Shown in pieces: positions 1-64,000 of a stretch of DNA of 64,000 nt. Within the stretch, counting starts at the first letter, position 1, and each line of letters opens with the position of its first letter. The stretch comes from Albidovulum inexpectatum (GTDB taxonomy: Bacteria; Pseudomonadota; Alphaproteobacteria; Rhodobacterales; Rhodobacteraceae). Under the pieces are notes generated by a model, which worked only from the letters and a program-made list of their open reading frames with translations, was not told where the DNA came from and ran no database searches. The stretch spans positions 1 through 64,000 of the forward strand of contig NZ_PRDS01000009.1 in NCBI RefSeq assembly GCF_002927635.1, in the 5' to 3' direction. The position numbers and the translations under genes are program-made.

Positions 1-36
1 CGCATCCCGCGACCCGCGCTTCTTTGCTGTCGGTGA

Positions 37-351
37 TTGTCCCATGGAACGCTCCTCCTTTCCCTGAATTGCACGGAAAGAAGATTAAGTGAACAACTAG
101 AGCGGTTCTGGCACCTGCGACGGCCCTACAGCATGGAGCGCCTGGATGACATCGTCGAAGCGTTACGCCATGTTGGACGGACAGTAAACGAACGGTTGTT
201 GGAGGCAGTCCTGTACGAGCTGCGGCGAGGCATTTCTCGGGGAGCTGACTCATTCAATGACGGGGAGAGATTACGCGAATTCCATCTCTACGGCCCGCTG
301 CGCGGGACCTATGCCGGCGAAGTCCTGGACCGGATGCGCCAACACAGCTGA
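37..351 (+). CDS. Hypothetical protein, doubtful gene
   Basis: I do not recognise this 104-residue reading frame. The long form needs a TTG start at 37; an internal ATG at 133 gives 72 residues, and neither start has a clear Shine-Dalgarno sequence. The predicted protein is charged and mostly helical, with no signal peptide or membrane segment. The first 25 codons use AT-rich codons (AGA, TTA, CTA) that are rare in the neighbouring genes, so the start may be non-coding or recently acquired DNA. It lies on the 3' side of tRNA-Arg, a common insertion place for integrative elements, but nothing else of such an element is visible here. Confidence 0.35.
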
Positions 352-401
352 CGCCACTGCCCCACCCAGGTCCTTGCACTGCCCATACGCCGTCGGGGAA
401 G

Positions 402-478
<77 letters not shown>

Positions 479-560
479 TTCGCGCGGATGCTATAGGCGA
501 AAGCCGTGGCGCTCGCAAGCGCCCATCCGCGGATTCCGGCAATTTTGGTGCGCCTCCGGG

Positions 561-1781
561 TCAGGCAAATAGATCGTGACAAAGCTCCAGCCCCTCGACC
601 AGCGCATCGACCTCATCCCGCGTATTGTACAGACCGAATGATGCGCGCACGGTTGCGGTTACGCCGAAGAACTCCATCAACGGCATGGCGCAATGCGAGC
701 CCGCACGAACGGCGATTCCGCGCTTGTCCAGCACGGTCGAGACGTCATGCGCGTGGGCACCACCCTGCAACGTCATCGAGAAGATCGCGCCCTTGCCCGG
801 GGCCGTTCCCTGCAGGTTCAGCCAGTTGAGACCCGAAAGCCGCGCTTGCGCATAGGCGGCCAATTCGGCCTCATGCGCGGCGATATTCTCCATCCCCAGC
901 GCCATCAGATATTCCAGCGCCACGCCCAGCCCGATCTGCTGGACGATCCCGGGCGTGCCGGCCTCGAACTTCATCGGGGGATCATTGTATGTGACCACAT
1001 CGCGGCCCACTTCGCGGATCATGTCGCCACCGCCCAGGAAGGGGCGCATCTCTGCCATGCGTTCCTTGCGTATCCAGATCGCGCCCGAGCCCGAAGGACC
1101 ATACAGCTTGTGTCCGGTAATCGCGTAGAAGTCACAGCCGAGCTTTGCGACATTCACCGGCCGGTGCACCGCGGCCTGACTTCCATCCACCAGAACCGGA
1201 ACATCGCGCTCGCGCGCGGCCTTGCAGATCGAGGCCACGTCAACGACGGTACCCGTGACGTTAGACATATGCGTCACCGCCACCAGCCGCGTCCGTGGAC
1301 CGATGGCGTCGATCACCTTCTGAGGGTCCAGCGACCCGTCGGGCTCGGGCTCGACCCATTTCAGGACCACGCCCTGCCGTTCACGCAGGAAATGCCAGGG
1401 CACGATATTGGCATGGTGCTCCAGCACGGTCAGAACGATCTCGTCGCCCGCCTCAAGACGAGGTGCCGCCCAGGCATAGGAAACCAGGTTGATCCCCTCG
1501 GTGGACCCCGTCGTCATCACGATTTCCTCGGGGTCCGGCGCCCCCAGGAACCGCGCCACGATGCCACGAACGGATTCGTATCGCTCGGTCGCGACCGTCG
1601 AGAGGTAGTGCAGACCGCGATGCACGTTGGCGTATTCGTGCTCATAGACTTGTGTCATCGCATCGATCACCGCACGCGGCTTCTGGGCCGAAGCGCCATT
1701 GTCCAGATAGACCAGCGGGCGCCCGTTCACCTCTCGTGACAGGATCGGGAAATCGGCACGGATACGCGCGACATCATACAT
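561..1781 (-). CDS. sufS: Cysteine desulfurase SufS
   Basis: SufS is a PLP-dependent, fold-type I, group II cysteine desulfurase that takes sulfur from cysteine as a persulfide and passes it to the SufBCD scaffold. The 406-residue length matches the family. The PLP lysine lies in ITGHKLYGPSG and the persulfide cysteine in RAGSHCAMPLM near the C-terminus. The ATG at 1781 is preceded by GGAGGTTGATCC. It is the last gene of the suf operon, 3 bp after the second YIP1-like gene. The operon carries a second cysteine desulfurase just after iscR, so sulfur donation may be split between two enzymes. No SufE/SufU acceptor gene is seen in the window. Confidence 0.96.
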   Translation of the reverse strand: MYDVARIRADFPILSREVNGRPLVYLDNGASAQKPRAVIDAMTQVYEHEYANVHRGLHYLSTVATERYESVRGIVARFLGAPDPEEIVMTTGSTEGINLVSYAWAAPRLEAGDEIVLTVLEHHANIVPWHFLRERQGVVLKWVEPEPDGSLDPQKVIDAIGPRTRLVAVTHMSNVTGTVVDVASICKAARERDVPVLVDGSQAAVHRPVNVAKLGCDFYAITGHKLYGPSGSGAIWIRKERMAEMRPFLGGGDMIREVGRDVVTYNDPPMKFEAGTPGIVQQIGLGVALEYLMALGMENIAAHEAELAAYAQARLSGLNWLNLQGTAPGKGAIFSMTLQGGAHAHDVSTVLDKRGIAVRAGSHCAMPLMEFFGVTATVRASFGLYNTRDEVDALVEGLELCHDLFA

Positions 1782-1784
1782 GGA

Positions 1785-2378
1785 TCAACCTCCGGGCATC
1801 TGAGGCACAAGCCCCAGGGCCGAAAACACGATAGCGGCGGCGACCGCCATCAGAATGAAACCCGCAACAAGGCCCAGAAGAACCTTCATTGCATCGGCAA
1901 AGCCATGCAAGGCGGCGGTGAACTGGACCATCAGCCATACGAAGACCGCAAGCGCCGCAATTCCGACGGCCAGCCCGATGGGGGGTAGCAAAAGCAGCGC
2001 CACGGTCTGGACCAGCTGCGCAATGGTCAACACGAACTCGACCCAGGCGACCAGGATCAGCGCATCGGCAAAGCGTCCATTGCCACCGAAGATCCGCCCG
2101 CCCTGGGCGATGGCTGCCGAAACGATGGCAAGCGTCGCGAATTGCATCAACGCCGCTGTCAACGGGTTGGCCATCATCAGGAATGCCGGGCTCTGTCCCA
2201 ACCGGGGAAGAATCATCACCGCCAGATGGGTTTCAATAACCGACAGGATCGAAACCAGCCCAAGCGCGGCCCAGCGCGCATCGACTGGCAGATCCAGCGC
2301 CATGAGCCGTTGCGCAGCAAGCCGCGGTTCTCGGAAGGTCTGGACCAGAAGGTCCCGCAGAAAATCAGTCAGCCTCAT
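1785..2378 (-). CDS. YIP1-family membrane protein (second of a pair)
   Basis: A 197-residue integral membrane protein with about five hydrophobic segments. Its N-terminal motif (MRLTDFLRDLLVQTFREPR) and layout resemble bacterial YIP1-family proteins. The ATG at 2378 overlaps the stop of the preceding gene as ATGA, which argues for coupled translation and rules out longer forms that would overlap the neighbour. It sits between sufD and sufS. YIP1-like genes are often found at this place in rhodobacterial suf operons, but their function is unknown; a link to membrane delivery of iron or Fe-S intermediates would be speculation. Confidence 0.8.
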   Translation of the reverse strand: MRLTDFLRDLLVQTFREPRLAAQRLMALDLPVDARWAALGLVSILSVIETHLAVMILPRLGQSPAFLMMANPLTAALMQFATLAIVSAAIAQGGRIFGGNGRFADALILVAWVEFVLTIAQLVQTVALLLLPPIGLAVGIAALAVFVWLMVQFTAALHGFADAMKVLLGLVAGFILMAVAAAIVFSALGLVPQMPGG

Positions 2379-2860
2379 TCCCTGCCCCTTGCTGCAGCCG
2401 AAAGACCCGCCCACCAGAAGCAGGCAAACACGGCAAAGACCGCCAGCCCGACCAGCCCGGCCTGAAGCCCCGGACCCAGGAAGCCGCGCACCAGTCCATG
2501 CAGCAGGACCAGAGGCGAGACCGCCAGCAAGGCCCAAAACAAGGCCACGCGCGCCTCATAGCCCGCAATCCTTCGTCCGGCCAGACGCGCGGCAAGCCGC
2601 CCAAGCAACGCCAGCAGATAGAACACGGGCAACGCGGCCAGTGTCGCGAGAAACGCGGCGAACATCCTCTGCGTCAAGGGAATTTCGGGCTGAAGATGTG
2701 CGGCGCGGGCAAGCGCCGGCCATTGCGCCACATAGAAAATCAGCAACGCAAAGATCAGATAGGTCAGCGGCCGGGCCTCGTGCCGCTCGCCGCGCAAGAT
2801 ACGCGCGAACACGACACGAGGCCCGCGATAGGTCGCGACGATATCGTCCGTTACAGCCAT
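2375..2860 (-). CDS. YIP1-like membrane protein (first of a pair)
   Basis: A 161-residue protein with four clear hydrophobic stretches, starting with PLTYLIFALLIFYVAQW near residue 31. The N-terminus (MAVTDDIVATYRGPR) is cytosolic-looking and charged. The ATG overlaps the sufD stop as TGATG, and its own stop overlaps the next start as ATGA, so it is translationally coupled on both sides. It resembles its downstream neighbour in size and topology and may be an old duplicate. Its role is unknown; the evidence for a connection to Fe-S assembly is its fixed place in the operon. Confidence 0.75.
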   Translation of the reverse strand: MAVTDDIVATYRGPRVVFARILRGERHEARPLTYLIFALLIFYVAQWPALARAAHLQPEIPLTQRMFAAFLATLAALPVFYLLALLGRLAARLAGRRIAGYEARVALFWALLAVSPLVLLHGLVRGFLGPGLQAGLVGLAVFAVFACFWWAGLSAAARGRE

Positions 2861-4163
2861 CAGCCCTTCCGACGCTGCAACCAGGCTTCCAGCCGCTCGA
2901 CGATTTCCGCCGCAAGGCGCTCGTCATCGATCTCTTCGATCGCATCGGCCAAGAAGGACATGACCAGCATCGCGATCGCATCTTCCTTGGGCACCCCGCG
3001 CGAACGCAGGTAGAAAAGCGCCGTCTCGTCGATCGCCCCGGTGGTCGAGCCGTGCGAACATTTCACGTCATCGGCATAGATCTCCAGCTCGGGCTTGGCC
3101 AGGAACTGGCTGTCGCCGTCCAGCAGCAGCGACTGGCTGATCTGATAGCCGTCGGTCTTCTGCGCGCCGGGACGCACCAGGATCTTGCCCTGGAACACGC
3201 CGACCGCGCCGTTCTTCAGAACCTTCTTGAAGACCTGGCGGCTTTCGCACCGCTCGGCGCCATGGGTGACAAAGACCGTGTCGTCCTGGTGGAACGGTCC
3301 CGTCTTGCCATCGCCCAGGGCCGCGCCTGCGACATGAGCCACGGCATCGTCGCCGGCAATCTCGATCACACATTCATTGCGCGTCAGCTGACCGTTGAAT
3401 GTCAGCGTGAAGCTCTTGAAAGACGCGCCTTCAGCCACGCGCGCAAAGACATGCGTGATCGCGCGGCGTTCGTGGTCGCGCCCCTGAACCCGCACATGGT
3501 GAAAGCGCCCGCCCGAGGCGACATCAACCTCCATCACCGAATTGAGCCGCGCCGCCGCGGGACCGGTCTCGATCAGGGTAAACTCGGCGCCCTCTTCGAC
3601 GCGGATGCAGTGATGCAGGACGGCGTCAGAAACGTCGGATTCGTGGCGATAGATCACATGCACGGGGCGATCGACCTTGCCGGTCACGCGGATCAGGATA
3701 CCGTCGCGCGCCGCGGCTGTGTTCAACGCGGCGAAGGGCCGCGCGACAGGGGATTGTCCACGCGATTCGAGCACACCGTAAAGCGATTTCGCCCAGTGAA
3801 TATCGGCCTCGTCCGCTTCGGCCAGTCGCTGGATCTCGACCCCCGCAAGCGCGGGATCATCCGATTCAGCGCTTGAGAACACGCCATCGACGAAAACGAT
3901 ACGCAGCGCACCGATTGCGCCGAACAGCTCGGGCTCGTCGTCCGTGAACACGGCCGCACCGGGCACATCCACCGCGTTCAGTGCCGCCGGATCGGTGAAA
4001 CGCCAATATTCATCGCGCCGCGTGGGCAACCCCATCTCGCGCAGACGCGCCAGTGCGTCCCGACGGGCTGCGGCGGTAAAGCCACCCTCGGGCAGGTCCA
4101 GCGCCGCTATGCGGGCCTCGGTCATCTCGGCGCGCGTGTCATCCTTGCGAACCGGCGAGGCCA

Positions 4164-4164
<1 letters not shown>
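2860..4164 (-). CDS. sufD: Fe-S cluster assembly protein SufD
   Basis: SufD is a non-catalytic partner of SufB in the SufBC2D scaffold that builds Fe-S clusters in the cytosol. The 434-residue protein has the SufBD beta-helix core and a C-terminal segment with the family features CSHGSTTGAIDETALFYLRS and a helical tail. I chose the ATG at 4164 because AAGGAGG lies about 7 nt upstream; a GTG one codon further up is also open. Start and stop both overlap their neighbours (TGATG), so sufC, sufD and the YIP1-like gene are tightly coupled. Confidence 0.95.
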
Positions 4165-4919
<755 letters not shown>

Positions 4920-5010
4920 GTTCATTCCTTTCAAATGCCGACAGCGGCCAGCGGGCCAGTCATGGCCCGGGCCGCAGGGATAGCTGCAGAAACAGGTTTG
5001 GCGGGCGCCG

Positions 5011-5526
5011 TCAGCCCGTTGGCGTCAAGCGGAAGTCCCGGCCTTTCTCGGCCAGGCTTGCGGCATAGTCTGCCGGGAAGAATTGGGCCCAAAGATCCGG
5101 CGCGTTCGCGGCAATCGCGACCTCGCCGTAATACATCGCCAGGCATCCCAGGGCGAGCGCCAGGGCGCGACCCTTGGTCATCAGCCCGAAGGCCACGATC
5201 ATCAGAACCGAGATCACGAACGCGATCAGCACGACGCCGCGATCTTCCAGCGTATAGACCGCGGGCGGCAAATCCTCGATCTGCGTCAGGCCGAAATAGC
5301 CCAGCCGAGCCGCCAGCATGGCAATCATTCCGCAAAGAAAGGCGAAGGGCACCGCCAGCCTGGCCCGAAGCCCGACCTTCTTGCGTGCGGCTTTCTGCCG
5401 CTGCATCAGCCTCTTCTGCGCGTCCCTGGACAGAACATCCGACGGTTCCAGTTGCCGCCCGGACTGAATGCGCGCCAGCCTCTCGGCAAAGTCGGTGCGC
5501 TGCCGGCCGCTCATCGTCATGGACAT
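5011..5526 (-). CDS. Uncharacterised membrane protein in the suf operon
   Basis: I do not recognise this 171-residue protein. It has a charged N-terminal third rich in Arg, Lys and Gln (about residues 1-55) and then three hydrophobic segments (LAVPFAFLCGMIAMLAARLG, VVLIAFVISVLMIVAFGLM and ALALALGCLAMYYG). The start at 5526 follows GGGGGTGG closely; an ATG at 5520 is also possible. An overlapping frame beginning with an ATGA overlap at 5671 could encode a short peptide in the 141-bp gap upstream, but I cannot support it. The position between the YbjQ-like gene and sufC suggests co-expression with Fe-S assembly. Confidence 0.7.
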   Translation of the reverse strand: MSMTMSGRQRTDFAERLARIQSGRQLEPSDVLSRDAQKRLMQRQKAARKKVGLRARLAVPFAFLCGMIAMLAARLGYFGLTQIEDLPPAVYTLEDRGVVLIAFVISVLMIVAFGLMTKGRALALALGCLAMYYGEVAIAANAPDLWAQFFPADYAASLAEKGRDFRLTPTG

Positions 5527-5667
5527 CTGCCACCCCCGTGCAAGTCGTAACCCGCAGACAGGATGGCGTTGCATTGCGGCGGAATTTTGAAGCCATCGCG
5601 GCGATTTCCGCGCGGGTCACTACCGGGCCCGTGCGCATCTGTCCGCGAATGTCCTGCAACATCGCCG

Positions 5668-5979
5668 TCATTCCACCACCACCGCCGTGCCCGAGGCCGA
5701 AACCATCAGCATGTTGTTGATGACCTCGTAGTCCAGATCCACGCCCACGACGGCATTCGCGCCCATTTCGGCGGCGCGCTCTTCCATTTCGGCCAATGCC
5801 GTGCGACGGGCCTTGCCCAGCTCGCGTTCATAGGCGGCCGAACGGCCACCCACAATGTCGCGCACCTGGGCAAAGAGGTCACGGAAGATGTTCGCGCCCA
5901 GAATGGCCTCGCCGGTCACGATCCCCTTGTAGGCGGTGATCCGGCGCCCTTCGATCGAAGGCGTCGTGGTCGTGATCAT
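5668..5979 (-). CDS. YbjQ/UPF0145-like 'heavy-metal-binding' domain protein
   Basis: A 103-residue protein with the conserved features of the YbjQ (UPF0145) family: an N-terminal [13 protein letters not shown], the central [18 protein letters not shown] and the C-terminal [12 protein letters not shown]. The family forms a small alpha/beta oligomer of unknown function; despite its domain name there is no cysteine-rich metal site in this sequence. Its ATG overlaps the sufB stop as ATGA, so it is co-translated with sufB. The tight coupling hints at a role in Fe-S assembly or metal handling, which remains an inference. Confidence 0.85.
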
Positions 5980-7508
5980 CCCACCGATCCTTCCAGCGAA
6001 ATCGCCACCAGGCTTTGCGCTTCCATCGCGAACTCCATCGGCAGCGCCTGCAGGACCTCGCGGCAGAAGCCGTTCACGACCAGCGCGACGGCCTCTTCCT
6101 CGCCCATCCCGCGCGAGCGGCAGTAGAACAGCTGGTCCTCGTCCACCTTCGACGTGGTCGCTTCGTGCTCGACACGCGAGGAATTGTTCTTGACCTCGAT
6201 ATAGGGGACCGTATGCGCCCCGCACTTGTCGCCGATCAGCAGGCTGTCGCACTGGGTATAGTTGCGGCTGCCCGTGGCCTTGGGGTGAATGGACACCAGC
6301 CCCCGATAGGTGTTCTGCGCATGGCCCGCGCTGATCCCCTTGGACACGATCCGCGAGCGGGTGTTCTTGCCCAGATGGATCATCTTGGTGCCCGTATCGG
6401 CCTGCTGCCAGTTGTTGGTGATCGCGATCGAATAGAATTCGCCGATCGAATCGTCGCCACGCAGGATGCAGCTGGGATATTTCCAGGTGATCGCCGATCC
6501 GGTCTCGACCTGGGTCCACATCACCTTGGACCGCGGCCCGCGGCAATCGGCACGCTTGGTGACGAAGTTGTAGATGCCGCCCTTGCCTTCCTCGTCGCCG
6601 GGGAACCAGTTCTGGACGGTGGAATACTTCACCTCGGCATCGTCCAGGACGACGATCTCGACCACGGCCGCGTGCAGCTGATGCGTGTCGCGCTTGGGCG
6701 CGGTGCAGCCTTCCAGATAGCTGACATAGGCGCCCTTGTCGGCGATGATCAGCGTGCGTTCGAACTGGCCGGTATTTTCCGCGTTGATGCGGAAATAGGT
6801 GGACAGCTCCATCGGGCAGCGCACCCCTTCCGGCACATAGACAAAGGACCCATCCGAGAAGACCGCCGAATTGAGCGTGGCAAAGAAGTTGTCCGAAGGC
6901 GGCACGACACTGCCCAGGTATTTCCGGACCAGATCCGGATAGTCCCGGATCGCCTCGGAGATCGAGCAGAAGATCACGCCTGCCTTCTTCAGCTCCTCCT
7001 TGAAGGTGGTGCCGACGCTGACTGAATCGAACACGGCATCGACGGCCACCTTGCGCCCGTCGGCCGGGGCGCTCTCGGACCCTTCGACGCCGGCCAGGAT
7101 CATCTGCTCGCGCAGGGGAATGCCCAGCTTTTCATAGGTCTCAAGCAGCTTCGGATCGACCTCGTCCAGCGATTTCGGCCGCTTGGTCAGGCTCTTGGGC
7201 TTGGCATAATAGTACTGCGACTGGTAGTCGATCGGCGGGTATTTCAGCATCGCCCAATGCGGCTCTTCCATCTGCAGCCACCGGCGATATGCGGCCAGCC
7301 GCCATTCCGTCATCCAGTCCGGTTCGCCGTTCTTCTCGGAAATCAGGCGCACGATGTCCTCGTTCAGGCCCATCGGCGCGTATTCCGTCTCGATGTCGGT
7401 TTCCCAACCGTGCTTGTAGGCCCCCATGTTCCTGACGGTCTCGACCGTCTCGCGATCGACGCCCTCGCGAACCTCGAGCTCTTCACCTGTGTCCATGATC
7501 TCAGCCAT
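5976..7508 (-). CDS. sufB: Fe-S cluster assembly scaffold SufB
   Basis: SufB carries the site on which the nascent cluster is built in SufBC2D. The 510-residue protein shows the family block [19 protein letters not shown], with the conserved cysteine, and the C-terminal [18 protein letters not shown] chose the ATG at 7508 ([10 protein letters not shown]) because AAAGGA lies 9 nt upstream; the longer frame upstream runs into the desulfurase gene. It follows that gene by 32 bp and overlaps the YbjQ-like gene by 4 bp. Confidence 0.97.
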
Positions 7509-7540
7509 CTTCGTTTCGTCCTTTCCTTGCCGGGCCGCCA

Positions 7541-8614
7541 TCAGGCCGCCCGCGAACGCTGGCGCGTACGCGCGGCGGTCCACGCCGCCACCAGGCGTTC
7601 GATTTCCGATTCCGTGGTCGCAGGCCCCAGCGATACGCGGATCGCCGACCCGGCCTGAATTTCGTCAAATCCCATCGCCAGCAACACGCGGCTGACACGC
7701 ACCTTGCCCGAGGAACAGGCCGAACCCGCCGAGACGGCGATTCCGGCCAGATCCATCTGCATCACCTGTGTCTCGCCCTTCCATCCCGGCGTCAGCAGAC
7801 ACGACGTATTGGCAACGCGCGGGCTGTCGCGGCCGACCACGATCGTCTCGGGTGAGGCATCGAGAATCCGGGCCTCCATTGCATCCCGCAATTGGCGAAC
7901 GCGGTCCCAAACGCCCGCTTCCTGGTCCGACAAGGCCGCGCGCGCGGCCGCACCGAAACCGGCGATCCCGATGACGTTCTCGGTTCCCGAACGGCGCCCC
8001 ATCTCCTGCCCTCCACCCGGACGCAGGGTCTCGATATCGACGCCCTCGCGCAGGATCAGGGCGCCGACGCCCTTGGGCCCGCCGATCTTGTGCGCCGAGA
8101 GAATCGCGAAATCGGCCCCTGTCCAGGCAAAGGCGAAGGGTTCACGCCCAACGGCCTGCACGACGTCCACAAACAGCCGCCCGCCGGCCAGATCGTCCAG
8201 CCGAAAGATCCCGTCTTCTCCGCGCTCGGGAGGTTGCGTGACAATGCCCGTTTCGCTGTTGACTACGCCAAGTGCCAGAACCGCCGCGCCATCGCCCGCA
8301 TCGCCTTCGCGTTGATGGGCCACCACGCAATCATGCGCCGTCGGCTGCACCCGCACCGCGACACCGGCGGGCAATCCCGCCAGCACCGCTGCGGCCTCGG
8401 TCGCACCCGAGGTGAACACGATCTCCTTGGGCGAACATCCGACCAGGGCGGCCACGTCCTCGCGCGCGCGCTCGATCAGCGCCTTGGCCGCGCGGCCCTC
8501 GGCATGGACCGAGGACGGATTGCCCACGACATCCATCGCAGCGATCATCGCATCGCGCGCCTCGGGCCGCAGCGGCGCGGTCGCGTTCCAGTCCAGATAG
8601 ATCCGTTCCTTCAT
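7541..8614 (-). CDS. Cysteine desulfurase, NifS/IscS type
   Basis: A PLP-dependent cysteine desulfurase of group I (NifS/IscS-like), 357 residues. It has the start [14 protein letters not shown], the PLP lysine in [12 protein letters not shown] and the persulfide cysteine in [11 protein letters not shown], which sits on the flexible loop typical of group I. Its ATG overlaps the regulator stop as ATGA. It is the first structural gene of the operon. It could supply sulfur to SufBCD or to other acceptors such as tRNA thiolation; the distinction from SufS cannot be made from sequence. No iscU or iscA is nearby. Confidence 0.93.
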
Positions 8615-9069
8615 TCGTCCACCATCTGGAACAGGGCCGGCACGGCCGGACAGGGCTTCAGTCGATTTTCCACGACATCGGCCAGCGTGGTCTGATGCAG
8701 GAAGACATAGACATGGGCGGAAAAGCCCTCCCACAACCTGTTGGTCAGCGACTGGGCCTTCGTGCCGGACTTCGCGCCGCTTGCCGCAGCCCCCGCACGC
8801 ATGGCGCTGACGGTTTCGTCCACGGCCTGCAAGACCTCGCTGACGCGAATCTCGGATGGGTCGCGCGCCAGCCGATAGCCACCGCCCGGTCCGCGGACCG
8901 ATTCGACCAGACCCGCGCGCCGAAGCTTGACGAATAGCTGTTCCAGGTAGGGCAGAGAGATATCCTGGCGTTCCGATATGTCGGCCAACGAGGTCAGGCC
9001 ACCATCGCCCACCGTGGCAAGATCGGCCAGCGCCACCATCGCGTATCGTCCCTTGGTCGAAAGCTTCAT
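8611..9069 (-). CDS. iscR: Rrf2-family regulator, IscR-type with a single cysteine
   Basis: A 152-residue Rrf2-family transcription factor with an N-terminal winged helix-turn-helix (MKLSTKGRYAMVALADLA, then ISLPYLEQLFVKLRRAGLV and the wing VRGPGGGYRLAR). It heads the suf operon and is its likely repressor, sensing cellular Fe-S status. The region where classical IscR has three cluster-binding cysteines (about residues 90-108) has none; the only cysteine is C140 in RLKPCPAV. A one-cysteine IscR that still binds an Fe-S cluster is known from Rhodobacter sphaeroides. The gene is read from the promoter at 9202-9237. Confidence 0.9.
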   Translation of the reverse strand: MKLSTKGRYAMVALADLATVGDGGLTSLADISERQDISLPYLEQLFVKLRRAGLVESVRGPGGGYRLARDPSEIRVSEVLQAVDETVSAMRAGAAASGAKSGTKAQSLTNRLWEGFSAHVYVFLHQTTLADVVENRLKPCPAVPALFQMVDE

Positions 9070-9201
9070 CTGTCGGGCCGCCCTGAAACCGGTTCTCTTG
9101 CACCTGTCATCGAATCCGGCGCGCGACACGCCAAACACATTGACGCAAGGCGGAAGGGTGCTTAACTCCACTCCACACCACGGTCGGTCACGGCCGGAAT
9201 T

Positions 9202-9237
9202 TAGAACTGTTCTAGGGTGTCCGAGCAAATCAGTCAA
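9202..9237 (-). promoter_or_regulatory. iscR-suf promoter with a palindromic operator over the -10
   Basis: On the minus strand TTGACT (9237-9232) and TAGAAC (9214-9209) are spaced by exactly 17 bp, a good sigma-70 promoter. The -10 is one arm of the perfect palindrome TAGAACAGTTCTA (9202-9214). A repressor bound there would block the -10, which fits auto-repression by the IscR-type protein. The assignment to IscR is an inference from position; the promoter is 132 bp upstream of the iscR ATG. Confidence 0.7.
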
Positions 9238-9291
9238 GAATGCACCCCGCATTTCTTGCCGCCCGGCCCCATCAAAGAGAGAATACAGGCG

Positions 9292-9951
9292 ATGCCCGAA
9301 GTGATTTTCGCAGGTCCCGAGGGGCGGCTGGAAGGCCGATATCACCCTCAGAAGAATCCCGACGCGCCGATCGCGATCATCCTTCACCCGCATCCGCAAT
9401 TCGGCGGCACGATGAACAACCGCGTGGTGTACCGTCTGCACTACGCGTTCCACGAGATCGGATTCACCGTACTGCGGTTCAATTTCCGTGGCGTCGGCCG
9501 CAGCCAGGGCGAATACGACCAGGGCGTGGGCGAACTTTCCGACGCCGCGGCCGCGCTGGATTACCTGCAGTCGATGAACCCCAATTCAAAGCATTGCTGG
9601 GTCGCAGGTTTTTCCTTCGGGGCATGGATCGGGATGCAGCTGCTGATGCGCCGGCCCGAGATCACGGGCTTTGTCTCGGTCGCTCCGCCGGCAAACATGT
9701 ATGACTTCTCGTTCCTTGCGCCCTGCCCTGCTTCCGGGCTGATCATCAACGGCACGGCCGATCGCGTGGCTCCCCCCAAGGATATCCATGCCCTGGTGGC
9801 CAAGCTGCGCGAGCAGAAGGGCATCACGATCACGCATGAGGAAATCGAGGGCGCCGATCACTTCTTCAAGGACGAAGAGGCGCACATGAACCCGATGATC
9901 CGCACGGTGCAGGAATATGTCGCGCGCCGTTTGACCGAGGGTACGCGCTGA
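9292..9951 (+). CDS. Alpha/beta hydrolase
   Basis: A 219-residue alpha/beta-hydrolase of the small dienelactone-hydrolase-like type. The nucleophile elbow is GFSFGAW (Ser), the oxyanion region is ILHPHPQFGGTMNN with RFNFRGVGRSQGEY, and the likely catalytic His is in EGADHFFKD. It has no signal peptide and so is cytosolic. The start at 9292 (MPEVIFAGPEG) fits the family N-terminus. The substrate cannot be told; close relatives in alphaproteobacteria are conserved but uncharacterised. It diverges from iscR and is followed after 1 bp by a small gene. Confidence 0.88.
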   Translation: MPEVIFAGPEGRLEGRYHPQKNPDAPIAIILHPHPQFGGTMNNRVVYRLHYAFHEIGFTVLRFNFRGVGRSQGEYDQGVGELSDAAAALDYLQSMNPNSKHCWVAGFSFGAWIGMQLLMRRPEITGFVSVAPPANMYDFSFLAPCPASGLIINGTADRVAPPKDIHALVAKLREQKGITITHEEIEGADHFFKDEEAHMNPMIRTVQEYVARRLTEGTR

Positions 9952-9952
9952 C

Positions 9953-10228
9953 ATGCCAACGACCGAGGAACTAGGCATCAGGCTGGCCGAGGAGGTTCTG
10001 AAGGCCGTCGAGGAGACCGGTGACGAGGCCCTGATCGCCGAGGTCAACCGCATCGTCGAATCCCAGTCATCTGCCTTGCAAGAGGCCTATATGGCGGCGG
10101 TCCGCGCCCAGCGTGCTGCCGCGGCCGCCCATCGCCATGTCGAAGCGCGTCTGAAAAAGGCGCGTCTTGCAAAGGCAAGCAATGAACCGGATCCGACGCC
10201 CGGCCAGGAAAATGCACCCCAATCGTGA
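9953..10228 (+). CDS. Small conserved-looking protein downstream of the hydrolase
   Basis: A 91-residue acidic N-terminus/basic C-terminus protein, almost entirely helical with alanine-rich heptads (about residues 40-75), suggesting a short coiled coil. No cysteines, no signal peptide and no membrane segment. The ATG follows the hydrolase TGA by one base, so the two are co-transcribed and probably co-translated. I do not recognise a family and cannot assign a function. Confidence 0.7.
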   Translation: MPTTEELGIRLAEEVLKAVEETGDEALIAEVNRIVESQSSALQEAYMAAVRAQRAAAAAHRHVEARLKKARLAKASNEPDPTPGQENAPQS

Positions 10229-10374
10229 TGCGGACGGGCGCGGACGGGCTGCGCCGTGGCGGATTTCCTGACGAACCGCCGACGGGATCGCAGTATACCA
10301 CCGCATACCATCTTTCCCTCGGCCCCGGTTTGGGCTATTAGACGCGCGGAACGTCAATCCCAGCGGAGAGGATC

Positions 10375-11586
10375 ATGGCCAAGATCAAGGTTGAAAACCC
10401 CGTCGTCGAGCTCGACGGCGACGAGATGACGCGGATCATCTGGCACTTCATCAAGGAAAAGCTGATCCTGCCCTATCTGGATATCGACCTGAAATATTAT
10501 GACCTGTCGATCCAGAACCGCGACGCGACCGATGACCAGGTGACCGTCGACGCGGCCCACGCGATCAAGAAATATGGCGTCGGCGTCAAGTGCGCCACGA
10601 TCACGCCCGACGAGGCCCGCGTCAAGGAATTCGGGCTGAAGAAGATGTGGCGCAGCCCGAACGGCACGATCCGCAACATCCTGGGCGGCGTGATCTTCCG
10701 CGAGCCGATCATCTGCAAGAACGTGCCGCGTCTGGTGCCGGGCTGGACCAAGCCGATCGTCGTCGGCCGTCACGCCTTTGGCGACCAGTATCGCGCGACC
10801 GATTTCAAGTTCCCCGGCAAGGGCAAGCTGACCATCAAGTTCGTCGGCGAAGACGGCACGGTCATCGAGCACGAGGTCTTCGATGCACCGGGCTCGGGCG
10901 TGGCCATGGCCATGTACAACCTTGACGACTCGATCCGGGATTTTGCCCGCGCTTCGCTGAACTATGGTCTGATGCGCGGCTATCCGGTCTATCTGTCGAC
11001 GAAGAACACGATCCTGAAGGCCTATGACGGCCGCTTCAAGGACATCTTCCAGGAAGTCTACGAAGCCGAGTTCAAGGAAGCCTTCGAAGCCAAGGGCATC
11101 CATTATGAACACCGTCTGATCGACGACATGGTGGCCTCGGCGCTGAAATGGTCGGGCGGCTATGTCTGGGCCTGCAAGAACTATGACGGCGACGTGCAGT
11201 CCGACACCGTGGCGCAGGGCTTCGGCAGCCTTGGCCTGATGACCTCGATCCTGATGACGCCTGACGGAAAGACCGTCGAGGCCGAGGCCGCCCATGGCAC
11301 GGTCACGCGCCACTATCGCCAGCATCAGCAGGGCAAGGAAACATCGACCAACTCGATCGCCTCGATCTATGCCTGGACCGGTGGCCTGAAGCACCGCGCC
11401 AAGCTGGACGGCAACGAAGAGCTGAAGAAATTCGCCGAAACGCTGGAGCGCGTCACCGTGCAGTGCGTCGAGGACGGTTTCATGACCAAGGACCTGGCCC
11501 TGCTGGTCGGCCCCGATCAGAAATGGCTGACCACGACGGGCTTCCTGGAAAAGGTCGACGAGTATCTGCAGAAGGCTCTTGTCTGA
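10375..11586 (+). CDS. icd: NADP-dependent isocitrate dehydrogenase
   Basis: A TCA-cycle enzyme that oxidises isocitrate to 2-oxoglutarate with NADP. At 403 residues it belongs to the homodimeric, eukaryote-like class used by alphaproteobacteria. The N-terminus [19 protein letters not shown], the C-terminal [20 protein letters not shown] and the substrate loop STKNT are characteristic. It is a single-gene unit: 146 bp of intergenic DNA precede it and a strong intrinsic terminator follows 21 bp after the stop. Confidence 0.98.
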
Positions 11587-11607
11587 ACAGGTATCAGCCG
11601 ACGAACG

Positions 11608-11640
11608 AAGGCCGGGCCATGCGCCCGGCCTTTTCGTTTT
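11608..11640 (+). terminator. Intrinsic terminator of icd
   Basis: A GC-rich inverted repeat (AAGGCCGGGC, loop CATGC, GCCCGGCCTT) is followed by TTTTCGTTTTT. It lies 21 bp downstream of the icd stop and is a textbook Rho-independent terminator on the plus strand. Confidence 0.9.
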
Positions 11641-11755
11641 TGCCCAGCCGATGCAGGTCCGGCTGATACGAAAAACACTGACGGCCCTATGCTGTACGGT
11701 ATAGTCTGCATTGACGTGTTCTTGGATTTGATTTTCAGCGTTTCGGATTGTTCAC

Positions 11756-12790
11756 ATGCCACAGGATCGACAGCACGCGCAGCGCAGCGCACCCCACGGC
11801 ACGCTTGCGCCTGCAGGGCAGCCGCCACCGGTCCTGTCCATCGTCACCGCGGCCTATAATGAAGAGGACGTGTTGCCCGCGTTTCTTGCACGGCTGAAAA
11901 GCGTCCTGGATGACATCGGCGAACCTTGGGAAATCATCTGCGTCAATGATGGAAGCACCGATCAGACTCGCGAGATCCTGACCAGGGTCGCGCACGAAGA
12001 CGCCCGGATCAAGGTGATCAACCTGTCGCGCAATTTCGGCAAGGAACGCGCCCTGACCGCGGGCATCGACCATGCCATGGGCCAGGCTGTCATACCCCTG
12101 GACGCCGACCTGCAGGACCCACCGGAACTGATCGCGGATTTCGTGCGCCTGTGGCGAGAAGGTTATGACGCCGTCTACGCAGTGCGCGACGAACGCGACA
12201 AGGACAGCTGGATCAAGCGCAATACCGCTTCGGCCTTCTATGCCGCGATGAACCGTCTGTCGAATGTCGAGATCCCCGCCAATGCAGGCGACTTCCGCCT
12301 GATGGACCGCCGTCTGGTTGATGCGCTGGGCCAGATGCGGGAACGCAATCGTTTCATGAAGGGATTGTTCGCCTGGGTCGGATTTCGTCAGACGTCCGTT
12401 AGCTACCGACGCCCAGGCCGGCCGGCTGGCAAGACGAAGTTCAACTATTGGAAATTGTGGAACTTCGCGCTGGATGGGATCACCGGCTATTCCACTGCCC
12501 CATTGAGGATCGCCGGGTATTTCGGGCTTCTCTTTGCCCTTCTTTCAATGTGTTATGGCGTTTTCCTGATCATTCGCACGATCGCGTTCGGCACTGACGT
12601 GCCGGGCTATGCCTCGACCATGGTTGCGGTGATCTTCATGGGCGGGATCCAGCTCTTCGTTCTGGGTATCATCGGCGAATATCTGGGCAGGCTCTACAGC
12701 GAGGCAAAACAGCGGCCGCTCTATCTGATCGAAAGCCGTATCGGCTTTGACGATCCTGCGCCGCCGCCCCGCGGGACCGGCGCGCAATGA
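11756..12790 (+). CDS. Family 2 glycosyltransferase, GtrB/DPM1-like
   Basis: A 344-residue GT2 enzyme of the polyprenyl-phosphate glycosyltransferase type. The catalytic domain (about 25-235) has LSIVTAAYNEEDVL, the nucleotide site VNDGSTDQT and the metal motif PLDADLQDPPE. Two C-terminal membrane segments (about 245-270 and 280-305) anchor it. Such enzymes load a sugar onto undecaprenyl phosphate on the cytosolic face. The gene overlaps the next one by ATGA, pairing a donor-making enzyme with a membrane transferase, as in O-antigen glucosylation (gtr) systems. The flippase GtrA normally found with them is absent from the window. Confidence 0.9.
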   Translation: MPQDRQHAQRSAPHGTLAPAGQPPPVLSIVTAAYNEEDVLPAFLARLKSVLDDIGEPWEIICVNDGSTDQTREILTRVAHEDARIKVINLSRNFGKERALTAGIDHAMGQAVIPLDADLQDPPELIADFVRLWREGYDAVYAVRDERDKDSWIKRNTASAFYAAMNRLSNVEIPANAGDFRLMDRRLVDALGQMRERNRFMKGLFAWVGFRQTSVSYRRPGRPAGKTKFNYWKLWNFALDGITGYSTAPLRIAGYFGLLFALLSMCYGVFLIIRTIAFGTDVPGYASTMVAVIFMGGIQLFVLGIIGEYLGRLYSEAKQRPLYLIESRIGFDDPAPPPRGTGAQ

Positions 12791-14625
12791 CCGGCCATGT
12801 TGCAGATCCAAGGGGGCAGCCGCCACGCTGGCGAACGGCCCTGCTGACGGCACTGGCATTGTATGGTGTCACGGCTGCCGCCGGAATATTGGCAGACGGC
12901 CATCACTCGGATGACTGGCGTCACATGGCCGGTGCGTCCGATCTTTGGGTTGCGGTCGAGGGGCGCTGGCTGCTTGACGCAATCTTTCGTTTTGTTCTGG
13001 GCGAACGCTTTCTGTTGCCGATGCAGATTGCGCTGGCTTTTCCATGCCTGTGGGGATTTTCAACGATCATCGCGCGGCACGCGGCAAGCCCCACAATGCG
13101 GCCAATCGCAACGCTTGCCATATTTGCTGTCGGAACGAACCACCTTTTCCTGGCAGACGCACTTAGCTTTGCCAGCAGCGTCTTTGCCTATCCACTGGCC
13201 CTGGTTCTCTCTGCCGCAGGATACGATCTGATCACACGGCAGGCACGCACGCCGATCAGGCGGTTTGCGCAACTTCTCGTGTCGGCGCAACTGATCGCCG
13301 CGTCCATAGGCATCTACCAGACCTATGCGGTCGCCGGGCTCATCGTGCCCACGGTGGTGCTCATCCGGTCAGACCGTCATTCTTTCCCAGCCGCGCTGCG
13401 CGTGGCAGCACTCGGCGCCGCGGTTTCGGTCGCGGCCATTGCGGTTTACCTGGTGGAATGGCGCACCTATGCGGCCGTGATGGACATGACGATCGAATCC
13501 CGCCGCTTTCAGCCCGTGACGCTGGACGGCCTGTTTGAGAAGTTGAGAGAATACCCCGCCCTGATAAAGAGCCTTCACACGGGCTCGATCATGCAGATCC
13601 CGCGACCGGTTCGCATGGCGATGGGACTCTTTGCAGCCTTTTCCATCCTGATGCCCATTCTTGGCGCAGCCGTCATGCGGGGCCGACAAGGCCCGGCTCT
13701 GAACATCTTGCGCTCGGCAATCGGGGCGGGTCTTGCGATGTTCATCTTTCCCACCCTCTTTTGGCTGTTTTATGCGGGCGACGCCGCGCCGGCGCGAGCG
13801 TTTGGCTTCATTGGTTTCTGGAGCGCTTCGCTGGTCATTTCCGGGCTCTCGCTGCTCGAAGACCGGACCTTGCGCGTTCTGCGACCAGGCCAGGCGATCG
13901 TGGGCGCTGCGGTCACGGCCATGGCCATGTTGAATGCCTTCGTCGTCAGCGCCTTCTGGTCGGACAGCGCCCATCTTGGCCAGCGGGACGAGGAACTGGC
14001 GCGCGCCATTCATGCAAGGCTGGCCGCGACCCAAGGATATGACGGAACCTTTCGCCTGGCCGGTGGAATACAGGACAGATCATTTTCCTGGGGTACGCTG
14101 GCCGGGTGGACCAGCTTTCATGCCGGCAACCCAAGCATCGGATTGTTCCGCGAGATGTTCGGCCTTGAAGGAAGTTTTGCCGCGCTGCCCGTCAGCCCGC
14201 GCGCCTGTCACGGATTTCCGGCCGCGGGTTCGGTGTTCCGTCATGAGGGCAAGACCTATGTCTGCCTTCAGGACCTTCCGGCCTATACCGACGACATGCG
14301 CTGCGCCGACATCGACAACATGCCGGGCGACAGGATATGCCTTGCCGATCGCGCCATCATACATGTCTCGATGACCTGCCTGACACGATCCGTCGGGAAT
14401 GGCGATCTGAATTTTGCCTTCCTGTATCGCGACAGTTCTCACCGGGCGCTGCGGCGTTTCTCCACGGCCAACTTCCCCGTCCTCATGCACGACGAATGCC
14501 ATACCATCGCGCTGGCTCCGCCGACGCGTAACCTCGATGCAATAGAATTGTGGATGCAGACGCCCGACGGAGGTGCCGCGTGGCGCGAGAGGATCGACAT
14601 CAAGGCGTTCCGCGCCACCCCTTGA
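12787..14625 (+). CDS. Membrane glucosyltransferase-like protein (Glucos_trans_II type)
   Basis: A 612-residue polytopic membrane protein with about ten hydrophobic segments in residues 15-400 and a soluble C-terminal domain with several cysteines (about 430-612). The acidic motif DDWRHM near residue 42, followed by EGRWLLDAIFRF, matches the N-terminal signature of phage-type serotype-converting glucosyltransferases (GtrII/GtrV-like). It probably moves a sugar from a polyprenyl-phosphate donor, made by the GT2 gene it overlaps, to a surface polysaccharide in the periplasm. The assignment rests on motif and context; the acceptor is unknown. Confidence 0.75.
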   Translation: MTGHVADPRGQPPRWRTALLTALALYGVTAAAGILADGHHSDDWRHMAGASDLWVAVEGRWLLDAIFRFVLGERFLLPMQIALAFPCLWGFSTIIARHAASPTMRPIATLAIFAVGTNHLFLADALSFASSVFAYPLALVLSAAGYDLITRQARTPIRRFAQLLVSAQLIAASIGIYQTYAVAGLIVPTVVLIRSDRHSFPAALRVAALGAAVSVAAIAVYLVEWRTYAAVMDMTIESRRFQPVTLDGLFEKLREYPALIKSLHTGSIMQIPRPVRMAMGLFAAFSILMPILGAAVMRGRQGPALNILRSAIGAGLAMFIFPTLFWLFYAGDAAPARAFGFIGFWSASLVISGLSLLEDRTLRVLRPGQAIVGAAVTAMAMLNAFVVSAFWSDSAHLGQRDEELARAIHARLAATQGYDGTFRLAGGIQDRSFSWGTLAGWTSFHAGNPSIGLFREMFGLEGSFAALPVSPRACHGFPAAGSVFRHEGKTYVCLQDLPAYTDDMRCADIDNMPGDRICLADRAIIHVSMTCLTRSVGNGDLNFAFLYRDSSHRALRRFSTANFPVLMHDECHTIALAPPTRNLDAIELWMQTPDGGAAWRERIDIKAFRATP

Positions 14626-14731
14626 CGGCGCGTCCCCGCAACGCCCGTGGCCGATTTGCGCGCCATGGCGTTTTCGCCCCCGCCCCGACCGAAGTCAGTC
14701 CGGACGCGGGCCCGACACCGATCGATCAGGA

Positions 14732-15172
14732 CTATCCTTCCGCTGCCTCGCGCGCGATCTCGTCCAGCAGTTTCTCGACCTCGTCCATCGGGCCGTCGGG
14801 CAGATTGCGGTATCCGATCATCACCTTGCCATCCCTGTCGGTCACGAAGATGCCATAGGGACAATGGGCGATGTTCATCGGATCGGCCTCCATCACCTTT
14901 CGCGACAGGACGGCCGAACAGAAGAGGAAAACGTCAGCCTTGTCATAGATCTTCTTGTCGCTTCCGACATCCTCACCCGTGCGGTTCAGCATGTCACCGA
15001 CATGGCTGCGGTAATCGATGACCAGGCCACGGTTCACGATGGCATTCTCGACCGCAAAGGTTGCGTCCTCGAAGCTTCCATCAAAGGAATAGGTTGTCGC
15101 CTCCTGGGCGGCCACCGGTGCGGCGCCAAGCAACCCCGCCATTGCGAAAGCAGCAGCAAGCATGTGTTTCAT
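14732..15172 (-). CDS. Periplasmic DUF302 protein of the sox cluster
   Basis: A 146-residue protein with a clear signal peptide (MKHMLAAAFAMAGLLGAAPVAAQ, cleaved near residue 23) and a DUF302 domain (about 30-135). It has two cysteines (FLFCSAV and IAHCPYG). DUF302 proteins accompany several sox clusters, and this one follows soxH by 35 bp on the same strand, so it is the last gene of the minus-strand sox operon. Its function is unknown; binding of a sulfur intermediate or cluster has been proposed for the fold generally, but nothing here proves it. Confidence 0.85.
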   Translation of the reverse strand: MKHMLAAAFAMAGLLGAAPVAAQEATTYSFDGSFEDATFAVENAIVNRGLVIDYRSHVGDMLNRTGEDVGSDKKIYDKADVFLFCSAVLSRKVMEADPMNIAHCPYGIFVTDRDGKVMIGYRNLPDGPMDEVEKLLDEIAREAAEG

Positions 15173-15207
15173 CGGAATTCTCCCTTCATGATCCTGACCG
15201 CGTTTCC

Positions 15208-16110
15208 TCAGATTTCCGGAACAAAGCGATAGCCATCTGCATTGCGCTCTGCCCGCCCCATTCCTCCGTCCGACAGATGATAACCGATCAGGATCATCTT
15301 TTCATGGACGATGCGCTCCAGCAGCGCGACCCGCGTCTGCGCTGCTGTTTCCATGTCCTGATCGTTTCCCGACAACCATTCGGGGCGCTCGAATGCCACG
15401 TGATGGTTGGCGATACTGTCGCCCAGGACCAGGACCGGGTCGGACGCGGCGATTTCGAACGCCATGTGACCCGGCGTGTGGCCCGGCGTCAGACGCGCAA
15501 CCACCCCGGGCAGGACGTCTTCGCCATCTTCCAGCAAGCGCAATTGCCCGGCAAGCGTGTTCAGCCGTCTTGCCGCGCCAACGGCAAATGTCGTGCGCGT
15601 TTCGTCGATCGTGTTCACCGTGTCGGGATCGGTCCAATAGTCAAACTCGGCCCGCCCGATCATGTGCTGTGCATTGACGAAAAGCGGCTCGTCGAAATCG
15701 TCCAGAACACCCCAAAGGTGATCGGGATGGGCGTGGGTAAAGACGACGTGGGTAATGTCATCGACGGACACACCAAGCACGTCCAGTGCTTCGCTCAGCC
15801 GCCCGGCCGAGGCCTGGAAGTCAGGACCCGCCCCGGTATCGAACAGAACCGTGTTGGTCCCATCGCGAAGCAGCGTCACATTGCATGGCGGGGTCAGTTG
15901 GTCGGCAGACTGCCCATAGCGTTCCAGGATCGGCAGCAATTCATCCCGCGGCATATGGCCCAGGATGAAATTGCCCGGAAGTGTCAGGTAGCCATCCGAA
16001 ACCGTGTCAATACGCATCCCCCCGGCTTCATAGCTCGTGGCGGCCCAGACACGCCGCGGGGCAAAGGGCGCACAGGCGGCAGCGGCGATGAGGGTGCGGC
16101 GGGTAAGCAT
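15208..16110 (-). CDS. soxH: SoxH, periplasmic metallo-beta-lactamase-fold hydrolase
   Basis: A 300-residue MBL-fold protein with an N-terminal twin-arginine-like leader (MLTRRTLIAAAACAPFAP). The metal motif is FTHAHPDHLWG, with further ligands in LTPGHTPGHMAFE, LGDSIANHH and LIGYHL. In Paracoccus pantotrophus SoxH is part of the sox cluster but is dispensable for thiosulfate oxidation; its substrate is not known. It follows soxF after 62 bp. No separate soxG is present between F and H. Confidence 0.9.
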   Translation of the reverse strand: MLTRRTLIAAAACAPFAPRRVWAATSYEAGGMRIDTVSDGYLTLPGNFILGHMPRDELLPILERYGQSADQLTPPCNVTLLRDGTNTVLFDTGAGPDFQASAGRLSEALDVLGVSVDDITHVVFTHAHPDHLWGVLDDFDEPLFVNAQHMIGRAEFDYWTDPDTVNTIDETRTTFAVGAARRLNTLAGQLRLLEDGEDVLPGVVARLTPGHTPGHMAFEIAASDPVLVLGDSIANHHVAFERPEWLSGNDQDMETAAQTRVALLERIVHEKMILIGYHLSDGGMGRAERNADGYRFVPEI

Positions 16111-16172
16111 CGTCTTCTCCTGTCATGCGGGGTGCGCGCACCGACCGGCCGCCCGCACCCCTGATTTCCGGC

Positions 16173-17438
16173 CTAGCCAAAGATGTCGGCGGTGATGCCG
16201 GCATACCAGCCAAGGCTTTCTTCATAAGTTGCCTTGCGCAGATCCGCGGGCTCTCCGGTCTGGCTGATGAAGCTGGATACCGACGCGATCTTTTCGTCGG
16301 TCGCTTCATACGAGGCGCCGACCTTGATCCCGTCATCGGTATCGATCAACGACCAGCAGGTATTCGAATACCGCGCCGGGAAACGTTTCGATCCAATCAG
16401 CTGGCTGCGGATATCCATGGCCGCAACCTTTGCCTGGCTGTTGGCGGCAAAGCCCGACTTGGGCATGTCTCCCTGGGCCGAAGAATCGCCCAGAACATAG
16501 ATGTTTGAATCGACCCGGCTGGCCATGGAATGCGGATCGACGGGCGCCCAGCCGCTGTCGTCGGTGACGCCCGCGGCGGTCGCGATCGCGCCGGCCTTCT
16601 GTGCCGGAATGACATTGCAGACATCGACCTTTTGCACGTCGCCGTCGATCACGACTTCCATCGTCTCGGGGCGAACCTCGACCTTGTCGCCGCCGAAATC
16701 CGGTCCGATGCGATCGATCATGCCGGGATAGTGCTTCTGCCAGCCTTCCTCGAACAGCGCCTGCTTCGAAAACTTCGGCTTCGGATCCACGATCAGGATC
16801 TTGGCGCTTGGGTTCTTCTCTTTCAGAAGGTGTGCCACCATCGAGACGCGCTCATACGGTCCAGGCGGACAGCGATACGGGTTCGGAGGGGCGATCATGC
16901 AGAACAGGCCACCCTCACGCATGGATTCGACCTGCGATTTCAAAAGCTGCGTCTGCGGCCCGGCCTTGTAGGCATGGGGCATGATGTCGGCCTTGGACAG
17001 ATCCCAGCCCGGAACCGACCCTTCGCGGAAATCGATGCCGGGGGCGATCACCAGGCGATCATACTCGACGGTTTCGCCACCGGCCAGCGTCACGACGCGC
17101 GCCTCTCGGTCCACGCCCGCCGCCATGTCGCGGATCAACCGAATGCCGTAATCGTTCGCCAGCTTGTCATAGCGGTGCGCGAGGCTCTCGAATGTCCGGA
17201 ACCCGCCAAGATAGAGGTTCGAAAAGAAACAGGTGTAGTAGACCTCGGATGGCTCGATCAACGTGACGTCGATCGCACCGTCGGAGTCCTTGGCGACGTA
17301 GCGTGCGCAGGTCGCACCCCCCGCCCCGCCGCCGATGACCACAAGCCGTGGCCTGGCCTGGCCCAGCACCGCCGGAGCGGCGATCATCGCGCCCGTCGCG
17401 GCCGCCGATCCCAGGAACAATCTTCTGTTCAAGCGCAT
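16173..17438 (-). CDS. soxF: SoxF, FAD-dependent sulfide dehydrogenase flavoprotein
   Basis: A 421-residue flavoprotein related to the FCC flavoprotein subunit of flavocytochrome c. A Tat-type leader (MRLNRRLFLGSAAATGAMIAAP) precedes the FAD-binding motif VVIGGGAGGATCARYVA. Redox cysteines are near YYTCFFSNL and in the GLFCMIAPP region. SoxF is periplasmic and raises the rate of the reconstituted Sox system. It lies 52 bp after soxE, the diheme cytochrome that is its likely electron partner. Confidence 0.94.
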   Translation of the reverse strand: MRLNRRLFLGSAAATGAMIAAPAVLGQARPRLVVIGGGAGGATCARYVAKDSDGAIDVTLIEPSEVYYTCFFSNLYLGGFRTFESLAHRYDKLANDYGIRLIRDMAAGVDREARVVTLAGGETVEYDRLVIAPGIDFREGSVPGWDLSKADIMPHAYKAGPQTQLLKSQVESMREGGLFCMIAPPNPYRCPPGPYERVSMVAHLLKEKNPSAKILIVDPKPKFSKQALFEEGWQKHYPGMIDRIGPDFGGDKVEVRPETMEVVIDGDVQKVDVCNVIPAQKAGAIATAAGVTDDSGWAPVDPHSMASRVDSNIYVLGDSSAQGDMPKSGFAANSQAKVAAMDIRSQLIGSKRFPARYSNTCWSLIDTDDGIKVGASYEATDEKIASVSSFISQTGEPADLRKATYEESLGWYAGITADIFG

Positions 17439-17490
17439 TTTGTTGGTCCTCCCTGTTCGCTTGAGTCAATGAATTTCTTCAAATCCGGAG

Positions 17491-18210
17491 TTATTCCTCC
17501 AGGGTCGCAAAATACGCGGCCAACCCGGCGATTTCTTCATCGCCAAGCCGCGAGGCAATCATCTGCATGACGGGATGCGGCCGAAGCTTCTGCTTGTAGG
17601 CGTGCATCGCCAGCACGAAGTCCTCTTCCGGCCACCGCGTGATCGAGGGGATCCCCTGATCCGAGCCATCGGCGCGGTGACAGGTCTTGCACTCCGCGGC
17701 AAGATATTCGCCGTATTCCGGGTCGCCCTTCAGCGCCAGGATCTCGGGCGACAGGTCCGGGTTGTCGGGCCGCGCGGTGGGCTCTGCCTCGGGGATGTCC
17801 CGAGGCTTGTCGGAATACTGGCGCAGAAACGCCAAAAGATCTTGGCGGTCCTGCGCATCCTTCATGCCAGGATAGGACATGCGCGTGCCGCTGGCAAAGA
17901 CGCGCGGGTTTTCGATATAGGCGTCGAGCGTCTCGAAGGTCCAGACCAGACCATCCCTGCCGGCGCGCGTCAGGCTGCGTGAATACGGGAATCCCTCGAT
18001 CGAGGCTGCCTTGCGCCCGAAAACCCCGTTCAGATGCGGTCCAATCGCATTTTTCGCATCCGGACCGATCCGGTGGCATCCCGAACACTGACTCCACAAT
18101 TGGGCGCCGCGTTCGACATCGCCCGTTTCGGCGGCGGCCAGGGGCGTTGCCATGGCCACCGCGATGGTCAGGGATACCGACAGGCCGCGGATTTGCCCGA
18201 CCCACTTCAT
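17491..18210 (-). CDS. soxE: SoxE, periplasmic diheme cytochrome c
   Basis: A 239-residue cytochrome with a Sec signal peptide (MKWVGQIRGLSVSLTIAVA...) and two heme c sites, CSGCH (about residue 42) and CKTCH (about 177). The first domain is a class I cytochrome c with Met ligand in GTRMSYPGM. The ATG at 18210 follows GGAGGTTAG closely, which fixes the start. SoxE with SoxF forms the SoxEF module of Paracoccus-type clusters. It follows soxD by one base. Confidence 0.93.
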   Translation of the reverse strand: MKWVGQIRGLSVSLTIAVAMATPLAAAETGDVERGAQLWSQCSGCHRIGPDAKNAIGPHLNGVFGRKAASIEGFPYSRSLTRAGRDGLVWTFETLDAYIENPRVFASGTRMSYPGMKDAQDRQDLLAFLRQYSDKPRDIPEAEPTARPDNPDLSPEILALKGDPEYGEYLAAECKTCHRADGSDQGIPSITRWPEEDFVLAMHAYKQKLRPHPVMQMIASRLGDEEIAGLAAYFATLEE

Positions 18211-18211
18211 C

Positions 18212-19297
18212 CTAACCTCCGAACGTCGAAAGATAGGCAATCACCGCGTCAATGTCCTCGGGCTTCTTGAGACCGGCAAAGGACATCTTGGTGCCCTTGA
18301 TGAACTTCTTCGGCGCGGCAAGGTATTCGTGCAGGTTCTCGGGCGTCCAGACCAGACCGTCTTCCGCGGCGGCCTTCATGGCGTTGGAGTACTTGAACCC
18401 GTCAACCGCAGCGGCCGGGCGTCCGACGACACCGTTCAGGACCGGACCGGTGCCGTTCTTGGCACCCTCGCCGACCTTGTGACAGGCCTTGCACTTTCTG
18501 AACACCTTTTCCCCGGCCGCGACCAGAGCTGGATCGGGCGCGGCCATGGCCGTAGCTTCGGCCTCGGCCGCCGGTTCGGCCTGAGCCTCATCCGCGGGGG
18601 CTTCGGGTGCGGTGTCGTTCTGGGCAACTTCGAACCAGTCCGGAATCGTGCCTGCCGGGCGCCCGTCCGGGTCGGTCGGAGTCACTTTCAGGTCGGCCGC
18701 GCGCTTGGTGATCTTCACCTCGCCCTTGCAATCGGTCATGCAAGGTTCGACGCGGAACTTCGGATATTCGACCTCGGCCCGGTCATCGGGGTAAAAGCCG
18801 TTTTCATTGGGCAGGTGGATTTCGGTGAAGTTCTCTTTCGACAGCACGAAATCTTCGTCCACCAGTCCGTTCGAATACAGCAGGAAGGCCGTGATCGCAT
18901 AAGTCTCGTCCGGGGTGACCGTCTGAGCGGCGCCAAACGGCATCGAACGGTGGATGTAATCCCACACGGTCGAAAGATAGGGCCAGTAAGAGCCGATCGT
19001 CTTGACCGGGCGGCGATCGGTAAGGGTTCCCTGGCCACCGGCCAGAACGGGCCAGTTGTCGATGCCCTCGGCGAAATCACCGTGGCACATGGCACATTTC
19101 TCGGCAAAGACCTCCTCGCCGGTGGAAACGTCGCCCGACCCTTCGGGCAGACCGCGCCCATCGGGCAGAACGACCACGTCCCAGGCCTCGATTTCCTCGG
19201 GGACCGCGGGGCGCCCAAGGCCCAGCTTGTCGGCCCAGACGGGGCTTGCGGCCATCACGGCGGCAAGCGACAGGGCAAGCTTAAGAGACTTCGACAT
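18212..19297 (-). CDS. soxD: SoxD, diheme cytochrome c subunit of sulfur dehydrogenase SoxCD
   Basis: A 361-residue secreted cytochrome (signal [22 protein letters not shown]). Heme sites are CAMCH (about 69) and CKACH (about 271). Domain 1 is the SoxD-specific cytochrome; an Ala/Glu-rich linker (about 220-250) leads to a class I cytochrome c with Met in [15 protein letters not shown] pair (about 185-189) may form a disulfide. With SoxC it oxidises the SoxY-bound sulfane sulfur in a six-electron step, allowing complete oxidation of thiosulfate. It overlaps soxC by 17 bp. Confidence 0.96.
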
Positions 19298-20546
19298 TCT
19301 CGACCTCTCCGTCTTCGCGGACCCACCAGGTCTGGATCCCGTTGTTGTGATAGACGCTGTTCAGCCCCCGGATCTCGCGCAGCTGATCCTTGGTCGGCTG
19401 GACATAGCCCGTTTCGTCCATCGCGCGCGATTGCAGCAGCATTTCGCGCCCGTCCCAATCGATGTTCAGATGGAACCGGGTCAGGGCTTTCGGCTTGATG
19501 TCACCGCTCAGCTGGGCCTCGGTCCATGTACGGCCGCCATCCAGCGAAACGTCGACGCGGGCGATCTTGCCATGGCCCGACCAGGCAAGCCCGGTGATGA
19601 CCAGCGGCCCCTTGCCGTGACGGATTGGCGCCTGCGGGCTGGGCGAGGTGATGACAGACTTGGCATCCATCACCCAGGTCCATTTGCGCGCCCGGCCATC
19701 GGGCATCAGGTCGGTATATTTCGACGTCTCCTCGCGGCTTTCGACCGCGCGGTCATAGACCGCGATGCGGCGCAGCCACTTGACCCACATGTTGCCTTCC
19801 CAGCCGGGAACGACCAGACGGACCGGATAGCCATGCTCCTTGCGCAGGGCCTCGCCATTGGCAAAGAAGGCCACCATCACGTCGTCCATCGCCTTTTCCA
19901 GAGGGATCGACCGGCCGTTCGAGGATGCGTCCGCCCCCTCGACATAGACCCATTTGCCTTCCGGCTTGATACCGGCTTCGTTCAGGATGTCTCGCAGCAG
20001 CACCCCGGTATATTCCATGTTATGGATCATGCCATGGGTGAACTGGGCGCCTTGCAGCTGGGCGCCGCCCCATTCCATCCCGCCATTCGCGGCGCATTCA
20101 CAGAAGAAGGTCTGAACGTGGCGCGGGAAGCGCGTCAGATCTTCGTAGGTGAAGACCAGCGGCGTATCGACCAGGCCGTTCACCATCAGACGGTAATCCG
20201 ATTTTGACAGCTCGATCGCGCCCGAATGGTGGCGCTCAAAGGCGCAGCCCTGCGGCGTGATCGTGCCCTCGAGTGCATGGATCGGCGTGAAGTTGATCGA
20301 CGAAATCGGGCTTTCCGTCAGCCACGGCACGTTGCGACGCACCACATGGCTTTCAAAGCGGATGGGCATGCCATAGGGCGTGGCATCCACCGGGTCGCCG
20401 AATTCGCTGGCCCACGGTTGAACCTGCGTAATCAGCGGGTCGGGCACGGCCGCGGACACGCGCCCCGCGGCGATCGCCCCGCCCGCGGCAAGCCCTGCGC
20501 CCAGAATGGCGCGGCGGCTTGTGCCTTTCTTCTCGGTCTCGGACAT
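19281..20546 (-). CDS. soxC: SoxC, molybdenum subunit of sulfur dehydrogenase
   Basis: A 421-residue sulfite-oxidase-family molybdoprotein with a Tat leader ([18 protein letters not shown]). The Mo-ligating cysteine lies in [12 protein letters not shown], and the C-terminal dimerisation domain follows residue 290. The ATG at 20546 has AGGAGG 6 nt upstream. Presence of soxCD predicts that thiosulfate is oxidised fully to sulfate without stored sulfur globules. It follows soxB by 47 bp and overlaps soxD. Confidence 0.97.
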
Positions 20547-20593
20547 TGAAACCTCCTGCACGTTGTGTTCCTGCCCCAACCGGGGCGACTTGA

Positions 20594-22285
20594 TCAGGCG
20601 CCGACGACCTTCACCGAGTTGTTCGGATCGATCGTCACGGTCCCCTTGCGACGAATCCAGCTTTCCACCAGATCCCAGATCGCGGGGCCTTCGGTGCCCT
20701 CGTTCACGCTGGCCCAGCCGGCCACCACATAGCTGCGGTTCGGATCGATCGGCTCGCCGGTCTTCAGCAGCGTCATGTCCGAGATCCGGCTGCCTTGCGG
20801 CTTGGTGATACCGATGCGGTAGCCCATGCCACCGACGCGAACCATGTCGCCGCCCTGCTGGTAATAGGGATCGGGGTTGAACAGGTTGTCAGCGACATCC
20901 TCCAGTACCGTGTGCAGAACTTCGCCTGTCATCTCGGTCCTGTAGGCCTGCGGATAGGACATCGAGGTCACGTTGAAGAGATCCTCGCGCGTGATCGGTT
21001 CGCCCGGCAGCAGCGACGGCCCCCAGCGGAAACCCGGGCTGAGCGCGATATCGGCCTCGCGCTCTTCGATCAGAGCGTTGCAGATCAGGTCGTCCCAGGT
21101 TCCATTGAAATTGCCGCGCCGGTACAGCAGGCTTTCGGACGTGCCCAGGACCTCTTCCAGCTCGGACTTGTAAGGCGCGCGCTGCTCGTCGATCAGGGCC
21201 GCGATTTCGGCATCCGGCTGAATCACGTCCGAGAAGATCGGGATCAGCTTGTGACGGAAGCCCATCATCCTGCCGTCGCGGACGTCCAGATCGACCCGGC
21301 TGACGAACTTGCCGTTCGATCCGCTGGCGATCAGGATGGTTTCCCCGACCAGCACCGGCTCGGGCAGGGCGTCATGCGTATGGCCAGTCAGGATCACATC
21401 GATACCGGGCACGCGCGCGGCCATCTTGCGGTCCACGTCAAAGCCATTGTGCGACAGCACGACAACCAGATCCGCGCCAGCGTCGCGCACCTCTTGGACG
21501 ACCTCTGCCATCCGCTCTTCCCGAATGCCGAAGGACAGGCCGGGGAACATCCATTTCGGGTTGGCGATCGGCAGATAGGGGAAGGCCTGGCCGATCACCG
21601 CGACCTGCGCGCCGCCGACCTCGAACATCTTGTAGGGTTCATAGGCAGGCTCTTCCCATTCGGCGTCGAAGATGTTGGCGCCCAGCATCGGGAAAGGAAG
21701 ACTTTCGACGATCTCGTTCACGCGGTCGATGCCCAGGGTGAATTCCCAATGTGCCGTCATGGCGTCGGGCTTCAGCGCGTTCATCACGTTGACCATGTCC
21801 TGGCCCGCGGTGCGCAGCGCCGTCAGCGAACCCTGCCAGGTATCCCCACCATCAAGCAGAAGGGCATCGGGGCGCGCGGCCCGGATGGACTTGATCACGG
21901 TCGCCACGCGATCGAGCCCGCCCATCTTGCCATAGGTGCGGGCAAGCGCCACGAAATCCTCGTAGGTCAGCGCATAGGCTTCGGGGCTGCCCGGGGTAAT
22001 ACCGTAAAGCTTCAGAAACTCCGCACCGGTCACATGCGGCACCTTTCCACGCGCCTCGCCAACGCCAAGATTGATCTCGGGCTCGCGGAACCAGATCGGC
22101 TTGAGCTGCGCGTGGATGTCGGTAATGTGGATCAGCGTGACGTTCCCGAAATCGGGAAATTCCAGCAGTTGATCCTGGCTCAATTGCTGTTGTGCGGCCA
22201 GGCGGGCCCAGCGCCCGGTGCCCGAGCCGCCCCAGATCGCGGATGCCGCCAAGGCGGCCTGCAGGAAGTCACGCCGAGAAATCAT
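20594..22285 (-). CDS. soxB: SoxB, thiosulfohydrolase
   Basis: A 563-residue dimanganese enzyme of the 5'-nucleotidase fold that hydrolyses the terminal sulfone from SoxY-bound substrate as sulfate. A Tat leader (MISRRDFLQAALAASAIWGG) is followed by the metal motifs IHITDIHAQ, LLDGGDTWQGS, TAHWEFTLG, LSHNGFDVD and LTGHTHDALP. The length matches SoxB. It lies in the expected A-B-C order; the 115-bp gap from soxA contains a small hairpin (CCCGC AA GCGGG, 22321-22332) without a T-run, so transcription probably continues. Confidence 0.98.
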   Translation of the reverse strand: MISRRDFLQAALAASAIWGGSGTGRWARLAAQQQLSQDQLLEFPDFGNVTLIHITDIHAQLKPIWFREPEINLGVGEARGKVPHVTGAEFLKLYGITPGSPEAYALTYEDFVALARTYGKMGGLDRVATVIKSIRAARPDALLLDGGDTWQGSLTALRTAGQDMVNVMNALKPDAMTAHWEFTLGIDRVNEIVESLPFPMLGANIFDAEWEEPAYEPYKMFEVGGAQVAVIGQAFPYLPIANPKWMFPGLSFGIREERMAEVVQEVRDAGADLVVVLSHNGFDVDRKMAARVPGIDVILTGHTHDALPEPVLVGETILIASGSNGKFVSRVDLDVRDGRMMGFRHKLIPIFSDVIQPDAEIAALIDEQRAPYKSELEEVLGTSESLLYRRGNFNGTWDDLICNALIEEREADIALSPGFRWGPSLLPGEPITREDLFNVTSMSYPQAYRTEMTGEVLHTVLEDVADNLFNPDPYYQQGGDMVRVGGMGYRIGITKPQGSRISDMTLLKTGEPIDPNRSYVVAGWASVNEGTEGPAIWDLVESWIRRKGTVTIDPNNSVKVVGA

Positions 22286-22400
22286 GCTCTCACCCTGAGT
22301 TCAGGCAACAGAAAGACGTTCCCGCAAGCGGGTGACGCTGCCTGTTGATTGATCGATTGTCAGGCCGAGCGGTCGCCCGCCCGGCCAATATTCCAAGATG

Positions 22401-23252
22401 TCAGTTCCGCACCGAAGGTCCTTCGACCGACAGCCCATTGCCGCGCGATGCGACATAGACCTCGAGCGCGATGAATTCGGGCGACCCTTCCTTGAAGGTT
22501 TCCGCCCGCGTGTCGCGGATGCAGCCCTTGAAGCGGCTGTGGATCGAATTCAGCCGGGCGTTCTTCAGACGATAGGTCGGAAAACCGTTGATCTGCCCCT
22601 GGCTGAGGTGGTCGGCGCGAATGTAGTTGCCGTAATTGTCTTCGTGACAATTCGCGCAGGAAAGCTCCAGCTGACCGTAGCGGGTATAGTACATTTCCTT
22701 GCCCTTCTCCCAATAGGGGGCGGCAGGACCGTCAATCGCCACGTTCATCGGAATTCCGCGCGAAACATACGAGATCAGCGCCGTCATGTTCACCATGTCG
22801 GCGTCGTTCCAGCCCCAGGCCTCGGCGCCCATCCGTTCGGTGCGGCAGTCGTTGATGTACATCTCCAACGTGTACATCTCGCCCTTGGCCTCGTTGAACT
22901 TGGGCATCACGGCGCGCACACCGCGCAGCGATTCCGGTTCGCCATGGCAGCTGGCACAGGACTTGCCCTCGGTGCCGTCCGCGGTGTTCCAGACCTCCTT
23001 CGCCGCATCCACGGCCAACATGCCGGGATTGTCGAAATCGTCACGCTCCATGTCGCGCGTGTCCGCGTCGCGGAAATGCCAGCCCGAATATTGTTCGGAC
23101 AGACCCTCGATATAGTCGGGGGCCTTTTCGGTATGGGTGATCATCTCGATTTCGCCGTTGATCACCAGCTTGTCTTCGGCCGGATCGGCCCAGGTCGCCA
23201 TCCCCGTCAGGGCGACCAGTGCCACGGATCCCGCGAGTGTTCTGATTTTCAT
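22401..23252 (-). CDS. soxA: SoxA, diheme L-cysteine S-thiosulfotransferase subunit
   Basis: A 283-residue periplasmic cytochrome with a signal peptide ending near residue 22. It has two heme c sites, CASCH (about 100) and CANCH (about 201), and the active-site cysteine in SRFKGCIRDTRAE that carries the catalytic persulfide ligand. With SoxX it attaches thiosulfate to the SoxY swinging arm. This is the two-heme Paracoccus type. It follows soxZ by 60 bp. Confidence 0.97.
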   Translation of the reverse strand: MKIRTLAGSVALVALTGMATWADPAEDKLVINGEIEMITHTEKAPDYIEGLSEQYSGWHFRDADTRDMERDDFDNPGMLAVDAAKEVWNTADGTEGKSCASCHGEPESLRGVRAVMPKFNEAKGEMYTLEMYINDCRTERMGAEAWGWNDADMVNMTALISYVSRGIPMNVAIDGPAAPYWEKGKEMYYTRYGQLELSCANCHEDNYGNYIRADHLSQGQINGFPTYRLKNARLNSIHSRFKGCIRDTRAETFKEGSPEFIALEVYVASRGNGLSVEGPSVRN

Positions 23253-23312
23253 GCCTTCTCCTCCCTGAAGGGTGTCAGGCGAAAACCGCCCGACGCCTTC
23301 GCATGACCGGCC

Positions 23313-23642
23313 TCAAGCGATCTCGATCGACTTCGTTTCCTCGTAGACCGAGCCATCGTCGTCGTACCAGGTGAACTTGAATTCGCCCGACTGATCGACC
23401 CGCGCTTCGAACTCGAAATACGGGTTGGTCGAAATCGCGGGCTCGAGCGTCACATCGATGACGTTCTGGCCGTTGAAGTCGCAGGTAAAGCGATTGATGA
23501 TCGAGCGCGGAATGATGTTGCCATCCTTGTCCTTGCGCTGCCCCGATTCCATCGGGTGGCTGATCAGGGTCTTGATGGTCACGACCTCGCCGGCAGAAGC
23601 CTTCGACGGGACCTTGACGCGGGGTTTGACATTGTCTGCCAT
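23313..23642 (-). CDS. soxZ: SoxZ, carrier partner of SoxY
   Basis: A 109-residue Ig-like beta-sandwich protein with no signal peptide (MADNVKPRVKVPSKASAGEV), as usual because SoxYZ is exported together on the SoxY Tat signal. Family motifs include LISHPMESGQRKD and IINRFTCDFNG, with a single cysteine. It forms the SoxYZ heterodimer on which all sulfur intermediates are carried. It lies 19 bp after soxY. Confidence 0.97.
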   Translation of the reverse strand: MADNVKPRVKVPSKASAGEVVTIKTLISHPMESGQRKDKDGNIIPRSIINRFTCDFNGQNVIDVTLEPAISTNPYFEFEARVDQSGEFKFTWYDDDGSVYEETKSIEIA

Positions 23643-23661
23643 GTTGATGCTCTCCCTTTCC

Positions 23662-24081
23662 TCAGCCGCCGCAGCCGCCGATCGTGACCTTCACGGTCGC
23701 CTGTGTCTTGACGACCGAACCGTCCGCCATCTTCGCCAGCGCGATGACGTCCTGGGTCTTGGCCAGGCGAATCCGTGTCGAAGCCGATTGCGAGCCGGCA
23801 GCCGGGCCGAACCTGAATGTCGCCACCGGCGGCGTCGGGTTGCCCGTGGCCAGAAGCATGATCGCCTCGGCGCCCGGGGCGCTGACGCTGACCGGGACGG
23901 TATTGCCGTTCTCGGCAATTTCCGGGGCCGTCAGCGTAATGCCGCCTTCGCCGATTTCGGCGCCACCGGCAAATTCCGCCATCAATTCTTCCACGGTGCT
24001 GGCCATGGCCGGCATGGGCAGCATGGTCGCGGCGATTCCGCCAAGACCGATCGCCAGGGCTTCTCGTCTGTTCAGTTTCAT
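23662..24081 (-). CDS. soxY: SoxY, sulfur-carrier protein
   Basis: A 139-residue protein with a Tat leader (MKLNRREALAIGLGGIAA) and the defining C-terminal swinging arm VTIGGCGG, whose cysteine is covalently loaded with thiosulfate by SoxXA and cycled through SoxB and SoxCD. The C-terminus ends exactly at GGCGG. It lies between soxX and soxZ and is co-transcribed with them. Confidence 0.98.
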   Translation of the reverse strand: MKLNRREALAIGLGGIAATMLPMPAMASTVEELMAEFAGGAEIGEGGITLTAPEIAENGNTVPVSVSAPGAEAIMLLATGNPTPPVATFRFGPAAGSQSASTRIRLAKTQDVIALAKMADGSVVKTQATVKVTIGGCGG

Positions 24082-24133
24082 TGCGGTTTCCTCACTAGAT
24101 CGTATGCGCGCGGCAACCCGACAGGTCGCGGCG

Positions 24134-24610
24134 TCATTCCTTGAGCGTCATCAGGTAGGCGACGACATCCTCGACCTCCTGCGCCGAAAGCAGCGGCGGC
24201 AGATCTCCCTTTGGCGCCTTGCCGGTAAACCCGTCGCCCGGACGGATATAGGGGCCGGTCTTGTAGAAGGACGGCATGATCGTGCCTTCAAAGGTCTTCT
24301 TGGCGTCCGCCACGATGCCACGCAGCTGCGCCTCGCTCCAGCGATCGCCCGCACCATCCAGCGCGGGGCCGATATTGCCCTGGAACGGCACATCCGGCAG
24401 CGCCGACACCTGATGGCAGGCCACGCAGTTTCCCTTGCTCTTGTTCGAGACGATTTCTGCGCCACGCGCGGGATCGCCCGGCTGGCCTGTCAGCGACTGG
24501 GCAACGGCACCATACTCGTCGTAAACGACATCGCCCGGCGCGATCTCTGCCATCGCGGCGCTGGCGAACGATGCCGTCAGGGCCAGGCCCCAGATTGTCT
24601 GACGCTTCAT
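24134..24610 (-). CDS. soxX: SoxX, monoheme cytochrome c subunit of SoxXA
   Basis: A 158-residue periplasmic cytochrome with a signal peptide (MKRQTIWGLALTASFASAAMA) and one heme site, CVACH (about 61), with the Met ligand in TIMPSFYKTG. It accepts electrons released when SoxA couples thiosulfate to SoxY. It is the first gene of the X-Y-Z-A-B-C-D-E-F-H run and is preceded by a 99-bp gap that contains a dyad (24676-24691), matching the regulated soxW-soxX interval of Paracoccus pantotrophus. Confidence 0.97.
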   Translation of the reverse strand: MKRQTIWGLALTASFASAAMAEIAPGDVVYDEYGAVAQSLTGQPGDPARGAEIVSNKSKGNCVACHQVSALPDVPFQGNIGPALDGAGDRWSEAQLRGIVADAKKTFEGTIMPSFYKTGPYIRPGDGFTGKAPKGDLPPLLSAQEVEDVVAYLMTLKE

Positions 24611-24675
24611 CGACGTCCTCCCTGTTCTCTCCCGCCCAAAGACTAGCGCATGGGTCGGGCTGCAAGCAACATGAA

Positions 24676-24691
24676 ATTCGGTTGCGTGAAT
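24676..24691 (-). promoter_or_regulatory. Candidate SoxR operator upstream of soxX
   Basis: A dyad ATTC-N8-GAAT stands 66 bp upstream of the soxX ATG in the soxW-soxX gap. ATTC/GAAT dyads of this type are bound by persulfide-sensing ArsR-family repressors such as SqrR and SoxR relatives. The position is where a SoxR site would control the main sox operon. Binding is inferred. Confidence 0.6.
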
Positions 24692-24709
24692 ATGAGCCCG
24701 CGCAAACCT

Positions 24710-25285
24710 CTATTGAGACTGCCCGCCCGTCATCCGTTCGGCCAGATATTTCTGAAAATGCTGCCCGGATTCGTAACCGTGGTCGCGCACCCAGGTCAGA
24801 AGCGCGGCCGTGGTCCCCTTGCCGAAGGCGCCCGGCATCGTCGCGACCGCGGCCTGAGCGGCGGTCTGCCCTTCGGGCACCTCCTCGGGCAGGAAGATCA
24901 TCGTCGGCGTGAAGACGACACCCCATTTCACGGCCATGTCCTTTTCCGGCAGCGTTTCGCCGTCAAAGTCGGTGACCTCGACATCACCGAACAGGTTCAT
25001 CTGGATGACGAAGTAATGATCACGGATCAGCCTGTCGATCTCGGGATCCACAAAGACCTCTTCATGCATCTTCGTGCAGTAGATGCAGCCGCGCTGCTCG
25101 ACGATGATCATCAGCCGCTTGCCTTCCGCATTGGCTTCGGCCAGGTCCTCGCGCAGATCCTTGAACGTGTCGCGCAGCCAGTCGGGCTTGTGAAGGCCGT
25201 CGTCGCCCAGGGGCGGCGGCTCGATCGCCGCGACCGGAAGCGCCATCGTCAGCGCCGTCAGGGCAGCAGCAAGTGTTTTCTTCAT
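24710..25285 (-). CDS. soxW: SoxW, periplasmic thioredoxin
   Basis: A 191-residue thioredoxin-fold protein with a signal peptide (MKKTLAAALTALTMALPVAA) and the active site EQRGCIYCTKMH (CxxC about residues 67-70), plus the cis-proline region VFTPTMIFL. It receives reductant from SoxV across the membrane and keeps sox proteins, probably SoxY, active. The ATG at 25285 follows GGAGGAAACC. It lies 14 bp after soxV. Confidence 0.94.
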   Translation of the reverse strand: MKKTLAAALTALTMALPVAAIEPPPLGDDGLHKPDWLRDTFKDLREDLAEANAEGKRLMIIVEQRGCIYCTKMHEEVFVDPEIDRLIRDHYFVIQMNLFGDVEVTDFDGETLPEKDMAVKWGVVFTPTMIFLPEEVPEGQTAAQAAVATMPGAFGKGTTAALLTWVRDHGYESGQHFQKYLAERMTGGQSQ

Positions 25286-25299
25286 GGTTTCCTCCCTCC

Positions 25300-26040
25300 T
25301 CACAGGAAACGTGTCGTCCAGGGCATGTGTCGGATCATGAAATCGGCAATCGCATTCACGGACCCCGTCGCAATCAGGATCGCGAACAGGATCAGCATGA
25401 CGCCCATCGCCTTTTCGACATAGCCAAGATATTTCCGATGCCGGTTCATCCAGCGCAGGAAGGGCCGCGCAAATGCCGCGGCCAGCACGAAAGGCGCGGT
25501 CATACCAAGGCCATAGACCAGCAAAAGCGCCCCGCCCTGCCAGATCGTATCCTGGCCCGAGGCCACCATCAGGATCGCGGCCAGCGCCGGACCAACGCAG
25601 GGGGTCCAGCCAAACCCGAATGCAAGCCCCATGACATAGGCACCAAGCATGGTCGAGGGCTCGACCTTGGCTTCAAGCCGTGCCTCGCGATACAGGATCG
25701 GGATGCGGATCACGCCCAGGAAATGCAGGCCAAACAGAAACAGGATGCCCGCCGCGACCCATGCCAGCGGACGCAACCATTCGCGAAAAAGCTGACCAAG
25801 GGCCGTTGCCCCCATGCCCAGCAGAACAAAGATCGTCGTCACGCCAAGCGCAAAGGCAATCGCCGACAGGACCAGCCGTATCTGCGCCCCCGGGGCGATG
25901 GTCGAATCCGACCTCAGCTCGGCCATCGAAATTCCGGCCATGTAGCACAGATAGAATGGCACCATGGGCAGGATGCAGGGTGAAAGAAACGACAGCAGCC
26001 CGGCAAGGGCTGCACCGCCAAATGTCGGATCGGTCAGCAT
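25300..26040 (-). CDS. soxV: SoxV, CcdA-family thiol transporter
   Basis: A 246-residue membrane protein of the CcdA/DsbD family with six membrane segments. Redox cysteines are in FLSPCILPMVP (TM1) and FGWTPCVGPALA (TM4). It passes electrons from cytosolic thioredoxin to the periplasmic SoxW. The start MLTDPTFGGAAL at 26040 matches the family N-terminus. It is the first minus-strand gene of the divergent soxV/soxS pair. Confidence 0.95.
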   Translation of the reverse strand: MLTDPTFGGAALAGLLSFLSPCILPMVPFYLCYMAGISMAELRSDSTIAPGAQIRLVLSAIAFALGVTTIFVLLGMGATALGQLFREWLRPLAWVAAGILFLFGLHFLGVIRIPILYREARLEAKVEPSTMLGAYVMGLAFGFGWTPCVGPALAAILMVASGQDTIWQGGALLLVYGLGMTAPFVLAAAFARPFLRWMNRHRKYLGYVEKAMGVMLILFAILIATGSVNAIADFMIRHMPWTTRFL

Positions 26041-26101
26041 GATCGGTGTGGCTCCTCCGCGCCGTCGGGCGCACAGATCGCCCAGGTTGTGCGCCGACGA
26101 C

Positions 26102-26115
26102 ATTCATATTAGAAT
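26102..26115. promoter_or_regulatory. Candidate SoxR operator in the soxV-soxS divergent region
   Basis: The 103-bp gap between the divergent soxV and soxS genes contains an AT-rich patch with the dyad ATTC-N6-GAAT (26102-26115), followed by a TTAGAA/TTAGAT direct repeat. The surrounding DNA is GC-rich, so the patch stands out. It resembles the dyad upstream of soxX but with a spacer two bases shorter. A role for SoxR in both divergent promoters is inferred. Confidence 0.5.
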
Positions 26116-26143
26116 TTTTAGATACAATTTTCGGGGCGTCAAC

Positions 26144-26533
26144 ATGGCTTTCATGCGCAGCCTGGCGACCGCTGCCCTCGCCGCCATGACCTTGCTTCTC
26201 GCCGGGACCTTGTCCGCGGCGGAATTGCGACTGATCATGGTCGAACAGCCCGGATGCATATATTGCGCCCGCTGGGATGCCCAGATCGCGCCGATCTACC
26301 CCAAGACGCCCGAGGGCAGGATCGCACCGCTTGAGCGCGTGCAGCTGCGCGGACCCTATCCTCCGGATGTCAGGCTTCAGCGCCCCCCGACCTTTACGCC
26401 GACCTTCATCCTCGTGGCCGATGGGGCGGAAGTCGGCCGGATCGAGGGCTATCCGGGCGAGGACTTCTTCTGGGGGCTGCTGGACCAGTTGCTGCAAGAG
26501 GCCGGGGCCTGGCCTGCGGAAACGGGCCAATGA
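26144..26533 (+). CDS. soxS: SoxS, periplasmic thioredoxin-like protein
   Basis: A 129-residue thioredoxin-fold protein with a signal peptide (about 1-25) and the active site VEQPGCIYCARWD. The cis-proline region is TFTPTFILV. In Paracoccus pantotrophus SoxS reactivates the SoxYZ carrier. The start at 26144 (MAFMRSL) is the first ATG that gives a clean signal peptide. Its stop overlaps the soxR ATG as ATGA. Confidence 0.92.
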   Translation: MAFMRSLATAALAAMTLLLAGTLSAAELRLIMVEQPGCIYCARWDAQIAPIYPKTPEGRIAPLERVQLRGPYPPDVRLQRPPTFTPTFILVADGAEVGRIEGYPGEDFFWGLLDQLLQEAGAWPAETGQ

Positions 26534-26940
26534 CGGCCGGCCCTGTTCACGCGCGCCGCGACGACAGCGCGGCGACGGCCGGCCCATCGCCGATTCTGGC
26601 GCCAGGCACGGCGGTCGAGGATGCGGCCGCATTCCTGAAGGCACTTTCGCATGAGGGGCGGCTGGCGATCCTTTGCCTGCTTCTTGACGGCGAAAAATCG
26701 GTGACGGAACTCGAAACCCTGCTGGACCAGCGCCAGTCGGCCGTCAGCCAGCAACTTGCCCGCCTTCGGCTGGAAGGGCTGGTTCAGCCGCGCCGCGAAG
26801 GCAAGGTCGTCTACTATTCGTTGCAGGATGATCGTTGCCGTCGCATGATCGCGCTGCTGAGCGAATTCTTTTGCGCGCCACCCCAGCCGAACGCCAAGCA
26901 GGCAAACGGGACGGGGCGAGCGAACGGAGACAGACCATGA
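26530..26940 (+). CDS. soxR: SoxR, ArsR-family repressor of the sox genes
   Basis: A 136-residue ArsR/SmtB-family winged-helix protein (HTH around VTELETLLDQRQSAVSQQLARLR). Cysteines C49 and C115 are spaced like the pair that forms an intramolecular polysulfide bridge in SqrR and BigR; a third cysteine, C103, is extra. An N-terminal extension of about 25 residues precedes the core. It probably represses sox genes until sulfane sulfur accumulates. It is coupled to soxS (ATGA) and to the downstream permease gene (ATGA). Confidence 0.93.
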   Translation: MTAGPVHARRDDSAATAGPSPILAPGTAVEDAAAFLKALSHEGRLAILCLLLDGEKSVTELETLLDQRQSAVSQQLARLRLEGLVQPRREGKVVYYSLQDDRCRRMIALLSEFFCAPPQPNAKQANGTGRANGDRP

Positions 26941-27986
26941 TCGAAACACTGCCCGCCGGTGTCTGGGCAGCCATATTCGGGCTGATCGGCGGTTGCGTTC
27001 TTGGGCTTGCTGCCCGTCTGGGCGACTTCTGTACGCTCGGGGCGCTGGAATCGGCGGCCTACGGTGCCGACCAGCGAAGGCTTCGGTTATGGGGCATCGT
27101 TCTGGGCGTTGCCATCATCACGACATTTCTTGCCGAAACCGCGGGATGGGCCGAGCCGCGCCAGACATTCTATCATACCATCTCGTGGAACCCGATTGCC
27201 TCGGTCCTGGGCGGGCTGATCTTCGGTTATGGCATGGCAATGGCGGGGAATTGCGGTTTCGGCGCCCTGGTCCGGTTCGGCGGGGGCGATTTGCGTTCCT
27301 TGGTCGTCGTTGTCGTGATCGGCATCTTTGCCTTTGCAACGCTTTCGGGCCCCATCGCGCCCCTGCGCGTCCTTCTTTTCCCGCAAGAGCCCGCAAGTAC
27401 AACCCAGGGCATTGCACACTTGCTGGCCGCACAGACCGGCCTGCCGGCACTGACATATGCCACGATCGCCGGGATCGCGGCCATTTCCTGGGCCCTTGCA
27501 CATCACCCGCTGCGCCAACGGCCCGGCATGATTGCCTGGGGCGTCGCCGCCGGGCTTGCCGTGACTTTTTGCCTGGTCGCAACCACCTGGGCGTGGCGCG
27601 AATCCTTTGGCGAAGTCAGTGTCGAGGGCCCGTCCTTCACCGCCCCGCTTGGGCGCACGCTGATCTATTTCATGACCTCGACGGCTGGAGGCATCAGCTT
27701 TTCCGTCGGCATGGTCGCAGGCGTGCTGGGCGGGGCCTTTGCCGGCTCGGTGTTCCGGGGTCGTTTTCGGTGGGAAGCCTGCGAAGATCCGCGCGAGCTT
27801 GGCCGACAGGTGATGGGGGCCGCGCTGATGGGCATCGGCGGCACATTGGCGCTTGGCTGTTCGATCGGCCAGGGCGTGACGGCAATGGCGACGCTCGCCG
27901 TCTCGGCCCCGGTGACGCTGGCCGCAATCGTTGCCGGCGGATTGATCGGGCTGCGCCAGCTGATCGAAGGCTACCAGCCTGACTAG
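26937..27986 (+). CDS. soxT: SoxT-like YeeE/YedE-family sulfur permease
   Basis: A 349-residue membrane protein with about nine segments and two YeeE/YedE (PF04143-type) repeats. Conserved cysteines are in RLGDFCTLGALE, AGNCGFGALVR and LALGCSIGQGVTA, the residues that relay thiosulfate in the YeeE family. It probably imports thiosulfate or a sulfur compound, perhaps to signal to SoxR. The ATG overlaps the soxR stop as ATGA. A soxT gene of this family adjoins soxRS in Paracoccus pantotrophus; here it is downstream. Confidence 0.88.
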   Translation: MIETLPAGVWAAIFGLIGGCVLGLAARLGDFCTLGALESAAYGADQRRLRLWGIVLGVAIITTFLAETAGWAEPRQTFYHTISWNPIASVLGGLIFGYGMAMAGNCGFGALVRFGGGDLRSLVVVVVIGIFAFATLSGPIAPLRVLLFPQEPASTTQGIAHLLAAQTGLPALTYATIAGIAAISWALAHHPLRQRPGMIAWGVAAGLAVTFCLVATTWAWRESFGEVSVEGPSFTAPLGRTLIYFMTSTAGGISFSVGMVAGVLGGAFAGSVFRGRFRWEACEDPRELGRQVMGAALMGIGGTLALGCSIGQGVTAMATLAVSAPVTLAAIVAGGLIGLRQLIEGYQPD

Positions 27987-27992
27987 ACGTTA

Positions 27993-28014
27993 CGGGCGGG
28001 GACAGCCCCGCCCG
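27993..28014. terminator. Hairpin between soxT and the formaldehyde dehydrogenase gene
   Basis: A perfect 9-bp stem (CGGGCGGGG / CCCCGCCCG, loop ACAG) lies in the 33-bp gap between the convergent soxT and the adh gene. It has no T-run on either side, so it may act as a bidirectional barrier or a weak terminator. Confidence 0.5.
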
Positions 28015-28019
28015 AGAGG

Positions 28020-29147
28020 TCAATAGATCACCACGCTGCGGATCGACTCGCCCGCGTGCATCAGGTCGAAGCCCTTGTTGATCTCGTCCAGAGACAGCCG
28101 GTGCGTGATCATCGGGTCGATCTCGATCTTCCCGTCCATGTACCAGTCCACGATCTGGGGCACATCCGTCCGCCCCCTGGCACCGCCAAAGGCCGTGCCT
28201 TTCCAGACCCGCCCGGTGACCAGCTGGAACGGCCGCGTCGAGATTTCGGCACCGGCAGGCGCGACGCCGATGATCACACTGACACCCCACCCCCGATGCG
28301 TGCATTCCAGCGCATCGCGCATGACCTTCACGTTTCCGGTGCAGTCGAACGAATAATCCGCGCCGCCGATCCGGTCGAAAGGCGTCTTCGTCATCTCCAC
28401 GATTTCCTGGACGACGTTTTCGCAATCCTTGGGATTGATGAAATGGGTCATGCCGAACCGCTCGGCCATGGCCTTCTTGGCCGGGTTCACATCGACGCCG
28501 ATGATCATGTCGGCACCGGCAAGCCTCAGCCCCTGGATGACATTCAGCCCGATTCCGCCCAGACCGAACACGACGGCCTTGGCGCCGATCTCGACCTTCG
28601 CCGTGTTGATCACCGCGCCGATGCCGGTCGTCACCCCGCAGCCGATATAGCAGATCTTGTCGAATGGCGCGTCCTCGCGCACCTTCGCCACGGCGATCTC
28701 GGGCAGAACGGTATGGTTCGAGAAGGTCGAGCAGCCCATGTAATGCAGGATCGGGTCGCCATCGAGCGTCGAAAAGCGCGTGGTGCCGTCCGGCATAAGC
28801 CCCTGCCCCTGCGTGTCGCGAATGGCCGTGCACAGGTTCGTCTTGCGCGACAGGCAGGACGGGCATTCCCGGCATTCGGGCGTGTAGAGCGGGATCACAT
28901 GGTCGCCCGGACGCACGCTTTTCACGCCTTCGCCGACCTCGACCACGACGCCCGCGCCCTCATGCCCCAGGATCGCGGGAAAGCGACCTTCGGGATCCGC
29001 CCCGGACAGCGTGAATTCGTCGGTGTGACAGATGCCGGTGGCCTTGATCTCGACCAGAACCTCGCCCGGACGGGGGCCTTCCAGATTGACTTCCATCACC
29101 TCCAGCGGGTTGCCAGCCTCGATCGCCACCGCGGCCCTTGTACGCAT
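28020..29147 (-). CDS. adhI: S-(hydroxymethyl)glutathione dehydrogenase (class III alcohol dehydrogenase)
   Basis: A 375-residue zinc-dependent class III alcohol dehydrogenase that oxidises the glutathione adduct of formaldehyde, using NAD. Catalytic zinc ligands are in GICHTDEF and GHEGAG, the structural zinc cysteines in [17 protein letters not shown], and the cofactor fold in [10 protein letters not shown]. The ATG at 29147 follows GGGGAG. In Rhodobacter it is called adhI and in Paracoccus flhA. It is convergent with soxT and next to a CoxG-like gene; no glutathione-formaldehyde activating gene is seen. Confidence 0.96.
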
Positions 29148-29237
29148 TGTGTTCTCCCCCTGTCGGTTGCTTCGATTTGTAAATGATAGAACACCGCGTG
29201 ATTGCCCCCGGGGCGAAAGCCGACCGGGCATCGGCGA

Positions 29238-29765
29238 TCAACGGCGCGTGAGTCTGCGAAACCACCCCTTCTTTGGCTGCGCCTCGGTGTCGTCAGCCTG
29301 GGCGGCCTCGACCTCTGCCTCTTCGGGTTCCTCGACAGCCTCCTGAAAGCGAGAGAAGAACTCGTCAGCCAGCTTGCGGGCGAATCCGTCGATGATCCGA
29401 CTGCCCAGCTGCGCGAGCTTGCCGCCGACCATTGCCTCGACTTCATAGGAAAGGGCGGTACCGTCTCCTTCAGGGGCGACAAGAACGCGCGCACTGCCCC
29501 TGGCGAAACCGGCTGGACCGCCTTTGCCCTCGCCGCTGATCGTCAGCGACCTGCCCGGCACGATATCGTCCAGCGAGACACGCCCCGTAAAGCGCGCCTT
29601 GACCGGTCCGACCTTCTGGACGACGACGGCCTCATACCCCTCTTCCGGACTGCCGTTCAGGCTCTCGCAGCCCGGTATGCAGCGGCACAGGACCTCGGGG
29701 TCCAGAAGCGCGGCCCAGACCGTATCGGGGTCGGCCGCTATGACGCGGTGATCCTTCAACTCCAT
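29238..29765 (-). CDS. CoxG-like SRPBCC-fold protein
   Basis: A 175-residue START/SRPBCC-fold protein of the carbon-monoxide-dehydrogenase subunit G (CoxG) family: MELKDHRVIAADPDTVWAAL, then LCRCIPGCESL and MVGGKLAQLGSRIIDG. A Glu-rich, Lys/Arg-tipped C-terminal tail (about 145-175) may attach it to the membrane, as for CoxG. No CO-dehydrogenase genes are in the window, so it probably serves another molybdo-hydroxylase or has a different ligand. It is 90 bp upstream of adhI on the same strand. Confidence 0.85.
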   Translation of the reverse strand: MELKDHRVIAADPDTVWAALLDPEVLCRCIPGCESLNGSPEEGYEAVVVQKVGPVKARFTGRVSLDDIVPGRSLTISGEGKGGPAGFARGSARVLVAPEGDGTALSYEVEAMVGGKLAQLGSRIIDGFARKLADEFFSRFQEAVEEPEEAEVEAAQADDTEAQPKKGWFRRLTRR

Positions 29766-29923
29766 GCAATCCTCCCTGCCCGCCTGACTTGGCCCTTGCG
29801 TCAAAGTGTGACCTGCCGCACGCGGACGCGCAACAGCGGGTTTCATCATGCAGGACGACACGTTGCGAAGGGGCGCGGTTTCGCCCATGATCGCCGCCGG
29901 GCAATCATGTGAAGGCAGGCAAG

Positions 29924-30370
29924 ATGCGTCAATTACTGGTTCTGAACGGCCCCAACCTGAATCTGCTGGGCAAGCGCGAGCCACAGCTTTACGGCGCGAC
30001 GACCTTGGCCGATCTCGAGGCGCTTTGCACGCGCACGGCCGCGCGGCACGGGTTACGGGCAGATTGTCGTCAATCGAACCGCGAATACGAACTGATCGAC
30101 TGGATTCACGAGGCGCGCGACCAGCATGCCGCGATCGTCATCAATGCCGGCGCCTACAGCCACACCTCGATCGCGATTCTGGACGCGCTGAATGCCTTCG
30201 ACGGCCCCGTGATCGAGGTGCATATCACCAACATCCACCGCCGCGAACCGTTCCGGCATCATTCCCATGTCTCGGCGCGGGCGGACGCGCTGATCGCGGG
30301 GGCCGGCGTGCAGGGATATGCCTTCGCGATCGAGCGTGTCGCATCGCTTCTGGACGGCACGGCCATCTGA
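29924..30370 (+). CDS. aroQ: Type II 3-dehydroquinate dehydratase
   Basis: A 148-residue shikimate-pathway enzyme. It has the N-terminal [16 protein letters not shown], the catalytic tyrosine region close behind it (PQLYG), [12 protein letters not shown] and the C-terminal [17 protein letters not shown] with the catalytic histidine. The length is typical. I chose the ATG at 29924 over an in-frame GTG 15 bp upstream because it matches the family N-terminus. It is convergent with the DUF475 gene, whose stop is only 4 bp away. Confidence 0.96.
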
Positions 30371-30374
30371 CTGA

Positions 30375-31418
30375 TTACTCGGCCAATTGTCGACGATTGT
30401 GCAGGATCGAGGACACCAGCGCCATGCCGATGAAGGCCGACCCAAGCAGCCCCGTCACCAGTTCGGGAATGTGCCACAGGGTCTGGGCGAACATGATCAC
30501 CGACAGGACGAGGATCGAATAGAAGGCGCCGTGCTCGAGATAGCGGAATTGCGCCAGCGTCTTGCGCTCGACCAGCATGATCGTCATGGAACGGACATAC
30601 ATTGCCCCGATCCCAAGGCCGATCGCGATCAGAAACAGGTTGTGGGTCAGCGCGAAAGCACCGATCACGCCATCGAAGCTGAACGAGGCATCCAGCACTT
30701 CGAGATACAGAAACGCCCCCAGACCGCCCTGGGCCGCAGCCGATGCCATGCGTTGACGGGAATCGAGCACATGGCCCAGAACCTCGACCGCCAGGAACGT
30801 CAGCAATCCGCAGATCGCGGCGAACAGGAACCGCGCCTGTTCATGCGGCGGCATGACCATGGCAAACAGTGCCACCGTGCCAAGGACAAAGGCAATTTCC
30901 AGCCCGCGGATGCTTGCACACTGGCGCAGACGACATTCCAGGCTGCGGATCCAGTCCACTTCCTTGCCTTCGTCGATGAAGTAGTTCAGCGCCACCATCA
31001 TCAGGAACGTTCCACCGAACGCGGCGATCGAGTGATGTGCCCCGGCAATGATGCGCGCATATTCATCGGGGTGCATGGCGGCAAGACGGATGGCCTCGAC
31101 AGGACCGATCCTTGCCGCAATCACGACGATCAGCAAGGGAAAGACGATCCGCATTCCGAAGACGGCGATCAGAATACCCCAGGTCAGAAAGCGGCGCTGC
31201 CACAGCGGTGACATCTGTTTCAGCTTGTTGGCATTCACGATCGCGTTGTCAAAGGACAGCGAGATTTCCAGCACCGACAGGACCGCCGCGATGACCAGGA
31301 AGCTCAACGCACCGGTCAGGCCATGGCCATATCCCCAGCCCAGCCAGAAGGCGGCGGCAAGTCCGCCCAGCGTAACGGCAAAAGCCCAACGGAAATAGTG
31401 CATCGCGGTGGATGTCAT
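30375..31418 (-). CDS. DUF475 (TerC-like) integral membrane protein
   Basis: A 347-residue protein with about nine membrane segments. It carries the TerC-superfamily signature LEISLSFDNAIVNANKL and the repeat-related SFSFDGVIGAFALT, each with buried acidic residues typical of a metal-ion exporter. Members of DUF475 are conserved but not well characterised; relatives in TerC/Alx export manganese. The ATG at 31418 is the first that gives a short cytosolic N-terminus. It stands alone on this strand. Confidence 0.87.
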   Translation of the reverse strand: MTSTAMHYFRWAFAVTLGGLAAAFWLGWGYGHGLTGALSFLVIAAVLSVLEISLSFDNAIVNANKLKQMSPLWQRRFLTWGILIAVFGMRIVFPLLIVVIAARIGPVEAIRLAAMHPDEYARIIAGAHHSIAAFGGTFLMMVALNYFIDEGKEVDWIRSLECRLRQCASIRGLEIAFVLGTVALFAMVMPPHEQARFLFAAICGLLTFLAVEVLGHVLDSRQRMASAAAQGGLGAFLYLEVLDASFSFDGVIGAFALTHNLFLIAIGLGIGAMYVRSMTIMLVERKTLAQFRYLEHGAFYSILVLSVIMFAQTLWHIPELVTGLLGSAFIGMALVSSILHNRRQLAE

Positions 31419-31658
31419 GTGCTGTGCGCCTTCCTGGCCATCCTGCATACCCCGGTGATTGCTGCGCAGATAGGTGCGATGACCGGCAGCCACAAGGGCC
31501 CACCCTTGGCCATCGGTTTGAACGAAACTGTCGCCGTTGTCTCGCCGCAACACCGCGTTAGGACATCGACAACGTTCCGGCGGCAAAATTCCCCACCGGT
31601 GCCGCATTCGTGCCGCGTTTGCTGGCAAGGATGTCTTCATGGTGCAAAGGAGTCAGTG

Positions 31659-31808
31659 ATGCAGTTTCTCAGCCAGATCTCGTTCGACGAAATCGTCGCC
31701 AGCCTTCTGGCATGCCTCATCCTGCGTGAGGTGATGATCCTCGCGCTGCCTGACCGGATTGCCGGCCCCGGCGGCTGGCTGATCGACACGGGCGAGGAAG
31801 AAGCCTGA
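31659..31808 (+). CDS. 49-residue membrane-associated peptide
   Basis: A short gene with a strong ribosome site (AAAGGAG, 8 nt before ATG). The 49-residue product starts MQFLSQISFDEIVASLLACL, has a hydrophobic helix (about 11-30) and ends WLIDTGEEEA. It lies between the divergent DUF475 gene and the flavin reductase. I do not recognise it; the good start signal and acidic tail favour a real gene. Confidence 0.55.
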   Translation: MQFLSQISFDEIVASLLACLILREVMILALPDRIAGPGGWLIDTGEEEA

Positions 31809-31908
31809 TTCCGAGGGACGAAACGTCCCGCCCGCCTGCACGCATCTGGTCAAGCGCGGCCGAATATGGTTGTTGCTAGCGCAAAGCCACATGGAACGCG
31901 CGCAAAGA

Positions 31909-32418
31909 ATGACCAATTCCGACAGGCCCATTTCCCATTCCGATCCGTCAGATCCCCGGCAGTTCCGGGAGGCACTGGCACATTACGCGACCGGTGTGAC
32001 CGTGGTCACCGCGGTGGGAAGAACCGGTCCGGTCGGGATAACGGCCAACAGCTTTACCTCGGTATCCCTGAATCCACCGCTTGTTCTGTGGTGCCCTGCC
32101 CGCGCCTCGGCCCGGTTCGAGACATTTGCCAAGGCCGATTTCTACGCGATCCATGTCCTCGCGGCCGATCAGCTGGACCTGTGCAAGCGATTTTCCCGCT
32201 CTGGCACGGATTTCTCGGGGCTTGATATCCAGACCACCCCCGAGGGCATGCCGATCTTGCCGAATTGTCTGGCGCGCTTCGATTGCCAGGCCCATGCCTG
32301 TCACGACGGAGGAGACCACGCGATCCTCGTCGGGCGGGTCTTGCGCGCGACAACCCGCGACGGCGATCCTTTGCTGTTCTGGGGCGGGCGCTATGGCGAC
32401 TTCATGCATCACGACTAG
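31909..32418 (+). CDS. Flavin reductase family protein
   Basis: A 169-residue FMN-binding split-barrel protein of the flavin reductase family. The flavin-binding block is YATGVTVVTAVG...GITANSFTSVSLNPPLVLWC, followed by FYAIHVLAADQ and the C-terminal DPLLFWGGRYG. It would reduce FMN or FAD with NAD(P)H for a partner monooxygenase; no partner is nearby. Two in-frame starts further up (31870 TTG, 31891 ATG) are possible. The ArsR gene follows 46 bp later and probably belongs to the same unit. Confidence 0.85.
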   Translation: MTNSDRPISHSDPSDPRQFREALAHYATGVTVVTAVGRTGPVGITANSFTSVSLNPPLVLWCPARASARFETFAKADFYAIHVLAADQLDLCKRFSRSGTDFSGLDIQTTPEGMPILPNCLARFDCQAHACHDGGDHAILVGRVLRATTRDGDPLLFWGGRYGDFMHHD

Positions 32419-32464
32419 ATTCACGCCGCGTTCATGCCTATCTTCGCCTCGCAAGCCCAAAGCC

Positions 32465-32824
32465 ATGATGGATGTTCACGTGCCGGCAACAGCGACACAA
32501 CTTGCGCAGGCCAAGCTTGACGAAGACACCGTCGCGCGTATGGCCCAAAGCGCGGACAACGCCGCCGCGTTCCTCAAGGCACTTGCCCATGAAGGCCGGC
32601 TGATGATGCTGTGCCATCTGTCGACGGGCGAAAAATCCGTGACGGAGCTCGAGCAATTGCTGGGCGCGCGGCAGGCCGCCGTCAGTCAGCAGCTTGCACG
32701 CCTGCGTCACGAAGGGCTGGTGAAGGCCAGGCGCGACGGCAAGGCAATCTACTATTCCCTGTCGGACCCCAAGACGACGCGGCTGATTGCGCTGCTCTAT
32801 GACCTGTTCTGCCGCGACGTCTGA
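32465..32824 (+). CDS. ArsR-family regulator, SoxR/SqrR-like persulfide sensor
   Basis: A 119-residue ArsR-family repressor close to the SoxR in this window: the segments AAFLKALAHEGRL, GEKSVTELE and AVSQQLARLR are nearly identical in both. Counted from the second ATG (32468), cysteines are C49 and C115, the SqrR-type pair, with no third cysteine. The first ATG at 32465 adds one residue. Adjacent to a flavin reductase, it may control a sulfide or persulfide response independent of sox. It is the last clearly chromosomal gene before the prophage. Confidence 0.88.
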   Translation: MMDVHVPATATQLAQAKLDEDTVARMAQSADNAAAFLKALAHEGRLMMLCHLSTGEKSVTELEQLLGARQAAVSQQLARLRHEGLVKARRDGKAIYYSLSDPKTTRLIALLYDLFCRDV

Positions 32825-32902
32825 GACCAAAGCCTGACCCGACCGCCATGCCCAGACAGGTACACGGTCTCATCGTGACCCTGGTCGTGCGTATTTGGAA
32901 AC

Positions 32903-32995
32903 CGGAATTTTCTGCTTGTCTGGTGCCCCCAGAGTGGGGCGGAATTCTTAATTCAGACAACGCGATAGGCCGTCCCGCGCGGAATTTCTGCGACA
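32903..32995. repeat. Three spaced GGAATT motifs at the possible prophage end
   Basis: CGGAATTTTCTGC (from 32903), CGGAATTCTTAATTC (from 32940) and CGGAATTTCTGCG (from 32980) recur with 37- and 40-bp spacing. Between the first two is a nested inverted repeat (TTGTCTG...CAGACAA enclosing GCCCC...GGGGC, 32916-32960). Repeated short motifs of this kind occur as transposase-binding sites at the ends of transposable phages. Here the function is an inference from position. Confidence 0.4.
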
Positions 32996-33077
32996 ATCCG
33001 CCTGGACGATGCTTTCGCTTCCATCCCTGAGAGACTGGGGATAACCTCGCGGCGAATTCGCTCCAGAGTAGACCACC

Positions 33078-34673
33078 ATGATGCATTATCCCGATATCCG
33101 GAAGCCGACCGACAGCACACCCATGGCAGGCATCTTCCTTGGCGCAGCGGTGGCCTTCCTGGTTCTCTGCGCCGCCTTCTGGCCATTCGTCGCCGATGAC
33201 GCCTTCATCGTGGGCCGGTATGCGCTGAATGCCGCGAACGGTCACGGCCTGGTCTACAACATCGGGGAGCGGGTCTCGGCGTTGACCTCGCCGCTTCACG
33301 CCCTGATCGAGTCAGCCGTTGCCATTTTCACCAGCGACCCCGTGCATGTCTATCGCCTTGCCGCGCCGCTGGTCGTACTGGCGGGGTGGCTGGTCGCCAT
33401 TCGGCACACCGGCCTACGCGGGCATGCGCTTTGGACGTTCACGCTTCTTTCGCTGTTTTCGCCCTTCCTGATCCTGTGGACGGTCGGCGGGCTCGAAACG
33501 CCCCTGCTGACCTGCCTTGCCACGATCTTTGTGGCCCGTCTGACAGTCATCGTGCGTCGGGGGCGTGCCTTTGACGCCGATTTCCTCTGGCTTGGGGCGC
33601 TCGCGGCGGCGATGTTCCTGACGCGCCACGACAGCGCGGTCGTCACCGCCCCGATCCTTCTGGCGATCACGTTTGCGGAATACCGTCGCCCGTCGCTCTG
33701 GCGCGCGGCGATCCTGGCCGCTGTCATCGCCGGGTCGTGGTTGGCCTTCGCCGCCATCTATTACGGAGACATCTTCCCGACGTCCTTCTACCTGAAGCTG
33801 GCGCTTGGCGGACGCGCCCCGATCGACAGCATCTCGGCGCTCGTGAACTTTGTCGCGCTTTCCGGCCTGCTGGTCGCGGCCCTGGCCGTTCGGCTGCCGC
33901 GAATTGCCGAACGGCCTGCCATCTCGCGCGCCATCCTGCGCGGGGGCGCCGTCGCGACGATCCTCTTCCTGGTCTATGCAAGCCGGGCGTCGGGGCAGCA
34001 CATGATGTTTGGCTATCGCCTTTTCGTTCCATGGCTGATGCCGGCTGCGCTGGTTCTGTCGCAGGCGATCGCGCGGCCGCGGGCCGCCATGACCACGGTC
34101 TTTGCGATCTGGCAGATCGTGATGCTGGGCGTGGTGTACTTCATCGGCGTCAATCCGGCCCCGCTTCGGGCCCTGCCCGGGCTGAACCATGCCTTTGCAG
34201 AATATGAGTACATCCGCCCTCGTATGTTTCTCGAATGGAGCGAGATGCTGAAACACCAAGCTGCGGATATCACGCAGCATTGGGAAGATCTAAACCGCAC
34301 AGAAACTCCAAAAATCTATCTCAGATCAGGCGGCATGGGCTATTGGCTGCCCGATTTCTACGTCTTTGAGACGCTCGTATCCTACCGACACGATTGCGGC
34401 GAGCCTGCTCGCGCGATGATCCGTGCATCGCATTACGCGCAACAGCTGGGTTTCAGCATGACAGGGACCATGGTCGAGCAGATCGCGCGTGAACGTGCCG
34501 ACATTCCCGACGACGCACCGCTGCTGTTCGCCACGACGATCGAATGGATGGGGCGGCCTGAAGTCACAGGCTACCTGTTCGGGCCAGAACCTGTGGAAAT
34601 CTCCCTTGGAGATACCGTGAACGCGAAATGCGTCCTGAACGACGCGGCCCGTCAGATCGCGGAAACAGAGTAG
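33078..34673 (+). CDS. GT-C-fold membrane glycosyltransferase, probable phage cargo
   Basis: A 531-residue polytopic membrane protein with about ten segments in residues 16-365 and a soluble C-terminal domain (about 380-531). After TM1 comes ADDAFIVGRYALNAANGHG, then YNIGERVSALTSPLHAL. This acidic-pair-plus-arginine arrangement is typical of GT-C polyprenyl-phosphate-dependent transferases such as arabinofuranosyltransferases. It may modify a surface glycan and alter phage receptors. Its 3' end overlaps the last tail-fibre gene by 22 bp on the opposite strand, so both probably belong to the phage. The donor and acceptor are unknown. Confidence 0.75.
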   Translation: MMHYPDIRKPTDSTPMAGIFLGAAVAFLVLCAAFWPFVADDAFIVGRYALNAANGHGLVYNIGERVSALTSPLHALIESAVAIFTSDPVHVYRLAAPLVVLAGWLVAIRHTGLRGHALWTFTLLSLFSPFLILWTVGGLETPLLTCLATIFVARLTVIVRRGRAFDADFLWLGALAAAMFLTRHDSAVVTAPILLAITFAEYRRPSLWRAAILAAVIAGSWLAFAAIYYGDIFPTSFYLKLALGGRAPIDSISALVNFVALSGLLVAALAVRLPRIAERPAISRAILRGGAVATILFLVYASRASGQHMMFGYRLFVPWLMPAALVLSQAIARPRAAMTTVFAIWQIVMLGVVYFIGVNPAPLRALPGLNHAFAEYEYIRPRMFLEWSEMLKHQAADITQHWEDLNRTETPKIYLRSGGMGYWLPDFYVFETLVSYRHDCGEPARAMIRASHYAQQLGFSMTGTMVEQIARERADIPDDAPLLFATTIEWMGRPEVTGYLFGPEPVEISLGDTVNAKCVLNDAARQIAETE

Positions 34674-36373
34674 AACGCCCCAGGCGCCTGCATATTGTCA
34701 TGCACCGCCGCAATCCACGCATCCGGCACGATGTCATGGCGCAGCCAAGCGTATTGGTAATAGGCTTCGCCGACCTGTCCAAGGGAATGGCCATTCAGCC
34801 GGAACTTCGCCGATGCTGTATTTGGCCGCACTGCCGTCGCGGAATCGAACCCGGTCACGGTGCCGTTGACGAATAGTTTGCGGCCATTCGTCCCGTCATG
34901 CCATCCAGCGATCGCGAATTTCTCGTATCCCGCTGGATTAACCGCAGGGGACGTGTAGAGCCATCCATCGCTGCTGTTCCACATGCCCAACTTGTCGGGA
35001 CCTTCGTCGTAGATCAGGTGCTCCATATTTGAGGAGGCCCCACCGTCATAGGACAAGAAAGCCTGTTGCAGATCGCCCGCGGGATGCTGCCACCACACCT
35101 CCGCACCCATCGACCATTGTGCCGCCGGGGCAAGTTCGGCCCAGAAGGTGGCGTAGTGCAGCCGCGCCCAGTCATGGCGGGCCGGGTCGATCATCAGCCG
35201 TTCGGCGTCACCGTCACCGTCCATGATCCAGAGATAGGTGCCGTCCCACGCCACGCCTTCGTTGGTGCCAGTCGTCGGGCGGTTGTAAACGGGCGTCGTG
35301 TTCACGGTCCCGTCGGTCCAGACTTCATACAGCGGATTGCCGGACTGATCGCACGACAGGATGAACCGATCCCCGATCCAGGTTATCCCTTGCGCGTTTA
35401 TCTGCGCGGCGGACAGGGTGACAGCGCCATGATAGGTGCCGTTCAGATCGTATTTGTGCAGCCTTTGGCCGGTCTCGTAGTTGCAGCCGTAAAGACGCGC
35501 CTGTCCCGGCACATAGGTGATCCCCGAAATCTGCTCGCCTGCCAGTCCTGACAGGTTGTAGGTGCGCTTGAGCGCCAGCGTCGCCACGTCGAAAACCGCA
35601 AGGTATTCCTGGTACGGACTCTGCGCCGGGTAGTTGTTCACCGGCACCCACAATTCGTCCCCGATGATCGTGCCGTCGCACAGATGGTCCACCGTGCTTC
35701 CGGTTGCGGTCCGCACCGCCCCGCACGGGTCGGCATTGCTGGCCACGACAGTCGTCAGGTTCGGCCAGACATGGCGGCGCAGATAGTTGGTGTCGATGGT
35801 GATGATATTCCCAGCCCCATCCACCGCGATCCCCTGGTGCGGGTTGCCGGGAAACTCGTGATACAGGTCGCGCTTCCATGCGTGCCATGACGGCGTGGTG
35901 CCACCCTGCGTGTAGGTCTTCCCGGTTCGGTTCACGGTCTGCGGGAAAACCCAGACCACTTCGTAATCCGCCCAGACGGCATTGCGCCCGATGGGATCGG
36001 TCACGGCGGGCGCGGTATTGGCAGGATCGGTGATGGCAAGAAAGATCGTCGTGGCCTGGGACGCGCCAAGCGTCGGCACGCGCACGAAGGCACGGCCACG
36101 CTGGAGCGACGGATAGAACGCCGTCACGTCCAGCGGCAGGGGTGTCGTCATGGCCTGATCGGCAAAGGCCCGCAGGTTCCCGCCATCGGACCGCAGGTTC
36201 GGGCTTGACCAGAACGACGCCGGGAACGTGCCGAAATCCAGCATCAGGGGATAGCCGGACAGGTCCGATCCCACCGTTCCCGCGGGGACTGTTACCGAAA
36301 ACAGCGAGGCAGAAACCGGCGGCTGCGTCTGTTTGCGACGCTTCAAGACGGCAGAAGGGATATTGAGCATCAT
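34652..36373 (-). CDS. Tail fibre / receptor-binding protein
   Basis: A 573-residue protein. Residues about 20-105 form a DUF2341-like beta-sandwich (FSVTVPAGTVGSDLSGYPLM). Residues about 160-400 look like a beta-propeller, with repeating turns such as HQGIAVDGAGNIITIDTN and ISGITYVPGQARLYGCN. The C-terminal part (about 420-573) is concanavalin/LamG-like (FAIAGWHDGTNGRKLFVNG). As the last gene of the tail operon it is the likely host-recognition fibre. It starts 1 bp after the DUF2793 gene and ends inside the convergent glycosyltransferase gene. Confidence 0.75.
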   Translation of the reverse strand: MMLNIPSAVLKRRKQTQPPVSASLFSVTVPAGTVGSDLSGYPLMLDFGTFPASFWSSPNLRSDGGNLRAFADQAMTTPLPLDVTAFYPSLQRGRAFVRVPTLGASQATTIFLAITDPANTAPAVTDPIGRNAVWADYEVVWVFPQTVNRTGKTYTQGGTTPSWHAWKRDLYHEFPGNPHQGIAVDGAGNIITIDTNYLRRHVWPNLTTVVASNADPCGAVRTATGSTVDHLCDGTIIGDELWVPVNNYPAQSPYQEYLAVFDVATLALKRTYNLSGLAGEQISGITYVPGQARLYGCNYETGQRLHKYDLNGTYHGAVTLSAAQINAQGITWIGDRFILSCDQSGNPLYEVWTDGTVNTTPVYNRPTTGTNEGVAWDGTYLWIMDGDGDAERLMIDPARHDWARLHYATFWAELAPAAQWSMGAEVWWQHPAGDLQQAFLSYDGGASSNMEHLIYDEGPDKLGMWNSSDGWLYTSPAVNPAGYEKFAIAGWHDGTNGRKLFVNGTVTGFDSATAVRPNTASAKFRLNGHSLGQVGEAYYQYAWLRHDIVPDAWIAAVHDNMQAPGAFYSVSAI

Positions 36374-36374
36374 G

Positions 36375-37160
36375 TCATGCCTCTCCCTTCAACGTGATCC
36401 ACAGCCCGGCGATCGCGGTGTCTGCCGTGCTTGGCGCGACAAAATCCAGCTTGCTGCCAGACGCAACCGTAACCGGCTGCCCTGCTGTCGTGGCGAATGT
36501 CGCGGCCCCGGCAGTCGAAATCGTCACGGTTCCGATCTCCGTCCCGTCATCACGGACGGACAGCACGAAAGCCTGTGACGGCGGCGTGGCGACGAATGCC
36601 ACCGATCCGGCGAAGTTCGCCGGGAACAGAATGTCGCGCACGACAGGGATCGCATCGATCAGCTCGGACGCATCGGGTGCGTCGAAAAATCCCGTGCGAA
36701 TGTCGTACCCCTGCACGCCGCCTGTCTGCCCGGGCACCCAGACCAGGTTCGTCGCGTCCCACACGATGGTGTCGCCATCCGCCAGCCCCGACAGATCCAC
36801 GTCCGCAAGGTCCCCGACCGACGGGGTCGCCGCGTTCCACGCAGCGCCGTCGTAGACGATCGTCACGCCCTCGTCCTCGACCCATGCACGCCAGCCAGTG
36901 CGCGGCGGCAGCCGCATCCACGCGCCGTCCACCCAATATGCGATCGATCCGTCCCAGCCCGCCCAGGCACCGGTCGCCCCGGGCGCCACGAGGTAGCGCG
37001 CGCCATCCGCCGGGCTCGCTGGCGGGGCCGTCAGATCGCGATCCACGACCGACAGCTGCACGATCCCGTCAAGCAACCGCAGCGCGTCGTTGTGGGTGAC
37101 GTGTTTCTGCGCCTGCGCGGCCTGCAGATAGGGCAAAAGCAGATTGACCGTGTTACTCAT
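36375..37160 (-). CDS. DUF2793 tail protein
   Basis: A 261-residue protein whose N-terminus (TVNLLLPYLQAAQAQKHVTHNDALRLLD) and following WAGWDGSIAYW...WMRLPPRTGWRAWVEDEG match DUF2793, a family found next to GTA-type tail-tip genes. The C-terminal third is Gly/Ala/Thr-rich and beta-predicted. It probably forms part of the tail tip or fibre attachment. It lies 10 bp after the tail-tip gene. Confidence 0.85.
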   Translation of the reverse strand: MSNTVNLLLPYLQAAQAQKHVTHNDALRLLDGIVQLSVVDRDLTAPPASPADGARYLVAPGATGAWAGWDGSIAYWVDGAWMRLPPRTGWRAWVEDEGVTIVYDGAAWNAATPSVGDLADVDLSGLADGDTIVWDATNLVWVPGQTGGVQGYDIRTGFFDAPDASELIDAIPVVRDILFPANFAGSVAFVATPPSQAFVLSVRDDGTEIGTVTISTAGAATFATTAGQPVTVASGSKLDFVAPSTADTAIAGLWITLKGEA

Positions 37161-37170
37161 TACAGCACCT

Positions 37171-40100
37171 CTAGATCACGATTGTGGCGGCCAGCGGATA
37201 CCCGCGACCGACGGCATTCGACAATTGATAGATCCGCACGTCCAGCGTATCCCCGCGCGCCAGGGCCGCGCCGAAATCCGCCACCTGCTGGGCCTGCGTG
37301 TAGACGACACTCGCCGTCGTCGCGGTCAAAACCCGCTTCACAGCAGCACCCTGCAGGATCTCGACCTCGTAGGCCTCGGGCGTATCCAGCAGAGGAACCT
37401 CGACGCTGTTCCAGCTGTCAGCGGCCAGTGCCCGCGATCTCCTGATCCAGCTGATCGTCAGATCGCCCTGGCTGTGAGGCGCGCGCCAGACCTGCACGGG
37501 ATGGACGGGCGAGAACGGCCGCAGCCCGACGCCGCCCGGCGTGAACGAAAATTCGTCATAGGCGTCCGACGATACCGGCTCGCTGGCCGGACCGATCCGC
37601 CAGTTCCACGGAATGCCGATATCCGTCTCGGCGATCGGCACGGGCACCACGGCCTCGTCCAGCAGGACCGCCACCGCGCCCGCGGGCGTCGGATTGCCCA
37701 TCGCATGTTCCGTCCCGCGCTGCCCGCGCAGGAGCCGGGCCAGGCGATACTGGTTTGTCCCGATCAGCGTTGCCTCGCCGAACTGCACGACCTCCCAGAC
37801 GCCGTCCGCGCTCTGGATCGCAAGCGCGTTCGCCCCGCCGAGGACCGACAGGTCCGTCGCGCTGGTCAACTGGCCCTCCTCGAGTGTCAGCACGATCTCG
37901 TTGGCGAGATCCCAGCGCGATGTCGGGCCGGCAGGCAGGGACTGGTCCAGGTATCCGATCACGGCGGGCGCGTCGATCGTCGTGACCAGCTCCCAGCCGT
38001 CGGTGGATGCGCTGCGATAGAGAGCGAGCGAACCGGGCCACGGTCGCGCCCAGCCGAACACCAACGGGCGGTGGGCGGCGTAATCCTCGCTCAGCTGCGG
38101 CATATCCATGATCGCGGCGATCGGCGGCCGTGCCACCGGCAGGCTCTGCACCCGCGCCTCGCGGGCCTCGCCTGGCGGACGATCATAGACCCAACGGTCG
38201 TGCCGCACGAGCTCAAGCGCGCGGTCCTCGCCGTCGGCCGTCGACACCACGCGCCAGGGCAGGACGCGGCCGTCATGTTCGATCTCGATCACGTCGGCAG
38301 GGTCGACAGCCAGCCGCGACGGCGGCAGGCGCAGGGTGGCGGTCTCCCGGCCGATCCACGTCTCGGCCAGCGCGCGGCGCACGCGCTTCTCGGCCTCCTC
38401 TGGCGGCACGGCGACCGGATGCGTCTCCGTCGTGACCCGCGCGGAATCGACCGTGATCCGCCGCGCCTCGACGACGGCGTAATCGTAATCCTCGTCGGCG
38501 CGCGCCAGCTGCCACTGGATCGCCTGCGGCAGCTCTGTCTCCTGCGCCCGCGTGAACTCGATCACGTCGCCCTCGCCAGGCTCGACCAGGTCGTCATGGC
38601 CTAGCCTGGCCACAGGCTCGCGCCCGCGCATGACGAAGCGGATCACGCCGCCGGTTTCCACCGCGTCGAACCCGAAATGCCGCGCAAGCGTCTCGATCGA
38701 CGCCCGCGGACTTTCCAGCGCGGAAATCACGTAGCCGTCTACCGCGCCCCACAGGCCGGAAACGTCCACGCGATCGGCAGGCAGGCCCGCGCGCAGGCAC
38801 AGATGGCGCACCAGCGCGGGCAGCGAGGCCGCGCCCAGGCGCCCCGTCAGCCAAGGACCCAGCCGCCACCGGTCCGCATCCGCCCAGCGATCCTCGAGCG
38901 TCGGAAACCACGGATAGGGACGCACGTCCCACCGCGCTACAACGGTTTCGTCCGTGTCGATCATCCGCCCGCCATAGACGGAGGATGTCGGATTGTGCGC
39001 CGGGTCGCTCCAGTATCCCAGGACAGCGTCCAGGTAGGCGCGCTGGATCTGGTCGTCGCGCCAGCCGCGCGAGTACCGCGGCAACGGCATCGATGTCGGC
39101 GACACGTGCAGGTCAGGCTCGTTCGATCCCCGGTCCACGGCCGGGCAGGACACCTCCGTGAAGCGGATCGGCTTCGACTCCGGCACCCATGCCGTCGGCG
39201 TTCCGCTCTCGACACCGCCCGGACGCGCATGGTGCGGGTTCGACCACCAGTTCACGATGTCCTTCTGCCGGAACACCCAGGGCTTCCCGCCGGGATCGGT
39301 GATCGGGGTGCGGATCTGCGCATCGCGGTCGGCCTGGCTCGCGTAATACCAGTCAAAGCCCTCGCCGCCATCGATGTTCGCCTGCAGATAGGCCCGGTCG
39401 TAGATCGACGGCCAGCCAGCCTGCGCATCCGCGTGCTCGAACCCGTCGCGCCAATCCGACAGCGGCGCGCGCCAGTTGATACCAACGAAGTCGATATTCG
39501 CATCGGCCCACAACGGGTCCAGCGGAAACAGGACGTCGCCGCTGCCATCGGTCGGCACGTAAGCGCCGTATTCGTTCCAGTCGGCCGCATAGCCGATCTT
39601 GACAGACGGGCCCAGGATCGAACGGACGTCGGCCGCAAGCTGGATCAGCTGCTGCACCGCCGGATGCGCGCCCGTGTCGTCGCGCACGATCGTCAGCCCG
39701 CGCATTCCGGATCCGATCAGGAACGTGTCCACGCCGCCCGCCGCCGCGCAGAGATGCGCGTAGTGCAGGATGAAGCGCCTGTACCCCCAATCACTTGACG
39801 GGCCGGCATAGGTGACCGCCGATCCCGACCGCGTGAAATCCGATGGCTGGGCCGCGCCGAAAAACGTCGCGATCTGGCTGCCCGCGTTGGACGTCTTGTC
39901 CGCCGTGTTCGGATACCCGGGCGCCTGGCTGACGGTGATCAGGCGCGCATCGGGATATGGCGGCTGCGTGCCGTAGAACGTGTCATTCGCGGTCGAATAT
40001 GGCGTCGGGCGGAACGCCGGAACATCCATCAGCAGCTTGGGCGCCAGCGTGACACGCAGCCCGCGCGACTGCAGGTCCGCGATCGCATCGATCACGGATG

Positions 40101-41280
40101 CGTCGTTCGGCGTTCCGCCATAGGCTGGCAGGCCGTCAATCTGGCTCACGATCCGCGCGTTCCAGCGATGCAGGCCATCCACGCGCCACTCGCGGCTCGT
40201 GATGATCTCGTCGTCCGACACGGCCGGCTTGATCTTGGTGTTCCAGCACCGCAGGTCGTCTGCAATCCACGCCACTGGCAGCGTGACTGCCTGCAACCCT
40301 TCGGCAGCCGCCTCCAGCGCGTCCATGCTGGTGACGTAGTCGGCCACGGTGCCGCCAGCAGAGACATTCACATAGTTCTTTTTCTTCTTGGCCTCCTGAA
40401 TCTTTTTTACAGCCTGGATAAACCCTAACGCCGTGTAGGCAGACTGCATCTGATCCCCGAACGGATCGTTCCGTGCCCTCAGCAGATCCGCGAGGGCCAG
40501 AAATTCTACTTCCGATCCTGAACCTAATATCCTGTTGAGCCTTGAAAGAAGGCCACCGCTGACGTAGGGCTTGGCGTCTACAGGCTTCGGATCATAGGCG
40601 AACTCCCCGTGCCCGGGACCGATCGTCACGGACGGGGCGCCCAGATCGCCATCAACACCGGCAAACACCTCGAAGGTCAGCTGAGGAATGCGGTTGCCGT
40701 AATCCGTGAGATTGAGCTCCTCGAACACCACGTAGGCCGTGCCGCGATAGGCCGGGGCATTCCCAGCCCCCATCTTCGCCTCGATGAACGGATCCGGCAG
40801 CTGAGCCTCGTCGCCCGGATACCAGCGCAGCGTGACCTTGGATGTGTCGAGCAGCTCGCCATCCGCCCAGATGCGGCCGATGCCCCTGATCGGACCATCG
40901 CACAGCGCGACGGCGAAAGACGCGTAATAGGTATAGGTCGTTGTCTTGACCTTCGGGCCGCCACCCTTGCCGCCAGATTTCTTGGTCTTCTTTTCCTCGC
41001 GGAAGTCGGTCGCCCAGATCACGTTGCCGCCGATCCGCATACGTCCGTAGACCCGCGGGATCACCGCGCCCTCGGTCGACGACGTGAGGCGGAGGCTATC
41101 GAGCCGCGCGCCCTCGATTCGCTGCGCCGGGGCAAGAGACGACAGAATCATGCTGTCGACGACCGAGCCGATGGCCGATCCGATCATGCCGCCGATTGCA
41201 GCGCCGGAAAGGCCGAGGATCGTCCCGCCGAACGCGGCGCCGATCGCGCTGCCAGCGGCCCCCAGAATGAGCGTCCCCAT
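37171..41280 (-). CDS. Tail tip / host-specificity protein with GTA TIM-barrel domain
   Basis: A 1369-residue central tail-tip protein homologous to Rhodobacter GTA gp15. The N-terminus has a small-residue hydrophobic stretch (GAAGSAIGAAFGGTILGLSG). A glycoside-hydrolase-like TIM-barrel region lies around residues 400-730 (DFVGINWRAPLSDWRDG, GGKPWVFRQKDIVNWW). The phage_tail_3-like domains follow from about 770, with fibronectin-like modules at the C-terminus. It makes the baseplate hub that contacts the cell. Its ATG overlaps the NlpC/P60 stop as TGATG. Confidence 0.92.
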   Translation of the reverse strand: MGTLILGAAGSAIGAAFGGTILGLSGAAIGGMIGSAIGSVVDSMILSSLAPAQRIEGARLDSLRLTSSTEGAVIPRVYGRMRIGGNVIWATDFREEKKTKKSGGKGGGPKVKTTTYTYYASFAVALCDGPIRGIGRIWADGELLDTSKVTLRWYPGDEAQLPDPFIEAKMGAGNAPAYRGTAYVVFEELNLTDYGNRIPQLTFEVFAGVDGDLGAPSVTIGPGHGEFAYDPKPVDAKPYVSGGLLSRLNRILGSGSEVEFLALADLLRARNDPFGDQMQSAYTALGFIQAVKKIQEAKKKKNYVNVSAGGTVADYVTSMDALEAAAEGLQAVTLPVAWIADDLRCWNTKIKPAVSDDEIITSREWRVDGLHRWNARIVSQIDGLPAYGGTPNDASVIDAIADLQSRGLRVTLAPKLLMDVPAFRPTPYSTANDTFYGTQPPYPDARLITVSQAPGYPNTADKTSNAGSQIATFFGAAQPSDFTRSGSAVTYAGPSSDWGYRRFILHYAHLCAAAGGVDTFLIGSGMRGLTIVRDDTGAHPAVQQLIQLAADVRSILGPSVKIGYAADWNEYGAYVPTDGSGDVLFPLDPLWADANIDFVGINWRAPLSDWRDGFEHADAQAGWPSIYDRAYLQANIDGGEGFDWYYASQADRDAQIRTPITDPGGKPWVFRQKDIVNWWSNPHHARPGGVESGTPTAWVPESKPIRFTEVSCPAVDRGSNEPDLHVSPTSMPLPRYSRGWRDDQIQRAYLDAVLGYWSDPAHNPTSSVYGGRMIDTDETVVARWDVRPYPWFPTLEDRWADADRWRLGPWLTGRLGAASLPALVRHLCLRAGLPADRVDVSGLWGAVDGYVISALESPRASIETLARHFGFDAVETGGVIRFVMRGREPVARLGHDDLVEPGEGDVIEFTRAQETELPQAIQWQLARADEDYDYAVVEARRITVDSARVTTETHPVAVPPEEAEKRVRRALAETWIGRETATLRLPPSRLAVDPADVIEIEHDGRVLPWRVVSTADGEDRALELVRHDRWVYDRPPGEAREARVQSLPVARPPIAAIMDMPQLSEDYAAHRPLVFGWARPWPGSLALYRSASTDGWELVTTIDAPAVIGYLDQSLPAGPTSRWDLANEIVLTLEEGQLTSATDLSVLGGANALAIQSADGVWEVVQFGEATLIGTNQYRLARLLRGQRGTEHAMGNPTPAGAVAVLLDEAVVPVPIAETDIGIPWNWRIGPASEPVSSDAYDEFSFTPGGVGLRPFSPVHPVQVWRAPHSQGDLTISWIRRSRALAADSWNSVEVPLLDTPEAYEVEILQGAAVKRVLTATTASVVYTQAQQVADFGAALARGDTLDVRIYQLSNAVGRGYPLAATIVI

Positions 41281-41717
41281 CAGTGCACCTCACCGGCTGG
41301 AAGCAGGAACTGCGCCGCCACGCGCCGCGCCCAGGCGCGCGTGAACGGCTCTTCGATGACGCCCGTCCGCTCGTAGGCATGCACGAACGTGCCGTCGCGT
41401 GTGAGAACACCAAGGTGCTTGGCCACGGCGCCGGGAACCATACGGAACACCAGGACACATCCCGGCTGCGGCTTGGCGACCTCGATCATCCGCGCGCGGC
41501 ACTCGCGCAGGACATATTCCCTGCGCCCCACCTCGCCCCAATCGGCGCTGTAGGGTGGCAGCCCAGCGGGCTCTGGCCCCACGACCTCCCGCCACACGCC
41601 ACGCACCAGCCCAAGGCAATCACACCCGACGCCGCGCAGCGATGCCTGGTCGTGATAGGGCGTGCCCAGCCATGCCCTGGCGGCCGAGATCACGCGATCA
41701 GGATCGGCGCCGACCAT
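41280..41717 (-). CDS. NlpC/P60 cell-wall peptidase of the tail (GTA gp14-like)
   Basis: A 145-residue NlpC/P60 cysteine peptidase with the catalytic Cys in GVGCDCLGLVRGV and the His in VAKHLGVLT, preceded by WLGTPYHDQ. It is the tail-tip peptidoglycan hydrolase corresponding to GTA gp14 and lambda K. The ATG at 41717 overlaps the previous stop as TGATG and has GGGGAGG upstream. Confidence 0.92.
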   Translation of the reverse strand: MVGADPDRVISAARAWLGTPYHDQASLRGVGCDCLGLVRGVWREVVGPEPAGLPPYSADWGEVGRREYVLRECRARMIEVAKPQPGCVLVFRMVPGAVAKHLGVLTRDGTFVHAYERTGVIEEPFTRAWARRVAAQFLLPAGEVH

Positions 41718-42634
41718 CACAGCACCTCCCCGGTATTCGACCCGCTCTGCTTGCCAAAGCGCAGGACCGTATCCTGCCCCGGAATATGCGGGAACCCACG
41801 GAAATTCAGCGCGTTGTTGAAGCGCGCGGCGCAGGTCTCAAGCCGTTTGTCGCACCCCGCGCGCAGGATGAACAAATGCCCGTTCGCAATCGGCCTCACC
41901 GGCGCCTCCGCCAGCGTCACGTCGACGACAGCATAGAAGGCTACCTGGAACGCGCGAACGCGCAGAATTTCTGCGCGGCGACCGGCATTCGGACCCGTCG
42001 TCCACTCGATGGTGCCCAGGTCGTAGAGACCTGAATTCGCCTTGTCGACATATCCAAGCGGCGCCTCACAACGAAACACGCGATCGTCGATCCTGGCCGT
42101 GACGCCGTAGGTGTACTGATCAAGCCTGTAGGCCGGATCATCCAGATCGACCCCGCAGCGCGCATCGCCCAGGGTTGCGTCACAGCCATACTGGAAGGTC
42201 CGCCCGACCGTCTGGTTCAGGACATGGGCCAGAGAGCGCATCTCGGCCACGAAGGCGACCCTACCGCGCCGGATCTGCCCGATATTCCCGCGCCGCAGCA
42301 GCGCCCGCTGCGACGTGTCGGCCCAGTTCACGCGCCAGACCTCGACGGCCGCGTTGTCCCAGCGCCCGTCCAGGATGTCGGTTTCGGTGATCCGGTCCGA
42401 GCTCAGCACGCCTTGCGCGTCCTGCGCGTCCACCGCCAGATCGGCACCGCCGCGCAGCTCCGAGGCCGTGAACCCGCTTTCCGGCTCGAAACTCGTTCCG
42501 TCAAAACTCAGCGTCCGGTCGTGGTCGGTAAAGCCGAACACCTGCCCGTCCGACCGCGTGATGCGCCAGCACCAGGCCAGCGTCGTCGTGCCGTCGTCCA
42601 GATGCGCCTGCAGCGCGGGATCCAGCGCTTTCAT
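41717..42634 (-). CDS. DUF2163 tail protein (GTA gp13-like)
   Basis: A 305-residue DUF2163 protein, the homolog of GTA gp13, a component of the tail-tip hub. The N-terminal half has WCWRITRSDGQVFGFTDHD, and the C-terminal domain carries paired cysteines (QYGCDATLGDARCGVD and RAGCDKRLETCAARFNN), which suggest a metal or disulfide site. The ATG at 42634 overlaps the spanin-like gene stop as ATGA; a GTG 6 bp upstream is also open. Confidence 0.9.
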   Translation of the reverse strand: MKALDPALQAHLDDGTTTLAWCWRITRSDGQVFGFTDHDRTLSFDGTSFEPESGFTASELRGGADLAVDAQDAQGVLSSDRITETDILDGRWDNAAVEVWRVNWADTSQRALLRRGNIGQIRRGRVAFVAEMRSLAHVLNQTVGRTFQYGCDATLGDARCGVDLDDPAYRLDQYTYGVTARIDDRVFRCEAPLGYVDKANSGLYDLGTIEWTTGPNAGRRAEILRVRAFQVAFYAVVDVTLAEAPVRPIANGHLFILRAGCDKRLETCAARFNNALNFRGFPHIPGQDTVLRFGKQSGSNTGEVL

Positions 42635-42873
42635 CGACACACCCCCGTCATCCGATCGTCAAGGTCCGCGATCCAGACCGCCCACGGGCGCGGCACCTCA
42701 GCCACCGACGCAGCAGACGGTCGCGCCAGACGTGCCTCGGCATACGCCGCACAGCCCGCATCACCACCGCCCGTCGTTGCGGCGCAGCCGCTCAGCAGGA
42801 TCGCCAGCGGCGCGGCCATCGCGCACAGCTTCGCGCCCGCGCTCCAGCCGCTTACTCGCATTCGCCTGACCAT
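42631..42873 (-). CDS. Rz1-like outer-membrane spanin lipoprotein
   Basis: An 80-residue protein with a hydrophobic leader and the lipobox PLAILLSGCAATT, so it should be a lipoprotein. It overlaps the preceding small membrane gene by 113 bp in another frame, the typical nested layout of Rz/Rz1 spanin pairs. GGGAGG lies 9 nt upstream of the ATG at 42873. Unlike lambda Rz1 it is not strongly proline-rich. With the upstream gene it would disrupt the outer membrane at lysis. Confidence 0.7.
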   Translation of the reverse strand: MVRRMRVSGWSAGAKLCAMAAPLAILLSGCAATTGGGDAGCAAYAEARLARPSAASVAEVPRPWAVWIADLDDRMTGVCR

Positions 42874-42985
42874 CTCGCTCTGCCTCCCGTCTCCCCGCGC
42901 GGCGGCCGGCCAGATGACCGGCCAGCGCTCCAACGATCACACCGATCACCGCCGCGATCGCGGCGAGTATCTCAGTCACGCCCAC
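42761..42985 (-). CDS. Rz-like inner-membrane spanin
   Basis: A 74-residue protein with one N-terminal membrane helix (EILAAIAAVIGVIVGALAG) and a highly charged helical C-terminus, the layout of an i-spanin. It starts with GTG (42985, or 42979 with GGGGGG just upstream) and overlaps the holin stop. The lipoprotein gene lies partly within it in another frame. It is shorter than lambda Rz, so the assignment rests mainly on topology and context. Confidence 0.6.
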   Translation of the reverse strand: MGVTEILAAIAAVIGVIVGALAGHLAGRRAGRREAERDGQANASKRLERGREAVRDGRAAGDPAERLRRNDGRW

Positions 42986-43181
42986 CCCCCTGATCGATCA
43001 GCCGCCCGATCAGCCCGCCGATCGCCACGGCCGAGACGATCCAGGGCATCCATGCCTCGGGGACGTAGGATTTCAGGTCGGGCGGCAGGCTGACCCACAC
43101 CGCGGGCAGCACTGCCAGCGCCGCGAAGGCCTGCGCCGAATACCAGCGCCATGCCTTTCGCCAATCCTTGACCATCCTCAT
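42972..43181 (-). CDS. Holin-like small membrane protein
   Basis: A 69-residue protein with two hydrophobic segments (about 13-30 and 44-60) and a charged C-terminus GRLIDQGGGRD. It lies immediately downstream of the endolysin gene, with its ATG overlapping that stop (TGATG) and GGGAGGG upstream. The class II holin-like topology and position make it the probable holin, though sequence alone does not prove it. Confidence 0.6.
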   Translation of the reverse strand: MRMVKDWRKAWRWYSAQAFAALAVLPAVWVSLPPDLKSYVPEAWMPWIVSAVAIGGLIGRLIDQGGGRD

Positions 43182-43828
43182 CACGCCCTCCCGACCAGTC
43201 GGCCAAGCAGCTGCACCAGCGCCACCAGCCAGCCGGGCGCATCGCCCGTGGGCGGCTCCTGCCGCTGATCCTGGCGCAGCAGCGCCAGCGCCTCGGCCTC
43301 GCCCAGCAGCTGGTAGGGCGCGCTCCAGTCGATCCGGCCAGCATCATCCACCCGCCAGACCGGGATCGGCCCGCGTGGGTATTCGCCGCGCAAGAAAAGG
43401 TCACGCTCGGCGCGGCGGCGCGGGATCACGGATTCGGGCTTGGACCAGTTCATCAGCGCGAACGCGGCTTCGCGCCGGTGCCCGCCGTTGAGCAGCTTCG
43501 TGGCGGTCGCCCGCGCAATCCCGCCGGTGTTGTAATGGAACGAGACCAGCGCATCGAACTCGTGCTGCGAGAGCGGCACGGTCACGGCGCGGCGCACTTC
43601 GTCCTCGTATCGCTCGACATCGGCGCGGAACAGGCGCAGCGCCCGGCCGATCTCGGCCATCACGTCGCGCGGCATGCCGCGCGGCATCTTCGCGGGGTCC
43701 GGCGCGCCTGCCTCCGCCGTGTGGCCGACGCCATAGGTCCAGACTCCCCTCACGTCCCGATACGGCCCCGGCACGATCCCCTCGTGGCGCACCAGCGCCA
43801 GCAGCCCCTTTTCGCTCATCCTCATCAT
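43181..43828 (-). CDS. Endolysin, GH24 lysozyme-like
   Basis: A 215-residue phage lysozyme. The GH24 catalytic triad is visible as HEGIVPGPYRDVRGVWTYGVGHT (Glu, Asp, Thr), and the second block is SQHEFDALVSFHYNTGG. A hydrophobic C-terminal stretch (about 195-212) might tether it to the membrane. It has no signal peptide and so needs the holin. The ATG overlaps the preceding stop as ATGA. Confidence 0.93.
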   Translation of the reverse strand: MMRMSEKGLLALVRHEGIVPGPYRDVRGVWTYGVGHTAEAGAPDPAKMPRGMPRDVMAEIGRALRLFRADVERYEDEVRRAVTVPLSQHEFDALVSFHYNTGGIARATATKLLNGGHRREAAFALMNWSKPESVIPRRRAERDLFLRGEYPRGPIPVWRVDDAGRIDWSAPYQLLGEAEALALLRQDQRQEPPTGDAPGWLVALVQLLGRLVGRA

Positions 43829-44172
43829 TTCCCGCTCCTTCCCTCGATCCGCGCCAGCGTCTCGGACACCCGGTGCAGCGTCTGGATCGCGTCATTGGCC
43901 AGGGGCAGCAGCGCCTCGATCCCCTTGCGCGCGGCCTCCAATTCCTCGTGGACACGCGACGTCTCGTTGCGGATACCTTTCAGCTCCGCGTTCGTGATCC
44001 GCCATTCCTTCAGGTTCTCGGCCAGCTGATCGACCTGGCGTCCGGCCAGTTCCTCGACGCGCGATCGACGCTGCAGCCACTCGATCAGGGGCTGGCGATA
44101 GATGATCAGGCCGATCAGGATCAGCCCGTAGACCACGAGCGGTTCGCGCAGCAGGTTAACGTCGACCGGCAT
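43825..44172 (-). CDS. Small membrane protein with coiled coil, lysis region
   Basis: A 115-residue protein with one N-terminal membrane helix (PLVVYGLILIGLIIYRQPL) and then a long heptad-rich helix (about 35-112). It precedes the endolysin and follows another small membrane protein. The topology resembles inner-membrane spanins or holin-associated proteins, but I cannot name a family. It overlaps the upstream gene by 17 bp. Confidence 0.7.
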   Translation of the reverse strand: MPVDVNLLREPLVVYGLILIGLIIYRQPLIEWLQRRSRVEELAGRQVDQLAENLKEWRITNAELKGIRNETSRVHEELEAARKGIEALLPLANDAIQTLHRVSETLARIEGRSGK

Positions 44173-44569
44173 CCCACACCCCCCTGACCAGCGCGGCCAC
44201 GTCGACCGCCGTGTTGACCCACACGACGACAGACACGGCAGCAACGAACGAATAGACGGCCCACGCACTTGCCGCGGCGTAGAGTGCGTGCCACGCCAGG
44301 AACAGCGCCACGCCGGTCAGGCCACCGACGCCAACCAGCCGCACGACCGGCGACCAGCGCCAGCGGCCGTTGATCCGGCACCCGATTGCCAGCACCAAGC
44401 TCGACAGGATCACGGCGATCCCCGTCGCGCGCGACTGCTGGTAATCCAGCCCGGCCCAGCCCAGCCCCGGCGAGCCCGGCCACAGCGCCACAACCGCGCC
44501 CCAGTAGAGCGCCGCAAGCCCCAGGAATATCTCGCCCGCGCGCGGGTGCTGCGTGATCCCCAGCCTCAT
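44156..44569 (-). CDS. Phage membrane protein, four segments
   Basis: A 137-residue protein with four hydrophobic segments (about 13-30, 49-64, 76-98 and 101-122). Its ATG overlaps the DUF2460 stop as ATGA. It lies at the head of the lysis cassette, so a holin or antiholin role is possible. No recognised family. Confidence 0.7.
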   Translation of the reverse strand: MRLGITQHPRAGEIFLGLAALYWGAVVALWPGSPGLGWAGLDYQQSRATGIAVILSSLVLAIGCRINGRWRWSPVVRLVGVGGLTGVALFLAWHALYAAASAWAVYSFVAAVSVVVWVNTAVDVAALVRGVWDAGRR

Positions 44570-45189
44570 CGCCGCACCTCCACCAGCGGGATCGACGGGA
44601 TCGACCCCAGCCGCTCGATATCCAGCGTCAGGTCCAGCGTGTCCGTATCGAACCGCACCGGCACGTCGAACTCGAACCCGGCGGTGATCACGGCGCCAGA
44701 CGCGGGCGCAGAGGTGAACGTCACGACACCGGTCGTCGTGTCGACCGACCAGCCGGATGCCGTGGCTCCGTCCACGGCCACCGTTACCGTGCCCGCGACC
44801 GGCTTGGTGATCACCCGCGTCCATGTGCGGCTGCCGGACGTGTACCGCTTGACCAGCTGGAACGCCTTGGTCGACCCGTCGCCCGTGCCGATCTGCTGGT
44901 CGGTGGCCGCTGGCGTCTGCGACGGCAGGCAGGACTTGTAATCGGCCCAGTCCTTGAACCGGAACCCGTACAGCCGCCCGTTCCGCGCCTCGAAGAAGGC
45001 CACCACCGCCGCCAGGTCATCCGCATGCCGGATGCCGTAGGACACGTCATAGCGCCGGCGGCTGTTCGCCCAGCTGGCGTTGCGCTCCTCGTCGCCCGAA
45101 GCCAGCTCCACGACCTGCGTGCGCCGCTCGGGCCCGCCGCGCGCGCCGCGGCTGATCGCGTCGGGGAAACGTACCTCGTCGAACGCCAT
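44566..45189 (-). CDS. DUF2460 tail protein (GTA gp12-like)
   Basis: A 207-residue DUF2460 protein, the homolog of GTA gp12, the distal tail protein at the tube-tip junction. Signature segments are FDEVRFPDAISRGARGGPER, RNGRLYGFRFKDWADYKS and the C-terminal LDLTLDIERLGSIPSIPLVEV. Its ATG overlaps the tape-measure stop as TGATG. In GTAs gp12 and gp13 are adjacent; here six lysis-type genes separate them. Confidence 0.93.
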   Translation of the reverse strand: MAFDEVRFPDAISRGARGGPERRTQVVELASGDEERNASWANSRRRYDVSYGIRHADDLAAVVAFFEARNGRLYGFRFKDWADYKSCLPSQTPAATDQQIGTGDGSTKAFQLVKRYTSGSRTWTRVITKPVAGTVTVAVDGATASGWSVDTTTGVVTFTSAPASGAVITAGFEFDVPVRFDTDTLDLTLDIERLGSIPSIPLVEVRR

Positions 45190-47522
45190 CACATCCCCCT
45201 CCGCCCGATCGAGATCGCCCGGCTGATGTCCGCCGCGATCTGCGTGCGCGACTTGCGGAAGCTCTCGGCATCCCGCGCATTGATCGTGATGTTCACCGCA
45301 GGCTGACCGCCGCTCCCCATCTGGGCCACCTCGCGGCGGCTCAGCACCCGCTCGCCGCGCTGCAGGATCGCGGGCACCTCGTCAGGCCTCAGCCCCGCCC
45401 AGCCGCCGCTGTGCATGCGCGGCGCGCTCAGGAACACGCGCGGGTCCACCCGCCGCGTGGCGGGAACGGAACCGACGACGCCGCCGGAATGATGGACGGC
45501 TGCCCCGCCGCCAATCCATCCCGTCAGGGACGAGATGAAACCGCCCAGAAGCCCTGATCCACCGCCCTGCGTCGCGAACATGCCCTCGTTGAACAGCAAT
45601 GCCTCGAACGCGGCCCTCTGGATCACGCGGATCAGGTTCGAGAATGCGTCCTCAAGGCTGGTGACATCGCTCAGGGCGTCCAGAACGCCGGATTTGAGGC
45701 TCTCGGCGAACTGATCGGCCCCGCGCGAGGCTCCGTCCAGGCCCTGCTTCACGCGCTCCAGGACGTCCGCTGCAACGTCCTTGCTGACGATCCCCTGACG
45801 AACGGCGTCGTTCACGATGCGCTCGGCCTCCGCGTATCGCTGCTGCGCCGCATAGGCGTCGTCCACGCTGGCGCGAAGACGCTCGAACGCATCGCGGGTC
45901 TTGTCCGTATCCCGGATCGTCGCTGCCGATGCGGAACGAGACACGGACCTGCCGACAGAACGCCCGCCACGGTTCGACGAAACCAGCGCCTGCTGGTTCC
46001 GCGCCGCCTCCTCTGCCGCAGCCACCGTCTCGGCAAGCCGCTGGTCGATCTGCGACCGCAGGATCGGATCGAATCCGGAATAGTCGCCAACGCGCGACTT
46101 GAACCGCTGTTCGGCCAATGCCCCTGCAAGCTTGACCGGATCGTCCTTGAATTGCACGCGCAGCTGGCTCTCTCGCGCCGCATCCGACGCCGCGGCAGCG
46201 GCATTTGCAGCCGCATTCCAGGCGCGCTCCATCTCGCCGGCCAGCGCCGAGGCCTGCGCGGCAGCAGCCGCGATGCCGCCCGCAATGTCCTCGGTCGCCA
46301 GCCCGCGCGCAGCGTCCCATGCCTCCATCAGTGACTGCTTCAGCTCGTCGCTGATCTGCATTTCCTCGACACGCGCGGCGAAGGCGGCCCGCGCCTGCTC
46401 CACGCGCAGTCTCTCGACCTGGACGCTGTCCTCGCCGTAGAGCTTGATCGCGGCGCGGATCTGCGCCTCGTCGTTCAGGGTGGCCAGCATCGCCTCTGCG
46501 TCCTGGCGCGCCTTCTCGGCCGAGCGCGAGTGCCCTTCCATGGCGGCGTTGACCCGAACCACCTCGATGGCCATCTCGCGCGCGGCCCGGGCTGCTTCGC
46601 GCGTCGTCTCCGGCAGATCGCGCGTGCGCTCCAGAACCCTGTCGAAGGCCTCGTTGACCCGACCGACGGCATCGGCGATCTGATCCGGCCCCTGGGCACC
46701 GGCAAGGTCATCAAGCGCGGCGGCGAGATCGCGTGCCTCCTGTTCCGTCAGGCCGAAATCCTCGCGCAGGTTGGACAGGATGCGCCGACGGACGAACGCC
46801 TGGTCGTCCGGGTGCTCCCCAAGCGTCAGCGCGTTGTCGAGCACCTGCAGCTGGCGGACATAACCGGTGATGTCTTCCAGCTCTGTGCGCATCGCCTGCG
46901 CCGCGCCGACAATGTTGTTCGTGGCGTCCAGCATCGCCAGATCCGCCATTGCGGAATAGAGCTCGCGGACCTGAGCGGCCGAGTCTCCGAAATCGATCCG
47001 GAGTTCCGACAACGGGGCAACCGACAGTTCGCGCAGCTTCTCCATCTCGCGGATTGTGTCGCGCAGACCGTCCAGCTCCTCGGCCAGAGACTTTGCTTCT
47101 TCCCTGCTCGACGTGAACCACTGCACAAGGGCCGCGCCAGCAGCGATCGACCCAAGCGTGATCAGGTTCATCGGCGACAGCATGGACATGAGCGCCTGCC
47201 CAAGGGCACGCACCGCACCAGCTGCTCCCATCGGGCCGAGAACCTGCGTGATCTGGGTGCCCTGCTGGATGGCCAGCATGAGCGGGCTTTGCCCGGCCGC
47301 GAGCATCTGCCCGATGTCGTTGAACTGGGCCGTCAGGTTCGCCACGGACCCCGCGGCCAGCTGCATATTCTCCTTGGTCTGCTTGCCCCCTTCGGCGGCC
47401 TTCTTGCCGGACGCACGGGCCTTCTCGCCCATCCGCTCGACGGACTTCGCGGTTTCGTCGATTTCCTTGCGTGCCGCGCCAGTCTCCGCGTCGACGCGCA
47501 GTCCTACTCGCAGGTCAGCCAT
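45189..47522 (-). CDS. Tail tape measure protein
   Basis: A 777-residue tape measure. N-terminal MADLRVGLRVDAETGAARKE is followed by a hydrophobic region (about 95-130), long helical/coiled-coil stretches rich in Ala, Glu and Arg (about 170-590), and a Gly-rich C-terminal part with GGGSGLLGGFISSLTGW. It sets tail length in a siphovirus. GGGAGG stands 5 nt before the ATG, and the start overlaps the end of the frameshifted chaperone frame by 8 bp, matching the lambda G-T-H layout. Confidence 0.93.
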   Translation of the reverse strand: MADLRVGLRVDAETGAARKEIDETAKSVERMGEKARASGKKAAEGGKQTKENMQLAAGSVANLTAQFNDIGQMLAAGQSPLMLAIQQGTQITQVLGPMGAAGAVRALGQALMSMLSPMNLITLGSIAAGAALVQWFTSSREEAKSLAEELDGLRDTIREMEKLRELSVAPLSELRIDFGDSAAQVRELYSAMADLAMLDATNNIVGAAQAMRTELEDITGYVRQLQVLDNALTLGEHPDDQAFVRRRILSNLREDFGLTEQEARDLAAALDDLAGAQGPDQIADAVGRVNEAFDRVLERTRDLPETTREAARAAREMAIEVVRVNAAMEGHSRSAEKARQDAEAMLATLNDEAQIRAAIKLYGEDSVQVERLRVEQARAAFAARVEEMQISDELKQSLMEAWDAARGLATEDIAGGIAAAAAQASALAGEMERAWNAAANAAAAASDAARESQLRVQFKDDPVKLAGALAEQRFKSRVGDYSGFDPILRSQIDQRLAETVAAAEEAARNQQALVSSNRGGRSVGRSVSRSASAATIRDTDKTRDAFERLRASVDDAYAAQQRYAEAERIVNDAVRQGIVSKDVAADVLERVKQGLDGASRGADQFAESLKSGVLDALSDVTSLEDAFSNLIRVIQRAAFEALLFNEGMFATQGGGSGLLGGFISSLTGWIGGGAAVHHSGGVVGSVPATRRVDPRVFLSAPRMHSGGWAGLRPDEVPAILQRGERVLSRREVAQMGSGGQPAVNITINARDAESFRKSRTQIAADISRAISIGRRGM

Positions 47523-48146
47523 CGGCACCTCCCGCCAGCCCAAGCGCCGACGCTGCGGTGTCGATGCCGTCGAGATCACCGACGCTTTCCGAGCCGCCGA
47601 TCACGCGGCGCAGGTCGTCCTGGGAACCCCAGACCGCCATCCGCACGGTGATCAGCGTCTTGCGCTCGGTCATCTCATCAAGCTCCACATGCGCGTCGAC
47701 CAGGGCCCGCACTGCCGCGAGCGTCAGGCCGAGGATTTCGTCGAGGCTGTGCCCGTTCCGGACGAGGTAGGCGAAGACCCCTGCCCAGCTGTCACTTCCG
47801 CCACCGTCCGCATCGCCTCCGCCACCGCCGGGGCGAGGCGTTGGGCGAAAAAATCCGAGTTCACCCGCAACACGACCGACAGCAGGCGCACGAGGTCGTC
47901 GGGGTGACGATCCTCGAGGAAGCCGCGTTCGACGTCGGTAGCGGCGATCACGAGGTCGATGACGTGTTCGGACATCCGCAGCGCGACGGCCGCCGCGTCC
48001 TGCCCTGAATTGATCGCCTCGATGATCGGCGCGACGGCCCGCCCGAAAGCGGGCAGCTGACGCACCCGGATCGGCTCGACGGCGATCTCTCGGTCGCCGA
48101 TCGTCACGACTTCGCGCGGCGGAACGAAGGCGTCGAGATCGCTCAT
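47515..48146 (-). CDS. Tail assembly chaperone with programmed -1 frameshift (G/G-T type)
   Basis: The zero-frame product (47724-48146) is 140 residues, starting MSDLDAFVPPREVVTIGDRE. A T_TTT_TTC heptamer in the reading phase occurs at codons 99-100. After a -1 slip the ribosome would read a Gly-rich linker and then a second domain (WAGVFAYLVRNGHSLDEILG...), stopping at 47515 for a 210-residue fusion. The second frame has no good start of its own. This is the layout of lambda gpG/gpGT, both needed to load the tape measure. Location directly upstream of the tape measure fits. The slip itself is inferred. Confidence 0.85.
47847..47853 (-). other. -1 ribosomal slippery heptamer T_TTT_TTC
   Basis: The heptamer sits in phase as X_XXY_YYZ within GAT TTT TTC. 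Downstream zero frame ends 124 bp later, while the -1 frame stays open for 110 codons to 47515. It is the only T6 run seen in this gene. Confidence 0.75.
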
Positions 48147-49102
48147 GCCGTCACCACCGTCAGCTCGTCATCGCCAGACTGCGGCAACAGCGTCAGCTCG
48201 GTGCCCAGCAGCACCGTGCCCTCGTAATCGACCACGGACGGGGTGCGGCGCTGGACCGCGGGCGCGAACAGGCGCACGATGTTGCCCGCCTGCGATCCGT
48301 GCTGGAAGCCCAGCGAGGTCAGCACGATGTTGCGGATGTCTGTCAGCCACGCGACCTCGTCGCCCGCGGCCAGCTCGACGGACAGGTTTCCCTGAACCGC
48401 GCGATCCGTGATCTCCGCCCGCTCGGAGCCGAGCAGAAGGATGTGGTTGACCGTCGTGTTCAGGTCGATGCGGAATTCCCGCATGTTCACGGCCGTCCCG
48501 CCGCTCAGCGTTCCGCTGGCCGGAACATAGCTCGAGCCGATCAACAGGCTGGAATTTGCCGCCGGCCGCACCGTGTTCGGCGTCTGCCATCCGGCATAGG
48601 ACCCGGACGCGCTGGCGGCGACGGATCCACCGTCGAGGCCGGTGAACTCGAAGCGCACGATCGGCCGGGAATAGGCGTCGAGCGTCCAGGTCGCCGTGCC
48701 GCGCGCGCCAAGCGCGAGATGGGTCACGCCGTCGACCACGTAGCGCAGGGCGAGGCTTTCGAACCCGTCCGAGATCGGCGTGTATTCGACATGCGATCCC
48801 GTGACCACGGTCTCGGCAAAGCCGCAGGCGCGCAAGAGCTTCCCCCACGCCGGCGGGGCGTCGGCCGTGCCGCTGCCGGCAACCTCGACGTCGAAGGCGA
48901 TCTCGACGCGACGCGCGCGGATAAGGCTTTCGCTCGCCCCAAGCGTCGGGCGCAGGAGATCGCGCGACACCTCGTCCTGGACAAGGTTGACGGACGGGTT
49001 GGAGATCAGGATCGCATCCGAGCCGCCCCATCCGCCCGGGTCGGTTCCGTACGCGGTTTCCAGCTTGGCCTGGATGACGGTCTTGCGCGTCAGACGGCTC
49101 AT
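48143..49102 (-). CDS. Major tail tube protein
   Basis: A 319-residue phage tail tube protein. The N-terminus (SRLTRKTVIQAKLETAYGTDP) is typical of tail tube proteins in Mu-like and other siphophages. Two beta-rich domains of similar size (about 30-160 and 165-319) follow. Its ATG overlaps the small upstream gene stop as ATGA, and its stop overlaps the chaperone ATG. Confidence 0.85.
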   Translation of the reverse strand: MSRLTRKTVIQAKLETAYGTDPGGWGGSDAILISNPSVNLVQDEVSRDLLRPTLGASESLIRARRVEIAFDVEVAGSGTADAPPAWGKLLRACGFAETVVTGSHVEYTPISDGFESLALRYVVDGVTHLALGARGTATWTLDAYSRPIVRFEFTGLDGGSVAASASGSYAGWQTPNTVRPAANSSLLIGSSYVPASGTLSGGTAVNMREFRIDLNTTVNHILLLGSERAEITDRAVQGNLSVELAAGDEVAWLTDIRNIVLTSLGFQHGSQAGNIVRLFAPAVQRRTPSVVDYEGTVLLGTELTLLPQSGDDELTVVTA

Positions 49103-49206
49103 TTCGTGCCCTCCTTATCGGCCTTCGCGGCCGGTTTCAGCTTTCCGGTTTTCGGGTCCCTGACCCATGCGCCGCCACGCGTCGGGCGCTCGATCTTGCT
49201 GCTCAT
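49099..49206 (-). CDS. 35-residue phage protein (DUF2635-like)
   Basis: A very short gene: MSSKIERPTRGGAWVRDPK, then TGKLKPAAKADKEGTK. The ATG overlaps the upstream stop and the stop overlaps the tail tube ATG (both ATGA), so it is translated as part of the chain. Small basic proteins of about this size (DUF2635, Mu gp38-like) lie at exactly this place in Mu-like phages. Function unknown. Confidence 0.75.
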   Translation of the reverse strand: MSSKIERPTRGGAWVRDPKTGKLKPAAKADKEGTK

Positions 49207-49649
49207 GGAGACCTCCATTCATCCTCGACCGCGAAATCGAGGGCGTAGATGACGATGCCCGACCGGATCGACACGAGGTCGCCGCGAACGAGCGTCATGG
49301 TGCCGCGCGCGGACGCGGCGATGGACGGCGGCTCGTACCCAGCCAAAGCCGACATCACGCCAGCGATCAGCGCCTCGAGGTCGGGCCGGTCCGCGGCTCC
49401 CTGACCGTCATACGCGCGCATCGCGATGACCACGGACACCTGCCGACTGATCGTCTGGCGGTATGCACCGACGATCCCCTGCTCCTGCTGGCCGACGATC
49501 GCGCCCGGCAGGACCCAGCAATAGGGTGACGCCGCCAGCCTGACCTCTCGCCCCATCAGCAGGCCGAGATCGAAGGCAGTGCCAACCCGTCCGGCGAGCG
49601 ACGGGACCAGCGCCTCGAGACGGGCAACGACGTCCGACACGATGCTCAT
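49203..49649 (-). CDS. Tail terminator-like protein (Mu gp37 / DUF1834-like)
   Basis: A 148-residue protein, MSIVSDVVARLEALVPSL at the start and a central QQEQGIVGAYRQTISRQVSVVIAM. Size, position after the virion-morphogenesis gene and before the tail tube, and fold prediction fit the tail terminator/DUF1834 family. It closes the top of the tail tube. It is linked to both neighbours by ATGA overlaps. Confidence 0.75.
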   Translation of the reverse strand: MSIVSDVVARLEALVPSLAGRVGTAFDLGLLMGREVRLAASPYCWVLPGAIVGQQEQGIVGAYRQTISRQVSVVIAMRAYDGQGAADRPDLEALIAGVMSALAGYEPPSIAASARGTMTLVRGDLVSIRSGIVIYALDFAVEDEWRSP

Positions 49650-50119
49650 GTCACGTCTCCCAGCCAATCGGTGATGGCGTCGACGATTTCGGACCGCGCC
49701 TCCGCGGACACGCCCAGGAACGGACGCGCCGGGATGTCGCCCCATGGGATCGGCGCGCCGCGCGATGTGCGGCCGAACGCCCCCTTCCGCGCCCCGAACT
49801 GGTGCGTGGCGGCATATTCGACACGCGACCCGACGACGACGCTGCGGGGGCCATCGACGTCGCGCGTGATGCTCTGGCGCAGGACGCCGGTGTCCTGCAG
49901 GATGCGATGCGCCGTGCCACGCCGCCTGGCGACGGTGACGGGGCTCAGCGGCCGCCACGCCGCCCCTTCGGGCGATGCCTGATCGGAGAAGGCCTCCATC
50001 GAAGCCTCGCGCAGGGCCTCGCCGATCTCCGCCATCACCGGGCGCATGTCGTCCAGCCTGTCCGACAGCTTGTGCAGACCGGAGATGACGTCATCATCGT
50101 CGACGGTAATCGTGATCAT
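49646..50119 (-). CDS. Phage virion morphogenesis protein (Mu gpG-like)
   Basis: A 157-residue protein of the phage virion morphogenesis family (P2 gpS / Mu gpG). Key segments are EAFSDQASPEGAAWRPLSPV, ILQDTGVLRQSITRDV and the C-terminal IPARPFLGVS. It takes part in head completion or tail joining. The ATG at 50119 overlaps the DUF1320 stop as ATGA and has GAGGTGG upstream. Confidence 0.9.
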   Translation of the reverse strand: MITITVDDDDVISGLHKLSDRLDDMRPVMAEIGEALREASMEAFSDQASPEGAAWRPLSPVTVARRRGTAHRILQDTGVLRQSITRDVDGPRSVVVGSRVEYAATHQFGARKGAFGRTSRGAPIPWGDIPARPFLGVSAEARSEIVDAITDWLGDVT

Positions 50120-50556
50120 CTCGGCCACCTCGGAAGCATCGGCGCCAGGGCGCTGTCGGTGAAGGCGCGCTCGGGCCCGAAGGCCCGAAGGCTGGGAGAC
50201 GACACGGACGCGCCGTTGCCGTCGATCAGCTCGATCTTGCCAGCGGCCGCATCGCGCAGCGTGGCGATCGCATCGCGGTAGGCGACGTAGTACGGATGCT
50301 CCGGATCGACGTCGCGGCGCGCGAGGTTGTAACGGGCGATGACCGCCACGATCTGCTTGAGCATCTCGGGCACCGGGGTCGGCAGAGGGCCGGAAAGCGC
50401 GGGGCCGAGACGCGCGATCGCCTCGGCCTCCGCATCCGCGATAGCGGCATTGATCACACCGCTGTCCTCGCCCCCATCCGCGTCGCGGTCCGCAAGGCGC
50501 GCGATCTCGTCGACACCGAAGCGGCTTTCGAGATCGGTCTTGTCGATGATCGCCAC
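50116..50556 (-). CDS. DUF1320 head-completion protein (Mu gp36-like)
   Basis: A 146-residue DUF1320 protein: MAIIDKTDLESRFGVDEIAR, then AIADAEAEAIARLG and a C-terminal region ending MLPRWPR. In Mu-like phages this is the head-tail connector component gp36. It follows the 58-residue gene by 13 bp. Confidence 0.9.
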   Translation of the reverse strand: MAIIDKTDLESRFGVDEIARLADRDADGGEDSGVINAAIADAEAEAIARLGPALSGPLPTPVPEMLKQIVAVIARYNLARRDVDPEHPYYVAYRDAIATLRDAAAGKIELIDGNGASVSSPSLRAFGPERAFTDSALAPMLPRWPR

Positions 50557-50569
50557 CTGGGCCCCCTGC

Positions 50570-50746
50570 TCACTTGCCGCTCGGCTTCGCCTTCTCCGGC
50601 TTGGCCTTGTCGCCAGCTTCCTTCACTTCCACGGCGCGGCCGTCACTCACGAGCGCCTTGGCCTTGGCGTCCGGCAGATCGATCACGCAGCCAGCGTTGA
50701 TGATCTGCGTTCCGGACTGCAGCGGCTGGATCAGCTTCACTTGCAT
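50570..50746 (-). CDS. 58-residue phage protein after the capsid gene
   Basis: A small protein (MQVKLIQPLQSGTQIINAGC...) with a C-terminal Lys/Glu/Pro tail. The ATG at 50746 has GGAGG 6 nt upstream; a longer form from 50758 would overlap the capsid stop. Small beta-rich proteins with an opening like this occur between capsid and connector genes in many siphophages. Its role is not known. Confidence 0.7.
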   Translation of the reverse strand: MQVKLIQPLQSGTQIINAGCVIDLPDAKAKALVSDGRAVEVKEAGDKAKPEKAKPSGK

Positions 50747-50757
50747 GGCGTCCTCCA

Positions 50758-51741
50758 TCAGTTCGAGCTGAACAGCCGGACCAGGACGGCCGGGCGCTTG
50801 CAGATGGGCAGGCTGTTGGACTGGCTGTGCAGCTCGTAGCCGCGCTCGAACTCGACGGGCCGGACTTTCGCGTAGAAGGGCTGCCCAATCGTGTTGACCG
50901 CCTCGTTGAAGTCGGCCGGCGCGTAGTAGGTCGAGAAGGTGTCCATCGTGCCCTCGGGGAAGGCGTGGCCTTCACCGGCGGCGATGAAGTTCTGGCCGCC
51001 GATATTGGCCCGGTATTCCTCGAAGGTGACGCCGCCGAAGGTGAAACCGCGCCGGGTATCACCGGACGCCAGAACCGAGGCGTTCTGCCAGTTGACGAAG
51101 AACTTCTCGACGTTGGCGTGGGCCACGAGACGGCGCCAGAAGTCGGGGCTGACCAGCGCGCGCACGCCGGTCATGGCGTCGTCTCCGAGGTTGTCGGCGA
51201 TCTGATCGACGACCTGCTCGCACTTGGCCCGGATGTCGGACGTCGCCGTTCCGAGCTCGAAGTCGACCGAGACGGGCGTGACGTTGAACTCGCTGAACAG
51301 GTTGACGATTGTCGAACCGGAGGCGTTTGCGACAATGCCCTTCAGCGCGCCCATGCGGCGCCATTCCAGCGTGATGTCGTGCTTGGCGCGCATCCGCTGC
51401 AGGCGCCGGGCGATGACGCCCTGTGCGGTTTCCAGCGCGCTGTCCGATCCGAAGGCGCGGATGTCCTGGATGTCGTCGGGCAGCACCTTGTCGTTGTGCA
51501 CCGTCTGCGGGATGTGCAGGGCGCGGACCAGGCGCGCCTCGGGCGCGGCGACGGTGCCGTTGCCGCCCCATTCGTGGGCGTCGAGCACCGCAAGCGTTCC
51601 CGCGCGCTCCTCGATGCGGATTTCGCGCGTGCGCACACCCTCGTCGGTGAACAGGCCCATCTGGTTGATGCGCCCCCACTGGACGGGGAACTTGTTGATC
51701 GCGGCCGTGAGAGTGGCGGCGTCGAAAGCGTCGGTAAGCAT
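50758..51741 (-). CDS. Major capsid protein, lambda gpE type
   Basis: A 327-residue HK97-fold capsid protein of the lambda gpE (PF03864-type) family. It begins MLTDAFDAATLTAAINKFP and has WGRINQMGLFTDEGVRTREI and RRGFTFGGVTFEEYRANIGG, with the C-terminal domain ending VLVRLFSSN. Mu-type phages normally use a gpT-like capsid, so the capsid has been swapped relative to the Mu-type head genes around it. Confidence 0.92.
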   Translation of the reverse strand: MLTDAFDAATLTAAINKFPVQWGRINQMGLFTDEGVRTREIRIEERAGTLAVLDAHEWGGNGTVAAPEARLVRALHIPQTVHNDKVLPDDIQDIRAFGSDSALETAQGVIARRLQRMRAKHDITLEWRRMGALKGIVANASGSTIVNLFSEFNVTPVSVDFELGTATSDIRAKCEQVVDQIADNLGDDAMTGVRALVSPDFWRRLVAHANVEKFFVNWQNASVLASGDTRRGFTFGGVTFEEYRANIGGQNFIAAGEGHAFPEGTMDTFSTYYAPADFNEAVNTIGQPFYAKVRPVEFERGYELHSQSNSLPICKRPAVLVRLFSSN

Positions 51742-51754
51742 GTGATATCCTCCG

Positions 51755-52129
51755 TCAGGCGGTCTTGCGTGCCAGGATGCCGCTCGCGGCAAGGCTCGCG
51801 ATGGCGGCGTCCTTCTGTGCCTGGGTCGGCGATCCCGCCCAGACGAGGTTGTCGGAATCGACGACGATGGCGTGGCGGGCCACGATGACGGACTGCACGT
51901 CTCCGTTCGTCGCGTCGGCATTGGCCGCCATGACCCCGATCGCGGTCTCGGAGCCGTCGGTGGCTGCCGGGTCCCACGCCTTGATCTTGCCGCTGGCCGT
52001 GATGCGGCCGACCACGGTTCCGGCGGTCAGGTTCTGTCCTGCGACGACGGTCACATCGTCGCGCGAATAGCCCATGGGCGCTTCGTACTTCACGAAGTCG
52101 CTGGCGGTCTGCTTGAGAATGGTCGGCAT
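51755..52129 (-). CDS. Head decoration protein, lambda gpD type
   Basis: A 124-residue protein of the lambda gpD head-decoration family (YSRDDVTVVAGQNLTAGTVVG, then AIGVMAANADATNGD and VVARHAIVV). It trimerises on the capsid surface to stabilise the expanded head. It stands between the protease and capsid genes, as in lambda. Confidence 0.9.
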   Translation of the reverse strand: MPTILKQTASDFVKYEAPMGYSRDDVTVVAGQNLTAGTVVGRITASGKIKAWDPAATDGSETAIGVMAANADATNGDVQSVIVARHAIVVDSDNLVWAGSPTQAQKDAAIASLAASGILARKTA

Positions 52130-52130
52130 G

Positions 52131-53039
52131 TCAGTTCACCCGATTGCGTGTTGAAAGGGCCTCGACCGCCTGGAACAGGCGGGCGGACGGTTCGATGTTG
52201 CTGCCGCTCGTGGCGCGGTCGATCGCGGACGAACGGAACAGCTTCGGGTCCACGGGGGGCTTCGCCCCGGCCTCGGACAGGGCAGACAGGGCAGCATCGA
52301 AGGCCTTGTCGCTCATCTCGACCCATGGGCCGATGTCATCGGGCACCTCGCGTCCATGCGCGGCAAATGCCGCGCTGAGGCGCTGCTTTCGAACCTCGGC
52401 GCGCATCTCGGCGATCTGTGCCTCAAGCTCGGTGACCCGCGCGGTCGCGGCCGCAAGCTCGGCCTCAAGGCGGGCGCGCTCGGGATCCTCCTGCGGCTCC
52501 GGGTCTGACTTCGGAGGCTCGATATCCGCGCACATCATCACCTCGCGAACGCCGGCGAACTGGTCGGCGGGGACCGCGACGAACGAAACCTCGTGGATCT
52601 TCGGGTCGCGCAGTACAAAATCGACGCGCACGCGCCGACCGTTGACGTCCGTCTCTTCGGTCATCTCCTCGAAACGCGACCGAAACCCGATCGACATGCG
52701 CAGCGGGAAGCCCTCGGCCAGAAGCCCGGAGATCTGGCGCCCGGCTTCGGTCGTGCGGGACAGCTGGCCTTCGATCCGCAGCTCCTTGCCGCCATCCTCG
52801 GCATCGGCCACGAAGATGCGGCCCTTGCCTGCCAGGGCGTCGATCTCGTTGTCATGGTCCGTCAGGACCGGAATCTCGGCGTCGGTGACGCCAGCCAGGT
52901 CGACGACGAACGTCTGCCCGTACTGATCGACAGGGTTTCCCGAATAGGCAACGCCATGGAAGCGGACCGGGCCGTCCTCCTGGCTCTCGTGGCTGACCGC
53001 GAACGTCACGGTTGCCGTCCGCTGCTTTGTCTTGGTCAT
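52131..53039 (-). CDS. Prohead protease fused to a scaffold-like region
   Basis: A 302-residue protein. The N-terminal half is a HK97-type (S78/U35) prohead protease: VRFHGVAYSGNPVDQYG, VLTDHDNEIDALAGKG with the catalytic His region and FPLRMSIGFR with the catalytic Ser. Residues about 180-230 are a heptad-rich coiled coil (ARLEAELAAATARVTELEAQ), typical of a fused scaffold. The ATG at 53039 is the best start; an ATG at 53060 is possible. The dyad at 53101-53114 lies 61 bp upstream. Confidence 0.88.
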   Translation of the reverse strand: MTKTKQRTATVTFAVSHESQEDGPVRFHGVAYSGNPVDQYGQTFVVDLAGVTDAEIPVLTDHDNEIDALAGKGRIFVADAEDGGKELRIEGQLSRTTEAGRQISGLLAEGFPLRMSIGFRSRFEEMTEETDVNGRRVRVDFVLRDPKIHEVSFVAVPADQFAGVREVMMCADIEPPKSDPEPQEDPERARLEAELAAATARVTELEAQIAEMRAEVRKQRLSAAFAAHGREVPDDIGPWVEMSDKAFDAALSALSEAGAKPPVDPKLFRSSAIDRATSGSNIEPSARLFQAVEALSTRNRVN

Positions 53040-53100
53040 GGCGGTCTCCGATTGCACCATCTTCGGCGCGATCGTGCCACACATCGTCGAGCGAGTTGTG

Positions 53101-53114
53101 CGGACAGCGGTCCG
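53101..53114 (-). promoter_or_regulatory. Dyad site A upstream of the capsid-tail operon
   Basis: The core CGGACAGCGGTCCG, flanked by GTTGT-like arms (53095-53119), lies 61 bp upstream of the protease ATG. The identical 14-bp core in the opposite orientation is site B upstream of the portal gene. A shared dyad before two separate virion sub-operons suggests activator binding. Confidence 0.55.
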
Positions 53115-53259
53115 ACAACTTTATCAAGCTATATTAATGACTTAGATGTGTTTCGCCGGTGCGGCGGTACAGATGATGCGGTGTCATGGCCGCGCCACGG
53201 ATGGATTGACCTTTCGCGCTTGGCGGGCAATCGTCCAGCATCATGATCGGGGAGAGTGC

Positions 53260-56064
53260 ATGAGACTCAGTTGGCCTGAAGTCAGGGCGCGCGCGCAGCA
53301 ATTTGCCGATTCTTGGCGCGGCGAATCCTATGAGAAGGGCGAGGCCCAATCGTTCTGGAATGATTTCTTTCAGGTGTTCGGCGTTCCGCGGCGCCGTGTG
53401 GCACAGTTCGAGCGTCAGGTGCAAAAACTCGGCGGCGGCACTGGGTTCATTGACCTGTTCTGGAAGGGCGTCATGCTCGCGGAACAAAAAAGCGCCGGCC
53501 GTGATCTGGCGCAGGCACGTCAGCAGGCATTGGACTATCTCGACGGCCTCAAGGACTCCGAGTTGCCACGCTACATCGTGCTCTCTGACTTCCAGACCTT
53601 CGAGATGCTTGACCTCGAGACGAGCGAAGAAACGCAGTTCTCGCTTGAGCAATTGCCCGATCATGTCGAGAAATTCGGCTTCATCCTCGGGGTTACACCG
53701 ACCACCTTCCGGGATGAAGACCCTGTCAACCTTGAAGCCGCCGAGCTTGTGGGAAGACTCCACGATGCGCTCAAGGATGCGGGCTATTCGGGTCACGATC
53801 TTGAGCGCTTTCTGGTTCGGATCGCCTTCTGCCTCTTTGCAGACGATACGGGCATCTTCGAGCGCAACCTGTTCGTTGACACGCTCGAGTCGCGCACCCG
53901 CGAGGATGGGTCCGATACTGGGCCGCTGCTTGCCCAGATATTCCAGGTTCTCAATACGCCGGAAGACCTCCGTCCGCGTAATCTTCCGGCCGACATTGCC
54001 GCTTTTCCATACGTCAACGGCGAACTCTTCGCCGAGAGTCTCCGCATCCCTTCCTTCGATGGCGACATGCGTGAGAAACTTCTCGAAGCGGCGCGCTTCG
54101 ACTGGTCCGGGATCTCGCCTGCGATCTTCGGGGCGCTGTTCCAGTCGGTCATGGACCCGCAGGCCCGCCGGGCGCTGGGGGCACATTACACGTCCGAGAA
54201 GAACATCCTGAAGGTCATCGGACCATTGTTCCTTGATGATCTTCGCGACGAATTCGAGCGCATCCGTGTCCTCAAGACAGGACGTCGGAAGCGACTGGAG
54301 GAGTTCCACGCCCGCTTGGCATCCATGACCTTCTTCGACCCGGCCTGCGGTTGCGGCAACTTCCTCGTCATCGCCTATCGAGAGCTGCGCCAGCTCGAGA
54401 TCGACCTTCTGAAGGAGCTGCAGGCGGAGCGCGAGGATGCGCGCACTCTGGAGATGGACGTCCAGTTCATGTCCCGGATCGACGTTGATCAGTTCTACGG
54501 CATTGAGATCGAGGAGTTTCCGGCCCGCATCGCCGAGACCGCGCTGTGGATGATGGATCACATCATGAACGACCGGCTCGGGCGCGAATTCGGGAAGTCT
54601 TTCGCGCGAATTCCGCTGAAGAAGAGCCCGAACATTCGCCACGCCGACGCGCTGGAAACTGACTGGGATGACCTTCTGCCGGCCGAAAGGTGCAACTTCC
54701 TGTTGGGCAACCCGCCCTTCCTGGGCGCCAAGGTCCAGACCCCCGCGCAGCGCGCCCAGGTGCGGCGGATCGCCCGGCTGGGCGGCTCGGGCGGCACGCT
54801 CGATTTTGTGGCGGCATGGTTCATCAAGGCCGCGGAATACGCCGCAAAGGCCGATAAAGCCGGCGCCGCCCCGCCCCGCATCGGCTTCGTCGCCACCTCC
54901 TCAATCTGCCAGGGCGAACAGGTTGCCCAGCTCTGGCCGATCCTGTTCGGGCGCGGGGGCGTCGAAATCTCATTCGCCCACCGCCCGTTCAAATGGGGCA
55001 ACGAGGCGCGCGGCGTGGCGCAGGTGCATGTGGTGATCGTCGGGCTCGACCGGCGCGGGCGCGCGCCGAAGGACAAGCGGCTGTTCCTCTATCCCAGCAT
55101 CACCGCCGACCCGCAGGAGGTCAGCGTGCCGGTCATCACCGCCTACCTCACCGACGGACGGCGGCTGGCCGATCCGCATGTCGTCGTGAAGGAGGAGGCG
55201 CGACCCATCAACGGGATGCCGTCCATCATCTCGGGCTCACAGCCGATCGATGACGGGCACTACATCCTCAGCGAGGAGGAATACCGCGAACTCGAGGCCT
55301 CCAAACCGGCCGAGGCGCGCTGGTTCCGCCCCTTCATCGGCGCGCAGGAATTCCTCAACGGCGGGCGGCGATGGATCGTGCATCCCGACTCGATCCCGCC
55401 CGCGGAACTGCGCCGTCTGCCGGGCATCCTCGAACGAATTCGAAAGGTTCGAGAATTCCGATCGAGAAGCAAAAGAAAGCAGACGCTTGAGAAGGCGCAA
55501 ACCCCAGGCGATTTCAATGTCACCGTCATCCCTGACCGCCCTTTCCTCGTGCTGCCCGAGGTGAGTTCGGAACGCCGCGACATCATGCCCATCGGCTGGC
55601 TGGAGCCGCCGGTGATCCCGAGCAACAAGCTTCGGATACTCCCGGATGCCACCTTGGCCCATTTCGCGCTGCTGACCTCTGCCATGCACATGGCCTGGAT
55701 GCGGCTTGTGACCGGGCGGCTCAAGAGCGATTACCAATATGGTATCGGAATTGTATACAATACCTTTCCGCTGCCGCCGGGCGGGCTGGAAACGCTCGCA
55801 ACCCCGCGCATCGAGTCGCTGGCGCAGGCGGTGCTCGACGCCCGCGCCGCGCATCCCCAGGCCACGCTGGCCGACCTTTACGACCCCGACGCCATGCCCG
55901 CCGACCTGCGCGCCGCCCACCGCGCGCTGGACCGCGCAATCGACCGCCTCTACCGCCGGCAGGGCTTCGACACCGAGATTGAACGGGCCGAGCATCTGCT
56001 GGCGCTTTACGAAGCCGCCGCCGCGACCCTCATCAGGCGGCCACGGCGTTCCAGAAGTCGTTGA
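53260..56064 (+). CDS. MmeI-like Type IIL restriction-modification enzyme
   Basis: A 934-residue single-chain endonuclease-methyltransferase. The N-terminal PD-ExK nuclease motif is IDLFWKGVMLAEQKS (D-x9-E-x-K). A helical connector leads to the adenine methyltransferase with motif I FFDPACGCGNFL (about 357-368) and motif IV GNPPF (about 485). The C-terminal 350 residues hold the target-recognition domain. Such enzymes methylate one strand of a non-palindromic site and cut about 20 bp away. GGGGAG precedes the ATG. The gene is antisense to the virion operon, between gpF and the prohead protease. All catalytic motifs look intact. Confidence 0.9.
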   Translation: MRLSWPEVRARAQQFADSWRGESYEKGEAQSFWNDFFQVFGVPRRRVAQFERQVQKLGGGTGFIDLFWKGVMLAEQKSAGRDLAQARQQALDYLDGLKDSELPRYIVLSDFQTFEMLDLETSEETQFSLEQLPDHVEKFGFILGVTPTTFRDEDPVNLEAAELVGRLHDALKDAGYSGHDLERFLVRIAFCLFADDTGIFERNLFVDTLESRTREDGSDTGPLLAQIFQVLNTPEDLRPRNLPADIAAFPYVNGELFAESLRIPSFDGDMREKLLEAARFDWSGISPAIFGALFQSVMDPQARRALGAHYTSEKNILKVIGPLFLDDLRDEFERIRVLKTGRRKRLEEFHARLASMTFFDPACGCGNFLVIAYRELRQLEIDLLKELQAEREDARTLEMDVQFMSRIDVDQFYGIEIEEFPARIAETALWMMDHIMNDRLGREFGKSFARIPLKKSPNIRHADALETDWDDLLPAERCNFLLGNPPFLGAKVQTPAQRAQVRRIARLGGSGGTLDFVAAWFIKAAEYAAKADKAGAAPPRIGFVATSSICQGEQVAQLWPILFGRGGVEISFAHRPFKWGNEARGVAQVHVVIVGLDRRGRAPKDKRLFLYPSITADPQEVSVPVITAYLTDGRRLADPHVVVKEEARPINGMPSIISGSQPIDDGHYILSEEEYRELEASKPAEARWFRPFIGAQEFLNGGRRWIVHPDSIPPAELRRLPGILERIRKVREFRSRSKRKQTLEKAQTPGDFNVTVIPDRPFLVLPEVSSERRDIMPIGWLEPPVIPSNKLRILPDATLAHFALLTSAMHMAWMRLVTGRLKSDYQYGIGIVYNTFPLPPGGLETLATPRIESLAQAVLDARAAHPQATLADLYDPDAMPADLRAAHRALDRAIDRLYRRQGFDTEIERAEHLLALYEAAAATLIRRPRRSRSR

Positions 56065-56446
56065 TCTGTATCCTTTGGCGACTTGAGCAATTGAAATCCG
56101 CTGCGATATCCAACACCATCATGCGGGAAGCGCTGTCACGGCGGACCCTGCCATGCCTTGCATGTACGCGGGACCGGGCGCCACCCGGGGCGCTTCTCAC
56201 CGCAGCATTTGACAATGGACGAGACGCCCACAAATATTTCGCCTGAGCTGTCGGCAATGGCTCCCTCACCCTTGGCATTGCCATGAGGAGGTGACCGGGC
56301 GTGCCGACCCGGGACAGCTCGCGCTTTTACTCAACGCAAAGTCACGCTATAGTGTGGTCGGCAGCGTCGCTATCAGGCTGGCTTGCCCTTGCGCCCAACG
56401 GCGCTTGATGAGGCAACCGGGATCCGCCGCCCCGGGCCGCTGCCAA
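56065..56446. other. 382-bp non-coding interval between the restriction enzyme and gpF genes
   Basis: No convincing gene is visible: short frames exist on both strands but lack start signals and look like chance. The interval contains the strong inverted-repeat structure at 56245-56320 and several smaller repeats such as GGCAATGCC. It is the right-hand junction of the inserted restriction enzyme and the 3' flank of the gpF fusion. Confidence 0.6.
56245..56320. repeat. Three-way-junction inverted-repeat element
   Basis: An 8-bp outer stem (GAGCTGTC 56245-56252 / GACAGCTC 56313-56320) encloses two perfect helices. One is 7 bp (GGCAATG / CATTGCC, 56253-56282), directly abutting the left arm. 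The other is 5 bp (CCGGG / CCCGG, 56295-56312), directly abutting the right arm. A 12-nt linker joins them, and its GGTGA could pair with TCACC in the first loop. The stems abut without gaps, as in a folded RNA or a structured DNA site. Which strand acts, if any, is unknown. Confidence 0.6.
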
Positions 56447-57601
56447 TCATCGGATACGCGTCGATTTTGCGGGCACAAGCTTTCTTCCGCCAACTCTGAA
56501 CAGAGACACGGCCCAACTCCACTGAAGGCTGCGTTCGACCTTCACGGTCAGCCTGTATCCTCCAAGTACGAAAAGGAAATGGCGATCTGAACGCGCTGCC
56601 CATACATGCCCCGATGTGGCCATTTCCTGTATCATTGCGTATTGCTCGGCACCGATTTCAGGATGCTTTGCGAGATGGGATGCAAGCGTCTGCCGGGACA
56701 GCCAGACGACCCTGTTCCGCACTCCGAGTGTCGCCATCAGGTCATCGTCCAGCGCGGCGATCGGCCATAGATCTGGCGCCCCAGGCGCGCCTTCGACGAA
56801 ATCCCGAAACAGCTCCGTTCTCGCTGCGGCGGCGCACGTCTCGGGGTCCGGGCGCGTATATGCCGTCAGCAGGGTCAGGAGCTCCGCCGCGCGTGCCTCC
56901 GAGCACCAGATCGGCCTGCCCGTCGGGTCAGACACGAAGTCGCGCGCATCGCATCTTGCGGCCCTTGCCTCGACGGGATCGCTCAGGCGCTCAAGCAGCT
57001 TGCGCGGCCGCCTGCCCCATTGCCCGCCATCGGCGTGCCCCTCGGCCGGAATGATCTCGGTCCTGCCGCCGCGACGACGCGCGGCCCGGTCGGTCAGGGA
57101 CCGCAGCGTGCAGCGGCAATTGAACCCCAGTGGCGGCGAGATCCTGTCCCATACCGGATCGTCCACGGCCCGGATCACGCCGTCCAGCGCGAGATGATGC
57201 GGCCGCACGCGGCTGTCGTTGATGGCATCGAACATCAGCCAGGGGCGCGAACGGCGGGCCAGCTCGAAGTTGCGCCAATGCCCGGCCATGTAGTTGGTCT
57301 GCAGGTTCGTGCGGAAGATCGTCTCGAGCCGGTGACGCGGTAGTGTCCATTCCTGCGCCTCGGCCCAGGCCTTCCACCTGGCGAAGGACCAGCCTTGTTC
57401 CTCCGCCCGGATCAGGCTGTCGGCAACGGCCTGCACCTGGTCGAGCCGAGCGAGCCCTGAGACCGTGAATGCCAGCGCGCGCTTCTCCGGCGTCAGGCCG
57501 TAGAACGCCTCGGCCAGCATCGGTGCCATGGCGCGCGCCTGGGCGACCTGTACATGAAACGGCGCATCGAAGGAGATGCCGCCGCCATCTGCTGCGGGCA
57601 T
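56447..57601 (-). CDS. Mu gpF-like head morphogenesis protein with C-terminal toxin-like nuclease domain
   Basis: A 384-residue protein. Residues about 1-165 match phage Mu gpF/SPP1 gp7-type head proteins (FRTNLQTNYMAGHWRNFELA, INDSRVRPHHLALDG and the cysteine-containing ISPPLGFNCRCTLR). Residues about 275-370 match the phage-Barnase-EndoU-ColicinE5/D-RelE-like (PBECR) nuclease family (VVWLSRQTLASHLAKHPEIG, FLFVLGGYRLTVKVERS). PBECR domains fused to gpF are known in Mu-like phages and are thought to be injected or host-acting nucleases. The basic tail after residue 370 is atypical. It follows the portal gene by 1 bp. Confidence 0.85.
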   Translation of the reverse strand: MPAADGGGISFDAPFHVQVAQARAMAPMLAEAFYGLTPEKRALAFTVSGLARLDQVQAVADSLIRAEEQGWSFARWKAWAEAQEWTLPRHRLETIFRTNLQTNYMAGHWRNFELARRSRPWLMFDAINDSRVRPHHLALDGVIRAVDDPVWDRISPPLGFNCRCTLRSLTDRAARRRGGRTEIIPAEGHADGGQWGRRPRKLLERLSDPVEARAARCDARDFVSDPTGRPIWCSEARAAELLTLLTAYTRPDPETCAAAARTELFRDFVEGAPGAPDLWPIAALDDDLMATLGVRNRVVWLSRQTLASHLAKHPEIGAEQYAMIQEMATSGHVWAARSDRHFLFVLGGYRLTVKVERSLQWSWAVSLFRVGGRKLVPAKSTRIR

Positions 57602-57602
57602 G

Positions 57603-58994
57603 TCACTCCTCCGCCGTTCGCTCGGCCTCGATGACGCCCGTCAGGTCAGCCGCCAGCATCGCGCGCTCCAGCATCTGCCTGAACGTGTGGTCGTCCGCTC
57701 CGGCGGCCACGACCGCCAGACGCGCGGCCAGCTCTGCCTTGTCCCGCGCCCCGCGGATCGCCGATGCGATGGCCGCCGGCGGGATCGGGCCATGGGCGGA
57801 GTCCGTGAGGCCCGCGATCGCGTCCTCGATGCGCTGCTGCCCGTCGGTGAAGCGCTGCTGGGCGTCGGTGAACGAGAAGGCCGCCCGGCCACCGTCCTGA
57901 GGTTGATCGATGGCGAAGTCGTCGGGCTCAAGCCCGTATTTCTCCTCGTAGTAGCGCGGCGTGAAACGGACGCCCTGCCGCCAGAGCACCTCGTCGCGCG
58001 ACGCGCGGTCGGCCTCGAGGCTCTTGGCGTCCTCCATGACGAACGACAGCCCGCGCCCGAAGCCGTTCAGCCACGACAGGCGGTCGACCACGGTCTGCAT
58101 CGTGCGGACCACCATGCGGATATCGGCGCGGCGCTTTTCCTCGCGCACGCGCTCGTGCACCTCGCCCAGGGCGCGGTTGCCCGATCCGCCGTCGGTGCCC
58201 GACGTCAGCGTCTGGCCGAGGATCAGCCGCTGGATCCGGCGCGCGCAGGCCTCCTCGAAGGCCTCGAAGTTCCGGGACGGCGACTGGCCCTGCTGCTGCA
58301 CGTCCTCGTCCGGGCCGACGATGACCGCCGGGCCCGACGTGATGGCCTTCAGCTGCTCGATAACCGCCTCGCGATCCGTGGCCGAACGCCCGACCAGGAG
58401 AGGCACGGCCGTGTTCTCGAGGAACCGTGACCACATCTTCCAGCCATGCGTGCGGAAGAACCACGGCCACCACGCCTTTGCCAGCAGCGCATCGCCCATC
58501 GGCTTGCGGATCGAGCCGTTGTGGACGGTCAGGAAGAACTTCTCCGGCACGTCCTCTGGCTGCATCGTGTCGCGGCGCAGCAGCGTCCCGTCGGGCCGCA
58601 CGACGTACCAGTCGAACGGCAGCCGCACGATGCGCTCGATGCCGATCCGACCGCCGCCGCGATCCGCGAACACGACCTCGAAGACCGAGTAACCGTATGG
58701 GACGGCCTCCCAGATCGCTTCCATGATGTCGACGGCGTGCGGCTCCAGCTCGGACCAGACGAAATCGCGGGCCCTTGCGCGCTGCCCCTCGATGCGCCAA
58801 GGCGTTCCGACCACGGCGTGCCGCCGCGTCTCCAGCGCCGATGCGACCTCGTCGTCGTCGGCCACCTGACGCAGCGCCGACCGGCTGATGCCAAGGCGTA
58901 GCAGCAGCTCGTCGGCATCGCCGATCCATGTGAACCGCGACAGAATGCGCTCGATCGAGATCGCGGACGTGAGTGTTGCAGGTTTCCGTGCCAT
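57603..58994 (-). CDS. Portal protein, Mu gp29 type (DUF935)
   Basis: A 463-residue DUF935 portal. Signature segments are IWEAVPYGYSVFEVVFADRG, FDWYVVRPDG, WWPWFFRTHGWKMWSRFLE and RLILGQTLTSGTDGGSGNRA. It forms the dodecameric ring through which DNA is packaged. I chose the ATG at 58994 (MARKPATLT); an ATG at 59012 is possible. The dyad at 59031-59044 is 36 bp upstream. It is the first gene of a virion sub-operon, after the cargo gene and its terminator. Confidence 0.93.
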   Translation of the reverse strand: MARKPATLTSAISIERILSRFTWIGDADELLLRLGISRSALRQVADDDEVASALETRRHAVVGTPWRIEGQRARARDFVWSELEPHAVDIMEAIWEAVPYGYSVFEVVFADRGGGRIGIERIVRLPFDWYVVRPDGTLLRRDTMQPEDVPEKFFLTVHNGSIRKPMGDALLAKAWWPWFFRTHGWKMWSRFLENTAVPLLVGRSATDREAVIEQLKAITSGPAVIVGPDEDVQQQGQSPSRNFEAFEEACARRIQRLILGQTLTSGTDGGSGNRALGEVHERVREEKRRADIRMVVRTMQTVVDRLSWLNGFGRGLSFVMEDAKSLEADRASRDEVLWRQGVRFTPRYYEEKYGLEPDDFAIDQPQDGGRAAFSFTDAQQRFTDGQQRIEDAIAGLTDSAHGPIPPAAIASAIRGARDKAELAARLAVVAAGADDHTFRQMLERAMLAADLTGVIEAERTAEE

Positions 58995-59030
58995 GGGGTG
59001 ACGATGGCACATTGCCGCGATCAAATCTGC

Positions 59031-59044
59031 CGGACCGCTGTCCG
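59031..59044 (-). promoter_or_regulatory. Dyad site B upstream of the portal gene
   Basis: CGGACCGCTGTCCG (plus strand), the exact reverse complement of the core at site A, 36 bp upstream of the portal ATG. It is flanked by TG/CA symmetric bases and lies against the T-run end of the cargo gene terminator, where a new transcript must start. It is a candidate target of the Mor-like activator encoded nearby. Confidence 0.55.
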
Positions 59045-59046
59045 AC

Positions 59047-59073
59047 AAAAAAGGGCCAGCTGTGCCGGCCCTT
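59047..59073 (-). terminator. Intrinsic terminator of the outer-membrane cargo gene
   Basis: On the minus strand AAGGGCC pairs with GGCCCTT (59067-59073 and 59051-59057) and is followed by a T-run (TTTTTT in total). It lies 26 bp after the stop of the beta-barrel gene and separates it from the portal operon. Confidence 0.85.
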
Positions 59074-59099
59074 GCGAGTTCGAGGGTTCGAGATGAAGT

Positions 59100-59798
59100 T
59101 TACCCGGGGAAAAGCTCAAAGAGACTGCGGCGCTCGAACGTCGAGCCGCGCGAAGCGCCGAAGGTGGTCTTCAGGCCGATACCGATGAAGGTTTCGGAAC
59201 CGCCGCCCAGCGACTGATCCAGTTCCCCGGATCCGATTTCGCCGGTGACACTGAATCCACCCATACCGTATTCCCCGCGAAGGGCAATCCGGGAGGCGTC
59301 GAACCCTTCCAGGTCCACGTTGTGATAGGCAACACCGAGCTTGAACGCTTCGGTGACGGCATAATCGGCGCTGATCCCCAGAAGCGTGACATCGGCACCT
59401 TCGATTTCCGAGAGCGCCACATAGGCCTCTCCGGACAGGCTGCCGAACTCGTGCCCGACCTCGGCCCCGTAGACGGTTTCACCGAAGCCTTCGAATTCTT
59501 CGCGACCAACGAAAAGCCCGACGGATGTTGCATCGCTCACATGGCCGATGCCGTGCAGCGTGAGGTAGTTCGAGTCGATGTCATTGTCGAAGAACCTGAA
59601 GCCGATATCGCCCTGAACCGAGAATTGCTTGGTAAATCCAACCTCGACGGAGCCGGAAATCGACGTCGCATCGTAGTCGAGGTCATCACCGGTGAATGTC
59701 GAATATCTCAGCTGGATATCACCGCCAGTGACCTCGGCAGCAAACGACTGACCTGCCAGAAGCGACGCGATCAAAGCCGCTGTAGAAACGTATTTCAT
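59100..59798 (-). CDS. Outer-membrane beta-barrel protein, prophage cargo
   Basis: A 232-residue protein with a Sec signal peptide (MKYVSTAALIASLLAGQSFA) and alternating beta strands throughout, such as GDIQLRYSTFTGD, VSVQGDIGFRFF-like and FIGIGLKTTFGA repeats; the end is ELFPG. It looks like a small porin-like barrel (about 10-12 strands). AGGAG precedes the ATG at 59798. It is a separate unit with its own terminator, set between the Mor-like gene and the portal. It may alter the host surface, for example by superinfection exclusion; that is inferred from cargo genes of similar type. Confidence 0.8.
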   Translation of the reverse strand: MKYVSTAALIASLLAGQSFAAEVTGGDIQLRYSTFTGDDLDYDATSISGSVEVGFTKQFSVQGDIGFRFFDNDIDSNYLTLHGIGHVSDATSVGLFVGREEFEGFGETVYGAEVGHEFGSLSGEAYVALSEIEGADVTLLGISADYAVTEAFKLGVAYHNVDLEGFDASRIALRGEYGMGGFSVTGEIGSGELDQSLGGGSETFIGIGLKTTFGASRGSTFERRSLFELFPG

Positions 59799-59919
59799 AA
59801 CTGCTCTCCTGCCTTTGCGGGTTGCATCCCGCGCGTGCAGTAAAAGCAGTTCCGCCGGCATCCACAACGCGATGACACGTCGCGCGCCACAACTGTTGCG
59901 CGCAAGTCACCTTTTGTGA

Positions 59920-60330
59920 TCACATCTTGGGAGGCAGCAGCGGCAGCTGCATCTGGCTCGCTTCGATCTCCTGGCGGACATTGCTGGCGATCCGCCGGAC
60001 ATGCCGAACGCTCACGCGGCCGATCACACGGACGTCGGCGGCAACCTCTTCTGGGCTGCGCCCCTTGCGAAGCTCGCGAATGATCGCGTTCCTCAGCTGC
60101 TCTCTCTGTCCGTCCGCGTTGGTCGGAACGTAGATACGCTCGCCGGAGAACAGGTGCACGAATCGCGCCGCCTCTTCATCGCCAAGGGCCGAGACCAGCT
60201 TCGCCCAGGTATTTCCGGCCCGGCGCCTCGGGACGCGAAGATCGGTGCCGCCGAAGGCCTCCACAAGCTTCAGTGCCGTCTTCGGACCGACGTATTCGGC
60301 CAGCATCTCCATCGTCGCGCACAGGGCCAT
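59920..60330 (-). CDS. Mor-family transcription activator-like protein
   Basis: A 136-residue protein with the Mor/C family features: LKLVEAFGGTDLRVPRR, then FVHLFSGERIYVPTNADGQREQ and a C-terminal helix-turn-helix (SPEEVAADVRVIGRVSVRHVRRIAS). In Mu, Mor activates middle and C late promoters. Its ATG overlaps the terminase stop (TGATG), so it is made with the packaging proteins. The dyads at 53101 and 59031 are candidate sites. A palindrome TGTGATCACA spans its stop codon. Confidence 0.8.
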   Translation of the reverse strand: MALCATMEMLAEYVGPKTALKLVEAFGGTDLRVPRRRAGNTWAKLVSALGDEEAARFVHLFSGERIYVPTNADGQREQLRNAIIRELRKGRSPEEVAADVRVIGRVSVRHVRRIASNVRQEIEASQMQLPLLPPKM

Positions 60331-61541
60331 CAGAACACCCTCCGGCCGGGAATGACCACCGGCCCCGACGACATGCCAAGCGCGGCGAATGCGTGCGCGG
60401 CGGCATCGACACCGTCGTCATGCTGTCCCTCGGGGAAGGCGAGAAGCTCGTCGCGGAACCATGGCGGCACGCCGGACGGGTCATGCACGACCATGCCCTG
60501 CTCGTAGCGCGTGAGAAGCGGCAGGAACCTCGTCACCTTGTCGCGATCCGGGCGCACCCCACGAATGGGCAACTTCGTCGTGCGCGCCAGCTCCTGCACG
60601 ACCGCCGCCTGGAACTGCGTCTGCTCGATCGCGACCAGCTTCGCCCGGTGGCGCTCGGCCGATGTCCTGATCCTGTCCACGATCTCCCGGAACTCGCCGC
60701 GGAAGCGCTCGGCCTCGACGATGTAGACGGTCCCGGTATTGGGATCCCGGGTCATGGCGACGATGGCCGTGAAATCCGCGCCGTCCCTGGTCGAGATGGC
60801 GAGATCCACGCCAAGCGTGATCGGCAGGTCGCGCGGCGCGGCGCCGAGGCGGACCATCTCCGGCTTGACCAGCCCCGCGCCCATCGTGACGAACTCGGCC
60901 AGGTATTCCTGCCGGAACACCAGCTCGGGCAGCTGGGCGCGGGCCTCCTCGATCTCTTCGGGCGCGATGTACGGATTGGCCGATGTCGGCATGTGGAACG
61001 AGGCCCAGTTCTGGTATTCCTCGCTCTCGCCGCGCCGGAACAGATCGTGGAAGAAGTTCAGCCCCTTGGGCGTCGAGATGAACCACGCCTCGCCGCGGTA
61101 ATCCGTCAGCGTGGGCCGGATCGCCTGTTCCCAAGCGTCACGCAGGTGCCGCGCATGGGCCGCCTCGTCGATCACGATCCGCCTGTAACGCCGCCCGCGG
61201 CCGGCGTCCGGGTCCTCGAGCGTCCAGAAGTCGATGGCCCCGCCCGTGACCAGCTCGATCCGCATCTCCTGCCGGTTCACCCGCTTCGCCACGCCCGCCA
61301 TCGTGCGCTCGATCAGGCCGAACACCTCGGACAGCAGCTTGTAGGTCGGCGCGAAATACGCGACCGGGCTGCCCTCGATCGCGGCCCCCGGCAGAAGCGT
61401 CAGCCACTCGCAGGCGAGCCGCGTCTTGCCGAAGCGCCGCCCGCATGACGCGACCTTGAAGCGGGCCGGATCGTCCAGGATGCGGCGCTGCCCCGGGTGC
61501 AGCTCGGGCGGCGCGATCCGGATTTCCAAGGCCTCGCCCAT
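60330..61541 (-). CDS. Terminase large subunit
   Basis: A 403-residue packaging motor. Walker A is SCGRRFGKTRLA, Walker B is YRRIVIDEAAHA, and the nuclease domain has GVDLAISTRDGADF, AIEQTQFQA and HDDGVDAAAHA. It cuts and translocates DNA into the prohead. I chose the ATG at 61541, overlapping the small subunit stop as TGATG with GGGAG upstream; GTG codons just ahead are possible. It is shorter than Mu gp28 (about 550), closer to other siphophage enzymes. Confidence 0.93.
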   Translation of the reverse strand: MGEALEIRIAPPELHPGQRRILDDPARFKVASCGRRFGKTRLACEWLTLLPGAAIEGSPVAYFAPTYKLLSEVFGLIERTMAGVAKRVNRQEMRIELVTGGAIDFWTLEDPDAGRGRRYRRIVIDEAAHARHLRDAWEQAIRPTLTDYRGEAWFISTPKGLNFFHDLFRRGESEEYQNWASFHMPTSANPYIAPEEIEEARAQLPELVFRQEYLAEFVTMGAGLVKPEMVRLGAAPRDLPITLGVDLAISTRDGADFTAIVAMTRDPNTGTVYIVEAERFRGEFREIVDRIRTSAERHRAKLVAIEQTQFQAAVVQELARTTKLPIRGVRPDRDKVTRFLPLLTRYEQGMVVHDPSGVPPWFRDELLAFPEGQHDDGVDAAAHAFAALGMSSGPVVIPGRRVF

Positions 61542-61999
61542 CACCACTCCCGCTTGATCTCGATCTTCGGCGCCGGGTTGGTGTCCTCCAACCCCCAGGC
61601 AAGGCGCTCGCCGCGCTGCCGGATGGTCAGCATCTCGGCGTTGATCTTGGCGTGCTTTCCGCTTTCGAAATCGGTCGTGACGGCCCCGAAGCGCTGGCGG
61701 TGTTGCTCCCAGTCCGCCTTGTGCCGCTCGATGACCTCGGCGGCGCGCTCGGCCGCCCTGTCGAGCGCCTCGGCCCTTCTTTTCGGGTCAGCGGTACTAA
61801 CCATTCCGCTAACCTTTTCGCTAACTTTCCGGCGGATTGCCTCGCGCACATCGGTGCCGTCGCCCCACCCTTCGGCCTTGGCGCGCTTGACGATCGCGGC
61901 ATCGCTGACGCCGAACTTGTCGGCCAGCTCACGGAATGTCGCGCCCGCCTCGCGCTCGGCTCGGACGTCGGCCCATTGTTCCGGACTCAGTCTCGGCAT
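61541..61999 (-). CDS. Terminase small subunit-like DNA-binding protein
   Basis: A 152-residue protein with an N-terminal helix-turn-helix (FRELADKFGVSDAAIVKRAKAEGW) and a helical C-terminal part that ends in acidic then basic residues. It lies directly before the terminase large subunit and overlaps it, the standard place of the small subunit that recognises the packaging start. The assignment rests on the HTH and position. Confidence 0.75.
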   Translation of the reverse strand: MPRLSPEQWADVRAEREAGATFRELADKFGVSDAAIVKRAKAEGWGDGTDVREAIRRKVSEKVSGMVSTADPKRRAEALDRAAERAAEVIERHKADWEQHRQRFGAVTTDFESGKHAKINAEMLTIRQRGERLAWGLEDTNPAPKIEIKREW

Positions 62000-62002
62000 G
62001 GC

Positions 62003-62281
62003 TCACATCCCCAGCGCATCGCGGTAGAGCTGGAGGACGGCCTGTTCCTCCTGCACCTCTTCGCGGCTTCTGGCGCGTTCGCGCACGATCTGGCGCATGG
62101 CCTTGGTGTCGTATCCGCGCGCCCTGGCCTCGGCCATCAGCTCCTTCTGCTGGTCGGCGATTTCCTTCTTGTCGGCCTCGAGACGCTCGTAGCGTTCGAC
62201 GAACTGTCGCAGCTCGAGCGCGGTTACGCGAAAGGCCGTATCTGCCGCCTTCTCGAATTCCGTGTCGTGCCTGTATTTCAT
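62003..62281 (-). CDS. GapR-like (DUF2312) DNA-binding protein
   Basis: A 92-residue protein of the GapR/DUF2312 family: FVERYERLEADKKEIADQQ, then EARARGYDTKAMRQIVRERA. GapR is a nucleoid-associated protein of alphaproteobacteria that binds AT-rich, overtwisted DNA ahead of polymerases and forks. A phage copy may bind phage DNA during replication. The ATG at 62281 has GGGGGTG just upstream; an ATG at 62293 is also in frame. It starts 3 bp before the small terminase. Confidence 0.85.
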   Translation of the reverse strand: MKYRHDTEFEKAADTAFRVTALELRQFVERYERLEADKKEIADQQKELMAEARARGYDTKAMRQIVRERARSREEVQEEQAVLQLYRDALGM

Positions 62282-62406
62282 CTTCACCCCCATTTTTTGC
62301 TCTCTGACGCCCGCTAGCCGCTATCGGCACCCCCTGACACCCGAAATACGCCAAAGGCTGCTCAGCGGCCAGCATATCGGCTCCACGGGCCATTTCCTGC
62401 GCTGGA

Positions 62407-62637
62407 TCAGCATGTGATCGCCACCCATTGCCAGATCCTTTCGCCGTCCGCCGTGAAATGCCTGGTCGGCCGCTGGGCAAGCGTGCACTTGCCGGCGTGG
62501 TGCATCCTGCGCGCCGCCTCGGCGATGTTGCGCGGCAATAAGCCCGGCCTTCCCTCGTGGTAGACGATGATTTCGCGCCGTGGCGCGCTTTCGATCGCGA
62601 CGATCAGGCTTTCGACTTTTGGATCCACGCGCTTCAT
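62407..62637 (-). CDS. Unknown 76-residue phage protein
   Basis: A basic protein (MKRVDPKVESLIVAIESAP...) with several histidines, ending RIWQWVAITC. It follows the SSB gene by 9 bp and is likely co-transcribed. I do not recognise a family. A 31-codon frame overlaps its end (62321-62413) but is too weak to call. Confidence 0.6.
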   Translation of the reverse strand: MKRVDPKVESLIVAIESAPRREIIVYHEGRPGLLPRNIAEAARRMHHAGKCTLAQRPTRHFTADGERIWQWVAITC

Positions 62638-62646
62638 CTTGCCCTC

Positions 62647-63069
62647 TCAGAACGGGATGTCGTCGTCCATGGCCGTGCGCCGGGGCAGGTCCGTGGCTGT
62701 GTCTGGCGCGTCTGATGCGCTTGGCGTGCCGCTGAGCATGACCATCTGCGCGCCGAAGCCCTGCAGGACGATCTCGGTCGTGTATCGGTCCTGGCCTGAC
62801 TGGTCCTGCCACTTGCGGGTCTGCAGCTTGCCCTCGAGGTAGACCTTGGACCCCTTGCGCAGGTAGCGCTGCGCGACGTCGGCGAGCGGTCCGAAGATCG
62901 CCACGCTATGCCATTCGGTGCGCTCGCGGCGCTCGCCCGTGGCCTTGTCCTTCCAGGTTTCGGAGGTTGCCACGCGCAGGTTGCAGACCTTGTTGCCGTC
63001 CTGGAACGTCCGCACGTCCGGGTCCGCGCCGAGGTTTCCGACGATGATTGCCTTGTTGACGCCAGCCAT
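62647..63069 (-). CDS. ssb: Single-stranded DNA-binding protein
   Basis: A 140-residue phage SSB. The OB fold (about 1-105) has [18 protein letters not shown], then [20 protein letters not shown] and [18 protein letters not shown]. An unstructured linker leads to the acidic tip DDDIPF that binds replication partners. It has its own start with an ATG at 63069 and probably serves phage DNA replication. Confidence 0.95.
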
Positions 63070-63079
63070 GGTTCCCCCC

Positions 63080-63754
63080 TCATGCCGCCGGTTTCGTCGC
63101 CGAGACGGATGCCGCGGCCGTGGCCAGGATGCGCGCCGCGGCGGCTGCGCTGGCCCTGCGGTCTGGCCGCGCGCCTGTCTGCGGGCGTTCCGACGCCGCG
63201 CCGAGGCAGGCCTCGTGATGCGCCGCGAGCTGGGCGATGCGCGCCGCGGCGGCAGCCTCGCCGTAGAGGTCGACGAGCTCGGCGGTGTAGGCCAGCCGGG
63301 CCCGTTCGATCTGCTCCCGGTCGACCCTGCCCGATCGGATGAGCTCGACGGCGTTGCGGCCCCACAGGTCCATTTCGCTGACGGGCAGGCCTTCGCGGAT
63401 GCGCCTGGCGAGGACGTCGAGCTGCCATTCTCGGGACCCGACCTCGACCTCGACGGCGGCGTCGGGCGCCTGGCGTGCCGATCTCGGCGTCTGGGACGCG
63501 GCCTCGCTGACCTCGCGCGGCGACGGCCAATGGCGCCCGTTGCCGGCGTCCTCGAGGCGGCGCTCGAAGCGTTCCCACCATTCCGCGAGTCCCGCCTGGT
63601 CGGTGGGTGCGTAGGCGACGATGCGGCGGGCGAGCGCCTCGATCTCGGCGTCGGTTGCCTGTTCGTCCTCGGCCAGGTGGCGCGGCTTTGCCCTGCGGCG
63701 CAGGAAGCTGGTCAGCCGCCCGGTGATCGCGATCTTGTGCATCTGGTTGGTCAT
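63080..63754 (-). CDS. Unknown phage early-region protein
   Basis: A 224-residue helical protein, rich in Ala, Arg and Glu. Segments such as [20 protein letters not shown] and [20 protein letters not shown] suggest a compact N-terminal domain and a longer helical C-terminal part. Its ATG overlaps the upstream stop as ATGA. I recognise no family. It precedes the SSB gene by 10 bp. Confidence 0.65.
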
Positions 63755-64000
63755 TGGAGCCTCAAGTATTTTTCGAACTCTTCGTCATCGACGCCTAGCC
63801 GCTTCTTGAGCCGCTCGAGGTATCCGTCGAAGTAATCCTTCTGCGACTTGCCGCCGGTCCGGGTTTCCTGCTGGGCCGCGGGTTGCGGCGTTTCGATCTG
63901 GTGGTTCTTCTCGGCGGCGTAGCGGCGCATGGCGAAATCGAACGCCTTTGGGCTGGTGGGCCTGTCGTCGAAGCGCGCCTGCGTCTGCCGCACGACCTCG
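63751..64000 (-). CDS. Partial unknown phage protein, open at the window edge
   Basis: A reading frame of at least 83 codons that enters from the right edge. The visible end is charged and helical ([38 protein letters not shown]). A GTG at 63993 is a possible start, but the frame is open upstream (codons for Glu, Val, Val), so the gene is probably longer. Its stop overlaps the next ATG. I recognise no family. Confidence 0.55.
   Translation of the reverse strand, partial: EVVRQTQARFDDRPTSPKAFDFAMRRYAAEKNHQIETPQPAAQQETRTGGKSQKDYFDGYLERLKKRLGVDDEEFEKYLRLQ

Follow-up and report, generated by a model that had tools for sequence, protein, structure and literature searches.

The chaperone locus of the prophage

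The window, by which we mean the whole 64,000-nucleotide stretch of Albidovulum inexpectatum DNA analysed here, carries a prophage whose tail region includes the minus-strand features listed in Table 1. Between the tube (Phage_tube_2) and tape measure (TMP_2) genes, the location expected of a chaperone gene of the lambda G/GT type, lies an open reading frame that matches phrog_1442 ('tail assembly chaperone') over its residues 1-134. A second frame, -1 relative to the first, overlaps it and has no usable start, again as expected of that type. The earlier note had read here an in-phase T_TTT_TTC, a -1 frame that remains open for 110 codons and overlaps the tape measure start by 8 bp, and a fusion of 210 residues, and the sequence agrees throughout: TTTTTTC occurs once in 47400-48146, the first base of the heptamer is position 3 of a codon, which places T_TTT_TTC in phase, and the predicted fusion is 210 aa long (100 + 110).

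Table 1. Features of the chaperone locus in the prophage tail region (window coordinates).
Feature	Position	Strand	Basis or remark
Tail tube protein	48143..49102	-	Pfam Phage_tube_2, E 7.2e-16; directly upstream of the chaperone ORF
Zero-frame tail assembly chaperone ORF, gpG-like, 140 aa	47724..48146	-	Coordinates; phrog_1442, E 4.2e-26
Possible internal Shine-Dalgarno-like element GGGTGA	47861..47866	-	7 nt before the heptamer; suggestive only
Slippery heptamer T_TTT_TTC, in phase (GAT TTT TTC)	47847..47853	-	Sequence; kind kept in 106 of 108 loci
T-like domain read in the -1 frame (110 codons, stop at 47517-47515)	47515..47847	-	Predicted 210-aa fusion
Gly/Pro-rich linker, residues 1-20 of the -1 product	47788..47847	-	Sequence; pLDDT block means 48 and 51
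Tape measure protein	45189..47522	-	Pfam TMP_2, E 4.6e-15; ATG at 47522
DUF2460 tail protein, GTA-type downstream module	44566..45192	-	Pfam PF09343, E 5.2e-93

Going upstream from the slip, the -1 frame also meets no stop before 48153 and is thus open over the whole length of the gene. Many overlapping-frame ORFs of at least 80 aa occur in this GC-rich DNA. Because such frames are common, the openness of the -1 frame is weak evidence in itself, and we therefore rested the case on relatives.

Family and relatives of the chaperone

Close relatives of this chaperone are rare. A protein search matched three of 148 genomes, its own included, and one of the three (L003, E 2.3e-4) was rejected as a chance match inside a long unrelated frame; a family model search matched two of 390 genomes of the order and nine of 398 of the phylum, again with its own genome counted. 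A scan of genome contigs found no relative. Searches of phages by tblastn gave no match at E 0.01 with the prophage protein and none at E 1 with the protein of one homologue (G060), and the prophage protein matched nothing in Pfam, DUF6631 included, or in an NCBIfam search. The protein of another homologue (G500) joins the family to the chaperones of Pseudomonas Mu-like siphophages, with matches in 152 phage records at E up to 1 (best about 1e-7), three of which were fetched for comparison.

Among the 32 family members that we aligned, phrog_1442 matches 31 at E up to 0.01, a figure that is partly circular, since several of these members were found with the phrog_1442 model, and Pfam DUF6631 (PF20336) matches the N-domain in 27 at E up to 0.1. 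None of the papers searched mentions DUF6631, a Pfam family of unknown function; by context and by the PHROG match we identify it as a frameshifted tail assembly chaperone. The N-domain of the prophage protein is modelled with a mean pLDDT of 88, and its first Foldseek match in the PDB is the HK97 chaperone 2ob9, a weak one (E 0.31, TM 0.48); in a second structural comparison 2ob9 (Z 4.8) was tied for first place with 3klu (Z 4.9), and the identity to 2ob9 is 12-14%.

Conservation of the slippery heptamer

We compared 108 loci, one of which (L004) is the same prophage as found in IMG/VR (100% identity). Left out of this number were the window itself (L001, L005, L013), duplicates of L004 and L012 (L011 and L029), L003 and L007. 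The loci are a sample, one scan having supplied the best 80 of its 158 relatives, all 80 of which were examined. That scan used six peptides, FEVNADFF among them, and because the peptide patterns are degenerate in codons it favours the peptide and not a choice of codon. Heptamers were scored by a script that took A or T as the second triplet, looked from 50 codons past the start of the match onward and within the open -1 frame, and chose the second wherever two heptamers overlapped by three bases.

By this measure 106 of the 108 loci have a tandem-slip heptamer that is in phase and falls in an open -1 frame, as TTTTTTC in 88, TTTTTTT in 12, CCCTTTC in four and TTTTTTG in two; the 61 loci that are distinct by their last 40 residues divide 46, 9, 4 and 2 in the same order. 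A conserved N..F(F/L) or NGPF stretch ends in the heptamer at 104 of these 106 loci; in L002 and L021 the heptamer is displaced by a few codons. Conservation of the heptamer and of both frames in relatives was one of the checks that the earlier note had put forward, and it is what we found; a combination that it had named as counting against the idea, a lost heptamer with a second frame that has its own start, was seen in none of the 106 heptamer-bearing loci. As for the two loci counted without a heptamer, L030 (43% identity over 36 residues) looks spurious. L014, from genome G742, is a genuine relative. It carries a T run where the slip would be, and its second domain lies outside the usual frame relation, so that the length of the homopolymer has been miscalled or else the shift itself has changed.

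Codon choice at the site is also uniform. Across the 61 distinct loci the first Phe of the slip is TTT in 57 of 57 cases, against 36 of 185 Phe codons elsewhere in the same domains, and all 50 Asp codons before the slip are GAT, compared with 175 of 422 elsewhere, biases for which binomial p-values overstate the case as the loci are related. Within the prophage, TTT makes up 18 of the 186 Phe codons and GAT 120 of the 360 Asp codons of 12 other genes, so that GAT TTT would be expected at a D-F-F about 3% of the time. The same 12 genes (5272 codons) contain nine in-phase XXXYYYZ heptamers, of which none is T_TTT_TTC and one is A_AAA_AAG. This A_AAA_AAG lies at window position ~40408 on the minus strand, inside the large tail gene at 37171-41280.

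A run of T invites the thought that the same fusion might arise through slippage of RNA polymerase instead of the ribosome: 102 of the 106 heptamer-bearing loci have six or more T in succession at the slip, and PMC3711429 describes poly-AT as slippery for both machines. The A. inexpectatum run, however, is only T6, and the four CCCTTTC loci, in which no run there exceeds three bases, still allow the X_XXY_YYZ tandem slip and have their second frame in the -1 relation. Since CCCTTTC retains the re-pairing of both tRNAs with no homopolymer, the ribosomal reading is favoured, and we regard transcriptional slippage as very unlikely.

Sequences around the slip site

Folding gave no support to a downstream stimulatory RNA structure, which we rejected as a candidate. 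At the prophage site the z-score was +0.86 for a 77-nt fold and -1.27 for a 38-nt fold, and over the 61 distinct loci no consistent structure appeared downstream, the mean z being -0.34 for 45 nt (eight loci below -1.5) and -0.20 for 70 nt (six below -1.5).

Upstream, the GGGTGA of the prophage has a duplex energy of -8.4 kcal/mol, at quantile 0.26 of its synonymous variants, and a Shine-Dalgarno-like stretch, GGTGAA, occupies the same place in 38 of the 61 loci. The mean duplex energy upstream of the slip is -10.1, compared with -8.4 under synonymous randomisation and -5.3 in 907 control windows. Taken locus by locus, none of the 61 reaches a quantile of 0.1 or less, and for this reason the element is kept as suggestive only. 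It is conceivable, though we would sooner doubt it, that the whole phrog_1442/DUF6631 family uses a tandem slip of tRNA-Phe stimulated by an internal Shine-Dalgarno-like element (GAGGTGA or GGGTGA, about 7 nt upstream) and not by downstream structure. If this were true, the family would share a structure-free -1 signal, kept in GC-rich genomes by selection of rare TTT codons.

The -1 frame as protein

The -1 products align across the 32 members, as they also do in an alignment of seven; three divergent loci (L020, L021, L022), whose -1 products are short or dissimilar-looking, were left out of the larger alignment. In a model of the -1 product, residues 21-60 reach block-mean pLDDT values of 94-97. 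The preceding segment is the Gly-rich linker to which attention had already been drawn (RPTPRPGGGGGDADGGGSDS): its composition is plain in the sequence, it is modelled with low confidence (pLDDT ~50), and in the alignment of -1 products this region varies among relatives.

Substitutions in 78 close pairs of relatives follow codon positions in the -1 frame. Differences at positions 1, 2 and 3 number 295, 196 and 933 in the part read only in the -1 frame, which resembles the N-domain counted in its own frame (426, 225 and 1039). The overlap shows a more even spread (331, 160 and 252), as expected under dual coding. This test covers relatives, the A. inexpectatum sequence itself being without a close relative in the set, and L019 was dropped before the codon-position and identity comparisons on account of its overlong -1 frame. 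Judged from these sequence patterns, the -1 frame is under selection as protein in the relatives. Identities compared among the zero-frame tail, the -1 product and the N-domain failed to distinguish the frames, and this comparison was set aside. The -1 products match PHROGs that have no assigned function (phrog_13355 in 21 of 32 members, phrog_14432 in 18, phrog_8022 in nine and phrog_10839 in two), and in a fold search of a viral library the -1 domain matched nothing at E 0.001 or below.

Could the -1 domain instead be produced without any frameshift, by initiation at an internal codon or by reinitiation? The -1 frame does offer possible starts (GTG at 47712 and 47688, ATG at 47673 and 47640), and in a GTA-like cluster of the same genome (contig C3, L123) the ORF that comes after a different chaperone-like ORF (5926-6246) has an ATG of its own at 6243. 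All four starts, however, lie within the predicted folded part, where helices run from residue 21, so that each would cut the domain, and a heptamer conserved together with its codons across relatives also speaks against this route, to which we give hardly any weight. The earlier claim that the second domain lacks a start of its own thus stands for the domain as a whole, ATG and GTG codons being present inside its predicted folded part. Least credible is that the -1 frame is merely a chance opening and the heptamer a coincidence, since against the abundance of long overlapping frames in this DNA and an opening that spans the entire gene stand alignable -1 products, an excess of third-position substitutions in relatives and the tandem-slip heptamer at nearly every locus.

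A predicted G/GT-type frameshift

We conclude from the sequence that translation of the tail assembly chaperone gene of this prophage very probably involves programmed -1 ribosomal frameshifting of the lambda G/GT type. The lambda G/GT arrangement proposed in the earlier note is supported by the conserved heptamer, which recurs in relatives as an in-phase X_XXY_YYZ sequence within the overlap, by selection on -1 coding in relatives, and by the match to a chaperone family. Most ribosomes would finish the 140-aa gpG-like chaperone. In a minority, the tRNA-Phe molecules that read TTT in the P site and TTC in the A site would slip one base back at T_TTT_TTC, and 110 more codons would be read to give a 210-aa gpGT-like fusion. 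By analogy with lambda, the shared N-domain may serve to bind the tape measure protein, and recruitment of tail tube subunits may fall to the -1 domain. The sequences show the layout of the locus, its family, a heptamer conserved in kind and place, and selection on -1 coding in relatives; that ribosomes do shift here, how efficiently, and what both products do, we infer.

Gene callers limited to ORFs in a single frame would overlook the conserved second domain. The comparison also links both halves of a gpG/gpGT chaperone to existing families, the first half to DUF6631 and the second to PHROGs 13355, 14432, 8022 and 10839, whose function is unassigned.

Other features of the prophage and of the genome

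The portal and MuF proteins of the prophage are Mu-like. Fifteen bases of the 3' end of a tRNA-Thr gene are found as an exact repeat at 32920-32934 of the window and at 15731-15745 of L116 (C9 ~75730-75744), where a tyrosine integrase gene (L116 14631-15593) lies beside it. These repeats are likely attachment sites, and the prophage therefore probably integrates site-specifically despite its Mu-like portal and MuF proteins. On the plus strand at 53146-56064, opposite to the head-gene module that surrounds it and between the MuF-like gene and the prohead protease, is a complete-looking MmeI-type restriction-modification gene with all five MmeI Pfam domains, which we take to be of Type IIL.

In two further DUF2460-bearing tail modules of this genome, on C15 (L121 ~4678) and C17 (L122 ~4300), the ORF that precedes the tape measure gene contains A_AAA_AAC in phase, and a -1 ORF then runs into the tape measure start. 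These are likely frameshift sites of another heptamer type, in ORFs that we call chaperones by their position only.

Comparison with known systems

The description of this tail as GTA-like, made in the earlier note, holds for the genes downstream of the tape measure only, which by Pfam include DUF2460 and a phiJL001 Gp84/BR0599-type hub protein, types that we presume to be shared with gene transfer agents; the chaperone belongs instead to a family found in Pseudomonas Mu-like siphophages. Gene transfer agent chaperone pairs, presumably those named g10/g10.1, have a second ORF with its own ATG and no A/T slip heptamer, and the prophage chaperone, which has the slip, does not match this type. 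In the C3 cluster described above, the only in-phase heptamer of the first ORF is of the G/C type, GGGCCCC.

RcapMu, a Mu-like siphophage of Rhodobacter, bears a GenBank note of a 'potential -1 frameshift' in its gene 49 region, shortly before the tape measure gene. Its sequence looks unrelated, however, the next ORF is DUF1799, and the in-phase candidate at the annotated place is a G_GGA_AAC near the stop. PMC8601537 implies that such signals are present in most of the Rhodobacter capsulatus phages described there, and PMC3711429 gives 7% frameshifting for one phage tail assembly chaperone cluster. For the Mu-like phage KS10, in contrast, no such site was found by the authors of PMC2628397, and on that account the signal is not universal among Mu-like phages.

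In lambda the slippery heptamer is G GGA AAG. According to PMC5009743, both gpG and the minority product gpGT attach to the tape measure protein, and it is through the T part that the major tail protein is bound. The A. inexpectatum locus has like overlapping -1 ORFs before the tape measure gene, and a minority fusion would be expected by comparison with the lambda system (PMC5009743); the likeness rests on gene arrangement, the fusion here being a prediction.

A close parallel is offered by the Pseudomonas Mu-like siphophages of the D3112 type (PaMx73, MP48 and relatives), whose core ORFs 35/36 (gpG/gpGT) belong to the same chaperone family by sequence, by way of the G500 protein, with the same -1 shift and the same place before the tape measure gene. 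For PaMx73, PMC4378225 proposes T TTT TTC as the slippery site of core ORF 35, where a -1 shift is needed to join ORF 36. MP48 has the same T TTT TTC at the homologous Phe-Phe, and its GenBank record annotates a two-piece gpGT. The three fetched Pseudomonas phages share 18-21% identity with the N-domain of the prophage; MP48 differs in having also an overlapping G_GGT_TTT, and the A. inexpectatum prophage in its tyrosine integrase and GTA-type downstream tail genes. Since T TTT TTC has already been proposed for the Pseudomonas homologues and gpGT is annotated in GenBank, the frameshifted chaperone is not new in kind, and what is known about frameshifting itself is unchanged by the finding; the A. 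inexpectatum locus is a new, divergent example.

What the first reader, a model, noticed from the sequence alone, without database searches (positions are those of the whole stretch)
56245..56320. Compact three-way-junction element beside the restriction gene
Outer 8-bp, inner 7-bp and 5-bp perfect stems abut each other without gaps, with a possible GGTGA/TCACC loop-linker contact. Chance occurrence of three nested perfect stems in 76 bp is unlikely. It lies in a 382-bp interval without genes at the insertion junction. It could be a structured RNA, a transposon or recombination end, or a processing site.
Basis: seen in the sequence. Interest (0 to 1): 0.6.

Follow-up and report, generated by a model that had tools for sequence, protein, structure and literature searches.

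The report
Tandem cloverleaf RNAs beside phage toxin
The flagged hairpin cluster is one of three neighbouring small RNA genes in a prophage that fold like a tRNA cloverleaf, match no known RNA family, and sit next to a phage head protein with a ribonuclease-like tail, so they may be RNA partners or antidotes of that protein.

Summary
In detail: the nested stems are at 56245-56320, and this arrangement occurs once in the window and never in 3.8 Mb of matched random sequence. The interpretation needs revising. The element (B) is the middle of three related elements in the 382-bp gap: A 56125-56198, B 56245-56320, C 56360-56444. Twelve further copies lie in three other Rhodobacteraceae genomes. 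All 15 share a four-way cloverleaf: outer stem 8-10 bp, a short arm with an invariant GGC loop, a long arm, and a CCGGG/CCCGG arm with a GCC loop. RNAalifold places the same pairs unaided; 18 of 28 show changes on both sides that keep the pair. G-U pairs outnumber C-A/A-C 36 to 4, so it works as RNA of the + strand. Most copies have a sigma70-like promoter ending 3-7 nt before the stem. No Rfam family or tRNA matches. In the prophage, arrays lie antisense at the 3' end of a MuF head protein whose C-terminus models as a RelE/colicin-like (BECR) RNase fold. Best reading: a new family of small cloverleaf RNAs. The function, possibly a decoy or antitoxin for the MuF RNase domain, is inferred.

The parts
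56125..56198 (+). Element A: cloverleaf RNA. Outer stem 56125-56134/56189-56198; short arm 56135-56137/56144-56146 with loop ACGGCG; long arm 56147-56151/56168-56172 plus 56152-56156/56160-56164, bulge TAC; CCGGG/CCCGG arm 56174-56178/56184-56188 with loop CGCCA
   Evidence: R2 E 5.5e-11 in the whole genome; 6 A copies, RNAalifold gives this fold
56245..56320 (+). Element B, the reported feature. Outer stem 56245-56252/56313-56320; short arm GG 56253-56254/CC 56264-56265; long arm TCACC 56266-56270/GGTGA 56290-56294 plus 56273-56276/56280-56283; CCGGG/CCCGG arm 56295-56299/56308-56312
   Evidence: R2 E 1.1e-7; conserved in 4 copies
56360..56444 (+). Element C: cloverleaf RNA. Outer stem 56360-56368/56436-56444 (one mismatch); short arm 56369-56372/56379-56382; long arm 56383-56387/56412-56416 plus 56391-56395/56400-56404; CCGGG/CCCGG arm 56417-56421/56431-56435. 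Ends 2 bases before the MuF stop codon
   Evidence: R2 E 5.9e-5; 5 C copies
56091..56119 (+). Promoter-like boxes of A: TTGAAA, 17 nt, CACCAT
56209..56238 (+). Promoter-like boxes of B: TTGACA, 18 nt, AATATT; ends 6 nt before the stem
56326..56353 (+). Promoter-like boxes of C: TTTACT, 16 nt, TATAGT; ends 6 nt before the stem
56447..57601 (-). MuF head morphogenesis protein; C-terminal domain (56447-56941) models as a BECR/RelE-like ribonuclease fold. Neighbour and candidate partner
   Evidence: PF04233 6e-20; model pLDDT 92; fold matches BrnT, CdiA-CT, RelE, HigB
53254..56064 (+). MmeI-family type IIL restriction-modification gene, upstream neighbour on the same strand; absent from the related locus L152
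   Evidence: five MmeI Pfam domains

Best explanation
The gap holds three tandem genes for small non-coding RNAs (about 75-90 nt), members of one undescribed family. Each is probably transcribed from its own promoter on the + strand, starting at the base of the outer stem, and folds into a tRNA-shaped cloverleaf: acceptor-like outer stem, D-like arm with an invariant GGC loop, long arm with an asymmetric internal loop, and a T-like arm whose GCC loop can pair with GGC, as in a tRNA elbow. Shown: the fold, the family, the paralogy of A, B and C, strand bias, promoter statistics and the MuF context. Inferred: that they act in trans as folded RNAs bound by a protein. The most likely partner class is a tRNA- or RNA-binding protein, the best local candidate being the BECR ribonuclease-fold domain of MuF, which they would occupy as a decoy or RNA antitoxin and so protect the lysogen. 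I put the RNA-family part at about 0.85 and the decoy/antitoxin part at about 0.2-0.25; the figure below is for the trans-acting RNA-gene reading as a whole.
For: Model R1, built from A copies only, finds B and C as its best other hits. Fifteen copies at 43-95% identity: covariation 0.588 against 0.209 +/- 0.021 shuffled and 0.05-0.13 slid; RNAalifold gives 28 pairs, 18 with double changes. The same outer-stem covariation appears on sequence-only alignments of A and C. G-U 36 against C-A/A-C 4. Promoter score mean 10.4 against 2.6 in random 55-mers; 10 of 15 copies in the top 1% and 12 in the top 10%; -10 box 3-7 nt before the stem in most. No tRNA call; no Rfam match. In L152, L181 and L005, as in the window, the array lies antisense at the 3' end of a MuF with the same C-terminus. 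That domain models at pLDDT 92 and matches RNase toxins; a paper assigns the C-terminus of Mu gp30 to the PBECR predicted-RNase clade (PMC5512222). The sister prophage with an ART tail has a small following gene and no array.
Against: No transcript data. No clear terminator after the elements, so 3' ends are unknown. Five copies have upstream promoter scores outside the top 5%. Distant MuF-BECR homologues lack arrays, so the RNAs are not obligatory partners. Arrays also lie beside remnants of the ART-type immunity gene (L098, L153) or away from MuF (L097). L181 has lost A and B. B of G080 looks degenerate. The fold matches of the MuF tail are below Z 8. The B set (4 copies) and C set (3 copies in the sequence-only alignment) are small on their own.
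Confidence: 0.6

Rival explanations
1. Antisense regulators: transcripts from the array promoters read toward and past the MuF stop codon, pair with the late mRNA, and damp MuF synthesis in the lysogen; the cloverleaf stabilises the RNA.
For: All prophage arrays read toward the MuF 3' end; C ends 2 bases from the MuF stop codon; no terminator after C.
Against: Conservation lies in the fold and its loops, not in a stretch complementary to MuF; L097 holds the array beside no MuF; A and B are far from MuF coding sequence.
Confidence: 0.2
2. DNA element: the cloverleaf is a recombination or mobility site that shuffles cassettes at the MuF 3' end.
For: Order differs between loci in transcription direction: A-B-C, B-A-C, C-A-B, C-A; arrays lie where MuF toxin modules are exchanged; arrays away from the prophage lie near tRNA genes.
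Against: G-U 36 against C-A/A-C 4 means one strand is selected as RNA; promoters at fixed distance; loss of A and B in L181 is imprecise.
Confidence: 0.1
3. Processing or stability element of the late mRNA (minus strand) between MuF and protease.
For: The reverse complement also folds well; the position is between late genes.
Against: G-U asymmetry favours the + strand; + strand promoters; copies exist outside the late operon (L097, L098, L153).
Confidence: 0.05
4. Decaying tRNA-derived or phage debris without function.
For: Narrow distribution; remnants in L005 and L098; arrays near tRNA genes.
Against: Compensatory changes in 18 pairs across 15 copies mean selection on the fold.
Confidence: 0.05

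Closest known systems
tRNA
   Same: Cloverleaf with acceptor-like stem, D-like and T-like arms (T-like arm 5 bp), about 75-90 nt, loops that can pair at the elbow, found as an array
   Different: Outer stem 8-10 bp, no T-loop consensus, no 7-nt anticodon loop, almost no linkers, no CCA; not called by ARAGORN
Type III toxin-antitoxin RNAs (ToxI and relatives)
   Same: Tandem structured small RNAs beside a ribonuclease-fold protein
   Different: Not short pseudoknot repeats processed from one transcript ahead of the toxin; here on the opposite strand with own promoters; partner not shown (family features from general knowledge)
MuF polymorphic toxins of temperate phages (PMC5576092) and PBECR/MuF-C domains (PMC5512222)
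   Same: The neighbour gene is of this kind; the sister prophage has a MuF-ART followed by a small ORF
   Different: Here the 3' neighbour is an RNA array on the opposite strand, with no immunity ORF evident
Prophage-encoded small RNAs, e.g. C4 antisense RNA of P1-like phages
   Same: Short structured RNA gene in a prophage
   Different: No match to any of 4227 Rfam models at E up to 10 apart from chance-level hits

Membership tests
tRNA | Detected by a tRNA gene finder or the Rfam tRNA model | tested here: not met
   ARAGORN and cmscan find only tRNA-Arg at 402-478 in the window and nothing at the elements
tRNA | 7-bp acceptor stem, 7-nt anticodon loop, T-loop consensus | tested here: not met
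   Outer stem 8-10 bp, T-like loop 5-9 nt with GCC only, long arm with internal loop
tRNA-like shape (works like) | Four-way cloverleaf with complementary D-like and T-like loops | tested here: met
   Fold by RNAalifold on 15 copies; GGC invariant in the D-like loop, GCC in the T-like loop. The contact itself is inferred because the bases do not vary
Any Rfam 15 family | Score above the family's gathering threshold | tested here: not met
Structured non-coding RNA | Compensatory base-pair changes across homologues | tested here: met
   18 of 28-29 pairs with changes on both sides
Structured non-coding RNA | Transcribed in vivo | not testable with these tools
   Promoter statistics only
Type III toxin-antitoxin system | Ribonuclease-fold toxin next to the RNA | tested here: inconclusive
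   MuF C-terminus models as a BECR/RelE-like fold, best Z 6.0, Foldseek E 0.04; Pfam PBECR3 only E 0.014 in one homologue
Type III toxin-antitoxin system | RNA binds and inhibits the toxin | not testable with these tools
   none
Mobile element or recombination site | Precise unit borders or empty sites | tested here: not met
   Imprecise deletion of B and most of A in L181 relative to L152
Intrinsic terminator | Hairpin followed by a T run | tested here: not met
   None found in 55900-56800

The most novel reading that the evidence does not exclude
The cloverleaf RNAs are an RNA immunity system: tRNA-shaped decoys that bind and neutralise the phage's own MuF-linked BECR ribonuclease, taking the place of the immunity protein found after other MuF toxins.
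Probability: 0.2. Interest if true: 0.85.

Novelty: new variant of a known kind. Interest (0 to 1): 0.6.

Why it matters
It adds a small-RNA family with a tRNA-like cloverleaf, unmatched in Rfam, carried by prophages in tandem arrays. If the RNAs prove to bind the MuF ribonuclease-like tail, they would be RNA antidotes for a phage-injected polymorphic toxin and would make the long-open role of the MuF C-terminal domain testable. The case also shows how a single hairpin cluster resolves into a family once paralogues in the same gap are aligned.

Tried and rejected
Viral-contig pattern scans: apart from the window's own prophage, the sequences printed look like unrelated chance matches. BLAST against phage and plasmid records: none. 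Best hits of R1 in other family genomes (L102-L114): alignments poor, taken as chance. Most of the 39 genome-contig hits lacked the fold; real copies were the already known loci plus L152 and L153. Relatives of G361 and G080, and 21 congeners of the window's genome: no further carriers except the second Albidovulum. A match in G046 is one 39-bp chance stretch. The first structure prediction of full MuF failed (pLDDT 39). A protein-coding reading of the elements was set aside because of frame-breaking indels between copies; no formal coding test was run. Literature searches found no description of such an RNA.

Full report
Observation. The stems reported at 56245-56320 are present. The exact arrangement (8-bp outer stem, abutting 7-bp and 5-bp stems) occurs once in the window and in none of 60 Markov sequences of 64 kb. 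Single-sequence folding is moderately better than shuffles (z -2.5 and -2.9).

Setting. The window carries a prophage with a minus-strand late operon: terminase, Mu-type portal, MuF, a prohead protease. An MmeI-family restriction-modification gene (53254-56064, +) lies between MuF and the protease. The element is in the 382-bp gap between the convergent ends of this gene and MuF.

Homologues. DNA searches of related genomes found pieces of the gap in G080, then in G361. Reading these showed not one but three elements in the window: A (56125-56198), B (56245-56320, the finding) and C (56360-56444), with the same types in other orders elsewhere. A covariance model from A alone (R1) ranks B and C as its best other hits. 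A scan of 84,980 genomes with an A-specific pattern added L152 and L153 of an Albidovulum genome. A combined model (R2) finds 3 copies in the window's genome, 2 in G080, 4 in G361 and 6 in the Albidovulum S012_34 genome, including C in L152 and C in a second prophage, L181. One more G361 match and one more S012_34 match at E 0.3-0.9 are poor and are not counted. Other relatives tested lack it. G080 and G361 come from MAGs of one metagenome (titles), so the 5.6-kb G080 contig could be mis-binned.

Fold. On 15 copies (A15: 6 A, 4 B, 5 C; 43-95% identity) RNAalifold, without being told the structure, gives 28 pairs, of which 18 have changes on both sides that keep the pair. Counting the model structure gives covariation 0.588 against 0.209 +/- 0.021 in shuffles and 0.05-0.13 when slid. 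This alignment was fitted to the structure, so I repeated the count on sequence-only alignments: A has 4 and C has 4 pairs with double changes, 2 of 500 and 17 of 500 shuffles doing as well. B alone (4 copies) is too small to separate from shuffles. The fold is a four-way cloverleaf. The D-like loop has an invariant GGC and the T-like loop a GCC; their contact is inferred.

Strand and transcription. G-U pairs outnumber C-A/A-C 36 to 4, so the + strand RNA is what is conserved; G-U cells are not independent events, so the p-value printed there is optimistic. A sigma70-type score over the 55 nt upstream averages 10.4 against 2.6 +/- 3.0 in random windows; 10 of 15 copies are in the top 1%, and 12 in the top 10%; in most the -10 box ends 3-7 nt before the stem. 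An independent consensus scan finds the B and C promoters (2 found, 0.2 expected). No terminator was found.

Context. In L152 the order is protease, B, A, C, MuF with no restriction gene; in L181 protease, remnant of A, C, MuF; in L005 B and A lie at the 3' end of a MuF C-terminus. All four share the MuF C-terminal domain. Its profile reaches other MuF tails at E 1e-7 to 1e-11. AlphaFold with 9 sequences gives pLDDT 92, and the fold matches are a consistent set of RNase toxins: BrnT, CdiA-CT, RelE, HigB (best Z 6.0, Foldseek E 0.04) and phage MuF C-terminal proteins. Iyer and colleagues place the Mu gp30 C-terminus among PBECR predicted RNases (PMC5512222). The sister prophage L190 has an ART tail (PF01129, E 2.8e-5) and a following 113-aa gene, and no array; it keeps a remnant of the restriction gene's 3' end. 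Small ORFs after MuF toxins are taken as immunity genes (PMC5576092). Copies of that 113-aa gene's family lie next to arrays in L098 and L153, so the arrays are not tied to the BECR tail alone.

Mechanism. What is shown: a family of structured RNAs under selection for a cloverleaf, probably with individual promoters, in the region where MuF toxin modules vary. What is inferred: that they act in trans, and that the tRNA-like shape serves to occupy an RNA-binding protein, possibly the MuF tail. Antisense control of MuF is the main rival; DNA recombination is less likely because of the strand asymmetry and imprecise deletion.

Noticed in passing
53254-56064: MmeI-family type IIL restriction-modification gene inserted as a moron between protease and MuF; the sister prophage L190 keeps only about 200 bp of its 3' end (87% identical).
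   Followed up: partly
L190 6001-7619: Sister prophage about 90% identical, with a MuF whose tail is an ADP-ribosyltransferase (PF01129) followed by a 113-aa gene of unknown family, probably its immunity gene; relatives or remnants of the same gene lie by the RNA arrays in L098, L153 and L005.
   Followed up: partly
56286-56294: Element B contains AGGAGGTGA, the complement of the 16S rRNA anti-Shine-Dalgarno tail, inside its long arm; A and C do not share it.
   Followed up: no
59100-59867: Minus-strand gene for a signal-peptide outer-membrane porin-like protein (Porin_4, E 9e-5, below cut-off) among the phage late genes between portal and terminase.
   Followed up: no
L153, L097, L098: Arrays outside a clear prophage lie within about 0.6-2.5 kb of tRNA-Ser or tRNA-Cys genes, together with IS remnants, which suggests decayed integrated elements.
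   Followed up: no
L097 7349-7709: PemK/MazF-like toxin gene (by reading, not tested by profile) upstream of the array in G361.
   Followed up: no
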